NCBI GenBank assembly: GCA_039720395.1
Contig: CM077824.1
Location: forward strand, 17,755,046-17,819,045
Length of the DNA: 64,000 nt
Direction of reading: 5' to 3'
DNA from: Liquidambar formosana
Taxonomy: Eukaryota; Streptophyta; Magnoliopsida; Saxifragales; Altingiaceae
Position 1 is the first letter of the stretch, and each line of letters starts with the position of its first letter. Positions 1 to 64,000 of this stretch are shown here, in pieces. The notes under the pieces are model-generated. The model was not told the DNA's origin. It worked only from the letters and a program-made list of their open reading frames with translations, and made no database searches. The position numbers were made by a program, and so were the translations under genes.

Positions 1-578
1 TTGGGTGGAACTTTAGGCTTTCTGCCCGAACGGCAATGAATTCCAGGGACATACCCATCTCTGCGGTAAAGAAACCTTACCACCCGGTAGTCATTAATCT
101 GAGGGACAAACCCAAATGCAAGATTAATGGGAGCAGGGTATTGGCCAGGCGAAAGCGAATATGGAAGGACCTTGAACTTTCTAATGGCAGGGTTCCATAG
201 ATATATATCGCGATTCCACCTATACATATTGTACTCATACTTAGGACAAGAGAGACAGAGCAACCCATTACAATACCCTTCTACAATGAAAACCCCAGTT
301 GAGCTCCTGAATGGAGTTTCCAGTCTCGTGAGGTTGACAAATGTTTTATCACAAAGTAAAGAAAAGTTGTCTACACCAGAAATTTCATGCTTAATGAGCA
401 CATAGCCCTTGTTCTTCGCACGAGATTGATTGAGGTGCTCGTTGATGAAATTGGGATCAGTGCATAGAGAGAGCCAAGATTTGCATACGCACCTGAATCT
501 CATTAGGGATTTGACGGGCAATCGTGACAGAATGTTGATAATTATATCCCACGGCATATCACACACCGTCGTCGCCAT
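1..578 (-). CDS. F-box protein, FBA type, partial at left edge (copy 1)
   Basis: The frame is open from an ATG at 578-576 to the window edge, about 192 codons. The F-box is at residues 8-55 (MPWDIIINILSRLPVKSLM, then RFRCVCKSW), followed by the CNGLLCLSC and LWNPAIRKFKVLP blocks that open FBA domains. F-box proteins bring substrates to SCF ubiquitin ligases through SKP1; the substrate here is unknown. It is closely related to the copies at 16534-17722 and 25971-27163. Those begin further upstream with MEENPN plus an Arg run. Here the matching codon (641-639) is AAG instead of ATG while the Arg run is still in frame, so the gene must use the ATG at 578, directly before the F-box. The Arg run is a CTT/AGA microsatellite. 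Whether the missing C-terminus is intact cannot be seen. Confidence 0.85.
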   Translation of the reverse strand, partial: MATTVCDMPWDIIINILSRLPVKSLMRFRCVCKSWLSLCTDPNFINEHLNQSRAKNKGYVLIKHEISGVDNFSLLCDKTFVNLTRLETPFRSSTGVFIVEGYCNGLLCLSCPKYEYNMYRWNRDIYLWNPAIRKFKVLPYSLSPGQYPAPINLAFGFVPQINDYRVVRFLYRRDGYVPGIHCRSGRKPKVPP

Positions 579-1480
579 TCCTCTTCTTCTTCTTCTTCTT
601 CTTCTTCTCCTTCGAAGAGATTTGTTAGGGTTTCCTTCCTTTCGAAGTGACCGTAAAAGGGAATAGGGTTTTTCTTGTATTTAGCAACATGCAACAGTTT
701 GAAGAAGTAGATGTGCCCTAGCTATGGCGTTCACAGACGAACAGTAGCTGTGCTGGGACGATTGATAAAATTGAACTAAAATGAAAGAATCAGCAGCAAG
801 AGGGTTTATAACTTCTTTCTCTGTCTTCACCAAACGCAGCGTTTAGAGTCAAACGCGTCGTTTTCGAATTCTAGAGTAAAAGGTCTTGCCAAGCTTTGGG
901 CCAATGGCAGATCTCTTCCTCCTCCTCCTTTTTATTTTATTTTTATTTTTATTTTTATTATTTAATTTTATTTAATTATTTAATTATTTAATGGAAATCA
1001 GATCTTTTGATAATAAACAATTATATTAATCCACAGAGAAGGATTAGACAAAGAGTCCAAAGAGACAGCAAAAGAAGGAACAAAGCCTAGCCCCTTGAAG
1101 GCACGCAACAAAACATAAGAAAACAGAGCAACAATGCTTTCACATACTTAACCGAAAGCCAAGCAAACAATAGGAGAAACTTATTGATCAAAAAACTCAA
1201 GGGGGTAGAAATGGCCCCTATTGATACTTCTCTTGACAGGTTTTGAAGTACAAATCTCAATCCAATTCCTTGTGATCAAGAAAAGAGGAATACTATCAAA
1301 AGATTTGTCTACCAAAGCCCATAGGGAAGCAAGAAAACACACCCTATCCCACTAATGCTGATAAAATTACCAATCTTCCTAAAAAGCTTTCTTTTGATTA
1401 GCACGCGTTATTTGTGCCAAAAAAAAAAAAAAAAAAGGAAAAACAAAGATTTTCCAAAAAGTAATATTGATAAAAATTTA
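579..1480. other. F-box upstream region and repeat debris
   Basis: Positions 639-905 are the degenerate leader and promoter side of F-box copy 1; 700-860 aligns by eye with the two sides of the insertion next to copy 2 (17760-17803 and 20591-20760). From 1020 to 1400 the sequence looks like debris of a repeated element but I cannot assign it. No gene is supported. Confidence 0.5.
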
Positions 1481-1482
1481 TA

Positions 1483-1746
1483 CTCCCTCCGTTCTTAAAT
1501 AAATGGCCTATTTTTCCTTTTAGAATGTTTCCAAATTATTGTCACATTTCAAAAGTTATTGGTTATTTTTTATTCATTTTCTAAAATATCTTTAAAAATG
1601 TATTCTTTCTTTTTCTAATGTTTTGCACACTTGAGGGCAAAATTAGAATCTCAAAACATATGCATTAATGTAAAAGCATTTAATAGGGTTTCCTTAAAAA
1701 AAAATGTGATTTTTTAAAGGGGACGATCAATTTGAAATGGAGAGAG
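1483..1746. mobile_element. Stowaway-like MITE (Tc1/mariner)
   Basis: The left end reads CTCCCTCCGTTCTTAAAT and the reverse complement of the right end reads CTCTCTCCATTTCAAATT. CTCCCTCCGT is the hallmark terminus of Stowaway elements. A TA dinucleotide flanks both sides (1481-1482 and 1747-1748), the expected target duplication. It has 264 bp and no coding capacity. Confidence 0.8.
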
Positions 1747-2059
1747 TATTTGTTTAGTATAAAAATGGTGAGATAAAAAATAAAATAAAAATTTTGGATT
1801 CAAATTGAAAACAAAATTTAGTATTAAGTGAGTTTTTTTTTTTTTTTTTTTTTTTTTGTGGGAATTAGTATTAAGTGATTAAAGAGAGGGTAAATGGGAG
1901 GATAGTTATAATTGAGAGAAATTACCTCCATTATATTTAATAATCACTTTAACACCGTTGTTGTTTTGTTTTGTTTGTGTTTTTGTTTTTTTTTTTTTTT
2001 TTTGTTTAAACTAATAATTGATTTTGTTGTGGTTTGGTTTCTATTTTATTTTGTTATAT

Positions 2060-2420
2060 CCTCTAAGAGTATTTCCAACAAGCCTAGCTATTTTCTCGAC
2101 TTTGGAGAGTTTGATAAAAGCTCTTTCTAATTTAGTTAAGGGAGTCGATAAGGTTTTTAACAAGGCTAGTTAAAATTGAGAATTCCCTATTTAAGTAAAG
2201 GTTCCAATAGCGTTAGTTATTTTTTTCTCATAGAACTACCTATTTTTTCTCTACTTTAGCTAAGATCGAGAGTCAAAGAGGGCTAGTATTTTGAGAGTTT
2301 CAAAGGGTCTAGCTATTTGAGAGAGTTGAATATCTAGCCTTTTGGAGATGGTACTACTCTCTACTTTAGCTAAAAAGTTAAGATAACTAACCTCTTAAAG
2401 ATGCTGTATTGGGGTATAGT
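2060..2420. repeat. Degenerate MITE-like repeat
   Basis: AT-rich, with repeated blocks around TCTCTACTTTAGCTAA and GAGAGTT, and ends resembling the common plant pattern AGAGYATYTCCAACA. A shorter relative lies at 32400-32530 (ACTCTCTACTTTAACTAA). The inverted ends are imperfect and I could not fix a target duplication. Confidence 0.35.
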
Positions 2421-2468
2421 GGGGGTATTTGATTGCTATGAAGTAGTTGTAATTGCACAATTGATATT

Positions 2469-3960
2469 TTGGGATCTACTTCATGGTTTATTCATGCCTA
2501 TGTACATGATCATATTATGAATGCTAAATGGCAACTAGTGTTAATGGGTACCCCTCAACATTGGAAACAAAAATATCTTTGGAATGACTTGTTGGACTTT
2601 GCATCTGCTATTAGTAAGCCTTGGGCTTTTGTAGGTAACTTCAATGAAATTATGTCTCTGAGAAAATTGGAAGGGCTGCAGGATCCTCATCTAGAATGAT
2701 TAAATCCTCAACTTTTGTTCAAAATTGTGGATTAAATGACATCGTTATTTTGGATTAAAATTTACATGACATGATACATGTAGTGACTGGGCGGCCATCT
2801 ATGGAAGATTAGATCGTGTTCTCGCAAGAGTGGAGAACCTAGCTTCCTTTTGTAGGCTCTGATCATGGACCCATCTTTTTGAATATTGAACCTTGGGAAA
2901 TGTTTAAAACAAAAACCATTTTGGTTTGAGGCTATGTGCTTCTTTTTTCCTAGATTATAATGTATTGTTCAACAAGGTTGGGACCATCTTTTTCAAGGAT
3001 CCTAAAGCCTATCAATTGGTCAAAAAAGGAAAATCTCTTTCGAAAAAATGATTGAGCTTTGGAATAAAAATGAGTTTGGTAATATTACTAGTAAGATTCG
3101 AGAGGTTTATGGTCAGCTGAATAATATCCAAAAACTTATTACGGCTAATCCTTATGACCAATCTCTTCTAGAGAAGGAAAATAATCTTAATCGCAAGTAC
3201 AATAATTTGATATTTCAAGAAGAAATTGTTTGGGCGCAGAAAGCTAGGCTTGATTGGGTGTTTGGTGATAACAATGACAAATCCTCTAATGAAGTAGTCA
3301 GTCAAGACATTTGGAATGATATGCTTGAGGTTATCCCTCCTTGCATTAATCGTTTCCTTACTCTACCTATTACGGATAATTAATGAGATCTTGAAGGCTT
3401 TGATGGCGGCTCTGAAAGCGCCTGGCCCAGATGGTTTGCAAGCCTTTTTATAAGAACTTTTGGCATATTGTTGGTCGGTCTGTATCTTCAATGGCTAAAA
3501 GTTTTTTCCTCTAATGGGTACTTACTTTAGGAATTAAATCAAACCTTTATAACACTTGTACCTAAGAGAGACAACTCAAATGTGGTTGTATCACATGGCC
3601 TATTAGCTTATGCAATGTCAGTTACAAATTGATAGCAAAAGTTCTGGCTTACAGATTATGCACTGTGTTGAAAAAAATTATCTCTCCTCTTCAAGATTAA
3701 GAAAGAAACAGGGGCAATGGAGGGCTTATGGCTATTAAACTTATGGAAAAAGTATATGACTGTATTGAGTGGAATTTTCTTTGATGTATTATGTCTAAAC
3801 TTGGTTTTTGTGATTTATGGAGAAATAGGATTGGAATGCGTCTCCTCGACTCCTCGGTTTCTTATTCTGCACTCAATAGTGATGGTTATCCTGAACAGAA
3901 GCAGTTAAGTCATACTGTGCAAATCCAGGTTAATCAAAAGGGGAGTTATGGATTGGTCAG
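2469..3960 (+). pseudogene. L1-type LINE retrotransposon remnant
   Basis: Three reading frames hold parts of one non-LTR retrotransposon polyprotein in the right order. An endonuclease piece (WAFVGNFNEIMSL, near 2620-2665) resembles the GDFN motif region. The linker between endonuclease and reverse transcriptase (3048-3290, WAQKARLDWVFGDNN) follows. Reverse-transcriptase blocks come next: APGPDGLQA near 3420, KLIAKVLAYRLCTVLKKIIS near 3630-3690, EWNFL and MSKLGFCDLW near 3760-3830. The YADD catalytic block is absent. Frameshifts and stops separate all pieces, so it is long dead and truncated at both ends. Confidence 0.75.
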
Positions 3961-4020
3961 GCAACCAAAGGCCAACTTTAAATCAGTGCCCAATTGGTAA
4001 TTCCCCCAAATAGGTGCTAA

Positions 4021-6560
4021 TTGACTTTGGAAGTCCCCTTTTTATTTGGGTTCATAAGTAGTCCACAAATTCGAAGTGCTACGATATCAAACATAATTGA
4101 AAAGATAGACGCAAATGCAGGGGGAGAGCTGGTGCACCGAAAAGAAATAAATAAATATATAAAAGAAAAGAGAGAAGCATCAATGATCCTCATTTTGTAT
4201 TTCGCAGGTTGCATTAATACGAATGTGACTGCTGACATGAGCAGCTTCTTGAATATCATTCTGTTCCTTTATGGTAACCTCACTAGTTTCTTCAAAACAT
4301 ACAAAAAGGAACCCCCAAATGCCACCAGATGATCTTGTGTGCATTTTCTTCAAATGACATAAAAGGACTCATAACCCTTTTGTCACTTTTCCATATTGAC
4401 TTGTAAGAATTAATAGCAGGTTCAAGATTGTGGATAACTATTGATACCCATTTGTTGATATTGGCGTTTAGGGTAAGGGTAAATTTTATCGATTGTCCAA
4501 AAAAAAACAAAAAAAAAAAAAAAAAACAACCACCAAACGATAATTGTAGACATCATATATTTCTATAGACATTAAACCTCTGAATTTAGAACTTTAGTGA
4601 TCAGTACTCAAGGTGAGCTCTAAATTGGGTCTAACAAGTAGTGCAATCTATTAGCATGGCTAAAGAAGCCGTTTAACAATGGAATCAAATATTATTTTGC
4701 TAAACCATAAACCATGAATTTTGATGTAAAAACAAGGCCATGAAGTTAGCATTTCTCCATCAACTGCTTGTTTCCACAATCCTAGTCTCCTAGACAACCA
4801 GCTTGGTATCCAACTTTGACAAACACTACAGGAAAACTTTAGTAAATACATAGCAATAAGGGAAAAAAGCACAAGCACACTTGAATTTCCCAACTTTTAT
4901 TACTGACAGTTGATGAGAAATATAGTTCAGAGGTTAATTACCAAGGGCTGCTATCTTTAAGTGTAGCTCTAAATCCTCATTTACCTGCAGTTATTACACC
5001 GAACAAAACAAAGATTAAAAGGAAGAATATGGCATATTTTACTTTGAAACTGCAAAGGTGAATAGATTCAGAATTTCATATGTCAAAATGGAGTTAAAGA
5101 CTCACAACTTGACGACTTGTTTGTAAAATATGCTGTATGTAAATCTATTATATCTTCCATAATTCTTACACTAAAGAGCCATGACAAAAAAAAATAAAAA
5201 ATGCAGGAAGGCATCAATGATGTCTTGCATGCAATATTAAAAAACAAAGATAAACGGAAATCTGCAAGGGAGAGTTTGTGCACCAAAGAAAAAGAAGCAT
5301 CAATATCATGATTCTCATCTTCACAATTCAATGGTTATTTGATACGAAAGGGACAGCCAACAAGAACACTTAACGAATATCACACTATTTCTTTCACAGT
5401 AAAATCACTCTGTTTCTTCAAAAGACACAAAGGAAGCTTCAGTTACGCCCATTCCTGCCAAATTCTGATATGAGGCACCTCAAACCCATAAGCACCAATA
5501 ATGGATCTATTGATCCAACTCTCACATTGAAATACTTCATTACCCACAAATCAATTTTTCATCATAACCTGAAAGAACAGCAGAAATAGAACCTCATTAT
5601 GCCACCACATAATAATTGCATTTGCTCAAGCCACCGCCACCACACCACCAATGATCATGGGACCTGATGGATCTCATCGGTGAGGTAGAGTAAAATACTG
5701 CCTCAGTATGGAACTTCTTGAAGCATGCAGCAGTTGGCCAATATAAGTGTTCCATTGGCATGCCAGAAGCACCCCAGACACAGAAATGTCTCTCTCCATA
5801 ATATTTTGTCTTTACCAACTTGTACTCATCAGTCCCTGGATGGAATCCAAATCAAAGCGCCACCTTAAACATCTTTTGGATCCAAACATTATGTGGCAGG
5901 AATGCTTCCTCATAACAGCATGGCTGCTTCTATCTACATGATGAAGCTAGTTGCATTGTTGCAAGCAAATAGAATAGTAGAGTGAAAGACAAGGTACAAA
6001 TTGTCGTCATCTGTGCATGCAGGAGACTATCAAGATTGCAACCATTGAGTCTTCAATTTATCTAGGTGAGGCCTGGCATATGAATTTTCTATGCACAAGA
6101 AATGGTAAGGAAAGCCTCCACCACATGTCAAAGACAAAGTTGTGTGGAGAGGCTCTCAATGCAGCTGGTCAAATAATCTTGATGCAGTTGCACGTATTTC
6201 TCTTGGCTTCTTCCTACTATAAGATTGGATGTCCTATAGAAGAGTACACACAAATAAGAAGGCTCCTAAAATATGAAAAGGAAACTGCAAACAAACAAGG
6301 TGGACTTCCATAAATACGAATGAACTAAAATATTGGTTTAGCATTGGACAGACTACAGAGAAGGGGAGGAAAAGTACATAGTGAGTTACAAGTAATGTTA
6401 ATCCTCACCTGAAGGATGTGCATAAGAAGTAAGAACTTTGCAGCAAAACAAAGAGAATGTGATGCTGAGGAAAAAAAAAACCAGAAGGAAAGAAAGAAAG
6501 AAAGAAAGACAGAAAGAAAGACAGAAAATGTGATAAGGCTCAATGCTTGAAACAGCAAGC
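4021..6560. repeat. Rearranged copy of the F-box flanking block
   Basis: Non-coding stretches here match other flanks by eye. 4197-4440 and 5341-5600 match 21839-22090. 4575-4880 matches 15650-15965 and 24490-24790 (for example AGCACAAGCACACTTGAA). 4990-5220 matches 24960-25165. The order of pieces differs from the block at 21.8-25.2 kb, so duplication was followed by rearrangement. A (GAAA)n microsatellite lies at about 6488-6525. Confidence 0.6.
5590..6310 (-). pseudogene. Degenerate unknown gene X, copy 1
   Basis: Reverse-strand translation gives fragments such as VKTKYYGERHFCV, EHLYWPTA and CFKKFHTEAVFYS in one frame; other pieces (near 5810-5940 and 6010-6300) continue only in other frames. 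The same fragments occur at 22130-22770, so both derive from one duplicated coding sequence. I do not recognise the protein. A phrase in copy 2 (FHPRTEESKLIKIAYY) faintly resembles the FBA pattern GFxxxTxxYKVVRI, so a decayed F-box gene is possible but unproven. Confidence 0.4.
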
Positions 6561-6803
6561 TCAATGAATGGCATCACAGTCTCTATGAAAAAGGGATTTA
6601 CTGCTGCAATACTTAAGTTAAGTAAAGGTGATCATGCTTTTTCTCACTACCTCAATCTAGGTCCGTTTGTCACCTTCCTCTTGTACCCATCATGTATGTG
6701 ATGAGGAATGGTCAAGACCCTGTGTGCAACCTGTGTGCTGAAAAGTTCTTTTTTCTGTAAATAAGTCATTTTTCCCCCTCATGTAAAAAACGACATTTTT
6801 TTA
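6561..6803. other. Intergenic, left flank of MULE-1
   Basis: No coding sequence. The stretch CTCAATCTAGGTCCGTTTGTC near 6651 resembles one at 23149 and looks like a degenerate Stowaway-type end. The T-rich end at 6795-6803 is the probable left target duplication of MULE-1. Confidence 0.4.
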
Positions 6804-6890
6804 GGGTAAATTACACTGACACCTCCTCTAGATTCTGACAATAACACATACACCCCCTCACTTTTTGAAAATTACATTATCACCCCCTCT
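6804..6890. repeat. MULE-1 left terminal inverted repeat
   Basis: It pairs with 15012-15098 on the opposite strand. Shared blocks include GGTAAATTACACTGACACC, TCTGACAATAACA and ATACACCCCCTCAC. The match fades after the ATCACCCCCT block. Confidence 0.85.
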
Positions 6891-7159
6891 CAATGTTGTT
6901 AGATAACGGACGTTAGTTGAATATTTCAAATGTCCAAAATACCCTTTAATAAACAAACATACCTTTACCAGTATGGAGGGAAACTTATGAGCCAATTGTA
7001 CAAAACGCATCATTTTTAAGCAAAATGCTGCGTTTTAACACATTGGCGCGAAACGTGGACATTTTTGGCGGGAAACATGTAACTAAACGCTGCGTTTTAC
7101 TCATAAGGGAGTCCATTATGTGAGGGTTATGTATTTGGTTGCACCACAGTCCACACTCG

Positions 7160-7290
7160 CCTTCTTCTGTCTACAATTACGATCTCCAACTGTGAAAAGT
7201 GAAAACCCATTTCAATCTCCAACTGTGAAAATCTCATTTCGATCTCCAACTGTGAAAAGTGAAAACCCATTGAGCCAAAGAGATGTGAAC
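7160..7290 (+). repeat. Short direct repeats in the MULE-1 leader
   Basis: The phrase ATCTCCAACTGTGAAAA occurs three times (about 7180, 7215 and 7240); the first and third are followed by GTGAAAACCCATT. They lie upstream of a good splice donor (GTAAGT at 7368-7373), so they would be in the untranslated leader exon or promoter-proximal region. Confidence 0.6.
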
Positions 7291-7934
7291 GTGAAGAGGT
7301 GAATGCAAAGAAGGAGAAGGAGAATTCGTTGAAAGCTTGTCTTGGATCCGAGTTCGGAAGCAATCAAGTAAGTTCTATGTTAGGGATTTTGTCTCTTTTT
7401 AATTGATTTGGTCGAGTTTTCATTTGAGAGGAGTTACAATTTTCCTATGTTAGGTAAAACCTTAATTGATTAGGGTTTATTTGCATCAGATCTACAAATG
7501 GGCAAGGGTGATTCAAACCCACACAACGAGAATGCAAAAAAAAAAAAAAAAAAAGAAGGGTCAAAATAGCTTCTTTTGCTACAGATCTACCAAAAAAAAA
7601 AAAAAAAAAAAAGAGTAGCTTTCCATTTCAGTTTTTTTTCTTCCTTAAGATTTGTTATCTCGTCCTGGATGTGCAAAGCATTCATCATTTTCTTGGTCTT
7701 TCTGTTGATCTTGAGGCAAAATTTGACTGGTTTATTTATATTCTTTGTAATTTTATTTTATTATTTATAATATTTTGGAGGAATATAGATTTTATTAGGT
7801 CCACTAATCTGAATGGCTTATTTGCATCATTGAGATTATGATAATTTTAGTTTATTTTAGATGTTGTACTCTATTATCTTTCATGATTCTGTTTTATATA
7901 TAAACTAATCTTGAAAGAAGAGGAGGAAGATGAG

Positions 7935-8090
7935 ATGATATACCGTAAATGGAGTCTGCTAACAGTCCCAGTTGCCACTCTGGGCTCCATTGTTGCCACA
8001 GTAGTTGTGGCCAACTACGTATTCGTCGAAAAGGTTCCATTTTATAAACCAGGAGAAAGGAAGCAAGATTTACAACTGTCAAACAACTAG
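7935..8090 (+). CDS. Small single-pass membrane protein ORF (51 aa), possibly captured host gene
   Basis: ATG at 7935, stop TAG at 8088-8090. The protein starts MIYRKWSLLTVP and continues with one strongly hydrophobic segment (about residues 7-32, rich in Val, Ala and Thr), then a polar tail with FYKPGERKQ. Composition and reading frame look like a real short membrane protein rather than chance: surrounding DNA is AT-rich junk, whereas this stretch has balanced codons. A poly(A) signal-like AATAAA follows near 8231. It lies inside MULE-1, in the sense direction, within the predicted leader intron. MULEs and Helitrons both capture host gene fragments, so it may be a passenger. I cannot name the family with confidence. 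Confidence 0.5.
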   Translation: MIYRKWSLLTVPVATLGSIVATVVVANYVFVEKVPFYKPGERKQDLQLSNN

Positions 8091-9221
8091 GAAGTTGGGA
8101 GAGGATAGTTGCATCTTGAATGTGATCTTAAGTGTGGGTAGGGTCTGTGATTGTTGGGTATGTTGTTATGAAAAATTATCTTGAAGTGGCAAGGACATGA
8201 ATTTTTAGTTGAATAATATTGAGATTTTGAATAAAATATATATATATACTAATCTTTTAACAAATATTAAAACTTGTTTATGATCATGGGACCCTTGCTT
8301 TTGATCGACCAAAACATCCCTAGCTATTATAAAGTCCAAAGACTATATCATCCTGTTAAAACACAAATGACTAAAATACCGTAAAAAAGAGTAATAAATA
8401 CCACACACTTAATTTGAGCATTTATGCTGGACTCAATGAATTCTCTTTTCTCGGATGACTCTACTTCATCTTTCAATTTCCTACAATCTGGATCTTATTA
8501 AGTCCATTAACATTTTAGCCATTGGATCAAAAATAAAAATTTAAGATTAAAGTTCCCTGTGTAACTTACATCAATGATCCATTATAAGATTGAGACTGCA
8601 ATTTCTTATTGAATATACTTACTAATTATTATTATTATTATTATTATATTTTTGTCAAACGATAGGAGAACGCACACACCCACACATGCATTCATGCTCT
8701 TATTGGGGTGGAACATGCTAATAGGTCCAAAATATTTATATCTTTCGTAATTTAATACTGTAATTAAATGTCTAAATTTTACTATAAAAATATAAAGAAA
8801 CTATTTAAGATGACACCAAAAGTTCAAGGATCTCTCTGAACTTTTCATATATGATCTTTAAAAGAACTAAATAGTCTTTCAAAGATTATAAGCTTCAAAT
8901 TTGGTTGTGGGACTAATACTATCTCTCTTTTTAGTTAAAATTATAAAACGTGAACATGCTTGCTTTTTTATTCAACATTTGATTATGCATTCTTGAATAC
9001 TACTTCATATCACTAATTATTATGGAGATTTAGACTTGGACCACTATCAATCTAGAAAACATTTAATCCTTTCTATCTTTCTTTCCTCCTCTTTTTTTTT
9101 TTTTTTTTTTTGGCTAGGAAACATAAAATCCATTTACCAACATAGTTTTATCACGTTATGGAGCATGCTATAAACTTATTACCATTTTAATAAATTTATT
9201 ATTGATTAAAAAATTTTATAG

Positions 9222-9261
9222 CTCAAAATGATTCACGTGCAAAGCACGTGTGCATCAACTA
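9222..9261 (+). mobile_element. Helitron 3' terminus
   Basis: A perfect hairpin CACGTGCAAAGCACGTG is followed eight bases later by CTAG and then T, the standard Helitron 3' end (hairpin, CTRR, host T). The 5' end is not certain; the best candidate is TCTTTTAACAAATATT near 8250, preceded by A, which would give an element of about 1 kb nested in MULE-1. Confidence 0.6.
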
Positions 9262-9730
9262 GTATATATATAAATCCGATGTGTTTGGAAACCATGAGTA
9301 CTTAATGTTAGGTATGTTTTTATTGAGTGGCTGCCAAGAAAAATCTAATAGTGGTCCTTATTATATTAAACATTTTTGTTTGTTTTTAAATTATTGGGTG
9401 GCTCACTACAAGCCAGCCTTCAACTCATGAGCAATGGCAGCATTTAATGCAGAACTAGTCTTGACCGATTGCCAACATTCAGCTGATTGGTATTTCCCCC
9501 ATTAAATCTATGTGAATGAATATTTTTTGAACTGAAAAAAAAAAAAAAAAAAAATTTGGGTTCAGTATAGTGATTTGGTTGCTGCAAAATTTGGGTTGAA
9601 AGAGGTGATTTTTGAAGTTGTGTTTTGGTTGCTGCCTCATCAATAGTTCTTATAATATATGATTTTATTAAGATCTATTTGTATTATTGTATGATTTTAT
9701 GGCTATAAATTGTATGTTATGCAGGCTTCA

Positions 9731-12700
9731 ATGGTGAGGTTTAATGTAAGAGTCCATTATATGTCGGATGTTTATACAATATGGGCTGTTGATCCTCAAA
9801 GATACAACCATTATCCCTTAATACAGGATGTTTGTGCGTCAGCTTTAGCTCGGTTGGACTCTCGAATGAACATGGTTATAGATTTGGCTACCACTGTGAA
9901 AGGCGGTATGGAAATTCTGCAGATTTGTAATGATGAAGATGTTGATAAAATGTTTAGATTAAATGAGGGGGAGAGCGATATTCATGTTTATGTGAGAGCA
10001 ACTGGGATAGACGAGGCAGGACAGTCTTCTCAAAGACCTGAGAATGGTGATCATTGTGAGGGTGAGGCCAGTTTGGGTGGAAATGGTAATGTTAAGGCTG
10101 GTTTGGGCGATCAGGGTAATGGTGGGATTGGTTTGGGTGAGCATGATGATGGGATGGGTCAGGTTGGTTTAGATGATGGGTTAGGTGAGGCTAGTTTGGG
10201 TGAGGCAAGGTTAGGTGATGATTTGGGTTTTGATGATGAAGTGTTTGCATTTAGTGATGAGGATGAAGAATGGAGACCGAATGCTGATGAAACTGATTCC
10301 ACTAGTGATCAAGGTGATGTGGATTCTGATGTTGACAGTAATCATAGCAATGATGATCTTTCAGACTACCATTCAAATTCAAATGATAGTGGAGGAGCTT
10401 TAGATAGTGACAATGATGGAGTTGTTTATCCTGATAGGAACCTTAGAGGAACCATTCCTGAGGTTTCCGATGGTGGGAAAATTACGTTGAAACCTGGAAA
10501 TATTTTTGGTAATGCAATTGAGTTTAGGGAGAAGTTAAGGGATTTTGTAATACAAGAGGGATTTAACATTCGAAGGGTGAAGAATGAGAGCAAAAGAGTA
10601 AGGTGTGTGTGTGCTGCTGATGGCTGTGAATGGTTTATACATGCATCTCGTACTGCTAGTGGACAGTCTTTTATGATTAAGACAATGAACCCTGATCACA
10701 GTTGCATGAGAAGTATTAAAAATCCTAATGCCAATTCTGCTTGGATTGCAAAGATATTTGTTGATAGGCTACGGGCCAATCCTGAAATGACGCTTAATGG
10801 GATGGGGACTGAATTGTTAGAAAAGCATGGGGTTGAAGTAAGTAAAATGCAATTGTATAGGGCTAGAAAGAGGGCGAGGGAAGATATTGAGGGTAATTAT
10901 GGGGAGTCTTACTCTAAGCTTGCCATGTATGCAGAGGAGGTTAGGAGAACTAATCCTGGTAGTTTGATCAAAATACAATGTGATAGGCTATCACCTGAGA
11001 GGAGTCCAACCTTTAAGAGGTTTTTTTTGTGTCTAGAAGCTATGAAGACAGGCTTTTTTAATGGTTGCAGACCCTTTTTGGGATTGGATGGGTGCCATCT
11101 CAAAGGCCTTTTTGGTGGGGTCTTGTTGGCAGCAGTGGGCTTAGATGCAAACAATGGGTTGTATCCACTTGCAATTGCTATTGTGGAGACTGAAAACAAG
11201 GACAGCTGGGCCTTTTTCTTCCGCTACTTGCATACAATTCTTGACACCAATACCCAACCTTGGACATTTATGTCAGATGGACAGAAGGTAAAAATTTTAA
11301 ATTCACTTCTTGTTATTTTATCTAATCAATTAAGTTGCTTCCCATGTAATTAGTTTTGATATAAATTATTCACTTTATTATGTTCTATTAGTTTGTAATT
11401 TGCACGGGCAGTTCTAGTATTCTATTCACACTAATTCAGTTTAGGTTGCTTGTGTGATTAATTATGACATAATTATTCACTTTATGATGTTATGTTACTT
11501 ATTAATTTGCACATGCAATTAGAGTATTCTATTCACCTTTTAATTCATTTAAGTTGCTTGTGTAATTAGATGCAACATATAATGCTTTAAAGGTTAGCTT
11601 TTTTTACTTATTTTATGCGATCGGTTATAGTCTGCTCACTTTTTAATTATATTATTGCATGCTATAATTAGGGAATTAGGGATGCCATTGCTGAAATCTT
11701 TCCAGAATCATCACATAGGCGTTGTTGTAGGCATTTGTATAATAATTTTAGAGCCAAGTATCCAGGGATAATATTGAGAGGTCATTTCTGGGCAGCTGCA
11801 AGTGCATATAGTCAAGTTGGCTTCAAGAAAGCAATGGAAGATATGAAGAAAGTGAATAGTGATGCACATGACTGGTTGGTTAAAATTCCATTGTCACAGT
11901 GGAGTAGATTTGCCTTTGATGAGAGGGTAAAAAATGACAATTTAACTAACAATATGGCAGAATCCTTTAATGGATGGCTTGGGGATTTGAGAGGAAGACC
12001 AGTGCTAACCATGTTGGAGTCAATAAGATCTAAACTGATGGGAAGAATTTGTAGAAGGTATGAGAAGGGCTGCTCATGGAACACATTGATTACACCTAAC
12101 ATATGCAAAAAGTTGAATGCCCTTGTACATGAAGCTGGAAGGATGGCTCTAACATATGCTGGACAAGATGAATATGAGGTTGCTGAGCAAACAACTAGGT
12201 ATTTTGTCAACTTACAATTGAGAACATGTAACTGTGGTGCATGGGAAATAAGTGGACTGCCTTGTAAGCATGCAATTAAATGCATTTCTCATAAGAGAGG
12301 AAAGTTTGAGGAATACTGTCATGAATACTTCTCTAAGGCAGCCTACTTGAGGGCACATGATGTGATTATTCACCCCATTACTGATGAGAGCACATGGCAT
12401 GATACTTCTACTCATGACACATTATTACCTCCCCCACTTTGTCGCTTGCCTGGGAGGCCTAGAAAGAACAGGAGAAGGGACCCACAAGAAGATGCACCCA
12501 GTAACTTCCGAAGAAAGTCAAGCACGGGAAGATGTACCAATTGTAAGGAATTTGGCCACAACAAAACAACCTGCCAGAGAGCACCTGTAAGGGCAAGGGG
12601 CAAAGGATCTTCTCAGGTAATACATTCAAATTTTTATTTTTGAACACTTGTAAGTGTAATGCAACATTTTATTTGAACAAAAATAGAGTTGCGAGCACTA

Positions 12701-12823
12701 ATAACAAACTAATTTGCAGCCCGCACAAGTTAGAGGGCTATCATTGGGCATTGGAAGATCACAGGGACCACCAAGAGGCAGTGGATCTTCTCTGGTAATT
12801 TATCTAAATTGTTCATGTGATTA

Positions 12824-12855
<32 letters not shown>

Positions 12856-13819
12856 ATTGTACTGAATATGCATACTAATGTTTGTATTTGCAGACTCCAT
12901 TAGAAGGTAGAGGCCATGGAAGAGGAACTTCCAGAGCTAGAGGCAGGGGATCATCTCAGGTTCCTTATGAAACTATTATCCCATTTCTTTTTCTTATTGT
13001 AGTTGCATATGATAATTTGGACTTGTTTTGTTTACTAATTTCAATGCAATTACAGCCTCTACCACAGGGAAGAAGGTTAACTAGAGGCAGTGGATCCTCT
13101 TCCCAGGTAAGACAATGATGGTGATTTTTTTTTTTTTTTTTATTTTTTATTTTTAACTGTAGTGCAACAAACTACATGTAATGTAATATAGTTATTAGAA
13201 CTAATGGGAAAGCAATTTGCAGCCTCAACCACAAGGACTAGTTATGCACAGTTTGGGTAGATCACAAAGAGCAACAGTAATCAATGGAATACCACATGGC
13301 AGTGGGATAGGATTTGGTACAGTTCAATGGATGCCACAGGGTCCTGGCTTAGGAAGTGGAACTACAAGGGTAAGAAACCAGATTTTAAGACATTGTTTGC
13401 TTAGCAAGAAAAAATTAGGGAAAAAAAAAAGGTTTATAAGTGTTTTTAACATTGGTTATATATACTTAATTTACAATTCTTGGCAGGAATCTACTGTTAA
13501 CAATGGCATGGACAGTTTGGGTAGATCACAAGGAGCAACAGTGGGCAGTGGAATACCACACGACAGTTGGAGAGGATTCGGTACAGTTCGATGGATGCCA
13601 CAGGGTCCTAGCTCAGGAAGTGGAAATACAGGGGTAAGAAACCAGATTTTAAGACATTATTTGCTAAGTAAAAAAAAATTAGGAAAAAAAAAAAAGGTTT
13701 ACAAGTGCTTTTAAGTTTTAACACTGGTTATATATGCTTACTTAATTTACAATTCTTGGCAGGAATCTGCTGTTAACAATGGCATGGAGAGAGGGTGTAG
13801 CCCATGGGCTAGTTTTTGA
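9731..13819 (+). CDS. MURA-type transposase of MULE-1, eight exons, uninterrupted
   Basis: Predicted exons: 9731-11287, 11672-12616, 12720-12794, 12894-12959, 13056-13106, 13223-13369, 13487-13633, 13763-13819. All introns are GT-AG and phase 0, and the joined frame has 1014 codons with no stop. Domains in order: PB1-like N-terminus (1-80), acidic Gly/Asp-rich linker (110-235), MuDR-type DNA-binding domain (about 250-335, with CAADGCEWFIH), and the MULE transposase domain. That domain has Asp453 in GLDGCHLKG, Asp516 in SDGQKG (exon joint right after), the HRRCCRHLYNNF block and Glu616 in NNMAESFN. A SWIM zinc finger (C705, C707, C717, H719) and a CCHC knuckle (C807, C810, H815, C820) follow, then a Gly/Ser/Arg-rich tail from mini-exons. 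The ATG at 9731 follows an acceptor ending at 9724; an in-frame ATG at 9719 lies before it. It should cut and move MULE-1. Exons 6 and 7 are a tandem duplication. Confidence 0.9.
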
Positions 13820-13968
13820 CTTTTAACAACTAACTAATACCATATATAGTAGGAACTTTCTTTAGTTGTTTTGTGGATATTTTGAAGGACAGTTGTAGGT
13901 CTTTTGTTTACCATAGTTGCAATGGTGGTAGTACTTTTTTGTTCCTTTTTTTTGGGGGGGGGGTGTTT

Positions 13969-14402
13969 AATGGGTAGCTTGAAGCTGTTTTTTGTGTTGG
14001 AAAGCTGCCAGATGATAGGGTTTCTTTTTTGGGGTTTTGAATGGGCAGCTTGAAGCTATTTTTTGTGTTGGAAAGCTGCCAAATGATAGGTTTTCTTTTT
14101 TGGGGTTTTGAATGGGCAGCTTGAAGCTGTTTTTTGTGTTGGAAAGTTGCCAAATGATAGGGTTTCTTTTTTGGGGTTTTGAATGGGTAGCTTGAAACTA
14201 TTTTGTGTGTTGGAAAGCTGCCACATGATAGGGTCCTTTTTTTTTGGGATGGGGGAGGGGGAACAGGCAGCTTGAAGCTGTTTTTTGTGTTGGAAAGCTG
14301 CCACACGATAGGTTCTTTTTTGTTTTTCTTTTTTGTTTTTGGGTTTTGAATGGGCAGTCTGAAATTATTTTTTGTGTTGGAAAGCTGCCAAATGATGGAT
14401 CT
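13969..14402. repeat. Tandem palindromic repeat, about six units of 70-85 bp
   Basis: Each unit carries GGCAGCTTGAAGCTG, which contains the perfect palindrome CAGCTTGAAGCTG, and about 20 bp later a further half-site AAAGCTGCC. Thus GGCAGCTT and AAGCTGCC face each other within 37 bp. Units begin near 13969, 14040, 14110, 14181, 14262 and 14348 and are separated by T/G-rich spacers. It sits just downstream of the transposase stop, inside MULE-1. Reverse-strand ORFs across it are by-products of the repeat. Confidence 0.8.
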
Positions 14403-14814
14403 AAAAGTATATAAATGGATGGCTTATATTTTTGTAGCAATGCCTCTATTTTTTGCGTGGACTTTGAAATAGTGGTATATTTGGGGTGATTATTTAGTGG
14501 TATAATGATTAACTTTTTGGACATATGTAATAGATGAGTGAACCTAAATCTATATGAATGTTTATTTGTGAATATTTCTATGTATTTGGTTTAATTTGGG
14601 ACATGTATTGTTATTGTGTTCACTTTATTGTTGTATGGTGTAATAAAAAAATAGTTAATGTAACTTGTGACATACAGGTTTGGCATTGGGCATTAATGAA
14701 TTTTGCCTTTTCTCACAATTTATGCCAAGGCAAAATTGATAGAGAGAGAGTTGACTAAGGAGGTGGTTACAAAATTGGAGTCCTAGCTTGGTGAAGGGGT
14801 GGAAGAATGTATTG

Positions 14815-14816
<2 letters not shown>

Positions 14817-14874
<58 letters not shown>
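14817..14874 (+). repeat. 58-base T run
   Basis: Uninterrupted T homopolymer inside the 3' part of MULE-1. The length is likely uncertain in the assembly. Confidence 0.9.
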
Positions 14875-14875
<1 letters not shown>

Positions 14876-15011
14876 TTTCAGTGTGCAATAGTCATTCAAA
14901 AATAAGGGTAATTTAGGTATTTTAAACAAGTTTTGGCATGTTTCATTTGCTTTTGACGCTGTTATTGACGGTAGAAGGAGGGTGAGGGTGTTTTTGTAGG
15001 TTATTTTGTAA

Positions 15012-15098
15012 AGCAGGGGGTGGCAGTGTAATTTTAAAAAGGTGAGGGGGTGTATCTGTTATTGTCAGACTTTAGAGGGGGTGTCAGTGTAATTTACC
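15012..15098. repeat. MULE-1 right terminal inverted repeat
   Basis: Reverse complement of the left repeat at 6804-6890; it ends with CACTGACACC/GGTGTCAGTG followed by TAATTTACC at 15098. Confidence 0.85.
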
Positions 15099-16533
15099 TT
15101 TTTTTTAACTTAAGAGAGATTATTGAAAGAACAGAAAAGGAAGAAAAAAAAAAAAAAAAAATCTAAGTTGGTGTTTAGAAGGTTTAAAGTTTGAACACTT
15201 TCTTAATGAGGTAGCCAGCTTAAGCAAACTCTTGACGAAAGTACTCAGAAGAAAAATGAGCAATACCTGAAAAGAGCTAAGCACACTTGAAGTCAACAAA
15301 ACTCACCATTGGTAGTTGATATCATATGCATGAATATTCATGAACAATCACTCCAGTCCAATAATTAGTAACCATGGGCTGCTAGCTTTGAGTATAGCTG
15401 TAGCACCAATTATATTCAATGTTCAGGTCGATGAATCTGCACGAAATACTATTCAACAGAACACATGTATAAAACTCATATGGATATTAGTCAATGTTCA
15501 GCCCAACACACCAATCTGCAACAACTTAGAATGTATATCCTCCGTCTCCTAAATAAAAGCCCCTTTCATTCGGGTATAAAAAATTGAAAAACAAAAGGAA
15601 AATTGAAGATAACTGTTGGCATCACCTATCACTGAAGGCAATAAACCTTTAAAAGAAGAACCCTTATTTTGAACCAAAGTGATCAATACTCAAGGTTAGC
15701 TATAAACTGGACTTACTTAACACAGTGCAACTGTATTAGCATGGACAAACAGATGGTTTAGAAATGGGATCATAAATGATTTAGCCTGACTATGATAAAG
15801 AATTTTGATGTCAAAACAACAAGGCAATGAGGTTAGAGTATCTCCATCGACCACTTGTTACTAAGATCCTAAACACCCAGCTAGGTAGCCAATTTAGATG
15901 AACACTGCAGGAAGTAATTATGATGAAAGAAATGCGATTAAGGAAAAAAGCATAAGCACACTTGACGACTTCGTTATAAAACATACTGTTAATTCTTATA
16001 ATGAAGATATGAAAAAAGGGCAGGAAGGCATAGTGATTGGGGGGGATAAGCTCGATTGAATTTACAATATTCCCTATGAGTAGTCAATATCCAATACATG
16101 AAGAATCACTTCAGTATATTAGGTTTTGCTTTCCCTGCACTAACAATTAAATAATGAACAGTACACAGAAAAAAATTAATAAAATGTAGGTAATTACTTA
16201 TGGAGAAGGAAAACATCAATTTGCATCAACTAAAAATGAATGGCCAAGATTTTTTTGAAAATTTGAGGATAAAATTAAGAGGAATATCAAAATTTTCAAT
16301 GCCAACATCACATATCACTGGTAGAAAAACTTCAAGAGAAGACCCATCCTCAACCCATGTGATAGATACACAAGGTGAGACCTAAAACAGATCCACTAAA
16401 CACAATGCAATCACATCTCTGCTAGTTATAGCCAATTTGCCACTCAACTCCATCACATTCTTTATGTAAAATATATTTGCCTTTGTAAGTAACTCCATAA
16501 AGTAAATTTGATAACGCCACAAGTCATCACGAC
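15099..16533. repeat. Downstream flank of F-box copy 2, duplicated block
   Basis: 15290-15400 matches 34260-34380 (shared GGGCTGCTAGCT). 15650-15970 matches 4575-4880 and 24490-24790. 16420-16520 matches 25860-25960. A lone Stowaway-like end (TCCTCCGTCTCCTAAATAAA) is at 15539; its partner is not visible. No gene is supported. Confidence 0.55.
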
Positions 16534-17722
16534 TTAATTTCCTTCATTAAGTAAAACTAGGCTCTCCATGTAACAGGTAAATACACATAATGATCCTCGT
16601 ATCCCATGGATTCGAACATCCTTCACTTGCTGGACTCTGGGGTCATAAAAAATCAGCTTCCCATCATGATCATCTTTCACTACAAGTTCACCATTCTTCA
16701 GGCTGCCTAAGAACGGGAGTGCGAAATCCATCCACTCAAACGTGTATTGTTTACTCCACGACTCTGCTGCACCATATTTCTTCATCACCCATATCTCCTC
16801 ACGGCACTTCTCTTTAGAATAGACAAACAAAGAAAGCGACTCCACCATTCCATACATGTCGTGTACCAACACATCATGGAAACACTCTGGGAGCTTTATT
16901 TCACTGAATACCTCATTGGCCATGTCAAATGATAAGATAAATTCATTAGAATGACTTTCTTCGTTCTTTTTGCCCGCAAGCCAAAGAACAACTCCATTCA
17001 CAACTGGGCTTTTATTACAAAACCAAATAGTCATGCACGGAGCAACATTTTGAATATCTTTCCAAGAATTCGTTTTCAGCGAGTACATCTCAACTCTGGG
17101 CGGAACTTGAAGCCAATTGCTGCCACGAGGAAGAATTCTAGGGCCATTCCATTTTCTAGGGAAAATAAATTTTATCACCTTGTAATCCATCAATCTGAGG
17201 GACAAAGCCAAATCCAAGATAGAAGCGAGGAGAAAATTTGTAAGACGGAAACGGATGCGGAAGGACCTTGAACTTTCGAATGGAGGGGTTCCACAGAAAT
17301 ATATCGCGCTTATTATGCGTGGTATCAAAACAAGAGAGACAAAGCAACCCATTACAATGCCCTTCCCCCCGGAAAATCCCAGTTGGGCTCTTGAATGGAG
17401 GTTCCAGTCTCGCTTGCTCCACAAATGTTTCGCCACAACGTAAAGAGAAGTTGTCGACACCACAATATTGTTGCTCACTGAGCACATAGCCCTTGTTATT
17501 GGCACGGGTTTGATTGAGCTGCATGCCAATAAATTTGGGATCGCTGAACAGAGTTTGCCAAGATTTACATACGCACCTGAATCGCATTAAAGATTTGACG
17601 GGCAGCCATGAGAGAATGTTGATGATTATATCCCAAGGCACATCGCATGAAGTCGTCGCCCTTCTTGTTGCTGTTGTTGATCTTCTTCTTCTAAGGGATT
17701 TATTATTAGGATTTTCTTCCAT
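16534..17722 (-). pseudogene. F-box protein, FBA type, one-base frameshift (copy 2)
   Basis: Starts MEENPNNKSL at 17722. The F-box is at about residues 28-70 (DVPWDIIINILSWLPVKSL, RFRCVCKSW). The FBA part follows, with CNGLLCLSC, LWNPSIRKFKVLP and LGFGFVPQID. After that block the frame breaks: reading GATGGATTAC where copy 3 has GATGATTAC, an extra G near 17187. The other frame then carries the rest to the stop at 16534 (EMYSLKTNSWKDIQNV, ILSFDMANEVF, IWVMKKYGAAESW, YMESLVLLNEGN). Without that single base the gene would be of normal length, about 395 codons, so it is either a very young pseudogene or an assembly error. A 2.8-kb hAT-like element sits in its upstream region, 80 bp from the ATG. 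Confidence 0.85.
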
Positions 17723-18359
17723 TTGAGGTGGCTGTAAAAGGGTTTAGGGTTTTGTCTCGTCTTTGGCACTCTCCAACAGTTGAAGAGGTAGATGTTCCCT
17801 AGGTATGGTGTTTATGGTTTAGGTTAAAACCGAGAATCAAATTGAACCACAAATTAAACGGATCGGTTTGATTTGATTTTTCTTTTATTTGATTTGGTTT
17901 TGATCTGTATGTTAAAAAAACCAAATCAAATTAAAGAACCGAAGTACATATAATAAATTAATAAGGTCAGGTTATCACCATCACTCAAAATATTCTAAGT
18001 TTCTATTATTTAAAATAATTTGTTAAATTCTTTATATTTAAATATAAATTTATCAATAAAGACATGTCTACTTAAAGATTTAAAAAAATTTCTATCCTCA
18101 CCCCACTCCACCCTCAACTCCAAAAATATTATGCTATCTATAGACTTCACATTCTCACAAACCCTAACAACTTTGACACTAAATCCATATTTACATAAAA
18201 AATTAGTGTTTCTCATATTATATTGAATAATAGACAAGAAAAGCATTGATAGAGATGATATTAGCAATAAAAGGTAAGTATTTATATACTTTTTATCGAG
18301 TTTAACTTAAGTTTTTTATATACTAAATTTCTTCTTATTCGGTTTCTTGACTCTAAACA

Positions 18360-18790
18360 TGTTTACAATGTTCATTTCTGTAACACCGAACTCTTTTAAT
18401 GCGTTCCGACTTCTAAGTCCAAGCAAAGTTATTTGATTCTGCTTTCCTAACTCCAAACAAATGGATATTGTTCACCTGTAAGAATCCAAACAAGTTTGTA
18501 TTGTTCCGTTTTAAAACATCGAACAACTTAACTATACAATAATTGAGAATTGTTTGTTTATGTAACTGTGAATGGATTTTTAGTATTTGTGTTTATAAGT
18601 CGGAACAAATAAGAATGTTCGGTTTTAAAGGTCCGAATGTTTTTATATTGTTCTTTTATATAAAACCAAAAATATATACTTTGTTTTTACTAATAAGTCC
18701 GAACATATATATTTTGTTCTTACTAATAGGTTCAAACAAATAAGAGATGTTTGGTTTTGAGTAACCGAACAGTTTGGGAGTGGGGTGAAA
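18360..18790. repeat. Array of spaced palindromes CCRAACA-N8-TGTTYGG
   Basis: About eight irregular units of roughly 22 bp, arms 7, spacer 8. Examples start near 18386 (CCGAAC...GTTCCG), 18453, 18487, 18602 (CGGAACA-N8-TGTTCGG), 18634, 18701 and 18733. They lie 30-45 bp apart in otherwise AT-rich DNA inside the hAT-like insertion. No ORF explains them. Confidence 0.65.
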
Positions 18791-18889
18791 AAATATTTAG
18801 AAAATTTTTTATTAAGGGTATTTTAGGAAGATAAGAGAAGTGCTTTCAGTAAAATCTGAGGGGATTTAATTAGTGGGGGGTTTCGAGTA

Positions 18890-20240
18890 TTTTGGTAATA
18901 ACTTGTCCTTTGGCCACAAGTCCATATAATTGGACTTATGCAACCATAAGTTCAAGATAGAAACTTGTGTAGTCTTTAAGTCCACAAAACACCTTTTTAG
19001 ACTAAAATACCCTCCATCTTCATATTTACTCCTAGACCATCTCAAAAATCTGCTTCCTCCCTCATGCAGACATAGAAGCACCATCGGCTAAAGACCGAGG
19101 ACACCCATCAGCTCTCTATTTTAAATCTGGTGAAGTTTTCGACAAATTGCAAGCTCTTAAGAATCATTTGTCATGGTTGAGTGATGATGCTTAGATCTGG
19201 TATTTAGAGAGCTTACCACGTTAGGTGTAGTGGTGCGGTGGTGCCGAGAGGCGAGATGGATGCTAATTTTAACCAAATCTCTTTGTATCTAGATCTGGTG
19301 AATGGGGGTTTTTATTGGCTAGATCTATTTGTATCCAGATTTGGCGAGTGTGGGGGAGGAGGGTGGTTTATCTTAAACTCCGATTATTCCGAAGTAATTA
19401 AGAGAATTGCCAAGGAGATTGTCACCAAAAGAATAGGAATAAATTGCATCAAGGCAGTCATCATGGCATATACCTAGGCACGCGCCTCCTCCACCTTTTA
19501 ATTAAAGGGGCAAAAAAGGGCATTCCTCAAAGGAGAGGAGACCTGTTGGGTATCGAAATTATTTAAAATTAGTTCATCCACTTCTTAACTCTTAGGCCAC
19601 CATATGGGGTTCATGTCATCAACGAAGGTAAGGTGCTCTTTAAGGTTCTAAAAGAAAATACATGTATTAAAAATTAAGTGTAAAAACGATTACACGTAAC
19701 TGTTTTAAAAAAACATTTTTTTTTCCTCAAATCCTAAAACTTTCTAACCGCCAATACCAAAATGAATTGTTTTATTCATAATTTTACTGTTAAATTAACA
19801 CACAAAACAATTAATTTAAATTTAAAATCTACTAAAAATATTAAATTTTTTTTTTTTTTTAACAAAACAATTACCCTGTAACTGGTTTAAAATAGCTACA
19901 TGTAACTATTTTGATGCATGAACACATAGTCCATGTAACTGTTTTGTTTTATTTTATTTATTTATTTATTTTGCATTATTTCATATTCATCATAAGTGCT
20001 GTTTTGAAGCTGTTTTGAAGGTCTCAACGAATATATTTAAAAAATATAAATTTTTATGGAAAACCGACTTGTAGATTGAAAGTTATTCAAATTTGGAGTT
20101 TGAAAATAATAAATAACAAATTAAGGGTATAATTGACTTTATGTACTTAATATTAATACAATAACAAAACTCTTCTATTTAAAAGTGAACTTATGGCTGC
20201 ATAAGTTTTTTCTATAAACTTATGCCTCCATAAGTCTTAT
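18890..20240. mobile_element. Possible nested non-autonomous MULE-like element
   Basis: The phrase ACTTATGCAACCATAAGTTC near 18934 is inverted near 20183-20210 (ACTTATGCAGCCATAAGTTC on the reverse strand), in line with subterminal inverted repeats. Exact ends and target duplication could not be fixed. The interior shows no transposase. Confidence 0.35.
19683..19950. repeat. Array of 24-bp palindromes centred on TTACATGTAA
   Basis: The best unit at 19889-19912 has arms AAAATAG and CTATTTT around CTACATGTAA. Imperfect units lie at 19683-19706 and 19864-19888, and a half unit (CCATGTAACTGTTTTG) near 19931. All are non-coding, inside the putative nested element. Confidence 0.5.
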
Positions 20241-20598
20241 AAATTGGATTTCTCAATATATTATAATATATGTTTATTATATATTAAACTTCAATATGTA
20301 GACTTCCTATTTTAATATGTTTTCATACAATGTTTAATGGTTTTTTTAGTTAACAATCTTTAACAATATTATTAAATTTGTTCTTATTTTTAATTTTAAT
20401 TGTCAATTTTCTCATTTTGTTATATGTATCTAATTATTCATGATTTATTATTACTTGATAGGAGAAAACCAAACCAAACCAAACCAAACCGATATTTTTT
20501 TTTATTTAGTTTGGTTTTTTTCATTTTTAATAAAATGATTTAGTTTTGGTTTGTAAAATTTACTCTAAAACCGAATCACGAACACCCTTAGCCCTAGG

Positions 20599-21722
20599 AA
20601 TGGCTGGTATTGAAAATCAGAATTTGGGACGGTTGATAAAATTTGAACAAATGAAAGCATCAGCTAGACTTTTTAACTTGCTAGTTCAAAACAAAAATGG
20701 TGAGAAAGCTAAAACATCTTTCTATACCCCACCAAACACAGTGTTTAAAGTCGAATACCCCAACCCACAAGATAGGACAATGGCATAAGACCACTTAAGA
20801 ACCAGAGGTTTTGAATTTAAATCTTCACATTTGCATAATTGAGTATATAAGTTTATAAGTGAATTATGCATCACATGAAATTAAATTATAGAAAATAGGG
20901 ATGCAACTTGGGTTAGTTCAGATTAGTTTGGTTCGGTTCTCAGGTTTGGTGAGAAACACAATATATTGTTCTTTTCTATTTTACCCAAACCATCTTGCTC
21001 CCCGACAAGATAGTGCTCAAAACTATACATGAGTAGGCATAGGATATCCATGTTTGCTAATAAAAATAAAAAAGAAAAATGGCATTTATTATCTGCAAGC
21101 GCCAAAATGCAACGGTTTTGCACCGTTTCTTACGAGCCATTGCTGTAGAAATTCGGATAGAACAGGTTTAGTTCTAATGTAAAAATCCGTTGTGGAAGAA
21201 ATACAAAGTTCTTTTTTGTTTGCCTGTTTTTGTGTTTTTGTTCTTTAACGATCGATGGAATTTATCCCTGCCCTTAAACCCCAAAAATCAACAAATGGGG
21301 TACAAATACTTTTCTATAAAGTTGAATATAAAATTGCTCACTCAACAAATGAAAAGAATGCTAGAAAGCTATCAATGCCAATGGCTATAGGTCATTAAAA
21401 AGGACCATTCTTGTAAAACACACTAAAATGCACCATTTTGCTTATTCAGCACCTTTAAAACACACCGTTCTAAGTTCTAACCATGAATTGTCATTACATG
21501 CAAGAGTATAAACGCACCGTTTTGGCTTCTCTCTACCAAATGGTACATTTTTCTCTCTCCAGACACCAAACTATGCCGTCTAAACTGAATAAAAATTTTA
21601 CTAACTTTTCATATTGCTCACAAATTACTATAATTTTGACCTTTCACAGGGATTCTTTTTAGATCAAATAGGCCATAGAACTTTCTCTTGTATGCTTGAT
21701 TCAATCATTATATAATTCCCCC

Positions 21723-21753
<31 letters not shown>

Positions 21754-21838
21754 AACGAGTTTAATTCACTTTGGAAGAATTACAAGAAATAAAGAAATAA
21801 AGAAATTCACTTCAGAAGCAATTTGGCATTAGTACAAA
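20599..21838. other. Intergenic, upstream side of F-box copy 2
   Basis: 20599-20790 continues the leader block shared with 722-905. Near 20899 there is a single end of the GGGRTGCAACTTGG MITE family seen complete at 27594 and 32723. The rest shows no gene. Confidence 0.45.
21718..21755 (+). repeat. C run followed by A run
   Basis: 26 C followed by 12 A. Likely a replication-slippage or assembly-sensitive site. Confidence 0.9.
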
Positions 21839-22980
21839 TAGGAGTGCCGACATGAACAGCTTCTTGAATATCACAGTTCCTTTTATGGCAACTTCACTAT
21901 GTTTCTTCAAAAGACACAAAACAAACATCTAAATGCCACCGGATCATCTTGTGTGCATTTTCTTCAAAAGAATAAAGGACTTAATACCCTTTAATCAGTT
22001 TTCAAACAGAACTTGAAAGAATTGCAGAAAAGGAACCACCTAATGCCACCAGATGATAATTGCATATGCTCAAATCACCACCACAAAATCATGGGACCTC
22101 AAGGAACTCATCAGCCAGGTCAAGTAAAATAATACCTCAGTATGGAACTTCTTGAAGCATGTGGCATTAAGTCGGGCAGTTGGCCAATGTAAGTGTTCCC
22201 TTCATGTGCCAGGAGCTCCCAATACACCATAATATGCCTCTCTGTAGTATGCTATCTTTATCAACTTAGACTCTTCAGTCCTCGGATGGAATTCAAATCT
22301 AAGCATCACCTTATACATCTTCTCGATCCAAACATCAAGTGGCAGGTATTCATCCTTCCAGCCTGTCTCATAACAGCGTGAGTGCTGTTGTAGTTGAAGC
22401 TGGTTGCAAGGAAATAGGACAGTGAGTAAAAAATAAGGTGCAAATTGTCATCAGCTGTGCGCGCGAGAGATTTTCATGGCCGGCTTCTATTGAGTCTACA
22501 CTCTAAATAGGTGAGGTCTTGGCATACTATTTTGCTTTGCACAAGTGATGTTATGGAAAGCCTCAAGGCCCTCGACCAGGCATAAAAAATGATGTCGTTT
22601 GGAGAGGTTCTCCATCCAGCTGGTTAAATAATCTTCTTCTGTTTGCACATCGTTGTCGTGCCTTCTTTCCCACTTAGAGATTCCATGTCCTGGAGGACAG
22701 CACACACAAATAAGAAGACTACTTAAATATAAAAACAGAACTTGAAAATAAACAAGGTGGACTTCCATAAATATGAATGAACTAAAATATTGGTCTTGAC
22801 TTTGGGAAAACTACAGAGCAGGGGAGAAAATGGACAAGGTGGGTTACAAGTGACTTTAATTCTCACAAGGACGAGCGTAGAAACAAAGCTTTTGTGTGAA
22901 GCACAAGCAAGGGAATATGATGATGCTTGATGCTTGAAACAGCAAGCTCAGCAATTGATACCACAATTGTAACAATAAAC
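21839..22980. repeat. Duplicated F-box flanking block
   Basis: Matches 4197-4440, 5341-6330 and 6340-6580 by eye. It includes the second copy of unknown gene X. Confidence 0.6.
22130..22770 (-). pseudogene. Degenerate unknown gene X, copy 2
   Basis: Reverse-strand fragments KDEYLPLDVWIEKMYKVMLR, FHPRTEESKLIKIAYYREA, EHLHWPTA and CFKKFHTEVLFYLTW lie in one frame with a stop (GAPGT then TGA) between them; further upstream an 90-codon ORF (22496-22768) holds LTSWMENLSKRH and EAFHNITCAKQ. It agrees with copy 1 at 5590-6310, where the breaks are at other places, so each copy decayed separately. Function not recognised. Confidence 0.4.
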
Positions 22981-24161
22981 ACAGGAATGCACAGCATCCC
23001 CATACCTAGATAACTGCATCAACAAACCACATCATGATTGTTTTGGGCCAGTTACAAAAATCTAATTAGGCATTTTGAGATGTCTGGTGCCAGTGCATTC
23101 TTGTATTTAATTATAGGTAATGATGCCTTTTCATACTGTCTCAATTTATGTCCGTTTTTCACCTTCCCCTTGGAACTCACATCATCTTAAAAATGTGATT
23201 AGCAAGGAGAAGATGTGACACAAAACGCCTACTCCCAACCATACAAAATGAGCCTTACCCAACTTGGTGGTACTCAATTAAGTGACACCTTGGAGGTCGA
23301 AGCTGGTGATCCTGACCATTCATTACGAGGAATAGGGCACAAAACCTATCTGGTCAAGTGATGTTATTCTAAATTATACAATACCCACCTGCTAGATGAT
23401 TAAAGTGCATCCAAAAACCATACCGAGAGAACACGTGGACAATTCAAGAAGCATGAAATTCCAACAGAATGACAGAATTTATCAAACATGTGAAAATTAT
23501 TCCAACAGCTATGGTAAAGAACTACTGACGACCCTTATGAGGAAAAAAAAATGTAAAAACTAGTGAAGACAAAAAGATAAGCCGTGTCAATTGTCAAATA
23601 AATACCCAAATATGGAGTAGATTCCTAATAGTGAAGCAACTTTTAATCTTACCAAAAATATATAGAAGCAACTCTTTCAAACCAAAAACCAAACTTCTAA
23701 TTGGGGCAAATGTATTTAGAGTAGTAAGACATGCAATACCATTCAGAATCATAAACAAAAACTTTCAGACTTCGGCTACAACTGGTGATCACCAACCTCA
23801 TGGGGAATGGGTATTATGATCTAGGGACAATTGTCTAGTACAATGGTAAAAGTCTTGGGATATTAACCAAAATTTCAAGTTCAAATCTAGAGTGTGGACA
23901 CTTCATGCAAACAAATGCTAAAAGTTTGCATCATATTCAGTTCACCTTTTTCTGGTTACTGTGGACAGGTGCCTTGGTGGTGCCTACTTCAAAAAGTTTG
24001 TGAAGCTGGCAACTTTAAACTAAAAACAACAATCTTTGCCCAGGCGCAAAACACTGAACCTACAAAGATGACCATTCATGCAATTCTACCATGAGAAATA
24101 GCCAACCCCCCTCCAACCAAAAAGAAAAAGAAAAGGAAAAAGATAAAAAAAAGAATCCCAC

Positions 24162-24202
<41 letters not shown>

Positions 24203-24415
24203 GAAAAGGCCATATTTTCTGTAAATGGAAAAATAAAAAACAAAAAATTTTACTCTGTTTCAAAGGAACATATTACATAGCAGAAAACCTTTGTGGATGC
24301 CAATAGCTAGAAACAGATATGGTGATGCATGCTAATTTCATCACATGAAAAAGAATGATCAAAACCCTTCAACCTGTCAGTTCAGATATTAAGAGCCCCT
24401 TTAATTTGAAGTTAA

Positions 24416-24446
<31 letters not shown>

Positions 24447-24480
24447 CGAATATTTAACATATTTGTATACATCAGATACT
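22981..24480. other. Intergenic with SINE-like segment
   Basis: No gene. Holds a Stowaway-like remnant at 23141, the SINE-like segment from 23833, a CA/CATA microsatellite at 24160-24202 and an A run at 24421-24446. 24218-24380 matches 33934-34090. Confidence 0.45.
23833..24045 (+). mobile_element. tRNA-derived SINE-like segment, copy 1
   Basis: Box A-like TAGTACAATGG (23836-23846) and box B-like GTTCAAATC (23879-23887), spaced as in a pol III promoter. The related segment at 33662 has a better box B. Homology between the two continues beyond the SINE body, so the insertion is older than the block duplication. Confidence 0.45.
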
Positions 24481-25970
24481 AACCCTTTAAATTCTTAAAC
24501 CTAAGTGATCAATACTCAATCTCAAGGTCAGCTATAAATTGGACTTCTTGACACATAGTGCAATCATATTACCATGGCTAAAGAGACAGTTAAGAAATGG
24601 GATCATATATGATTTAGCTCGACGTGTAAATGGATCTTGATGTTAAAACAAGAAGGAAATGAGGTTAGAGTTTCATTATCAAACCATTGGTTTCTAAGAA
24701 CCTATACATCCAGCCTGGTAGATAACTTAGTCGAACTCTACAGTTAAAACGAAGTGACAAGGTAAAAACCATAAGCACACTTGAACTTACCACTTTTAAT
24801 GCTGATATTCAATGTCAAATACATAAATCCTCCTTGTGAACATCCCTATACTAGCAGTAGATTGTAAGTAGATGATACTTCTTGATGAATAGTCACTACA
24901 GTTCGCAATTGGATTCTATAGCTCTAAATGCTGTAATACCAGTAACACTAAGTCTTCTTTTACCTGCACTTATGACACTGAACAGAAAAAAGAATAATAG
25001 GAAGAAATGATGGCATATTTACTATGCATGAAATGGTGAAGGAGAATAATGGGGTTGACTCCACAAACGACTTGTTTGTAAAGCTCACTGTGTAGTTAAT
25101 CTTTCATATCTTCCATAATTCTTGCAATAAAGAGCTAAGAAGAAAGGGCAGGAAGGAATCAATGAAGCATTGAACACAAGATGATTGAGACACATCAATG
25201 GAACAGGTAGATCACACCCCGTCAAACAGCTATTTCACAAAAACAGAATCCTAATGCTCTTCTTCATTCTAATCAATGTAACTCATTGATTGGATTTTTC
25301 AAAATTAGGCAACCAACATGAAATATTTGTAGTCAATCACAATCCCATGAGAACATAAATTGTTATACTGTTTCTGCAGGAAATTGCATAAATGAAAACT
25401 TAGGGATAACGGGAAAAATAAGCTCCTTGAATTTGCAAAATTAATACTAGTCATTGATACCCATCACATTATTCATCCTCACAAATGATACTAATCAAAA
25501 CTCACAAACAATCACTTCGGTTGCATTAGGTCTAGTTTTTCCTGCACTAAGAAATATTGATTAATATAAAGGAAGAAATGGAAAGGCATAATTACTTAAT
25601 AGGGAAGGAAAATAAGGTCATACAATAATGACTAGTATTTTGAACATTCAAGTCCAATATTAATCTACATCCATTTAAATTCCCACAACCAGGATTTTAA
25701 GAACATTTGAGAACAGAAAATAAAATGAATATCAAAATTTACAACGCCAACATCTCATGCCATTAACAGTAGAAAACCTTCAAAACAAGCCCCATCCTCA
25801 ACCTATGTGATCCATACTAAGAAGAGACCTACAATGGATTTGCTTAACACAATTTAATCAAATCTCTGCTTCTTGTAGCAAATTTGTTACTCAACTCCAT
25901 CATCTTCTGTAAACAAAATATATTTGCCTTTGCAAGTAACTTCATCAAGTCAATTCAAATGCCCCACAAA
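24481..25970. repeat. Downstream flank of F-box copy 3, duplicated block
   Basis: 24490-24790 matches 4575-4880 and 15650-15965; 24960-25165 matches 4990-5220; 25700-25970 matches 16280-16530. No coding sequence. Confidence 0.55.
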
Positions 25971-27163
25971 CTAATTTCCTTCATTAAGACAGACTAGGCT
26001 CTCCATGTAGTAGGTCAATACGTCTAATGACCCTTGTACCCCACGAATTTGAATTTCCTTCACTTGCTGGACTCTTGGGTCATATAAAACCAGCTCTCCA
26101 TCATCATCTTTCAATACAACTTCACCATTCTTCATGAAGCCTAATAATGGAAATATGAAATTCACACGCTGATCAAAAGTGAATTGGTTAGTCCAAGACT
26201 CCAGTGCACCATACTCCTTCATTACCCATATATCCACACGCTCCTTCTCCCCTTCTCTAGAATAGACAAACGAAGAAAGCGAATCCGCCATTGCACACTT
26301 GTCTAGTACATAATCATCACGGCAACACTCTGGGAGCTTTCGAACAAGATTTCACCGAATATCTCATTGCCCATGTCAAACGATAAGACAAATTCATAAA
26401 AGGGACCACCTTCCTGATACACACGCGCCAACCAATGAACAATTCCATTCAAAATAGGGTCTTTCGAACAAGATTGGATCACACATGGAAAAACATTTTC
26501 AATAGCTTTCCAAGAATTCGTTCTTAGCGAGTAAAGCTCAGCTTCAGGAGGAGCTTTAAGGCAACGAAGCGCAGCATTACATATACCATTAACACATGGG
26601 ATATATCTATGGTAAACAAACTTTACTACCCTGTAATCATCAATCTGAGGGACATGCCCAAACGCAAAATAGATGCAAGCAAATCGCTCAGTAATAGGAG
26701 TCGATTGAGGAAGGCGCTTGAGCTTTTGAATGGCAGGGTTCCACAGATATAAATCGCGCTGAATCCGTGGGTTTCCAAGACAAGAGAGACAGAGCAACCC
26801 ATTACAATAGCCCTCAACCATCAAACTTTCGACATTTTCCTTGAATGGAAGCTCCAATCTCTTTTGCCCCACAAATGTTTCATCACAACGCAGTGAGAAT
26901 TTGTCTAGATCAGAATCTCGATGCTTGATGAGCACATACCCCTTGTTATTCACACGAGTTTGATTGAGGTGGGTGTTGATGAAATTGGGATCGGAGATCA
27001 GAGCGTGCCAAGATTTGCATACGCACCTGAATCGCATTAGAGATTTGACGGGCAACTGTAAGAGGATGTTGGTGACCATATCGCCCGGCATATCGCGCAG
27101 CGTCGTCGCCATTCTTCTTCTTCTTCTTCTTCTTCGAAGAGATTTGTTAGGGTTTTCTTCCAT
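25971..27163 (-). pseudogene. F-box protein, FBA type, eight-base insertion (copy 3)
   Basis: Starts MEENPNKSL plus an Arg run at 27163. The F-box is at about residues 22-65 (MPGDMVTNILLQLPVKSLM, RFRCVCKSW), then CNGLLCLSC, LWNPAIQKLKRLP, FAFGHVPQIDDYRVVKF, ELYSLRTNSWKAIENV and VLSFDMGNEIF. The frame ends early at 26303. Comparison with copy 2 shows eight extra bases (CGAACAAG on the plus strand, 26341-26348) that shift it; removing them makes the joint match copy 2. The remainder (IWVMKEYGALESW, LYDPRVQQVKEI, YMESLVCLNEGN) is open down to 25971. Otherwise intact, so inactivation looks recent. A truncated F-box protein that keeps the SKP1-binding part could still be made. Confidence 0.85.
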
Positions 27164-27544
27164 TTGAGCTAATAAGAATGAAACAAAATGGATTATGATT
27201 TTATGGATCAAAGAAAACAAAACAGGATTATGGGTCAAAAAATACTCTGACAACACAGTTACATATAATTTTTCATCTCATCGCCTAGTGCATGGTGAAA
27301 TTGTACTGTATGTGATTGCAACTAGAGTCCCATTCGAAAAAACACAAGACTTTTTAAAAAATGATTTTAAATGCTTTTGCATCAATATATGTGTGTTAAT
27401 ATTCTACTTTTACTTCAGTTATACCAAATTTTTTTAAAAAGATAAAATACACATGAAAATGTGTATTTTAAGAACTCAATTAAAAATAGTTATTGATCTT
27501 TGGAACGAGAGAATAATTTTGGAACATTCTAAAAAAAAGAAGAA
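27164..27544. other. F-box copy 3 upstream region
   Basis: AT-rich, no gene. It lacks the leader similarity that copies 1 and 2 share beyond about 20 bp. Confidence 0.4.
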
Positions 27545-27593
27545 GGGATTTTTGGCCATAATCCCATAGTGTAAGAGTTCTTTTGTAATAGAC

Positions 27594-28059
27594 TAGGGGT
27601 GCAACTTGGTCCTAATTGGTCGGGTTAGGGGTATATCTGGACCAAACTGAATTAATTCGAGACTTCAAAAATGGGACTCGATCGGACCGACAAAAACGGT
27701 CTAATTCTCGGTTTTTTGTTTTTATGTTTGTTTTGTTTTGTTTCGTTTTTTTGTTTTTTTTTGTAAAAGGTAACAACTTTATTGAATAAGTATTATTATT
27801 TATTCAATAATACTTATAGATGGAGTATAATATATTAATATAAACATATAATTATATATTTTTTTATTTTTTTTATAATTTGGGAATTTGATCCGGGCCG
27901 GTTTTGAAACCCCATAAACTGTGGACCGGATCGAATTCATCGATTCTTAAAATTATGCCCCGAGAACTGGACTGATTAGTGTTTAGCTTGGATCGGACCA
28001 GACCAAATTGCTCGAAACGGTCTGGTTCTCGGGTCTATCCGAACCAGGTTGCACTCCTA
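27594..28059. mobile_element. hAT MITE, 466 bp, perfect 8-bp target duplication
   Basis: The ends TAGGGGTGCAACTTGG and CCAGGTTGCACTCCTA are inverted repeats. TAATAGAC flanks both sides (27586-27593 and 28060-28067). It is rich in GGTCC/GGACC and CGG motifs and codes for nothing. Confidence 0.9.
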
Positions 28060-28633
28060 TAATAGACCCATAAAGAAAAACACTTTTGTGATAATCCCTT
28101 TTCACCCAGTAGTGATAAAAATACACCCATTTTACATTTTAAAACAAATTGCAACCGTGCCATTTGCAACCAATTATGAAGACAAAGACGCAAAACGTCA
28201 TTGCTAGTGATCTCCTTTCTCCAGTGAAGCACACCAAAACCCCATGTTAGGAGAAGAGTTCGTTGGACCACCTCTTCCATTATCACCATTGCAACCATCG
28301 GATTAAGGCACACCAGTTAGGCATCTCAAGCTAGGAGATTGTCGAACAACCTCTTCCATCATCACCATTGCAGTCATTGGTGTGCTTCATTGTGACACAG
28401 TTGAAGATACTTCAACCGTTGCTGACCAGATCTAGAAAAAAAGAAAAAAAAAAAAAAAAAAAAAAAGGGGACAAAGAAGAAGAAATGGCACTAGTTTTAG
28501 AACAAAATAAGGGATAAACACTAGATCTATACAAAAAAAAAATAAATAAATGGAGGATTGCATCCATTGTTGCTGATTAGTCCCACTGTGATTTCACTAT
28601 CGTCGACCAAGAAATTGCTTAATTTGTATACAA

Positions 28634-28893
28634 AATAGTAACAGATTACTATTGTGTGCTTTGAAAAAAATTGTATACAAAAATAGTAATAACTTATTAT
28701 TTTATGCTATAAAAAAACATTACGATGATGTAAACTCAAACACCAGGTAGCAGCCACCCAAAAAACACTATTTATGTTGTGTTACTTTTCACAAATTTAC
28801 TATTTTGTGATTTAAAAATTTTATACACAAAATAGTAACAGTTTACTATTATCTTTGAAAAATCATATAATAACACAGTAATAACTTGCTATT
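28634..28893. repeat. 20-bp spaced palindromes AATAGTA-N6-TACTATT
   Basis: Four units of exact 7-6-7 length: 28634-28653, 28682-28701 (TATTATT arm), 28831-28850 and 28874-28893 (CACAGTA and TGCTATT arms). They share spacing and arm pattern with the MULE-2 motif. Confidence 0.75.
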
Positions 28894-29456
28894 TTACGTT
28901 ATAAAAAAATATTACAATGAATTGAACTCAAACACTAAGCAATAGCCCTCCAAAAATGGACAGATCTAGAGTTGCAAACAAAGACCAAAAAAAAAAAAAA
29001 AAAAAAAAACACAAATCTGGAGTTGCAAACAATAGATCTGGAGTTTGGAGATGAAAAGAAGAAGAAGACAAAGAAGTAACAAATCTGGCTGGGGCAGGGG
29101 GGAAGAGAGAGAGAGAGAGAAAGAAAAGAATGATAGGTGGTGCCCGTAGTGGTGGTGGTGGCCTGTCAGAGAAGAGGCGTCACTTGGCTATCGTCGAAAA
29201 AGGTCTAGTTGTGCCATTGATGAAAAGCCGCTAGAAAAGAAGTCGTTGTCGTTGTCATTTTCATGGAAACCAAAGCCCTCATTTTTTAAACTCAAGTTAT
29301 TACCTTTTAAAGGGTAAAGTGGGGATTTTTAGAATCTCTTTTCCAGCCTTACAACTGATAAAACTATTAAACTAAGGGGTTTTGGAATTAGAAATTCTTT
29401 TGATGGAGTTATTGTTAAAAGGAGACTCCTTATAGGGGTAATTGCTAATATTTCCC

Positions 29457-30734
29457 AAAAAAAAAAAAAAAAAAAATGACAATAAAATAAGAATGAAAGG
29501 AATACTTATTCTTTTTCCACGCAAATTGGAAACCCAAAGTCCCAAACGCTAAGCTTGGGGTACATGTAGACAGAAATCCTTTGTCCCTTTTATCATGCCC
29601 CTTCCATGTCCCCTAGCGCAAAATTGACCACCATCATTATCAACATATTGTTCATATTGATTAAAGGATTGCAAGTTCGAATGTTTGCTTTCTCACTGTT
29701 GAATACACAAACTTGTGATTGGTCTATGCATTGCGTGTGATTAGTCAGAGCCAAAAGACTGGAATACCCCTCTTTTTTTTTTTAATTTTAATTTTTTTGA
29801 AAAAAAAAAAGCCAAAGGGAAAGGGGCAGAGGATCTCTGTTCGGTACACAACCACCACGTCTGCAAACAACAAATTATGCAATCCACTGGGGACAAATCT
29901 AAAACAAAGAAGTTATTGTTTATGCTATTCCCCTAGTTATCTAAGTCATCAGCACACTGGAGCTAGGTACCCCACCCCTTTTTCTGGGCTTGATACTGAT
30001 ACTTGAGACCTACCCCTTGTCCTTTACAAGAGGGGAAGAGATAACATCAGCTTACAAGACCATTGACACATCTATTTTTTTCTTTTCCCCAAATAAGTTC
30101 TGATTTTATCCCAACGAACTCCAAAATACTATATTATTTTACTGCTTATTATTTTAGAGTCTTGTGTTTGTGTTTATGAATGACAGATCCCCTTTTGAAT
30201 GCAAGTTAAGCTCATTTCCTAAAATTCATTACCTGGTTTTCTTCAAGTTATTCCCAAAATTTTCCCAACCCCCTCCCCATTCCAAATTATTCCAATGCCG
30301 GATAATTCTTCACAATGCTCAAATCAATAGGTTGCAAAGCTAAATCTAACTTACTCTCGCAACAATCTTTACCCAAGAGTGACTCTACGTTAAGATGAAC
30401 ATTCTTTGTGTTCTTTGGCATTTCGGAGCTATTGTGGATGATTCCATAGTTGCAGGTCATGTAATTAGCCAACAAACCCACTCAGCATTCATTACCTGGC
30501 GTTGGGGACTTATCCAATTTCTTCCACAGCTTCCATTAACTTTACGTTAAATTATTTACTCACCTGAACTGAAAACTAAAAAGGCCACCTCACCCCACAA
30601 AGCCACAAAGTTCGAATTCTATTCTTGACTTTAAACCAGCTGCATCCACTTTATTTCTAATTTCCCTTGGGTGCCAATGTAGTTGGGATTCTTTGTTCCT
30701 CTTTGATGCTATTAGCTCTCTCTCTGGATTTCAA

Positions 30735-30775
<41 letters not shown>

Positions 30776-31459
30776 CTTAACGAGCTCCCCATCCCTGCCT
30801 TCGCATAAATGTTCAAGAACATTTCTTTAACTCCCAGCAATGTTTGGTTCAAGGTCAAGAAAATGCTTCACGATAGCTTCCCAAGAGAGATATAGCCATA
30901 GAGTTGGTGTGACGAATCTCATTAACCCAACATTTTCTGGTGCTCATAATTGAACATGTCCTGTGTTCAAAAGGTAACTGCGTGGGATGTTTAAGAGGAA
31001 GGGATTAAACGTTTATGCCTGCTTCTCCCAACTAAAATAGAGTCGATTCATACAACCAAAATATGTAGCCCGACATAATCCAATTGGACACTAGAGATGC
31101 AAGAAATGGGCTATATTTGTACCATATGCCAAATCAAAGACACAGTATATGGGTGGCATTTGAGAGATCAGTGACATGGCTGCAATACATTCCCAAGGCT
31201 GAAGAAAGAGTTAAACATTCAAACAGCAATTTATTGACGAATCGTCTGTAAGCAGTTGAAACAAGGAAGCATAATACAACATTTGGAAATTTTGAGAAGA
31301 TAATTCTTTCTAGAGTTGTTGAAAACAAGCTCTTTTCTGCTACATATAATTAAAAACACGTCTTTTTTTACATGTTAGGCAAGATTGAGATTTTAATTTG
31401 GAAGAAGCTATATGAATATGAAGTTTTTGCAGCCACAATGACCAAACAAACAAGCTCTA
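29457..31459. other. Intergenic
   Basis: No gene recognised. 30780-30910 is related to 33210-33340 (shared CATAAATGTTCA and GATAGCTTCCCAA), and 30090-30140 to 32570-32610. A 38-base A run is at 30736-30773. Confidence 0.45.
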
Positions 31460-32080
31460 GGACTGGAACATAGCCTGCCCAAGTATCAAGACATGATATT
31501 ATACCCCAAAAGTAGCTATACTTATTGATAGTTCAACCATTTCCAAGACACCTAAAGCCTTCAAGAATGGACCCATAAAGTAGGACTGCTCTATATTATT
31601 CAGTTACTGCAATTAAAAGAACTAGAACAGAGCCTGCACAAGTATGAAGACATGATATTATACCCCAAAAGTAGCTATACTTATTGATAGTTCAACCATT
31701 TCCAAGACACTTGAATCCTTCACGAATGGACCCATAAAGTAGGACTGCTCTATATTATTCAGTTACTGCAATTAAAAGAACTGGAACAGGGACTGCCCAA
31801 GTATCAAGACATGATATTATACCCCAAAAGTAGCTATACTTATTGATAGAAGCCTTCACGAATGGACCCATAAAGCAGGACTGCTCTATATTATTCAGTT
31901 ACTGCAATTAAAAGAACTGGAACAGAGCCTGCCCAAGTATCAAGACATGATATTATACCCCAAAAGTAGCTATACTTACTGATAGTTCAACCATTTCCAA
32001 GACACCTAAATCCTTCACGAATGGACCCATAAAGTAGGACTGCTCTATTTTATTCAGTTACTGCAATTAATAGAATTGGC
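31460..32080 (+). repeat. Tandem minisatellite, four units of about 160 bp
   Basis: Units start near 31461, 31621, 31780 and 31915 with the phrase ACTGGAACAGAGCCTGCC. All share CAAGACATGATATTATACCC and GGACCCATAAAGTAGGACTG. Unit 3 lacks about 26 bases (the CAACCATTTCCAAGACACC part). No ORF runs through it. Confidence 0.9.
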
Positions 32081-32722
32081 TGTATATTTTACATGATTAA
32101 CAAAGTGACACCAAGGGACATCAAAATGATCATTTTAGGACCTCTAAAATACTCAAGGCATGGACTCGCATACTAAGACCCATGAAGCAAAATTTCACTG
32201 AAAGTAAATTTAATAATAATGAGTAGAAGGGAAACTCGAATCCCAGCCTCGAAGATGAGCAAAGTGCTATTAGAAAGATGAAGAAAACAGGAACACAAAG
32301 TAAAATAACATGCTTCCAAATTCTCAGAATAGCCTGCCAATAATTTTAGTGAAAACATCATTCTCATACCATCCATTATTATCTCCTCCACCTCCATTAT
32401 TGTCTACTCCACTTCAAGGGGCCTTTCCAACCAGTCCGTAATCCCTCTACTGTGTATCAGAGATGTTCCTACTCTCTACTTTAACTAAGAAGCTAAAGTA
32501 GTTAGCCTCAATCTTGGAGATCCTCTTACTCTTATATTCATTATTTATTTTATTTTATTTTATTTTCAAAAAACTCCTGATTTTATTCTAATGTACTCCA
32601 AAATACTATGCTAAAAAATCACAAAGATCCAATACAATATATCTTTCCTGAAAGTTTATGCTGTACCTTGTTCTTAAAGTAGCATTGAACCAAAAAATAC
32701 AAGTGGTAATCATACTTTGCTA
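32081..32722. other. Intergenic
   Basis: No gene. 32400-32530 is a shorter relative of the repeat at 2060-2420. Confidence 0.4.
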
Positions 32723-33007
32723 TAGGGGTGCAACTTGGGTGGGCACAACCCGAACAACCTGTTTCCAACCTGAGCTTTAAGCGGTCCGGTTTGCCCAACC
32801 TGCCCAATTCGTCCAACTCAACAACCCCAAGTGACTATGGGCAAATAGAGCACAACCCGAGCTTGTAAACTTGAGCTCGGGCTAGTCATGGATAGGAGCC
32901 TCCAGGTGATGTTCAAGTTGGGTACGGTCATCAGCAAGGGGTTCCATCCTTTATTCCTTTGGGTTGAGCATGGGCAAACCTCCCAATCCACCCAAGTTGT
33001 GGCCCTA
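32723..33007. mobile_element. hAT MITE, 285 bp
   Basis: The left end TAGGGGTGCAACTTGGG and the inverted right end TAGGGCCACAACTTGGG match closely. The 8-bp target copies are CTTTGCTA (32715-32722) and CTTTGCTG (33008-33015). Same end family as the element at 27594. Confidence 0.8.
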
Positions 33008-35167
33008 CTTTGCTGTAATGATGTTATTTCTATCAATCTTTTGATTCCGATTGTTGAAATGATGGAAGCGATTTGTATCTCTCAAACTAGCTTCCACCTT
33101 CTTAATTTACTAATTTCCCCTGCTTCTATTGATCATATCTCTTTAATCAATGTTCAGAACATCGCTTTTACTTAGCTCCTAGGAATAAATGTTCAGAAAC
33201 CTCCCACATCCTTTTCTTTGCATAAATGTTCAGAACATCGCTTTTACTTAGCTCCTAGGAATGTTTCGTTCCAGGTCTAACAAACTCTGCATGATAGCTT
33301 CCCAAATCTCTATAGAGTTAGCATGAGTTGAGTAGCAACGTCCCTTACGCTGATGGATTGCCCCTTTGCTCCATAAGCATGCTTTCTACTACCTCCTTTG
33401 CCTTCTTGATTCCCCTGGCTCTACCAAATATATTAACCAGAGACACTCCCACATCTGAAAATTAAGATTGCTAACCATAGATAATTTGTTCGATCATTAG
33501 CAAAATAAGGCACAAAGATTCCAATTTTTCTCATTCCATCTTAAATGGTCGAAACAAACTACATAATTGGAGAATTCACCCTGTCACAATACACAAAAGG
33601 TCATACATTTGTGTAGGCAAACAGGAAGCATATCTTACTCAAGAAGAACTGAAGAAGCCACTGTCTAGTACAATGGTAAACATCTTGGGAAATTAAGCAT
33701 AAAATTCGGTTCGAGTCTTGAGATTGGCCACTTCCTGCAAACAAATGCTAAAAGTTAGCATCATATTCAGCTCACCTCTCTATGGTTTCGGTGCACAGGT
33801 GCTTGCATGGTGCCTATTTCAAAAAGGTTGTCAATCTGGCAATTTTAACCTAAAAAAAGACAAACTTTGCCTTGAAAAATAGCAGCCCTTCATCCATTTC
33901 CCCGCCCCCAACCCCAACAAAAGCCATCTTTTCTTTGGATGGAAAAAGAGAAATCAGAATAATTTACTCTGTTCCAAAGCAACACATCACAAAACCATAA
34001 TTCCTAGATCCCAATAGTTGCAGTTAAGGTGACACATGCTAATTATTTCATCACACGAAACAAGAATGATTGGAACACTTCAACATGTCTATTTTTTTTT
34101 TGGGTAAGTAACGTCTATTGAAATATTGAAACATTCCTTTCGCCATAAAAAAAAATTATACATATCTTGAGAAACAAAATCTCAATTGGTAGCACAAACT
34201 CTGCGGGAAAGGACTTAGGTTAAAACAAAGAAAACCTGAAAAAACATAAGCACACTTTGAACTTAACAAAACCTTCTATTGGTGGTCCATATCATATACA
34301 TGAATCCTCATGAACAATTACACCATTCCAGTACTCAGTAAGCAAGGGCTGCTAGCTCTGGTTACAGTTGTAAATGCTATAGAACAAATTTACTAATTAG
34401 ACAGTTCACCCTGCCACAATATACAACAGTCATTCATTTGTGCAGGAAAACTAAAATGTAGAGTCAGGAGACTATTACACTAAAATGATTTGGTGGCTTA
34501 GTCGATACATCGACCATTTGGCCAACTAAAACTCAATACACATTTTCCAACTTTTCTAGGACAGTTTATTGACACCCTTTTGTCCCTGTTACCAAATAGA
34601 CTATTATTGTGTAAAATCTTCAACTATATTCAGCAATATTTCAATTTTAATTACTCTTAACAGTATGGTATGGTAATCTCTAGCTGTTTCATGCATATCT
34701 AACATATTATGTTTTTGTCTATTCCTACAAAAATATTTATTTATTTGCTGCATGACAAAAAAAACATGGAAAACAGCAAATCATTTTCAAAAAGGCTATG
34801 TGGTAGAACCAAGACCTTGATTCCCTTAAGAATATGAGTGAAATAGTGTTAAATTACCTAGACATTGCAATAAACGAAATCTAGGTAGTATGCACTCAGG
34901 TCTACAACATACATTTCAAACTGAGAATTGAGCAATCAAAAATAGGAGAACAAGTATAGTAGTAAAAACTTTGCAAGAGATTAGATCAATTGTAACAATA
35001 TTTAGGAAACTGTTCAAAATGTATTAACCTCAATAGATTTTTTTTTTTTAGTAGTTATATAACTGAAAATGGCATACGTTAGATTGCCATAACTAGGCAC
35101 ATAGTACTTTCTTGATGGTACCAAGATTTACAAAACTGTTACAGTAATTTGCAATAACCAAAGAATA
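33008..35167. repeat. Downstream flank of F-box copy 4, partly duplicated
   Basis: 33200-33260 has a short direct duplication (ACATCGCTTTTACTTAGCTC). 33660-34100 matches 23830-24380 and 34250-34380 matches 15285-15400. Includes the second SINE-like segment. No gene. Confidence 0.5.
33662..33870 (+). mobile_element. tRNA-derived SINE-like segment, copy 2
   Basis: Box A-like TAGTACAATGG (33667-33677) and a canonical box B GGTTCGAGTC (33708-33717). The body matches copy 1 at 23833. Confidence 0.5.
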
Positions 35168-36430
35168 TTATCTTGATTTGATATTTAACACCTTTGAGCT
35201 CTCTCCCAACATGATGGCCTCCAATGAAAGAAATCTTGGAATATGAGGAAACACTTTAATCCTTGATTGCGTTCCACAAATATATAGCTTTCTCAATCTT
35301 TTTGTTCTAGGATCATAATAAACCAGATAATTTTCATAAGATAACACCAAACTTTCCTTGTTCCTAATTAGTTCAAGCCATATTTTATCCCAGCGATGTT
35401 TCGCTACTGGGTCTTCGACAAGGGCTTTCGTCCAAGAATCTTTGACACCGTAGTCCTTCAATACCCACATTTCCAACTTAGAATAAAAAAAAAACAAATT
35501 TTCCCCAGAAGCAAATACACAGAGACAACCTCCTAATACCCCAAGGTTTGACCAATCAATTTTCCGTCCAAAGAATGAAATAGGCGGCAATGGGATTGTT
35601 AGAAATTGCTCGTTTTCAATATCAAAAGCACATAATAGTCCAGACTTGTTATCATCACGCGCAATCCAATGAAGGGCACCGTTCAAAAAGATGCCAGATA
35701 ATGCACAAGAGAAATCATAGGGGACATGACCAATAGTTCTCCATGTGCCACTCCCAACTGTGTGTATCTGTGCCTCCAATTCATGAGAAAGGACTTGTCG
35801 ATAAGTCATCGTTATCACTTTGTATTGTTTAGTCTTCGAGCTAATGCCAAACCCAGATGCAGATAGATGTTTCGGACCCCTTTTGATTTTTGGAAGGGTC
35901 ATGCACTCACCAGTCACTGGATTTGATATATAAAAAGAGTCAGGAGACAGGTCATCCCATAAGCAAAGCAATCCGTTGCAAGAACCAATGATTTTTGCAT
36001 CCGACTTTGGGATATTAAAACCCATGTTAACCTTCGTTATTGCATCAGGATGATTCGCTTCTGGCTCAACCATAAAGATGTTTGTTTCCCCAAGAATTTC
36101 GAAATTACCAATTTGAAACATGAGAATGGCGGGTGCTTTTGCAAGGTGCAGTGTAGCAAAACAAGGGTCCGATATCAAATCGCGCCATGCCTTACAGACG
36201 AACCTGCAAGAAAGTAAGGATTTGAGGGGCAGTTTGCAGAAGATATCCATGACGACGTAGTGTGGGAGTTTTGACATGTAGTCTCTTGTCCTTCGCTGTT
36301 GGTAAGTCGTCCTCGTCCTCTTTTCTGACATGTTTGCCTTCTGACTCTCTTTGTACACCGTCGTCGCCTTTGCATTACCATGTTGTAGAATCAGAAACTT
36401 GAGCGTGGTTTCGACTCTACTTGGTTCCAT
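35168..36430 (-). CDS. F-box protein, FBA type, intact (copy 4)
   Basis: Intronless ORF of 420 codons with ATG at 36430-36428. The F-box is at residues 54-96 (LPHYVVMDIFCKLPLKSLLS, RFVCKAWRDLISDP). An F-box-associated domain follows: GSCNGLLCLWD, FYISNPVTGECMTLPK, SGFGISSKTKQYKVITM, IFLNGALHWIA, LLCAFDIENEQFLTIPLPP, MWVLKDYGVKDSWTK and VYYDPRTKRLRKLYI. Length and block order are normal for plant FBA proteins, which bind substrates for SCF ubiquitin ligases. A second in-frame Met at residue 34 could also serve as start because residues 1-50 are low in conserved features. It differs much from copies 1-3, but its downstream DNA shares repeats with theirs. It is the only F-box gene in the window that is visibly complete and unbroken. 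Confidence 0.9.
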   Translation of the reverse strand: MEPSRVETTLKFLILQHGNAKATTVYKESQKANMSEKRTRTTYQQRRTRDYMSKLPHYVVMDIFCKLPLKSLLSCRFVCKAWRDLISDPCFATLHLAKAPAILMFQIGNFEILGETNIFMVEPEANHPDAITKVNMGFNIPKSDAKIIGSCNGLLCLWDDLSPDSFYISNPVTGECMTLPKIKRGPKHLSASGFGISSKTKQYKVITMTYRQVLSHELEAQIHTVGSGTWRTIGHVPYDFSCALSGIFLNGALHWIARDDNKSGLLCAFDIENEQFLTIPLPPISFFGRKIDWSNLGVLGGCLCVFASGENLFFFYSKLEMWVLKDYGVKDSWTKALVEDPVAKHRWDKIWLELIRNKESLVLSYENYLVYYDPRTKRLRKLYICGTQSRIKVFPHIPRFLSLEAIMLGESSKVLNIKSR

Positions 36431-37137
36431 AGCTACTGCCGAGACGGATAAGGAGGGAGGGAGCTAGGTAGCAGAGTTTGTAATAAAAAGGGGAAATCAC
36501 AAAACCCTAATGCTCCTTAATTTTCTTGCCTTCAATAAACAGGAAAGTAGGGGTGCCAGTCCGTGCGGTTTTAGGAGGGGGTTTTGCACCAAACCGACCA
36601 AATCGGTTTGATTGGGTCCGATTTGACCGGTTTGGTTGGTTTGCTTACACATTACAGGTATGAAGAGTTGAAGATACCATCTGCGAGTTGGGTGGACGCA
36701 TGAACCACCATGGAACAACAAGAAAATAAAGGCCACCTTAATAATATAATAGTTTAAGAAAAGGAAGCTATAAAAAATAAATAAATAAAAATAAAACAAA
36801 TGAAGGGGAGAGAAGGAAAGTAAGAATATAAAATTCACAAAGAAAGAGGAAAAAAAAAAAGGATAATCTCAGCTAGAGAAAAATCAAAAACTTCCTTGAT
36901 AGCAGATTGAGTGGGTGCTGCGAAAAAAATAATTTAAGCTAATTTTTTTTAAGAGCTTCCACCTTATTGTTAGCAATTTTATATTGTTTTAGGCCTTCAA
37001 TCTTTTTGTTAGCTAAGGAATTGGATATTTAAAAGACCCCTTAATGAATATATAATATTTCTTATGAACAGTGGTTATTTCATCTGTACATGTTAGTCAC
37101 ATGTGCACACGTGAAATGTTATAATGAGTCTACAGTC
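36431..37137. other. F-box copy 4 upstream region
   Basis: No gene. Around 36549 there is a single TAGGGGTGCCAGTCCGTGCG end with CGGTTTGAT/ACCGGTTTGG motifs, probably a truncated MITE. Confidence 0.4.
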
Positions 37138-37360
37138 ATAATAGACCTCACATACGCACAACGTTTCATGGATAAGTAAAATCTTCATACACATGAGCAT
37201 ACAAAGAAGTTAGTCACATTATCTATTCAAAAGGTTATTTTAACAAAGTTTGAATACAAAATCTTAATTAGTAATTTTGCACCTCTAAAAGTAGGAATAA
37301 TGGATTCTAATAAAAGATATCATATTATACAGAGATACTTACTTAAATAAATATATTAAA

Positions 37361-37635
37361 CTAGCAAGGGCCTGCGCGATGTGAGGGAATTGCAAACTTT
37401 AGATATCTTATTGGCCAAAAAAAAAAAAAAAATTCAATTTATATGCTTAGTAACAACCGATGACCTTTTAAGAGGGGGTTTCAAATTTTAAAATGAAAAG
37501 ACATGGAAAAAAATTACTATAAAAAGAGGGGGAGAAACATTGGTGGGCTCAGAAGTAATGTAAGAAGAGAGTTTTGGAGGGAGAGATTTTTAAGCTGCCA
37601 TGTCAGCATAACTCTTAAATATAATATAGAATAGA
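37361..37635 (-). mobile_element. Short non-autonomous Helitron, 275 bp
   Basis: Read on the minus strand it begins TCTATTCTATATTATA and ends with a GC-rich stem (near CATCGCGCAGGCCC) and CTAG. The host bases are A before and T after, the Helitron target rule. The tandem copy at 38587 is uninterrupted (ATATATTAAATAAAT), giving an empty site. Confidence 0.8.
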
Positions 37636-37740
37636 TATAAAAAAGACCCCATTTAAAATTTTTGCCTTTGGCCTTAACTTATATTAAGCCAACCCTGGTC
37701 ATAATTAAAACTTTTCGGTTTCCTAAAACATACGTTAAAC

Positions 37741-38195
37741 CAGAGACAGAACTACAGCCAGAGCCGAAGGGGCCAGAGCCACCCCAATTTTCACAAAATT
37801 GTCTAGTAAAGTACATTTTTGTGACGACTTTTCAATCTAATACCAAAAAAGGGTTTTACCTGTTAACTTGTTACACATTAATTATCTACCTAGTACAAAC
37901 AACTACCAATTGTGTTTTTTGTGGTATTATATTGGGAAGTGGTCACCAAAACGAGGTCCAGTTGTTTACCTCTTTTCTTCATTAGATTAATTGCTACCGT
38001 TAACCCCAACCCCCCCCCCCCTCCCCTTTTTTTTTTGTCATAGTTTATGATAACTATAAGCAAGGTCAATTGTTTACTTATCATTCGATGTATTAATTTA
38101 ATCTTAAATCTTAACATGATTCTCATACTTGAATGGTAAATTTTTTTTTATTCATACTTTGGCCATCCCAAGATAAAATTCTTGTTCCATCCCTG
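37741..38195. mobile_element. hAT MITE, 455 bp
   Basis: The ends CAGAGACAGAAC and, inverted, CAGGGATGGAAC are similar. The 8-bp target copies are CGTTAAAC (37733-37740) and CGTCAAAC (38196-38203). The tandem copy has CGTCAAGC once (38700-38707). It contains a C run at 38010-38021. Confidence 0.85.
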
Positions 38196-38880
38196 CGTCA
38201 AACCATTGATCCATCCCTTACCTTAGCCCTTAGGTTTGTGTGTTACCTACAGAGGGTATAGAGAAAAAAAAAAAAAAAAAATTGCAACATCATTATTGGA
38301 AAATAGGCCGGATAGGGACCCACAATAGGATCACACCTCTTTTTTTTTTTTTTTTTGGTCCGAGCAAAAAGTAATAATAGATGTCACATACGCAATGTTT
38401 CATGGATAAGTAAAATCTTTATACACGTGAGCACACAAAAAAATTAGTCACATTATCTATTCAAAAGGTTATTTTAACAAAATTTGGATACAAAATCTTA
38501 ATTAGTAATTTTGCCCCTCTAAAAGTAAGAATAATGGATTCTAATAAAAGATATCATATTATACAGAGATACTTAAATAAATATATTAAATAAATAAAAA
38601 AGACCTCATTTAAAATTTTTACCTTTGGCCTTGACTTATATTAAGCCAACCCTGATCATAATTAGAACTTTTCGGTTTCCTAAAACATACGTCAAGCCAT
38701 TGATCCATCCCTTACATTAGCCCTTAGGTTTGTGCGTTACGTACCAGAGGGTATTGAGAAAGAAAAAGACAATAATAATTTGCAACATCACTATTGGAAA
38801 ATAGGCCGGATAGGGACCCACAATAGGAATATGGGATCACACTTTTTTTTTCTGGTTTTTCTTCTTTTGGGCCGAGAAAA

Positions 38881-39253
38881 ATAAAATAATAATAACTTGA
38901 CAATATTATTACCCAGATGGCACATCTCGCCCAGCAAACAATACAACATTGAATAAAACAAGTGCAACATCAAAATTACATTTAATGAATTTCTTGTAAA
39001 CAAACTACATTAATATACACAAAAATTTACATGGAGATCGAGCTCAATTAATCCCTTTCCAGAGGTTTATTTCTCTATATATATCAAACTAGATTTTCTA
39101 ATATTTGGTCTAGGCTTTCACTCGTTGAGTTCTTTCCCATTGGCTTCTAGCTAGGTGTCTGATTAAAAGACACCACACTTCATGCATGGGTTGCTTTCAT
39201 TACAATATTTGATGCACCACAAACTTCGTAGCATTGTTAAAAGTGGACAAGAC
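38881..39253. other. Intergenic, 3' flank of kinase remnant
   Basis: AT-rich; no gene visible. Confidence 0.4.
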
Positions 39254-40695
39254 TTATTGGATTCTCATATATCCACTATCAGCCTCTTCTGTAATTGTAA
39301 ACTCAGTTGAGCATGATTGTGGTTTACAATATGAATCTATGCTACAAGGGCCTCTCCGTGCCATGTAATTTGGTTGTTTTGGAATCGGAAGTTTTACACG
39401 TTCACTGCCAAGCATTGCAACTACATCTGAAGCGGTGGGACGATCACTAGGGTCATCTTGTACACATAAGAGTCCAACATGTATGCACCTCAAAAATTCA
39501 TCCCTATTGTAAGTTTCCCATAGTGTTTGGTCTATCAAATCAAATGGCTTATTGTCGTTCCACAATGTCCACGCCTGAGAAAATTTAAATCAGAAGTGTC
39601 ATCAGGTGTACGTAGCATGACTAAATGGTTAATGGTCATGAAAAATTCAACACATGCACTTACATAACTAAGAAGGTTGAAAGCTTCCTCAGATGTAAAA
39701 AACTCATGACATCTTTTTCCGGTGGTAATCTCAAGCACAACCACACCAAAGCTAAAGATATCCGACTTATTGAGTAACACCCACGATATGGATACTCTGG
39801 AACCATGTAGCCACTGCAATACAACCATATGTTAGAAATAATTAGTGATTAAGTATGATACTACAAACCTTTCTCCATGTCGAGGGATTGAAAATTGTGC
39901 ATGTAACAAAATCCAAACACCCAAATTTGTTGATTTTACCATTATTATAATACTTACAATGTTACAGCTATACAGTCTGTTTCTGCCTCAATTTCTTTGC
40001 CTTCAAGTATCCTTGCCAGGCCGAAGTCAGAAATTTTGGGATTCATCTCTTCATCTAATAAAACGTTGCTTGTTTTTAAATCTCTATGAATAATCCTCAC
40101 TCTGGAATCATGGTGAAGATAAAGAAGCCCTTGAGCAATTCCCAAAATGATGTTGAAGTGTAACTCCCAGACCAATACCATCGTTGGTGCTGATTTTCCA
40201 TTTGAAGGCATAATTTTAGAGGGTATTAAGTTAGTTTCCATCTATGTACATATATAATATATATATATACACACACATGCGCATCAAAGTATTTTAAGAA
40301 AGAAAGTTTAGAAGCTAACCAAATATGAAAAAATCCAAACTTTTGTTGGGCATATATTCATAGAGTGACAACCTTTCTTCTCCTTTTATACAGTAGCCTA
40401 GGAGTCTAATGAGATTCCGGTGTTGAAGTTTGGCAATCAACATAACCTCATTCTTAAATTCCTCTAAGCCTTGGTTTGAAGAACTTGAGAGCTTCTTTAT
40501 AGCAATTTCACATCCATCTGGAAACATACCCTGAAAGCAGAGTCCCATCATGTTGTCCAACATATTAGCCAAAAACAAGATGACATGAACTTTCATAAGT
40601 GTATTGAGCTAAGGGCTATTATTACCTTGTAAACAGGCCCAAATCCCCCATGTCCAAGCAGATTTGAATTTGAGAAGTCATTTGTAGCAGCTAGT
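39254..40695 (-). pseudogene. Receptor-like kinase remnant (S-domain/DUF26-type kinase)
   Basis: Kinase exons are recognisable in order on the minus strand. The glycine loop (NLLGHGGFGPVYK, about 40626-40690) is followed by the Lys exon ([20 protein letters not shown] and [10 protein letters not shown], 40315-40530). The catalytic exon has [14 protein letters not shown] and ISDFGLARI (39960-40205). An exon with GYMVPEY is next, then after a one-base frameshift SDIFSFGVVVLEITTGKR (39665-39813). The last exon (39254-39574) has VGLLCVQDDPSDRPTASDVV and a Ser/Glu-rich tail. The extracellular and transmembrane parts are missing; upstream of 40695 the sequence is unrelated. The catalytic residues survive, but the missing 5' half and the frameshift make it a pseudogene. 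Confidence 0.8.
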
Positions 40696-40699
40696 ATGC

Positions 40700-41142
40700 T
40701 TTTCCAATAAAAAAAAAGGTACATCTATGCCTTTCTCAAGTGAAGAGTGTATCTTGGGCCTACTCCTATTGAGGTTTGAGCCAAGATTAGTCCTCCGGAC
40801 ACGTGCAGTCCACCCATCCCTCACATAACATTTAAAGTCATGAAGTATATTTTTGAGTGGTGCCCTAGAGGGACGAGATTTCAACTCAGGACTTTTGCTT
40901 CTTGAGACGTGGTCATCTTGTCTTACCAACCTGTTGGGGTTTACATTTATGCCTTTCTTATCCTCTTGGATGAGCTGGTTGGCAGCTATCAAGTCTCGAA
41001 GCTCATCAACTTGGTTTTGAAATTGGTTTTGAAGTTGATAAATTGCATCTCTAAGCATTACACTAGTCTCATAAGTAACCATGCTGGTCACTGCATCTGC
41101 CCTTTGAGACTCTAGATGTTCCTGTAAAATGAAAGGTGTCAT
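40700..41142 (-). other. Uncharacterised ORF upstream of kinase remnant
   Basis: An open frame from 41142 (MTPFILQEHLESQRADAV) runs into the kinase fragment. Its predicted helical segment (LQNQFQNQVDELRDLIAANQ) and a Ser/Arg-rich stretch recall retrotransposon gag-like proteins, but I cannot assign it. It may mark a retroelement that replaced the 5' half of the kinase gene. Confidence 0.3.
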
Positions 41143-42412
41143 GTTAAGTCTTTTTGACAGTGGATATAAACTACCCCCTACCCCTAGTCCCTTTATATAT
41201 ATATCACCAAATAGGTATCAATGCTCCTTTTAAAAAAAAAAATAATAATAAAAAACTAATTAATTAATTAATTAAAGAGCTAGAGCATCAAAGGGTGAAA
41301 TAGCATCCCAACTAAGTTGGCACACCAAACACCCCTAATCATAGGTTGGCACACCAATCAATGCTCCTTCATAACCTTGATTGTTAGAACTTGAGATCGC
41401 TCACTTAAGTGAGAAGTATGCCGCTAGGCTATAATGCCATCGGTGCCACATTAAGTCCAACTAGTTCAATTGGGAAGCCTACAATTCTAATAATGAAAGG
41501 TGTCGCATTATATTTAAGTCCAACAGGGTATTTCCCTCGATCTCATATATTTTGTTTTCATGATCTTGTTGAAATGAGTTGGGCTCTTAATCAGTAATAA
41601 GTTGTACAGTAAATTTAAGTACTAGCTCTCCAACCATGTTAGCATTCCATCAAAATCAAAACCCATAATAATTTGTATCATTTAAAAGAAAAAAGAAAGA
41701 CCCACAATTGATGGGTCTAAGCGGGTGGCTAATGTAACAATTTTTTACCCCAAACATTCTTAGATCGACTAACATTTTGAAAGGTTGAATAATTATACAA
41801 CTAATCTAGATTATTTTTAGCATACTTAGACCACTAAGTGGTCTTATTTAGTAGTCTAAGCATACAGAAAATTTAATGGCAAGCCGTGCAGTGGCTTTTA
41901 TCAGCTCTCTGAACTCCCAGTCCATGCCCTTAGGCTGGTTTCTGGATTAGTGAGTTGTAAACAAGCAGGGTGGCTTGTGAAAGACGAGTCCAAATGCAGG
42001 GCATTCAAACTTAAATTGACCTGCAAAATAAATATAAGTTGGTTATAGTTTTGTTTTCAATATGATAATTACCATTATATTATAATATCTTCTTTTCCCT
42101 TCATCTTTCCCCAATCAATGAAACAGAAGAAATCACTTTTCTTCTAAATCACTTTTCTTTCCTCTCATAGAAATTTCTTCTTTTTTTTCTTATTTTCCTT
42201 TATTTCTTTCATTTGCCTTTTTCTCCCTTCCCTCTCTTCCCCCTAGCAGATTCCCAAAACCAAATAGAGCCTTTAAGATTTAAAAGTGAAATAATCAAGA
42301 AAAATATGTAAAAGCTACTCTCGCTATATGCTATGATTGAGATAGCTGTTATGGATTTATAACTTTGTAAGCTATTCAAAATTACAGCAGATAAGGATGT
42401 CTAGTTGTAGCC

Positions 42413-42446
<34 letters not shown>

Positions 42447-42529
42447 CGATCAAGCTCAAATATATATCGATCAAGCTCAAATATATATCAACATTCATGG
42501 ACTAAAGTTGAGGATGTCTAGTTGTAGCC

Positions 42530-42581
<52 letters not shown>

Positions 42582-43299
42582 GAGCAAAAAAGAAAAAAGG
42601 AAAAAATGGTATCCATCCACAATTCAAATGATTCCTTCAAAATCTTTCGTTCCAATTTAATGGACAATCCAATAACATGTGTAATTAATGTTGTGATATT
42701 TACACACTTCAAATTTATGAATACCAATTTTTCTTTATATATGCATTTTGCTTACTCAAACTGTAACACATTTGATCTCATTTAACTGTCATGTGATATA
42801 AGTAATTTCAAGTTAGTAACTCTTATTCCATATTATTTATCATTAGTTTTATGGTTGATTGATAATTGGTCATTTCATTTCTAATTGGTCATTGGATTTC
42901 TCACTTAGCTATCTCTGAAGAAATTTTTAAGTTAGTTTAATCTTTGTGAAAGGTAGATAAAAATTCTAGGTATTAGGATCAAAACTCCAGATAACAAAGT
43001 TCAATCCAACTATGATCGTCAGTCAACGAAAACCTGACTTTAGAAAGAGTTGCCACAGCTAATATCCCACCCCATCTTCTTTCACGTTTCCTTCTTCCTT
43101 GACTTACTTTGAGAATGATGAGTGAATGAGCTCATCTCGATAGACATCTATCTAGATGCCTATTAGGGCATGTTTGTTTAGTTGGAATGGAATGGATAGG
43201 AATTGAATCTGATTCCATGCTTAAAGAAGTTTGGAATAGGGATTATGAGGTTAATGAATTTGTGAGAGAAGGGTAATCCCATCAATTTAGTGTCAAAAG
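41143..43299. other. Intergenic with microsatellites
   Basis: No gene. The phrase AGGATGTCTAGTTGTAGCCA occurs at about 42393 and 42510, each followed by a TA run (42415-42444 and 42532-42575), so a 115-bp unit was duplicated. TTAA tetranucleotide repeats are at 41255-41275. Confidence 0.45.
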
Positions 43300-43378
43300 G
43301 GGCTATGAGGTTAATGAATTTGTTTATGGAGCTATTGTTAAAAAACTCTAATAACATGGGACAATGGCCAAAAATCCT
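43300..43378. other. Isolated end of the MULE-2 end family
   Basis: On the reverse strand it reads GGATTTTTGGCCATTGTCCC, close to the ends at 27545 and 44772. No matching second end is visible nearby. Confidence 0.45.
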
Positions 43379-43619
43379 TTTGTTTTTTTTTTCATTTTAT
43401 GGACAAATTTGTTCTCTTTTTATTAGAGCAATTGATCCGGTCCAGTTAGTGATTCAATGGTTGAACTAGTTAACCCACCCAAAATTTTCAATTTTATAAT
43501 TTTTTTGGTGGATTAAACTAGTCAGTCAAGTGACAGTATTGGGTCTGATCTAACCAAGTTCCAGCAGCCAGAGTAGACAGATTGTCCATAACATTGGTAG
43601 TGATGTATGATAGGGAACC

Positions 43620-44650
43620 CAACAATTGACAACCGTATGATGAATTATTATTTATTATTTATTTTTTGTAATTTAGGTTTTATTTACAAACCCTTGCTAG
43701 GTTGATGTTGGAGGCAAATCATGAACAAGATAATCATAGGGTTCGCAATAATATAGGGTACGAGTTCTTGTTTGTCATGTTCGTGATGATTATCTTATAG
43801 CTCCGCCTAGGCAGCCAGGTTATGCAGATATTGATGAAGTTGAGACTTTGGAAAAAAAAAAAAAAAAAAAAAATTTCCGTTGTGAAAATAGCAACCAATA
43901 ATATATTTGTGGACTAGATGAATGAGATTGAATGTCTTATGAAATTGACCCTACAATGAAAGTTTATGATTTGAGTTATGAAGATATGCAAATTCATGAA
44001 GATATTGAATCCACGATTGAACATCAGGTTCAAAACAATTTTCTAGATCCACTGGCCCAAGTTGTTGATGTTAAAGAAATTGAAAGAGCACAAGTTAAAA
44101 GCTAATTTGACAAGTATTCCATTGAATGGTAGGTTACACTGTATTGATTTCTTAGGTGTTGAAAATTTTAATATAATTTTCAATACTTATTTGGTGGATC
44201 CTATCAATGAATTGAAGATCGCTGCACATAAATCTCATGTTACTTCACTCGAGTGGTGTTTATCATAGAAGACGGTGTTCAACAGGGACACGACAATTAA
44301 CAACCATGCATCCGATGAATTATTATTATTATTTTTAGATTTTTCATTTTGTGTAATTTATGTTTTTATTTTTAGTATTTTTTTTCAGGAATTTAAGTGC
44401 TTTTGGTAATTTTTTTCTATTTACCTTTCTTGTCTAGCAAGTTTTAGGTTTTTCTTTTCTTTAATGATTTCCTATTTATCAATGTTTCCTAAGTTATGTG
44501 TTATTTCTCTATAAATATATGATTGTAGCCATATGGTAAGGCTATCTATCTTTCAAACAATAAAACTATTAATTCCTTTTGGAATTTGGTTTCTTTGCTT
44601 GAGGATTCGAGTGGTGTGGTGTTCTTCTTTTCATACGCTTCCCGTTATAT
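43620..44650 (+). pseudogene. Degenerate retroelement-like region
   Basis: The phrase ACAATTRACAACC followed by GATGAATTATTATT occurs at 43622 and 44295. Between them are broken coding fragments (YEIDPTMKVYDLSYEDMQI near 43935, LNGRLHCIDFLGVENFN near 44122). 44400-44640 has TATA-like (CTATAAATATATG) and poly(A)-like (AATAAA) sites as in an LTR. Family not recognised. Confidence 0.3.
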
Positions 44651-44654
44651 CATA

Positions 44655-44760
44655 CTAGAATGGACCTGCGCGATGCGCGGGAACCAAACAGTAACTTCAT
44701 TTAAAGTACTTAAATAAATACCAAAAATGCTACTCCATATTAATCCTTCTCGGTCTAGTT
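44655..44760 (-). mobile_element. Helitron 3' terminus on minus strand
   Basis: On the minus strand the sequence CCCGCGCATCGCGCAGG, a GC-rich hairpin, is followed by CTAG and host T. The 5' end is not located; MULE-2 begins only about 110 bp away, so it may have cut this Helitron. Confidence 0.5.
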
Positions 44761-45461
44761 AAATAGGATTAGGGATTTTTGGCCAAAACCCCTATGTATA
44801 AGAGTCTTATAGTAATAGAACCCATTTAAACTGTTGTTTATTGAAAACCCCATTTAACAATAAAAAGACCAATAGACCCCTATTTTTAAAACTTCTCCTA
44901 ATTTACAACTGTGCCACGATACACACCCGGGCAAAAAAGGGGGGCTTTTCAGCTTCGCACATTCCATTGTTTCCGGCGGAAATATAGAAACGTACGGGCT
45001 TTCCAAAAAAACAGTTTCCTTATTACACACAGCACCATCGTCTCTCTAGGGTTTTGTCATTCACAAACATACCCCCAAATAGAACCAGCGGTATTGGAGA
45101 CACTGGCTGCCGGAAAGCATTGACGACATAGGGTTTCCAATCGTAGAAACATAGGGCGAAAAGAAGTGAGTAACTTTTTGACAGATTTTTCTTTTTTGCA
45201 TCCTGAATCTAAACAGTAAAATGGTGTCTTTACTGTTAAATCATGTTAATATTGTTCCTAAATGCGTATGTTTTTTAGATGATTTGTTCTTATTTATATG
45301 AAATTTTGTCGACAATAATACAAAATATAGAAACCAACAGTGAATCCATCCATTCTAAATTTCCATCTACTATACTTGTCATGCACATATTTGGATTTCT
45401 TGATGATATATATGGACGACATTATTTGTAAGGTTTGTAAATGGTGTTTTTTGAGCGCGAA

Positions 45462-45770
45462 AACTCAATAAAATATGGTTCCAACTATGTATTGGTGCTG
45501 TTGGGGACCACAAATCGACCCCATTTGGTCAAAATTCCCTTGAATAAAATAGGGATTCAACTGTGTATTGATGCTGTTGGGGACCACAAATCGACCCTAT
45601 TTTGTCAAAATTCCCTTGAATAAAATAGGGATTCAACTGTGTATTGCTGCTGTTGGGGACCACAAATCGACTCCATTTTCTCTTCATTCCTATGTCAATT
45701 TGAATAAAATATAGATCCACCTGTGTATTTGTTTTGTTGGGGACCACAAATCGACCAACATGTTTAACAA
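45462..45770 (+). repeat. Four tandem units of about 77 bp
   Basis: Each unit holds AATAAAATA, TGTGTATT and GCTGTTGGGGACCACAAATCG; the last two have diverged ends. They lie upstream of the Ulp1-like gene, where its promoter should be. The GCTGTTGG part resembles a half-site of the MULE-2 palindrome. Confidence 0.85.
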
Positions 45771-46292
45771 ACTTGGAACTGTACATTTTCACACTTCTAA
45801 CAGCACTGTTTTATTGTCTCACATTAATATTTCATCTTCATGAACTCTGCTTGTGGTTTTTATGTAAAATATTGGTCCAACCGAATCTTGGTACTGTTTC
45901 TTCATATATTACAATTACATAACAACAATTGTCCCCAAATTAGACATGTTCAACAGCATCACCATACTGTTTCTTTCATAATATTTTCATGACTCATATT
46001 GGTAGTTGTGTGCTTCTATGAAACTATGTTTGCTTAGTAAAGTGGTACTGTTGGTTGCTTTAATGAGATAAATTATAAGAAATTTTTAACATATAACACG
46101 TGTAACAGTATCAACTTACTGTTGTGAATTAGTTGTTTACTTTTGAGTGTAATATTGTTTCTTTTCTAGCAACATTAAACTGAAACTGTTTATATATATG
46201 CAACAGTGAAGTGGTGCTGTGTAATGTGCTACAAATCATACACAATATCATTACTAACTGACATATTGTTGACTTATGCCATTGATAATCAG

Positions 46293-49200
46293 AAACGAGT
46301 TCCGATGTTGGCAGCACAAGCCAACAAAAGAAACCGCGGACCTCAACATCTAACCAAATGCGTTGCAACCTACTGGCTGTAAAGAGGTTGGTAAAAAACA
46401 TTAGATTGGAGGAAAGGCATATAGTTGAGCTGAAAAGAACCCCTTTTTGGGGTTTCTTCCAACCTTTTATAGATGCAAAAGTGAAAACAAAATACCTAAA
46501 GAAACATGACAAAGATGTCATCAAAATCATACAAACCTACACACCCAACTACACAGCTTTCGAAATAGGCAAAAAACTCCTAAAATTGAGGAACAGTGAC
46601 TTCTCATTGATATTTGGCATACATGAAGGTACAGAGCCAATTACTTTGGGGCGTGTCCTAAAACCCAACCAACAACTAGTGGATCGTATGTGTAAGGGTG
46701 TGCCTAGATTAACTCCATCATCATTGAAAAGCTCATTAAAGAATCAATGAATGAGCAAAGTAAAGACAACAACGAGGATGTCGCTAAGCTGTTATGTTTG
46801 TATGCCTTTGTTACTGTCTTCTTCACAACATCCGGCACAAACCTCAGCTGGTCGTATGTAAAATATGTGGAGGACTTGGATGCCATGCAAAGTTATGATT
46901 AGCCAGGTGCGATAAAGAACTATTTGGAAGCATCCATCCAAAAATCACACAACATCCCTAAAAATGTGACCGGATGTGTGATTGCACTATTGGTAAGCAA
47001 CCAACTCAAACTATTTATAATAAATTTATATGAATCTGAATAATTATCACTCTCAACTAACATTTTGTACCTTATGTATTGATACAGTATTGGCTTTGCG
47101 AGCACAGCACCATACTAAAGCCAATGAACCAAAAATCAATTCCAAGGTTTGTAAAATGGAACCTCAAAAAGCTGACAAAGGCCATGGAAAGCATTACACT
47201 TTGGACCCTACCAAGTGATGAGGTATTTGATTATTGTTAAAGTTTTGTACTGGTCACAATCACACCATTACACTTATATTTAATATCAACAGTCCCAAAA
47301 TACTGTTTTCAATATTATTAAATGTTTTTTTTTTAAACTAAAAACAGTATCACCACACTGTTACACATACACACATGTTATAAAACTGAGCACAGTAATT
47401 GGTACTGTTGCACGACATATATATAAATAAACTACACTACCAACAGTACACTGGTACTGTTATGTCAAACAATATGTAATACTATCAAAGAAAATGAATT
47501 AAAGTTCCTAATAGTGTTGTTTATGATAATATCAAATAAGCAATGTAACATGTTCTTTTCATGTGCAGATCTATGGTGGTGAGATCACATTTAGCAAAAG
47601 GGAAGGGTGACTTTTCAATGTAAAGAACCAAACACTTGAATTGGGGCGTGATCGCCAACACACTGATGCCCCTGATGAAACAGTTGAAGAAGAAGAAGAT
47701 GTTGATAAGCAGGAAGGTCAAAACGATCAAAGTGACGAAGAAGAAGCTGGCAACAATGGAAGTGGATCTGGTAGTGATGAAAAGGAGGAAGAAGTTGGGG
47801 ATGAGGAGCTTGAAACTACCATGCATAACATAGGCAAATTTGCCAACCCCCCAAACCTCGGAGATAAAAAGGAAGACCCAGCAAAACAAAGGATGATTTG
47901 CTTGCACAACTCAGTATGAAGGTTGAAGAACTGCAAAAAGAAGGGGCTGCAAAGGATAAACAAGTAGAAAACCTACAGTTGCGAATTCAAAGCTACAGAC
48001 TCAGCTGCTAGAGATCCAAAAAAAATATGAAGCAGCTCTAGAAGAATTGCAAAGCAAAAAGGCATAAAATATTTCACTTTACTGTTTCTAATGATTAAAG
48101 TAGATGTTGTTACTTTTTGAAATTGTGTTTTACATATAATAGCACCCTTTTACTGTTGCTATTATGTTTTCACAATAACAGCACCACTCTACTGTTGGTA
48201 GATTGTTTTGCTATAATATAATCACTTTGCTGTTTTGAAGGATGATTTGGGTGAAGACACCATGGAAATCAATGTACATAACATCACCCAAGCGTTTGAA
48301 AAGGTGGCCCAAAATCCAAAGGAAGTGAAGAAAACATCCCGTGCACCCAAAAAGCTACCAACTCCTTCCTCTCTTGCTAAGCGTGTCAAGTCCAAACAAG
48401 GGACACGAAAAGATAGTAAAAAACCTGAGTACACGTATGAGCCAAGCAAAAAGGGGAAGGGGGTTAAAAAAGCAACCGCTAAAGAAGACAAAAAAGTAGG
48501 AGACCAAGTTACCGATGAAGATACAATTGATGTGGATGACTTTGTTGACAAAATACCATCCCATGCAGATGGTATACAACTCACATTCCCCACTCAGAGT
48601 CCTATATCAAAGTTGCTGACAAATGAAGAGAGGCAAACACTTAAACAAATGTTTCAAAAGGAATTCTCCAAGTAATATTTTATGCAATATCTTTTAACAC
48701 AAACCATATAATCTATTCACACCAATATGATAATACTAATTGTTTTTCATACATGCAGTGCAACGATTTGGCGTTCATCAAATGCTTCCAATATAGTCCA
48801 ACTAAAGAACATCAGGCAACTACTCATTGAAGGCGACACAAGTGGCAATGTAAGTATAGAGTATCACTTTCGTTTTTCTTGTGGATTTTTGCATAGACAA
48901 AATGACATTACTATTGTGAGAAATCTTTTGAACAGCACCAACTTGTTTTTGTGTGTCTATTTCAACAGCACCACTGTATTGTTCCTAGCGTATTTTCTGC
49001 TAACAGCGCCACTATATTGTTTATGTATATTTAAACAGCACCAGTTTACTATTACGCAACAGCACCACTACACTGTTGACAGTTACTTTATTTAGTAGGA
49101 AACATTTCTAATGTCCACATTGAATATAATGCTTAATTTGACTTAATAATTTGCAGGTCATCGATGCATTTGGAGCCATTATCACATCTGACACAAAAGA

Positions 49201-50126
49201 TAAAAAGCTCACATTCTACATCCCAACCACAAGCTTGGTAATCATGATGCAAAAACATACTTGCAAACAACATATCATACTTAAATATGTGTGTACTGAG
49301 TATGTGTTTATACATTGCAGATCTATTTTGATAGCCTAGATGCTGAATTGAGATCTAAGTGGTTTGATGATAAAGTTATCGAAGCAGCCATCTCTAATAA
49401 CAGATATCACCTCTATCCCCTCATTGCAGCTACTAGACCTGGTGGAGCTGAAAACCATTGGACTTTGCTTGTGCACGACACGCAAAGCGGAACATGGAGA
49501 CATTACAACTCCATGCGCCCACGAGAAGTTATTGAAGACAACCACTACAACAAAGTAAAAAAAGTGGTAATAACATACACATAACCAAAAATTTACTTTA
49601 TAAAAAATCTTACTAATTACCATATTAATATGATCCAACTATTGTCAGGCGGAGTACGTGCACCAAATGGGGCTACAAGACAATCAAGGTTAGCAAATTG
49701 AGGTTGAATCTGTAGAGAATACACCCCAACAAAGCGAATACTCGTGAGTATTTCATTACTATTTTGTTTGCTTCATATTCATATCATGCAACAGTATTAT
49801 GACACTGTCATAAACTTTACAAACAAATATGCATCAACGCTTCTCATTGTATCATTGTTTTTTGTAGACTCGATTGTGGAATCATTGTATGCAACCTCAT
49901 TCTTGATTTCTCCTATGGAATGAACATTACACAGACCATGACTCTAAAAGAAGTTCAAAGCTTTAGAAGGGACATCATCCGAGAAATCATTTTCGACGGT
50001 GACTGGTCATAGAATCCAAACTGGGAAAGGCAAACGACTACTCCAAAAGAGAGCGATGCAATCATCGTCAAGCCACTCTCCATTGCATATCCAAAAACAA
50101 AAGGGGCCAAGAGAAAGCAAACTTGA
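46293..50126 (+). pseudogene. Ulp1-like cysteine protease gene of MULE-2
   Basis: Exons traced by splice sites: 46293 to about 46996, 47088-47222, about 47569-48066, 48241-48671, 48759-48849, 49157-49237, 49321-49566, 49649-49743, 49868-50126. The N-terminal part (LIFGIHEG, YWLCEHSTIL) resembles the domain found before the protease in plant MULE Ulp1 proteins. An acidic segment and a coiled coil follow, then a basic Lys-rich segment. The C48 protease core has His (HWTLLVHD, 49456-49458) and Cys (DCGIIVC, 49875-49877), but the expected Asp in the YDS position is Asn (HYNSM, 49507-49509). In-frame stops lie at 46900, 47608, 49691 and 50010, and frameshifts near 46725 and 47890. So it is inactive. 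Its source family may remove SUMO-like tags or bind DNA for the transposon. Confidence 0.75.
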
Positions 50127-50984
50127 GATGTCTATGAGTACATTATTTGGCTGAAACTTATGAACAGTCTACTTAAAATTCATTTGTGAAATGGGTGTAC
50201 ATATAGTTCACTAATTACAAATTTCTTTTTTTATGTTCTTTAATAGTAACAATTCAAATTTACTGTTATATGGTTTCAATTGTGCACAAACTTGCCAACT
50301 TATATGATTGTTGATCTGCAAAATGTTGCCAACAGGTTAATTCATCGCAATACTTCTCATGTGGTAATTTCTAACTAACAATCCACCAACAGTACCCCGT
50401 TACTGTTGGAAACTAAAAAATAACAACTCAATAAACGCTAATAATTGATTACACCCATCATATTACTGTGTGTCCAAACAAAGTGGTAATAGCATAGTTG
50501 GTTCCTATTGAAGATTACACGATTGGAAATCTTTCAAACGCGTCACTAATAAGTTGCACTTCAAATCAAAGTACCATATATCGTTACCCTACAGTATCAT
50601 TACGTCACAGTTAACAATTACAAAATCCAATAACCACTAAAATCTTAATCATTAACTACCTCCCTTCAATGAACATCAGTTTCACTCGTGTCCAATTACA
50701 AATTAACATAGCAGTCACAGTTCATGACAAATTGACATTGGTGCTATTTGTTATTTTATGTTATGGATAGTATTACTATCCTGTTGTAAGTTTGAATTAA
50801 CATTTCATCCGTATTCATTTGCAAAATATATATATATCATAAAATCATATATTCGAAAGTGTAACAATTTGTCTTAAAAAAATGTCACTCAATGCCTTAA
50901 AAATTGGACATCGTAAAAACACTACAACCAACTCAAAAACATTGTAAACTGCTAACAACTAAAAAAAACAGACACAAACAAATG
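50127..50984. other. Spacer between the two MULE-2 genes
   Basis: AT-rich convergent 3' region without ORFs. Contains the palindrome at 50388-50407 and several single arms (CACAGTT, ACAGTATC). Confidence 0.6.
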
Positions 50985-53359
50985 CTATATTGGTTCTTGA
51001 CATGTCTTCTTATTATGAGTTCCAAGCCTTCCACATCTACCACATTTGATTTGCCTTATCTTCTCTCCTCTGGAAGGTATCTTCCTATTCTTTGGTCTCC
51101 CCGCAGGCCGTCTTGTGTTGGGTGGAAGTACAAATTCACAATTTTCTTCGTTCACTCCCATTTTTAGAGCCGTAGAAATGGGATGAATAGGTTGAGAGTA
51201 AGCTTCACGAAATGAAGATGTGTAAAAGTAATCCTCTACATAGCCATTAATGTCACCACCACTGGCTTGAATTGCTACAGCAGCGTACGAGCATGGAAAC
51301 CCATTTATTTGCCATTGATAACAAGTACACATGCAATTTAAAATGTCAACAGTAACAGACGGGTACGAATGAACCTCGAACACACTATCACTGGATATGC
51401 TAACCCTCCACTTCCTTCCTTTATCCAACTCTTCACCCAACCTCTCATCCATCTTTGGGCATAATACAGTATTCCAAGAGTCTGCTTCCAACCTCCTATT
51501 GCACATTTGCGCCATAATCTGGGATCTAATCAAATCAACCATGTTTGTAATTGGGAGGAAACGAGCTTCCTTAATCCAAGTATTAAACGATTCAGCAACA
51601 TTAGAGCATATCTCACCATACCACTGCCCTTGGAAGTACGCGTTCGCCTAGCATTGGAAAGGACGGTCATTAAGGAAAAATTGCACTTGTTCCTTCCCTT
51701 CAGTCAACAACTCAGACAACTTCTCCTTAAACTTATGCTCAGTTGGAGCATATGCACATTCAAGAAATAAAAACACCATTCGATCTTTAAATGACTTATG
51801 ACCCCTAACCTTGTCTCGCAAATTTATCTTCAAATGATGAAGGCAATAGGCATGGTATGCTGTAGGAAATATTTTTGGCAGCGCCGACCTCAAGCCATTG
51901 TTTCGATCTGAAATAAACGTGAGTTGCCTCACATCCCCTATAATTTCACGCAAATTCTCAAAAAACTATCTCCAATTATCTTCCGACTCAGCATTAACCA
52001 CAGCAAACGCCAACGGGAATAGCCCTGCAACATAAAAAATAATAATGCATTCTTCTTTTAATAATGTTGAACAACGTAATCAATCAATAACTCATGTGAC
52101 AGTAATACATTACTGTCTCACTCATACATGCAAATAAAGACTCAACAGTACCAACATATAGTACTATCATACAAAACACTACAATCTTCCACAATCTCAT
52201 TGAACATGAACAACTCACTCTTGCACTTTAAACTTCAATTACATTGAACAACATTAACACCATAAAACATACCTTGGTTCCCATCCTTTGCCGTCGCAGC
52301 TAACAATTGCCCTTTGTACCTACTTTTCAAAAAGGTACCATCCATAAACAACATTGGTCGACAGTATGTGAAGCCATGAATACATGCATAGAAAGAAGCA
52401 AAAAACCTCCTAAAACGATTACTACATTCATCCATATCCAAAACAAGTTTGCTGCCCGGATTATTCCTCATTGACTCCTCAATGAACCAACGAAGTTCGT
52501 CAAATGACTCAGAGTTATCACCATACAAACAATTTCGCGCCTTCTCAATACCCATCCACGCATTGGTGTAAGATATATCCAGCCTATACTTCCTTTTAAA
52601 ATCCCACCGAACTTCAACAGCACTCAAGAGCAGCTTGTCTCGCACAACCTCTACCATCTCGGACGAAACAATGTCAAATCCCATCCTACTATGCTTGGTT
52701 GTCCGAATAGCTGCCCCACATGTGTGAACATTGTTCAGTTGACGTATGTAGAACCACCCATTTGCATGCTCCATGCGTGTATGCACTCGCCACTCGCAAC
52801 CCCTTCGCTCCTTCAACCTACATACAGCTATTACTCTATATGATTCATTCCTCACAAAATCATAGTTAAATCCATTTTCAACTGAATATTTGCGCAACGC
52901 AACTCTAAATCCTTTGACGCCATCTTTGAAACACTGACCCACATTCTTTATCAAGTGTGCCCAACTAGCACTAAGTAAAGTCCGCTCCTCATGCGAACAA
53001 AAAGAAAGCAACAAATCAATTTTCATATCATTAAACTCTCCTCCCACAACTTCACCATTACAAATATTCAACACACCGCCTCCCCCCCCCATGCAACCAT
53101 TATCTACCACCTCAATGTCAAATTGAATCATGTGCATACGCCTTCCAATGGATAACATTGTTCTTACATTAACATCATTGACTATCATAATTTTCGTATG
53201 ACTAGGAAGAGAATAAAACAGCCCAACCATCCCTGGCCTCAAACTCCTCCATTTCGATATAACAAACCCCTGAATATCATCAAAGGATGTGTGTGCATCT
53301 ACAGGCATAACAGCCATCCTTCCGCCAAAAGTACACATTAAACATATGTTCTCATCCAT
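50985..53359 (-). pseudogene. MURA-type transposase of MULE-2, two stop codons
   Basis: Exon 1 is 53359-52273 and exon 2 is 52024-50985, with a GT-AG intron in phase 1. Domains: PB1-like N-terminus (1-75), MuDR DNA-binding region (about 165-235, RRGCEWRVHTRM), and the MULE domain with Asp340 in LFMDGTFLK and the SDRNNG block. The HAYCLHHLKINL block, NVAESFNTWI, a SWIM-like finger and a C-terminal CCHC-like knuckle (CGRCGRLGTHNKKTC) follow. TAG stops at 51967-51965 and 51650-51648 break exon 2; both sit where related proteins usually have Trp. The SWIM finger reads CSYA where CSHA is usual. The rest of the frame is open, so it decayed lately. Confidence 0.85.
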
Positions 53360-54358
53360 TGCAATTCAACTGGATATATAAACCTGTATAAATAAACAAA
53401 CAATATCAATTTATTATGTGAATATAAACAACACAACTCATACACCAAAACCATAAACAACATGTCTTCCATTCTCCCAACAGTACCACTTTTCTACTCA
53501 TACATAAATAAACATATAATTGACAATAGACAGTATCATGATACTGTTTGGACGGTAAATTTAAACTTCCACCTACTTCTTTCTAAAAACAGAACAAACC
53601 AGTAATTGTCAATTAACCACACCAAACAAATCCATCACAATCGACAATCTCTAACCTACTAATCAACTTGAATGACACACATCCACAAATACTCACCCTC
53701 TAGTACGAAGCCCACTCCATTCTCAAATGACGATGCATTAAACATGTAAAAAAAACTTATAACTAACAAATTATATGTACACAACTTACGTGTACAACAG
53801 TTGAATCCCGTATAAGGAAATCCACACAAAACCCCAACGATATTCAACAACCACCACTCGATGCAATACTTTGTACTTTCCCAAAATCAACAATATGATC
53901 ACTTTCACCCCTGATTTCCCATCTAAACCCCAAACAATCACCGAAAAACTGAGAAATCGCTCGACAAAGAAGAAACTATGAACATCTTCAAACCCAAACG
54001 AAATCCCTTGGAGCCGCTTGAAGTGAGCGAAACATTGGAAAATCAAATTTGAATTTCCACCTTCTGCGCTGGTTTGAAGAGAGAGAAACATAATGTAACC
54101 AAAAATATCTCTCCCACGAAATCAAATCCCCCAAAAAAAGGTTACAGTTTTTCCTCTTCATATGGAAAACTGGGTTTTCCATATCTGCTGTACAAATAAT
54201 GCCAAAATGTCAAATGAAGGGTATATCTAGTATAAAATACATGGTTTTACCTTACCGCAAATAACAACTTAAAAAAAGGGGTTATTAAATTACTAAATCT
54301 TACATAGGGTTTTTTTGCTAAAGTCATATCTCTAATAGGGGTTATTGCTAATTTTCCC

Positions 54359-55136
54359 AAATAAAAAATGTTGTTATGAGGATGTCCTCACCTGTGTTGT
54401 GCATCAGTGCATGGATGGGTTGTACATTACAATGCTTAAACCTAGTGGTGCTGATGCAACTTAAATGAGAGTGTCCTCACCTAAAATTTGTTCATGTATC
54501 AATGGATATTTATCCAAAATTTTAATTTTGAATATAATTAAATTTTTGGATAAATGAAAATATAGTCTCTTGATTGACTAGGGATTAGTGAAAGGGAAAA
54601 TACAATTAATGACACAATTATTGCATTGGAAATGATGAAAATGCATCGTAAATAGTGAAAGTTGTATGAAAAAAGGGGAATTCAGCGGAAAGTCCATATC
54701 TAAGAACTTGTGAAGTCATAAGGATTACATAAAATCTTTTAATGCCTTAAGTCCAATGTACATATAAAACGCTAACGTTTTATGCTCTTGATGGGTTTCT
54801 TATTTCGTGACTACCATTCATGCCTTCCCCCAAAATGGGGTATTTTTTCCTTGTTGTTGGCTTTCAATTTTTTTGCATGATGGTCCCAAAGTCTATACTC
54901 CATGATTTCCAGGGCAATAAACCATATTACCATGTTTATCGCCATGATTTCCATGAATACCATTCATGATTTCTAGGGCAATAAACCACATGTATACCAT
55001 ATTGCCATCTATATCTCCACGTCAGTAGTTCATATTTTGTGTCTTAAATGGATTTCCTTATTCAGTCGAAAACATGGCGATATACTTTATGTAATTGTTT
55101 TAATTCATTTTCCATTGTAACTCATTTCATAGAAGG
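54359..55136. other. Intergenic
   Basis: No gene. A short direct repeat (CCATGATTTCC, GGGCAATAAACCA) occurs at 54898-55000. Confidence 0.4.
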
Positions 55137-57122
55137 GGAGGGTTCCGTTGACACCTAGTGTAAAACTTTTTACACTTACACCAGTCAATATCTTTTTATA
55201 AAAATCATATTTCGCTAATCCAACTGTGAGCGCCACGCCCTAATACCACATAACTCGAGAATACGCATTAGCCTCAAAGGACTAACACGGAGAGGAGTCG
55301 CCACCCAATAATGGGAACGAGTGAACCCTAGCAGGGTCTAGCTCGTCATAACCAGAGATTTGGGTTCGGAGCTAGGGTACGCAGCTGGGAAGGTGTTAGG
55401 CACCCAGCCATGCCCGGTCGGAACTGGCCCCCACACATGATCAATGGCTTTAATTAATCTAAATGCTCAATTAAAATTAACCCTATTCATTCAATAATGA
55501 TGGCACACATAATGACTAAAATAATTAATAAATAAAGAAAACAGAGAATCAAAAATATATTAGAAAGAATAGATCAGAATAAAAGGTATCAACCAACTAG
55601 AAACAAAAGATATGAACAAGCCAACAATCTATCTGTCGAGGTAAGGTGCGTACGCATCACTCATAGGTGCGTACGCACCTAATAGGCATTTTCACCAACT
55701 CAATCACATGTATACTTAAAAAAAGGGAAAAACGAAACAGATGACAAAAATAATAGAAAATAAACTTTCTGCCTAGAAGGGAATGCGTACGCACTTGGGA
55801 TAGGTGCGTACGCACCCTATCGGTATATCAAACAAAGTCACGCAGACCTTATATTAATCTACATCATGCATCCTTAATAAAATAAAATATACAGAAAATA
55901 AATACGAATATAAACTAAACCTAAATCATGCTAATCATGCTTTAGACGAAAAAAAAAAAAAAAAAAAAAAGAAGAACTAGAATGAAAAGCTAAGTTAAAC
56001 TAAATTTACCAACTTTATGCTTGTTCATGGCCCCTCAGGTCTTTGGATTTAATCAAATCAACACGAATCCTCCTCTTCTTCAAAGTGTAATCACAGCAAC
56101 GAGATCAAAACTCACTCAACTTTGAAAAGAAATAGAAAACAAAAGAGAACAGGAGAAAAGAAAAGTGATTTTCGTCACTTTGCAACAGCAGAAAGTTCAA
56201 TCGCATTTTTGGGCATGAAAACGTTGGAATTGGATAAAACTTGTGAAATACAAAGTTGTAGAGAATTCAATTATCTTTCTAAGAAGACCAATTTCATCAA
56301 ATTCCAACTTCGGATGAAAAAGTTATGATTAAAATACGATTGCTGGTTTTCCAAAAATCTGCTGCTGAATTATGACGAATTTCACTCTCTAAAAACCCTC
56401 TTCTCCTCCCCCTTATCTCTAAGGCATTAAAAGAGTATTTATAGCTGAAATCTAGAGTTTCCCTTTCCTTCCTAGACTAGGTTTTTTTGGAGAATAATCA
56501 AAAGGTATTTTATAATGATAAAAGACCTCTAATCTGTATAGGAAAGGGAAATTGTCTTTTGTAAAAATTGGGAGACTGACTGCTAACACGCATGCACATG
56601 TACCGTATGTGCGTACACACACTCATCACATACGTACGCGTGTTAGTGGCATGATAAAAATGGCTAATTTAATAAAATAATTTTCTTTTCATTTTAACCA
56701 AAAATCTCATGCTGTGATTCACACTAATTCTTAAAGGATAATCCGTAAATAACCACACTAAACTCATCATCGGGGCCACAGCACTTAAGATGACAACCGG
56801 TACAAAATAGGGTGTCTACACCAACCGTTGGATTACATATTCTTATCATACACGTCACCCATGCAAAATTTTAAATTAATCAGAGATTAGGAGCTAGGTC
56901 ATCCATAAAGTACTCGAAATTAAAGTTTAATTTATTAAAAGAAATGTAAGTTTACGGATGAAACACTTTCCAATATCCGATTAACTTGAAATTTGACACG
57001 CATGACGTGTATGATAGGAATATGTAATCCAACAGTTGGATTGACGAAATATGATTTTTGTAAAAAGATATTGATAGGTGTAAGTATAAAAAGTTTTACA
57101 CCAGGTGTCAACAAAACCCTCC
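55137..57122. mobile_element. Foldback MITE with about 90-bp inverted ends, split by a solo LTR
   Basis: The left arm 55137-55224 (GGGGAGGGTTCCGTTGACACC, GTGTAAAACTTTTTACACTT, AAATCATATTTCG) is inverted at 57030-57122. The middle was a palindrome TAATCCAAC-CG-TTGGATTA, now cut by the LTR at 55225. Flanks TTCATAGAA and TTTACAGAA agree at seven of nine bases, so a MULE-type 9-bp duplication is possible. Confidence 0.75.
55225..56820 (-). mobile_element. Solo LTR, 1.6 kb, perfect 5-bp target duplication
   Basis: On the minus strand it runs from TGTAGACACCC to GGCGCTCACA, with TG...CA ends. CCAAC flanks both sides (55220-55224 and 56821-56825). TGTAGACACC is a common start of plant LTR elements. 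No internal genes or second LTR are present, so it is a solo LTR left by recombination. It carries paired perfect palindromes of GGTGCGTACGCACC type at 55645-55678 and 55784-55818, and a degraded pair at 56590-56645. Confidence 0.75.
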
Positions 57123-59273
57123 CCTTTACAGAATGGGAAAAATAATTTAAACAGATACAAACATCATGTAACGAGTTACAAGTAGATTCAATTCTACCGA
57201 CAATCTAGTGATAGTTACATGAACTCGTATGTAATACCATGTAACTATATATGTAAATTATTCATGTGTGGACCCGAAAGTCATACATTGACTTATACAT
57301 ACCACTATTTTAGACAGGACTTGATAGTTGGCAAAGGTGTGTGTGTGTGGCCTAATCTAACCTTGCGTCTATTTTTCTTCTTCCTTATTTGGAGTATAAT
57401 GTCGTATCTTGGAGAAAACTACGCTAGCCTAGAAACAGCCTCATGCCTGATTGGGTGGTCCAGTGGTCCTGTACTCCAGCAAATCAACAGTTTGTGCCAG
57501 TGTTCACACCTTGGTATCTAAGACACTTTTTTTTTTCTTAACCAAACACTTTTTGTTATCTAAAACCCTTGTGGAATCATCATTATTTTTTATTTTTGTT
57601 TTTCTGATCGGTTTTCTTAAGGTATGCTCTTAGGGTACATGTTAAGCCACAATTATTGAAATAATCATTGCATAAAAAATTGTGAAAGTTTATAGAGAGT
57701 TGTATAAATTATTTAGAAAAATATGAAAGTTCTTGGAAAAGTGACATCCTCTTATTTAATTTGTACAATTGTCTATACACTTTCACCGTTTTCTCTACAA
57801 TGATTGTCTTATTAAATACAATTTAACATAAATCCTTAGAGCACATTAAGAAAACTCTTTTCTGATAAGCAAAGAGATATTTTAGAGTGAGATAGACTCA
57901 TAACTATCAATTTAGTTAGATATTAAATTTTAGTTAGCATCCATATTAAATGATACGACAATCAAGTAGAGACGTGCTGGAATTAGTTATATCAACATCC
58001 GCATCCATATTGGAGTTGTACCCCATGCATTGGTTGGCAACAGGGTATGACCCCCAATGGCTCAATGCATGGTGTTGTTACGACTTATATTAATAAGTTC
58101 CTACCTGATTGGAACTATATTAAGTAATGTGACATTTTGTAAATGGAATCAATCATATGGTTTTTAATCTAACCATAAGATGTGTCTTAAGATTCTTTTA
58201 ATATGCAGTGGTTGGAAGTAAGGGGTCACCAATACACCCGGTCAAGGAAAGAAACTTGTATACAACTGTGACACTGTCACATGGTGTCATGAGCTAATGA
58301 GAGTTGAGTAAAATGAGATTGTGGAATCAAAAAATATTTTGACAGTCACACTTTACTCCATCCTTGTTGACTTATGACACCACATCAGTTGTATCACAGT
58401 TGCATAAAAATTTCTCTCTCAGTGAAGAGGTGCCCTCTTTGTTGGTTTTATCGTCTTTAAAAGCATCGTACTATTTTGTGCCCGTGGGGTCATCTGATAA
58501 AATTGGAATGTTACAGAAAAGCACTAGACTTTTTGTCTGCCTTTGGAAGAAGCCCATTGTTGCAAAAATATTTACACATGTAGTAATAGTGTTCATTTTT
58601 TAATCACATTAATCTCCTTATTGAAAACTTTAACGACAGTGGATCTCCAATCTCTTGGGAAAAAAAAAAATGAATACCACTTTGCTCGGTTTTTTCTGAC
58701 TATATTTCTTATTTTTTTGCCATCAGCAAATTAAATTTCCCGTGAGTTATTCCTTGTGATCCAAGTGGCATTCAAATGTGACATGTCCATATAGGCCTGA
58801 GATTAGGGAGATCATGGCCCCAAAACATATCATTGTTTAGAAGTTATTCTCAACAAAAATTACTTGTATATGAATTTCTTACATTTTCAACTTCAATTCC
58901 CTCTCCCACCAAAAAAATAAGATTTCTTACGGGTAAATAATCCTCTTATGCCTATTAGGAGCCGCCTCTTTCATCAGGATGTTTTGGCATATGGTAGTGC
59001 TAGGTGCATGAATGAGCATATATTTTTATTTGTTTTGTTTGTTTTTGTTTTTGTACTTCTTTCATTGTTTTGCTTTTCTTGAATATATATATAGAGAGAG
59101 AGGATGATGATTAGGTAAGCACATGCTGATATAACTTATATCAACATCCGCATTGGAGGTTGTACCTTGTGCATTAGTAGGATATGAGGTACATTGGACC
59201 AGTGCAAGGGGTATAACCCTCAATACATGGTGCTAATATAACTAATATCAACACATGCTGATAGGAACATAAC

Positions 59274-59308
<35 letters not shown>

Positions 59309-59960
59309 CACACGTGTTGATATAACTTATATCATCACTCGCATTGGAAGTTGTACCTTATGCATTAGTGGGATATGAGGTACATTAGATCAATGCAAGG
59401 GGTATAACCCTTAATGCATGGTACTGATATAACTTATATTAACTCGTGCTGATAGAAATACAACCATGCATCTATATATCTATATATATATATATAATCA
59501 AGAACATCATACAACCTATATCCTAAACATAAGTCTCTCTCAAACTCAATGATCCAACAATGTCAAGTGGTATCAGTATAAGTGTACCCCACAAGCTATT
59601 AGATCGGTGATGAATAAATTAATGAAGAGGAAATTAGAGGCACACCACCAACACAATAATGTCGGTAAGGAAAGTGTGGTTGGAATGTATGTAAGAGATT
59701 GGCTGTGATGTTAGTACACCGAGTGAGTCTTCCATGTAATTGTGGAGAAAAACTTATATGTAACTATGAAACGGTCACGTGGTGTCACAGGCTAGTGAGA
59801 ATAAAGAAAAATAAGATTATGGGACCAAAAAATATACCGACAATCCTACTTTGCTCCACTTCTATTGACTTGTGATACTATATCAGTCGTATCACAGTTA
59901 CATATACGTTTTTCTTACGTGTTGGGCAATGTGAAAAGAAAAAAGAGGCGATAAAATATA
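57123..59960. other. Intergenic with a diverged internal duplication
   Basis: 57985-58410 is related to 59130-59930 (shared TATATCAACATCCGCAT, TCACATGGTGTCA/TCACGTGGTGTCA, GTATCACAGTT). Within the second part a unit of about 185 bp is repeated at 59120-59275 and 59305-59460 (GATATGAGGTACATT, GGGGTATAACCCT), separated by TG/TA microsatellites. No gene recognised. Confidence 0.5.
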
Positions 59961-60256
59961 CTCCTTCCATCCCACAAATATATGCCTCTTTTACTTTTTT
60001 GGCTGTCCCAAAATTTTTGTCACTATGAAAAGTCAAATTATAAATTTTCTTAACTTTCCCATGTTATCCTTTTATTACGCCAAGAATTAATTTTAACACA
60101 TAACTAATGCATTGATAGTAGGATAAGAGTATTTTTGTAAAGAAAAAATTAAGTGGATGACAAATTAATGCATTAATTGATTTTCTCAATCTGTGTGTTT
60201 TTTCAAAAGAAAAAAAAAAAGAAAAGAAAAAACTTATCTTTGTGGGATGGAGGGAG
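59961..60256. mobile_element. Stowaway-like MITE, 296 bp
   Basis: The left end CTCCTTCCATCCCACAAA and the inverted right end CTCCCTCCATCCCACAAA differ at one base. A TA lies on both sides (59959-59960 and 60257-60258). Confidence 0.9.
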
Positions 60257-62458
60257 TAATATTTGACGTTGCCTTTCCATAAGCCTTGCTTTAGCATTTC
60301 TTTAGATCTTGAAATTTTTGGAAAAGAAGAAGGTAAAGCTTAAAATTACAATGAAAATAAGTTAATTTCCAAATAAATATATTTTGACATTTTCTTTTCT
60401 ACCCTTCACTTTCCACCTTCCTTTTATTATTGCTCCTATTATCATTGCAAAATGAGGGGTAACCCAAGCTTTTGAGTTAATTTAGATTACAACCCCTTCC
60501 AATGCATAGATCACCCGCAAGTCTATGCAATTCGATGGTGAGAGAGTGAAGATACAAACTCAGGATCTTCAGTTCATGAGTTGTGATCCTGGACCATTTG
60601 CGTTACCTTTGCAGGTGACCTTTCGATTATTTTTAGGAAACAAAAACATTGTTAAAATTAATCTTATATTATATTACAAAGAATAATGACGGAAGCCTCA
60701 CTCCATTTGATGAGAAACCAAAATCACCTCCACTTGATGAGTTGTAAGTGTTTAGTTCAAATAACATTCTCCCAAAACATCCTTAAGAGGTAATTTTTCA
60801 TGGTGGCAAACATCCTAGCTTGGAAGTTTCAACCTTTGGAATTGATCGAACATTCCTTTTGATTTAGAAGAGATGATGAAGAAATCCAAAGTTGTTCATT
60901 ATCGGATTCATGGCCTTATAGGTAAGTGCATAAGCTCGTACCGTTATCTATTAAGTAGGGTCAATTGCAAATTTACTCAAAACCCTTTTACTTTATGTTT
61001 ACTTGCACCTTTTTTTCCCCTTGATGGAGGGACTAACATGTTGGGAGGAGCCCTCACCTATGGTAATATGACCATCGAGTTCTTCCCAATTGCCAGATGC
61101 AGTGAGTTTATACTGATAGCCTGCGTTAGTTGACCTTTAAACCTTCTCAAGAACAGCCTTAGAAAGAATTCAGTTGAAGATCATGATTAGATAGGAGATT
61201 ATATAGCAATTTTGGGCCATATATAGTAAATTTGGTTCATCTAATTTTTACCTCCATCATTGGATTTGTTTATTTATTTATTTATTTATCTTTCTTTTTG
61301 GAGAAGACATGTTTGGAAAATCCAATTCGAGGTTGTGTTGATTCTTCTTCCAAAATAAAATAATAAAAAACAAACTCACATATTTACACATACAATAGTA
61401 TAATTAAATATGAATCTAATTAGCATGAAGCTTGGACCGACATGGCTGTAACATTTTGGTAAAATATATTTTTATGATTATATGTTTTTATGTTTAGGTG
61501 TCCACCATTGTATGCAAATGTTTTCATCTAAAAATATCTAGCCGACCCCCAACCCCCAACCCATTAGACACTGGGATCATTATCTACAAGATGTCGGAAA
61601 TTAAGCCTTTCTATATCTCTTTTTTTCTCTTTCTTCCTCACTCCTCTTCAAATATTATTCTATAATTTTTCTATTTGGTAAGTCAAACTTTAGTACGTTG
61701 TCTATGTTTAGAGAAGTATACAGGAAAGTCATCTAAGTGGGTCCCCCCACCCCCCATAAAAAAAAGAAAAGAGAGAGAGAGAGAGAGAGAGAATGTAGAA
61801 AAGTCATTTAGATGTTGACCTCGTACATGATATTTGCATATTTGTGGGAACTCGCAAGTCTTTTTTGAGTGGTAGAACGATTTTCAGCATGGTAGAGATG
61901 GGTGCTATTCAAAATATATAATTACGGACTATCATTTACTAGCAATTAATGTTAAAAAAGGATTTTTTTAACGTGTCTCATAAGGGACATGTTAAATTGT
62001 AATTAAAAATCTAATCATTGCATAAAAAAAAAATATGTTTTCATAATTTTCTAAATATTTTCACATTTTTTCAAGGGGGATTTAGTGAGAAGTCTTATTT
62101 GGAATATTGCTGCACTCTTTAGTACTATTGAAAAAACTTATCAAGCCATAAGTACTTTAAAAATTGACAGGACAAAATTGCCTCAATCATTATAAGAGTT
62201 TTCCATTCAAAAACCTCTTTAAATGAGATTATCCTAAATTGACGGAGTGATTCTTTCCTTATTTATTTTTTTTAAATGGAATCAATTTAAAATTGGTTTA
62301 AAAACCTCTTTAAATCAAGTTTCATCCACCAACTTTTTTAGTTTCTAATGTGTCGATGAAAAACCAAAGGCCCTTGAGTCTAATGGCATATCTTATCGTA
62401 ATAGGGGTGTAGGGTTTGTAGAGGTCTTGGTTCACACTCCTCATGAGTGTGTGTATGT
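60257..62458. other. Intergenic
   Basis: No supported gene. The 86-codon ORF at 60873-61133 has no recognisable motif. A GA microsatellite is at 61770-61792. Confidence 0.4.
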
Positions 62459-62893
62459 GATGAAGCGGAAAATACGCGGTCGAGATTAGCTCACCAAAAG
62501 ACAAATAAGCGTCTACCAATTTGTTGATTGTCGCAAGAACAATGCCAGATAGTAGGCAACCACAATCAATATTATCTCAAGAACACGAAAGTAGGAAAAT
62601 AAAGGAGAACTCTCTCTCTCAATATTATTAATCAAAATACTCAAAGTTTGAACTATAACCTTTGCCATAAGGCTTACATCTCCTTATATAGAGAACTAAT
62701 AAAAAAACCTAGTTCTACCAGAACAAGAAAACCTAGTTCTATTAGAACAAATAAGAATAAACTAGGAAACTAGTAAAGCAATAATTAAATAAAAAAAATA
62801 ATTAAAACTAATAAAAATAACTAAAATAAAATAGAATCCCGATTCAGTAGCAGGGAAGAAGCCCGTGGTGCGTATGTTGATGCAATCTGCATC
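62459..62893 (-). mobile_element. LTR of a Ty3/gypsy element, minus orientation
   Basis: On the minus strand it begins TGATGCAGATTGCATC and ends CCGCTTCATCA. It is similar throughout to the plus-strand LTR at 63114-63589, including TTCTCTATATAAGGAGATG and CTTTCGTGTTCTTGAGA. A purine-rich tract (ACAGGGGAGAA) lies just upstream on the minus strand (62894-62904), as expected before a 3' LTR. Confidence 0.8.
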
Positions 62894-62905
62894 ATTCTCC
62901 CCTGT

Positions 62906-63097
62906 TTAGAGAGCATTCGCCCTCGAATTCGTAGCTTCATCCTCAGAGCTATCTTCATGATAAGGAACCAAGTGTTTGACATCGAGCAAACTATGAGTAC
63001 GAATACTACCACCACACTTGTAATTGCTGATATCGCGGATGGAGTGCTTGATCCATAAGAGTTCGGTTGCACAAAAGTGATCGTTCCACACCTTGCA
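62906..63097 (-). pseudogene. C-terminal end of a Ty3/gypsy polyprotein
   Basis: The frame holds SLLDVKHLVPYHEDSSEDEA and stops just before the purine tract. A DVKHLVPYH-type ending is typical of plant gypsy polyproteins after the integrase. Only about 60 codons remain; the rest is missing or displaced by the second element. Confidence 0.7.
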
Positions 63098-63113
63098 TTA
63101 TTCTCCCTATTAA

Positions 63114-63589
63114 TGATGCAGATTGCATAGGCGTATGCACCATGGGCTGTTGGACGTCTTGCTGTTGAATCAGGATTCTAGTTTATTTAGATATTTTAGG
63201 AGTCTTTGTTATTATTATTTAATTATTGCTTTTAATTTAATTAGTTTCCTAGGTAGTTTAATATTTTCTTGTTCTAGTATAATTAGGTTTTCTTGTTCTA
63301 ATAGAACTAGGTTTTTTTGTTCTAATAGAACTAGGTTTTCTTATTAGTTCTCTATATAAGGAGATGTAAGCCTTATGGCAAATAGTTTAGAGTTCAGTTC
63401 AGACTTGATTATTTTGATTAATAATATTGAGAGAGAGTTTCTCCTTTATTTTCCTACTTTCGTGTTCTTGAGAGAATATCGATTGTGGTTGCCTACTATC
63501 TGGCATTATTTTTGCGGCAATCAACAGATTGTGGACGCTTGTTTGTTTTTTGGTGAGCTAGTCTCAACCGCGTATTTTCTACTGCATCA
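63114..63589 (+). mobile_element. 5' LTR of a Ty3/gypsy element
   Basis: The ends TGATGCAG (63114-63121) and CTGCATCA (63582-63589) are perfect inverted repeats, 476 bp apart end to end. A TATA box (TATATAA, 63353-63359) and a primer-binding site right after the LTR confirm it. The short repeat TTCTAATAGAACTAGG occurs twice, with a variant before it. The 3' LTR would be beyond the window. Confidence 0.9.
63353..63359 (+). promoter_or_regulatory. TATA box in the gypsy LTR
   Basis: TATATAA in the context CTCTATATAAGGAG, conserved in the inverted LTR copy at 62459-62893. Confidence 0.7.
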
Positions 63590-63591
63590 GT

Positions 63592-63603
63592 TGGTATCAG
63601 AGC
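63592..63603 (+). other. Primer-binding site (initiator Met tRNA)
   Basis: TGGTATCAGAGC, complementary to the 3' end of plant initiator methionine tRNA, two bases after the LTR end. Confidence 0.9.
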
Positions 63604-63622
63604 CTAGTTCGTTCTTCCTGTC

Positions 63623-64000
63623 ATGCCAAGACAAGGAGGAGGACGTGCTGGAGGCCATGAAGCCAATCTGGAGGACGTGTATTATCGTGAGGACATGGCC
63701 CGAATTAAACAAGAAATCAAAGACGAGATACGAGCCCTATTCAAGAGTTATCGTCTTGAGCAACATCGTAGTCGTCGACCTCCATCTCCGCATTCTATAG
63801 ACAAAGAGAGTGATAAGGATGTTTTGGTTGAGGATATTTGTATTAAGGATGTTGTTATAGAGAATGAAGATTTGAATGAAGTTGAAGGAGGTAAGAATTT
63901 TGAATTCATGGGAAATTTTTCTTTTAATAATTTTGGTGATGATAAATCTAAAAAATTAGTGGATTTTAATTCTCCGCCTATTTTTGATGAATATTGTGAT
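63623..64000 (+). CDS. Gag start of the Ty3/gypsy element, partial at right edge
   Basis: ATG at 63623, 34 bases after the LTR. The frame is open for 126 codons to the window edge. It starts MPRQGGGRAGGHEANLEDVY and has a charged helical part (ARIKQEIKDEIRALF), a basic SRRPPSP stretch and then acidic residues. This matches the usual N-terminus of plant gypsy gag-pol proteins in position and composition. The gypsy assignment rests mainly on the polyprotein end in the inverted relative next to it. Whether the element is complete cannot be seen. Confidence 0.75.
   Translation, partial: MPRQGGGRAGGHEANLEDVYYREDMARIKQEIKDEIRALFKSYRLEQHRSRRPPSPHSIDKESDKDVLVEDICIKDVVIENEDLNEVEGGKNFEFMGNFSFNNFGDDKSKKLVDFNSPPIFDEYCD

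Follow-up and report, generated by a model that had tools for sequence, protein, structure and literature searches.

The closest described systems to the one reported here are the VANDAL transposons of Arabidopsis, where the protein VANC21 binds dispersed motifs and switches silenced copies back on. Its sites are arrayed in one orientation, within tandem repeats, and the motifs of VANC proteins are YAGTATTAY and AGTTGTMC. The proteins TnpA and MURA also function in transposition, and the sites of TnpA are subterminal. Mutator-like elements (MULEs) that contain ULP1, including KAONASHI, are described from Arabidopsis, melon, rice, and grapevine in the relevant part of one report (PMC2528002), and in a section of another, the authors speculate on a use in transposon anti-silencing for PMD proteins captured by MULEs (PMC5418596).

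Here we describe a MULE from the sweetgum tree Liquidambar formosana (Saxifragales; genome 718 Mb), located in a window of 64,000 nucleotides, the whole stretch of DNA that was analyzed. We think it likely that the dyad motifs dispersed through this element are binding sites of its own Ulp1-like protein, here termed the reader protein, and that they serve anti-silencing of its own family. The element, its genes, and a relative within the window are as follows.

44772..54358, no strand assigned: MULE-2, a Mutator-like element of autonomous type, now broken, with imperfect terminal inverted repeats
44772..44806, plus strand: left end of MULE-2, GGGATTTTTGGCCAAAACCCC..., common to family members
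54325..54358, minus strand: right end of MULE-2, reverse complement GGGAAAATTAGCAATAACCCC..., common to family members
46358..50012, plus strand: reader gene (Ulp1-like), with a PMD/DUF1985-like domain, an acidic middle, and a C48 (Ulp1) domain
46358-46992, 47088-47222, 47569-48062, 48241-48671, 48759-48849, plus strand: proposed exons 1-5 of the reader gene
49157-49237, 49321-49554, 49649-49743, 49868-50012, plus strand: proposed exons 6-9 of the reader gene
50985..53359, minus strand: MULE transposase gene, exons 53359-52273 and 52024-50985
27545..29456, no strand assigned: related non-autonomous element with ends of the MULE-2 type
28634, 28682, 28831, 28874: four dyads AATAGTA-N6-TACTATT, or near it, in the non-autonomous element

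A copy of MULE-2, L008, is 94% identical to it over 8.9 kb. No clean target-site duplication was seen at the MULE-2 copy in the window.

The dyad of MULE-2 has two arms and a 20-bp consensus of approximately AACAG[TC]A-nCAnnn-TACTGTT. A preliminary description of this DNA had given about 15 units of a palindrome, AACAGTA-N6-TACTGTT; the two-armed form and the dispersal of the units hold, but there are about twice as many (33) and the symmetry does not survive. Among the matches listed there are 50 exact dyads, and 42 of them carry CA on a single side of the spacer (both sides in 1/50, neither in 7/50), so the site is polar and the reading as a plain palindrome is rejected. Within the window, AACAGTA-N6-TACTGTT with up to 3 mismatches has 36 matches, compared with 5.7 expected and a maximum of 16 in 100 shuffles, and 26/36 are inside MULE-2. 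Convergent arms with no more than one mismatch per arm are 6 bp apart 13 times and at each other spacing from 0 to 30 only 0–2 times; in a set of 35 sequences, with exact dyads excluded, the counts of convergent arms are 145 for a spacing of 6 and at most 18 for any other from 0 to 30. Neither an equal density in random sequence nor another spacing as frequent as 6 was found, and the fixed spacing first described is confirmed. With a 20-bp weight matrix at a threshold of 12 bits, the 33 units of MULE-2 all lie in its 5119 non-coding bp and none in its 4468 coding bp, which bears out their reported absence from exons; at 10 bits there are 36 non-coding units and 1 coding. In held-out tests at 12 bits, with a matrix trained on the left half, the right half yielded 11 units (Markov mean 0.37, maximum 3) and the 54.4 kb of the window outside MULE-2 yielded 7; with training on the right half, the left half yielded 17 (Markov mean 0.29, maximum 2) and those 54.4 kb yielded 5, and no unit in either half was coding.

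The units are distributed along MULE-2 as listed below, where placement by region depends on our own reading of the exons. They are found upstream of the reader gene, between the genes, in the transposase intron, and upstream of the transposase, as previously noted, but in four rather than five introns of the reader gene, which together hold 13 units.

45212..46221, no strand assigned: upstream region of the reader gene, 11 dyad units, at 45212, 45483, 45559, 45635, 45799, 45879, 45952, 46033, 46104, 46171, and 46202
45467..45778, plus strand: four 76-bp tandem repeats
47288..47461, no strand assigned: 3 dyad units in reader intron 2, at 47288, 47343, and 47442
48067..48234, plus strand: 4 dyad units in reader intron 3, at 48067, 48138, 48177, and 48215
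48931..49077, plus strand: 5 dyad units in reader intron 5, at 48931, 48964, 49002, 49034, and 49058
49790..49809, no strand assigned (the call differs between two matrices): 1 dyad unit in reader intron 8, containing CAGTATTAT
50248..50785, plus strand: 3 dyad units between the reader and transposase genes, at 50248, 50388, and 50766
52098..52222, plus strand: 3 dyad units in the transposase intron, at 52098, 52144, and 52203
53399..53548, plus strand: 3 dyad units upstream of the transposase, at 53399, 53479, and 53529

The unit at 49790 does contain the sequence by which the preliminary description linked the motif to VANDAL21, but YAGTATTAY occurs four times in MULE-2, two of them within dyad units, and the VANC6 motif is absent from the element; motif identity as the main link is rejected.

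Three of the 76-bp repeats contribute units to the 33, and the unit of the fourth, at 45719, does not reach 12 bits when scored with the 20-bp matrix. From 45799 onward the orientation of the upstream units mostly alternates. Overall, neighbouring units have the same orientation in 125/196 pairs and opposite orientations in 71/196, and same-direction neighbours are often 38–48 bp apart. The presence of some units within tandem repeats, and this recurrent interval, would fit a reading of them as passive, functionless remains of tandem duplication, as would the weak extra conservation of the 5′ region, whose phylogenetic footprint (0.76 versus 0.70; 120/845 circular shifts as good or better) comes from an alignment in which one row, L016, is badly aligned. 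We regard such an origin as extremely improbable, given that units are excluded from coding DNA, that their spacing is fixed across diverged copies, that dyads are still present at loci where reader-protein identity has dropped to 55%, and that in an older pair the aligned arms diverge less than their flanks. Comparisons between individual copies count in part against the reading of the units as binding sites. For the young copies MULE-2 and L008, divergence is higher in the arms (6.9–7.2%) than in other non-coding DNA (4.8–4.9%); for L018 the outcome changes with the copy used to define the sites (arms 16.1 versus 13.2%, or 10.5 versus 14.2%); and for L023 gaps are more frequent in the arms of MULE-2 sites (14.8% versus 7.5%).

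Across the whole 718-Mb genome the exact dyad occurs 938 times and the reversed pattern 11 times. The sampled loci (44 of the first 50 places among the matches listed, corresponding to 34 loci) are in copies of MULE-2's MULE group in 34/34 cases. These data bear on the suggestion that the sites were captured from a host transcription factor, for example a MYB-like one, and drive transcription. The arm CAACAG resembles what we take to be a MYB core and sites are present upstream of both genes and in introns, but 0/34 sampled loci are outside this MULE group, and a host factor site would not usually be a dyad of fixed 20-bp length that has CA on one side and spacers differing by clade, making this explanation highly unlikely.

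A variant, AATAGTA-N6-TACTATT, occurs 963 times genome-wide versus 30. Among 293 non-exact units, C to T or G to A changes in CAG/CTG of the arms account for 74, 70, 41, and 29 cases; these changes fit loss of methylated cytosines, so that decayed dyads are a simpler reading of the variant than a separate specificity. The same units show T to C changes at position 6 (74) and position 14 (44) and A to G changes at position 1 (38), of which decay by cytosine loss gives no account. Short elements without a match to MULE-2 proteins retain site clusters; an independent origin of these arrays is not supported, as 22/24 sequences fall into one homology group. At reader-gene places found independently, dyads are near some only, and 3/6 have none (L041) or one (L042 and L045). 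The reader protein of L045 is 82% identical to that of L046-L048, yet it has 1 dyad; L046-L048 are close to a single case because they are 96–99% identical to each other.

Both genes of MULE-2 are disrupted, the reader gene by frameshifts and stops and the transposase gene by stops seen in exon 2. The splice boundaries of the reader gene are our own reading of the sequence, the end of exon 3 being the least certain. Most of its exon pieces, scanned singly, gave weak or meaningless Pfam matches until they were joined, when PMD (1.2e-7) and Peptidase_C48 (5.6e-7) were identified with X at the breaks. The PMD score of the window protein is 31.7 bits against a curated cut-off of 34.9, with 47.5 bits for the homolog P0072, and DUF1985 matches are all under the curated cut-off, both in a window piece (E 0.017, Pfam) and in homologs (P0063 2.3e-4, P0066 3.8e-4, P0065 0.004, P0070 0.0074). 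No Pfam match to DUF287 was found in those exon pieces of the window copy that were scanned (all from outside exon 3), in its exons 1-2 and 5-9 after joining, or in homologs including full-length P0062, and a search of NCBIfam gave no match. The His and Cys motifs of the C48 domain are legible at what we presume to be the positions of the cysteine protease triad, with Asn at the expected Asp in the window copy and in P0066. The acidic middle is probably a coiled coil; a long helix (354-439) in a model of P0062 is a weak hint of this, at a pLDDT of 38.7, and the model was left out of the fold search. Relatives of the reader protein are found in Camellia, Rhododendron, Orobanche, and Prunus, and at least 39 exon-1 matches in the Liquidambar genome (39/55) are without stops. 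The reader-protein domain is under purifying selection, with dN/dS in its second part of 0.90 against L008 and 0.09–0.31 in the three other pairs that gave a value.

The transposase matches DBD_Tnp_Mut (6e-13), MULE (1.5e-6), and SWIM (3.5e-4) in Pfam, and as regards a relation to the Brassicaceae VANDAL clade, the matches with a named organism were from Liquidambar, Camellia, and Rhododendron. Its DNA-binding domain could itself be what reads the dyads, since it is encoded in the same element, and exon 1 has dN/dS of 0.18–0.47 in 7/7 pairs. The ends, where a transposase must act, are however without the motif: in 22 complete elements no unit of at least 12 bits is within 130 bp of an end. Together with the fold predicted for the reader gene product, which is that of a protein known to bind motifs, this makes the transposase a very improbable reader.

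That fold was identified through a Camellia homolog, P0069, which is 34% identical to the window protein over 119 aa. Its predicted structure matches the DNA-bound part of VANC21 (PDB 9lnj), with which it has 13% identity, and the N-terminal domain of the reader protein is thus predicted to have the VANC21 DNA-binding fold. The likeness was detected by fold and not by sequence profile; a profile of the homologs searched against PDB found SUMO proteases and not the VANC21 chain. A viral structure library gave one match, the unnamed protein A0A890CAY5 (E 8.7e-5). Taken as a model-based result, the fold supports the VANC-like interpretation first put forward, and the Ulp1-like protein would then be what binds the sites.

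Sites bound by the element's own reader protein might alternatively serve transcription or transposition, as those of TnpA do for Spm, rather than removal of silencing. Retention of site clusters by the short elements would suit such a role, and TnpA and MURA, both element-encoded, are also reported to lower methylation, in the part of the source concerned (PMC10398659). It appears unlikely, because the sites are central and intronic and keep clear of the ends, and because the predicted fold is that of an anti-silencing protein.

The most likely interpretation remains a VANC-type self-recognition system outside the Brassicaceae, with a C48 protease domain as a further part of the protein. We infer that this protein binds DNA, dimerizes, and removes methylation. 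Its N-terminal domain, of the PMD/DUF1985 kind, would read the half-site AACAGTA, and a dimer formed via the central coiled coil would occupy the 7-6-7 dyad, one of the two half-sites being lengthened by nCA. With sites throughout the non-coding DNA, the protein would be able to spread over the full length of the element and reverse the silencing of its family, in the way that VANC acts on VANDAL copies, and likewise that of the short relatives, where sites are present and the gene is absent. If this is right, a possible role for Ulp1/PMD genes in plant MULEs would be explained, reader-site co-evolution would be traceable across subfamilies, and there would be a new handle for targeted demethylation. 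More tentatively, and on balance doubtful, PMD/DUF1985 of plant MULEs may in general be one fold of rapidly re-targeted DNA reader, of which VANC is one branch, with each subfamily having its own matched dispersed sites; here it would bind a polar dyad as a dimer, and the SUMO-type protease to which it would be tethered could target silencing proteins at the copy where it sits. Sequence-specific transposon readers would in that case be related to host PMD proteins such as MAIN and MAIL1.

The Liquidambar system differs from VANC21 and VANC6 in several respects. Its site is a 20-bp polar dyad, not YAGTATTAY or AGTTGTMC; its reader protein includes a C48 protease domain and probably a coiled coil, with no DUF287 found; and its host is outside the Brassicaceae. 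Unlike those of VANC21, its sites are of mixed orientation and only in part within tandem repeats. It is not classed as VANC proper because of the different site, the mixed orientation, and the DUF287 result. As in KAONASHI and other ULP1 MULEs, the C48 gene (plus strand) is opposite in orientation to the transposase (minus strand); a dispersed motif and a DNA-reading role are not mentioned for those elements in the part of their description used here (PMC2528002). A PMD-like domain within a MULE is shared with the captured PMD proteins, but in the section concerned the PMD-C members of grasses and Amborella are part of fusions with MULE transposases (PMC5418596), in contrast to a separate gene with C48 in Liquidambar. 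TnpA (maize Spm) and MURA (MuDR) are element-encoded and lower methylation of copies of their own family, as is proposed here, with the effect of MURA, unlike that proposed for the reader protein, placed at the TIRs in the relevant part of that source (PMC10398659). The likeness to VANC21 and VANC6 of Arabidopsis VANDALs extends to a gene beside a MULE transposase, a target motif that is concentrated in the non-coding DNA of its family and seldom occurs outside it, a motif that differs among related subfamilies, and a predicted common fold for the DNA-bound part (PDB 9lnj). Arabidopsis VANDALs have been described as countering silencing with a transposon protein that is dedicated to this task and sequence-specific; Liquidambar, a tree of another order, would provide a second, independent pair of reader and site, in which the predicted fold is the same and the target sites are similarly laid out.

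The 20-bp dyad AACAGTA-N6-TACTGTT is dispersed throughout the non-coding DNA of MULE-2, the Mutator-like element at 44772..54358 of the window, and the preliminary description of these sites is confirmed and extended here. The window, positions 17755046-17819045 of contig C5, contains 36 matches at three or fewer mismatches where 5.7 are expected; 26 of these fall within MULE-2. At a tolerance of one mismatch in each arm, spacing 6 accounts for 13 pairs of convergent arms and each other spacing between 0 and 30 for 0–2. A weight matrix (≥12 bits) identified 33 units in 5119 non-coding bases of MULE-2 and none in 4468 coding bases, with exons as we read them from splice sites and open frames; absence of the dyad from exons was thus borne out. 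There are more units than the fifteen or so originally counted, and they occupy four introns of the Ulp1-like gene rather than five. Matrices trained on one half of MULE-2 found 11 and 17 units in the opposite half, whereas Markov sequences averaged 0.37 and 0.29. These units were entirely non-coding, and the remaining 54.4 kb of the window gave 7 and 5 units.

Units of the dyad in MULE-2, located by our exon reading
Upstream of the plus-strand Ulp1-like gene: 11
Inside four introns of the Ulp1-like gene: 3, 4, 5 and 1
Between both genes: 3
In the intron of the minus-strand transposase gene: 3
Upstream of the transposase gene: 3

A scan of the 718-Mb L. formosana genome, set beforehand as a test, showed enrichment of the motif, with 938 exact dyads against 11 for the reversed control. 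Fetching 44 of the first 50 exact-dyad places listed gave 34 loci, a non-random sample picked by the dyad itself from the head of one contig (C1). Every one of the 34 is a copy of the MULE group to which MULE-2 belongs. For example, locus L008 is 94% identical to MULE-2 across 8.9 kb, and the others are placed by the Ulp1-like (putative reader) gene or the transposase gene, long stretches resembling MULE-2 or other members, or family ends. The weakest assignments are L005 and L031, with 5–8 mismatches in 28 at their ends and target duplications matching at 8/9 and 5/9 positions, and L029, with a single end. Within 22 elements with both ends, 13 of them flanked by perfect 9-bp target duplications, there are 123 non-exact units in 37.4 kb; outside them are 9 units of any kind in 125.2 kb. 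No unit in these 22 elements lies less than 130 bp from an element end. Nineteen are 1.0–2.1 kb long without a match to MULE-2 proteins, and three (L013, L016 and L017) are shorter MULE-2 relatives of 2.5–4.3 kb.

The fixed spacing, on which the original reading had been staked, holds in the 34 loci together with MULE-2. When exact dyads are excluded from these 35 sequences, convergent arms occur 145 times at spacing 6, followed by 18 at spacing 0 and 14 at spacing 18. From 289 units the consensus AACAGTA[CT]CAnTtTACTGTT emerges, frequently preceded by C and trailed by G. Among the 50 exact dyads listed, selected without regard to the spacer, CA occupies spacer positions 2–3 in one orientation in 42, in both in one and in neither in seven, and 24 of their 28 distinct spacers contain it. 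The site therefore has a direction: the 7-6-7 geometry of the proposed spaced palindrome stands, and its symmetry does not. Neighbouring units up to 130 bp apart form 125 same-direction and 71 opposite-direction pairs (196 in total), the latter peaking at 73 and 81 bp. Several elements have units in alternating orientation ahead of the reader gene, with a repeat of ∼154 bp, a length close to that of a nucleosome. Alternating steps of ∼73 and ∼81 bp are seen in L023 (976-1361), L022 (4593-5049), L017 (4651-5038) and the window (45799-46171).

Searching the genome at the protein level with P0062, a full-length homolog of the reader, gave at least 55 matches on the scale of exon 1, at least 39 of them stop-free. 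Several share score and length on different contigs, and for these reasons the reader family seems to have been active recently. In a library of viral structures, an unnamed 805-aa entry (BFVD A0A890CAY5) matches the reader fold (E 8.7e-5); it may be a plant sequence within a viral record.

Six reader-gene places were fetched by protein rather than motif. L046, L047 and L048 have 7, 6 and 6 spacing-6 dyads, not attained in 200 Markov runs, and L041, L042 and L045 have 0, 1 and 1. The first three are nearly one case, as their reader domains are 96–99% identical to one another; they share 55–56% identity with the MULE-2 reader, and the L045 domain is 82% identical to theirs. Many sites of L046–L048 have CG replacing CA, or TACTGTAC replacing TACTGTT, and sites at loci L024 and L038 prefer the spacer nCAnCA. 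Eight Fisher tests between clades gave p ≤0.0011 in five and 0.16–0.49 in three, for positions picked after inspection and sites that are non-independent within an element. These differences fit readers and sites changing together, short of proof.

Comparison of copies points to both selection and decay. Between MULE-2 and L023, divergence is 16.5–19.7% in aligned arms, 23.6–23.8% in other non-coding DNA and 25–27% in spacers, with MULE-2 site arms more often in gaps (14.8% vs 7.5%). The comparison with L018 depends on the copy used to define sites, with divergence of 16.1% in arms and 13.2% in other non-coding DNA, or of 10.5% and 14.2%. For MULE-2 and L008, a young pair, arms diverge more (6.9–7.2%) than other non-coding DNA (4.8–4.9%). 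Arm changes include prominent transitions at CAG/CTG, and T to C at positions 6 and 14. We take this pattern to mean that the arms were conserved at first and that methylated cytosines were lost later, once copies were silenced. The variant AATAGTA-N6-TACTATT occurs 963 times in the genome, against 30 for its reversed pattern, and may reflect the same decay or a second specificity. The reader domain has a dN/dS of 0.18–0.40 over its first part in all six pairs; over its second part the ratio is 0.90 against L008 and 0.09–0.31 in the remaining three pairs that gave one. MULE-2 itself is dead, since its reader and transposase genes are both broken.

Other features of the window
26500-27115 (approximate), minus strand: open frame resembling an F-box protein gene by eye
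27545-29456: related non-autonomous element with the same end type, four dyads of the AATAGTA...TACTATT kind and an internal duplication
43358-43378, minus strand: sequence GGATTTTTGGCCATTGTCCC, resembling a further end from the MULE-2 group, for which no partner end was found

Genes of this type have precedents. MULE-borne ULP1 genes are known in several plants (PMC2528002), a survey table gives half of VANDAL members PMD and/or DUF domains (PMC6446971), and Ikeda and others described capture of PMD proteins by MULEs and speculated on anti-silencing (PMC5418596). Arabidopsis VANC21 binds YAGTATTAY, as the preliminary description stated; this motif is dense in VANDAL21 non-coding DNA, in a single orientation within tandem repeats, and differs from that of VANC6 (PMC5735166). 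RdDM targets the same regions (PMC10398659). Among the titles and abstract openings listed in our searches of openly licensed papers, none describes a VANC-type site outside Arabidopsis. The MULE-2 system resembles VANC in layout and predicted fold. Support for the VANC-like interpretation comes from the predicted fold and from the distribution of sites, and dyad binding and anti-silencing are putative roles of the reader. However, the reader sequences scanned contain no DUF287, the MULE-2-type reader has a C48 domain, and its sites are in mixed orientation; for these reasons the MULE-2 system is a VANC relative, kept apart from VANC proper.
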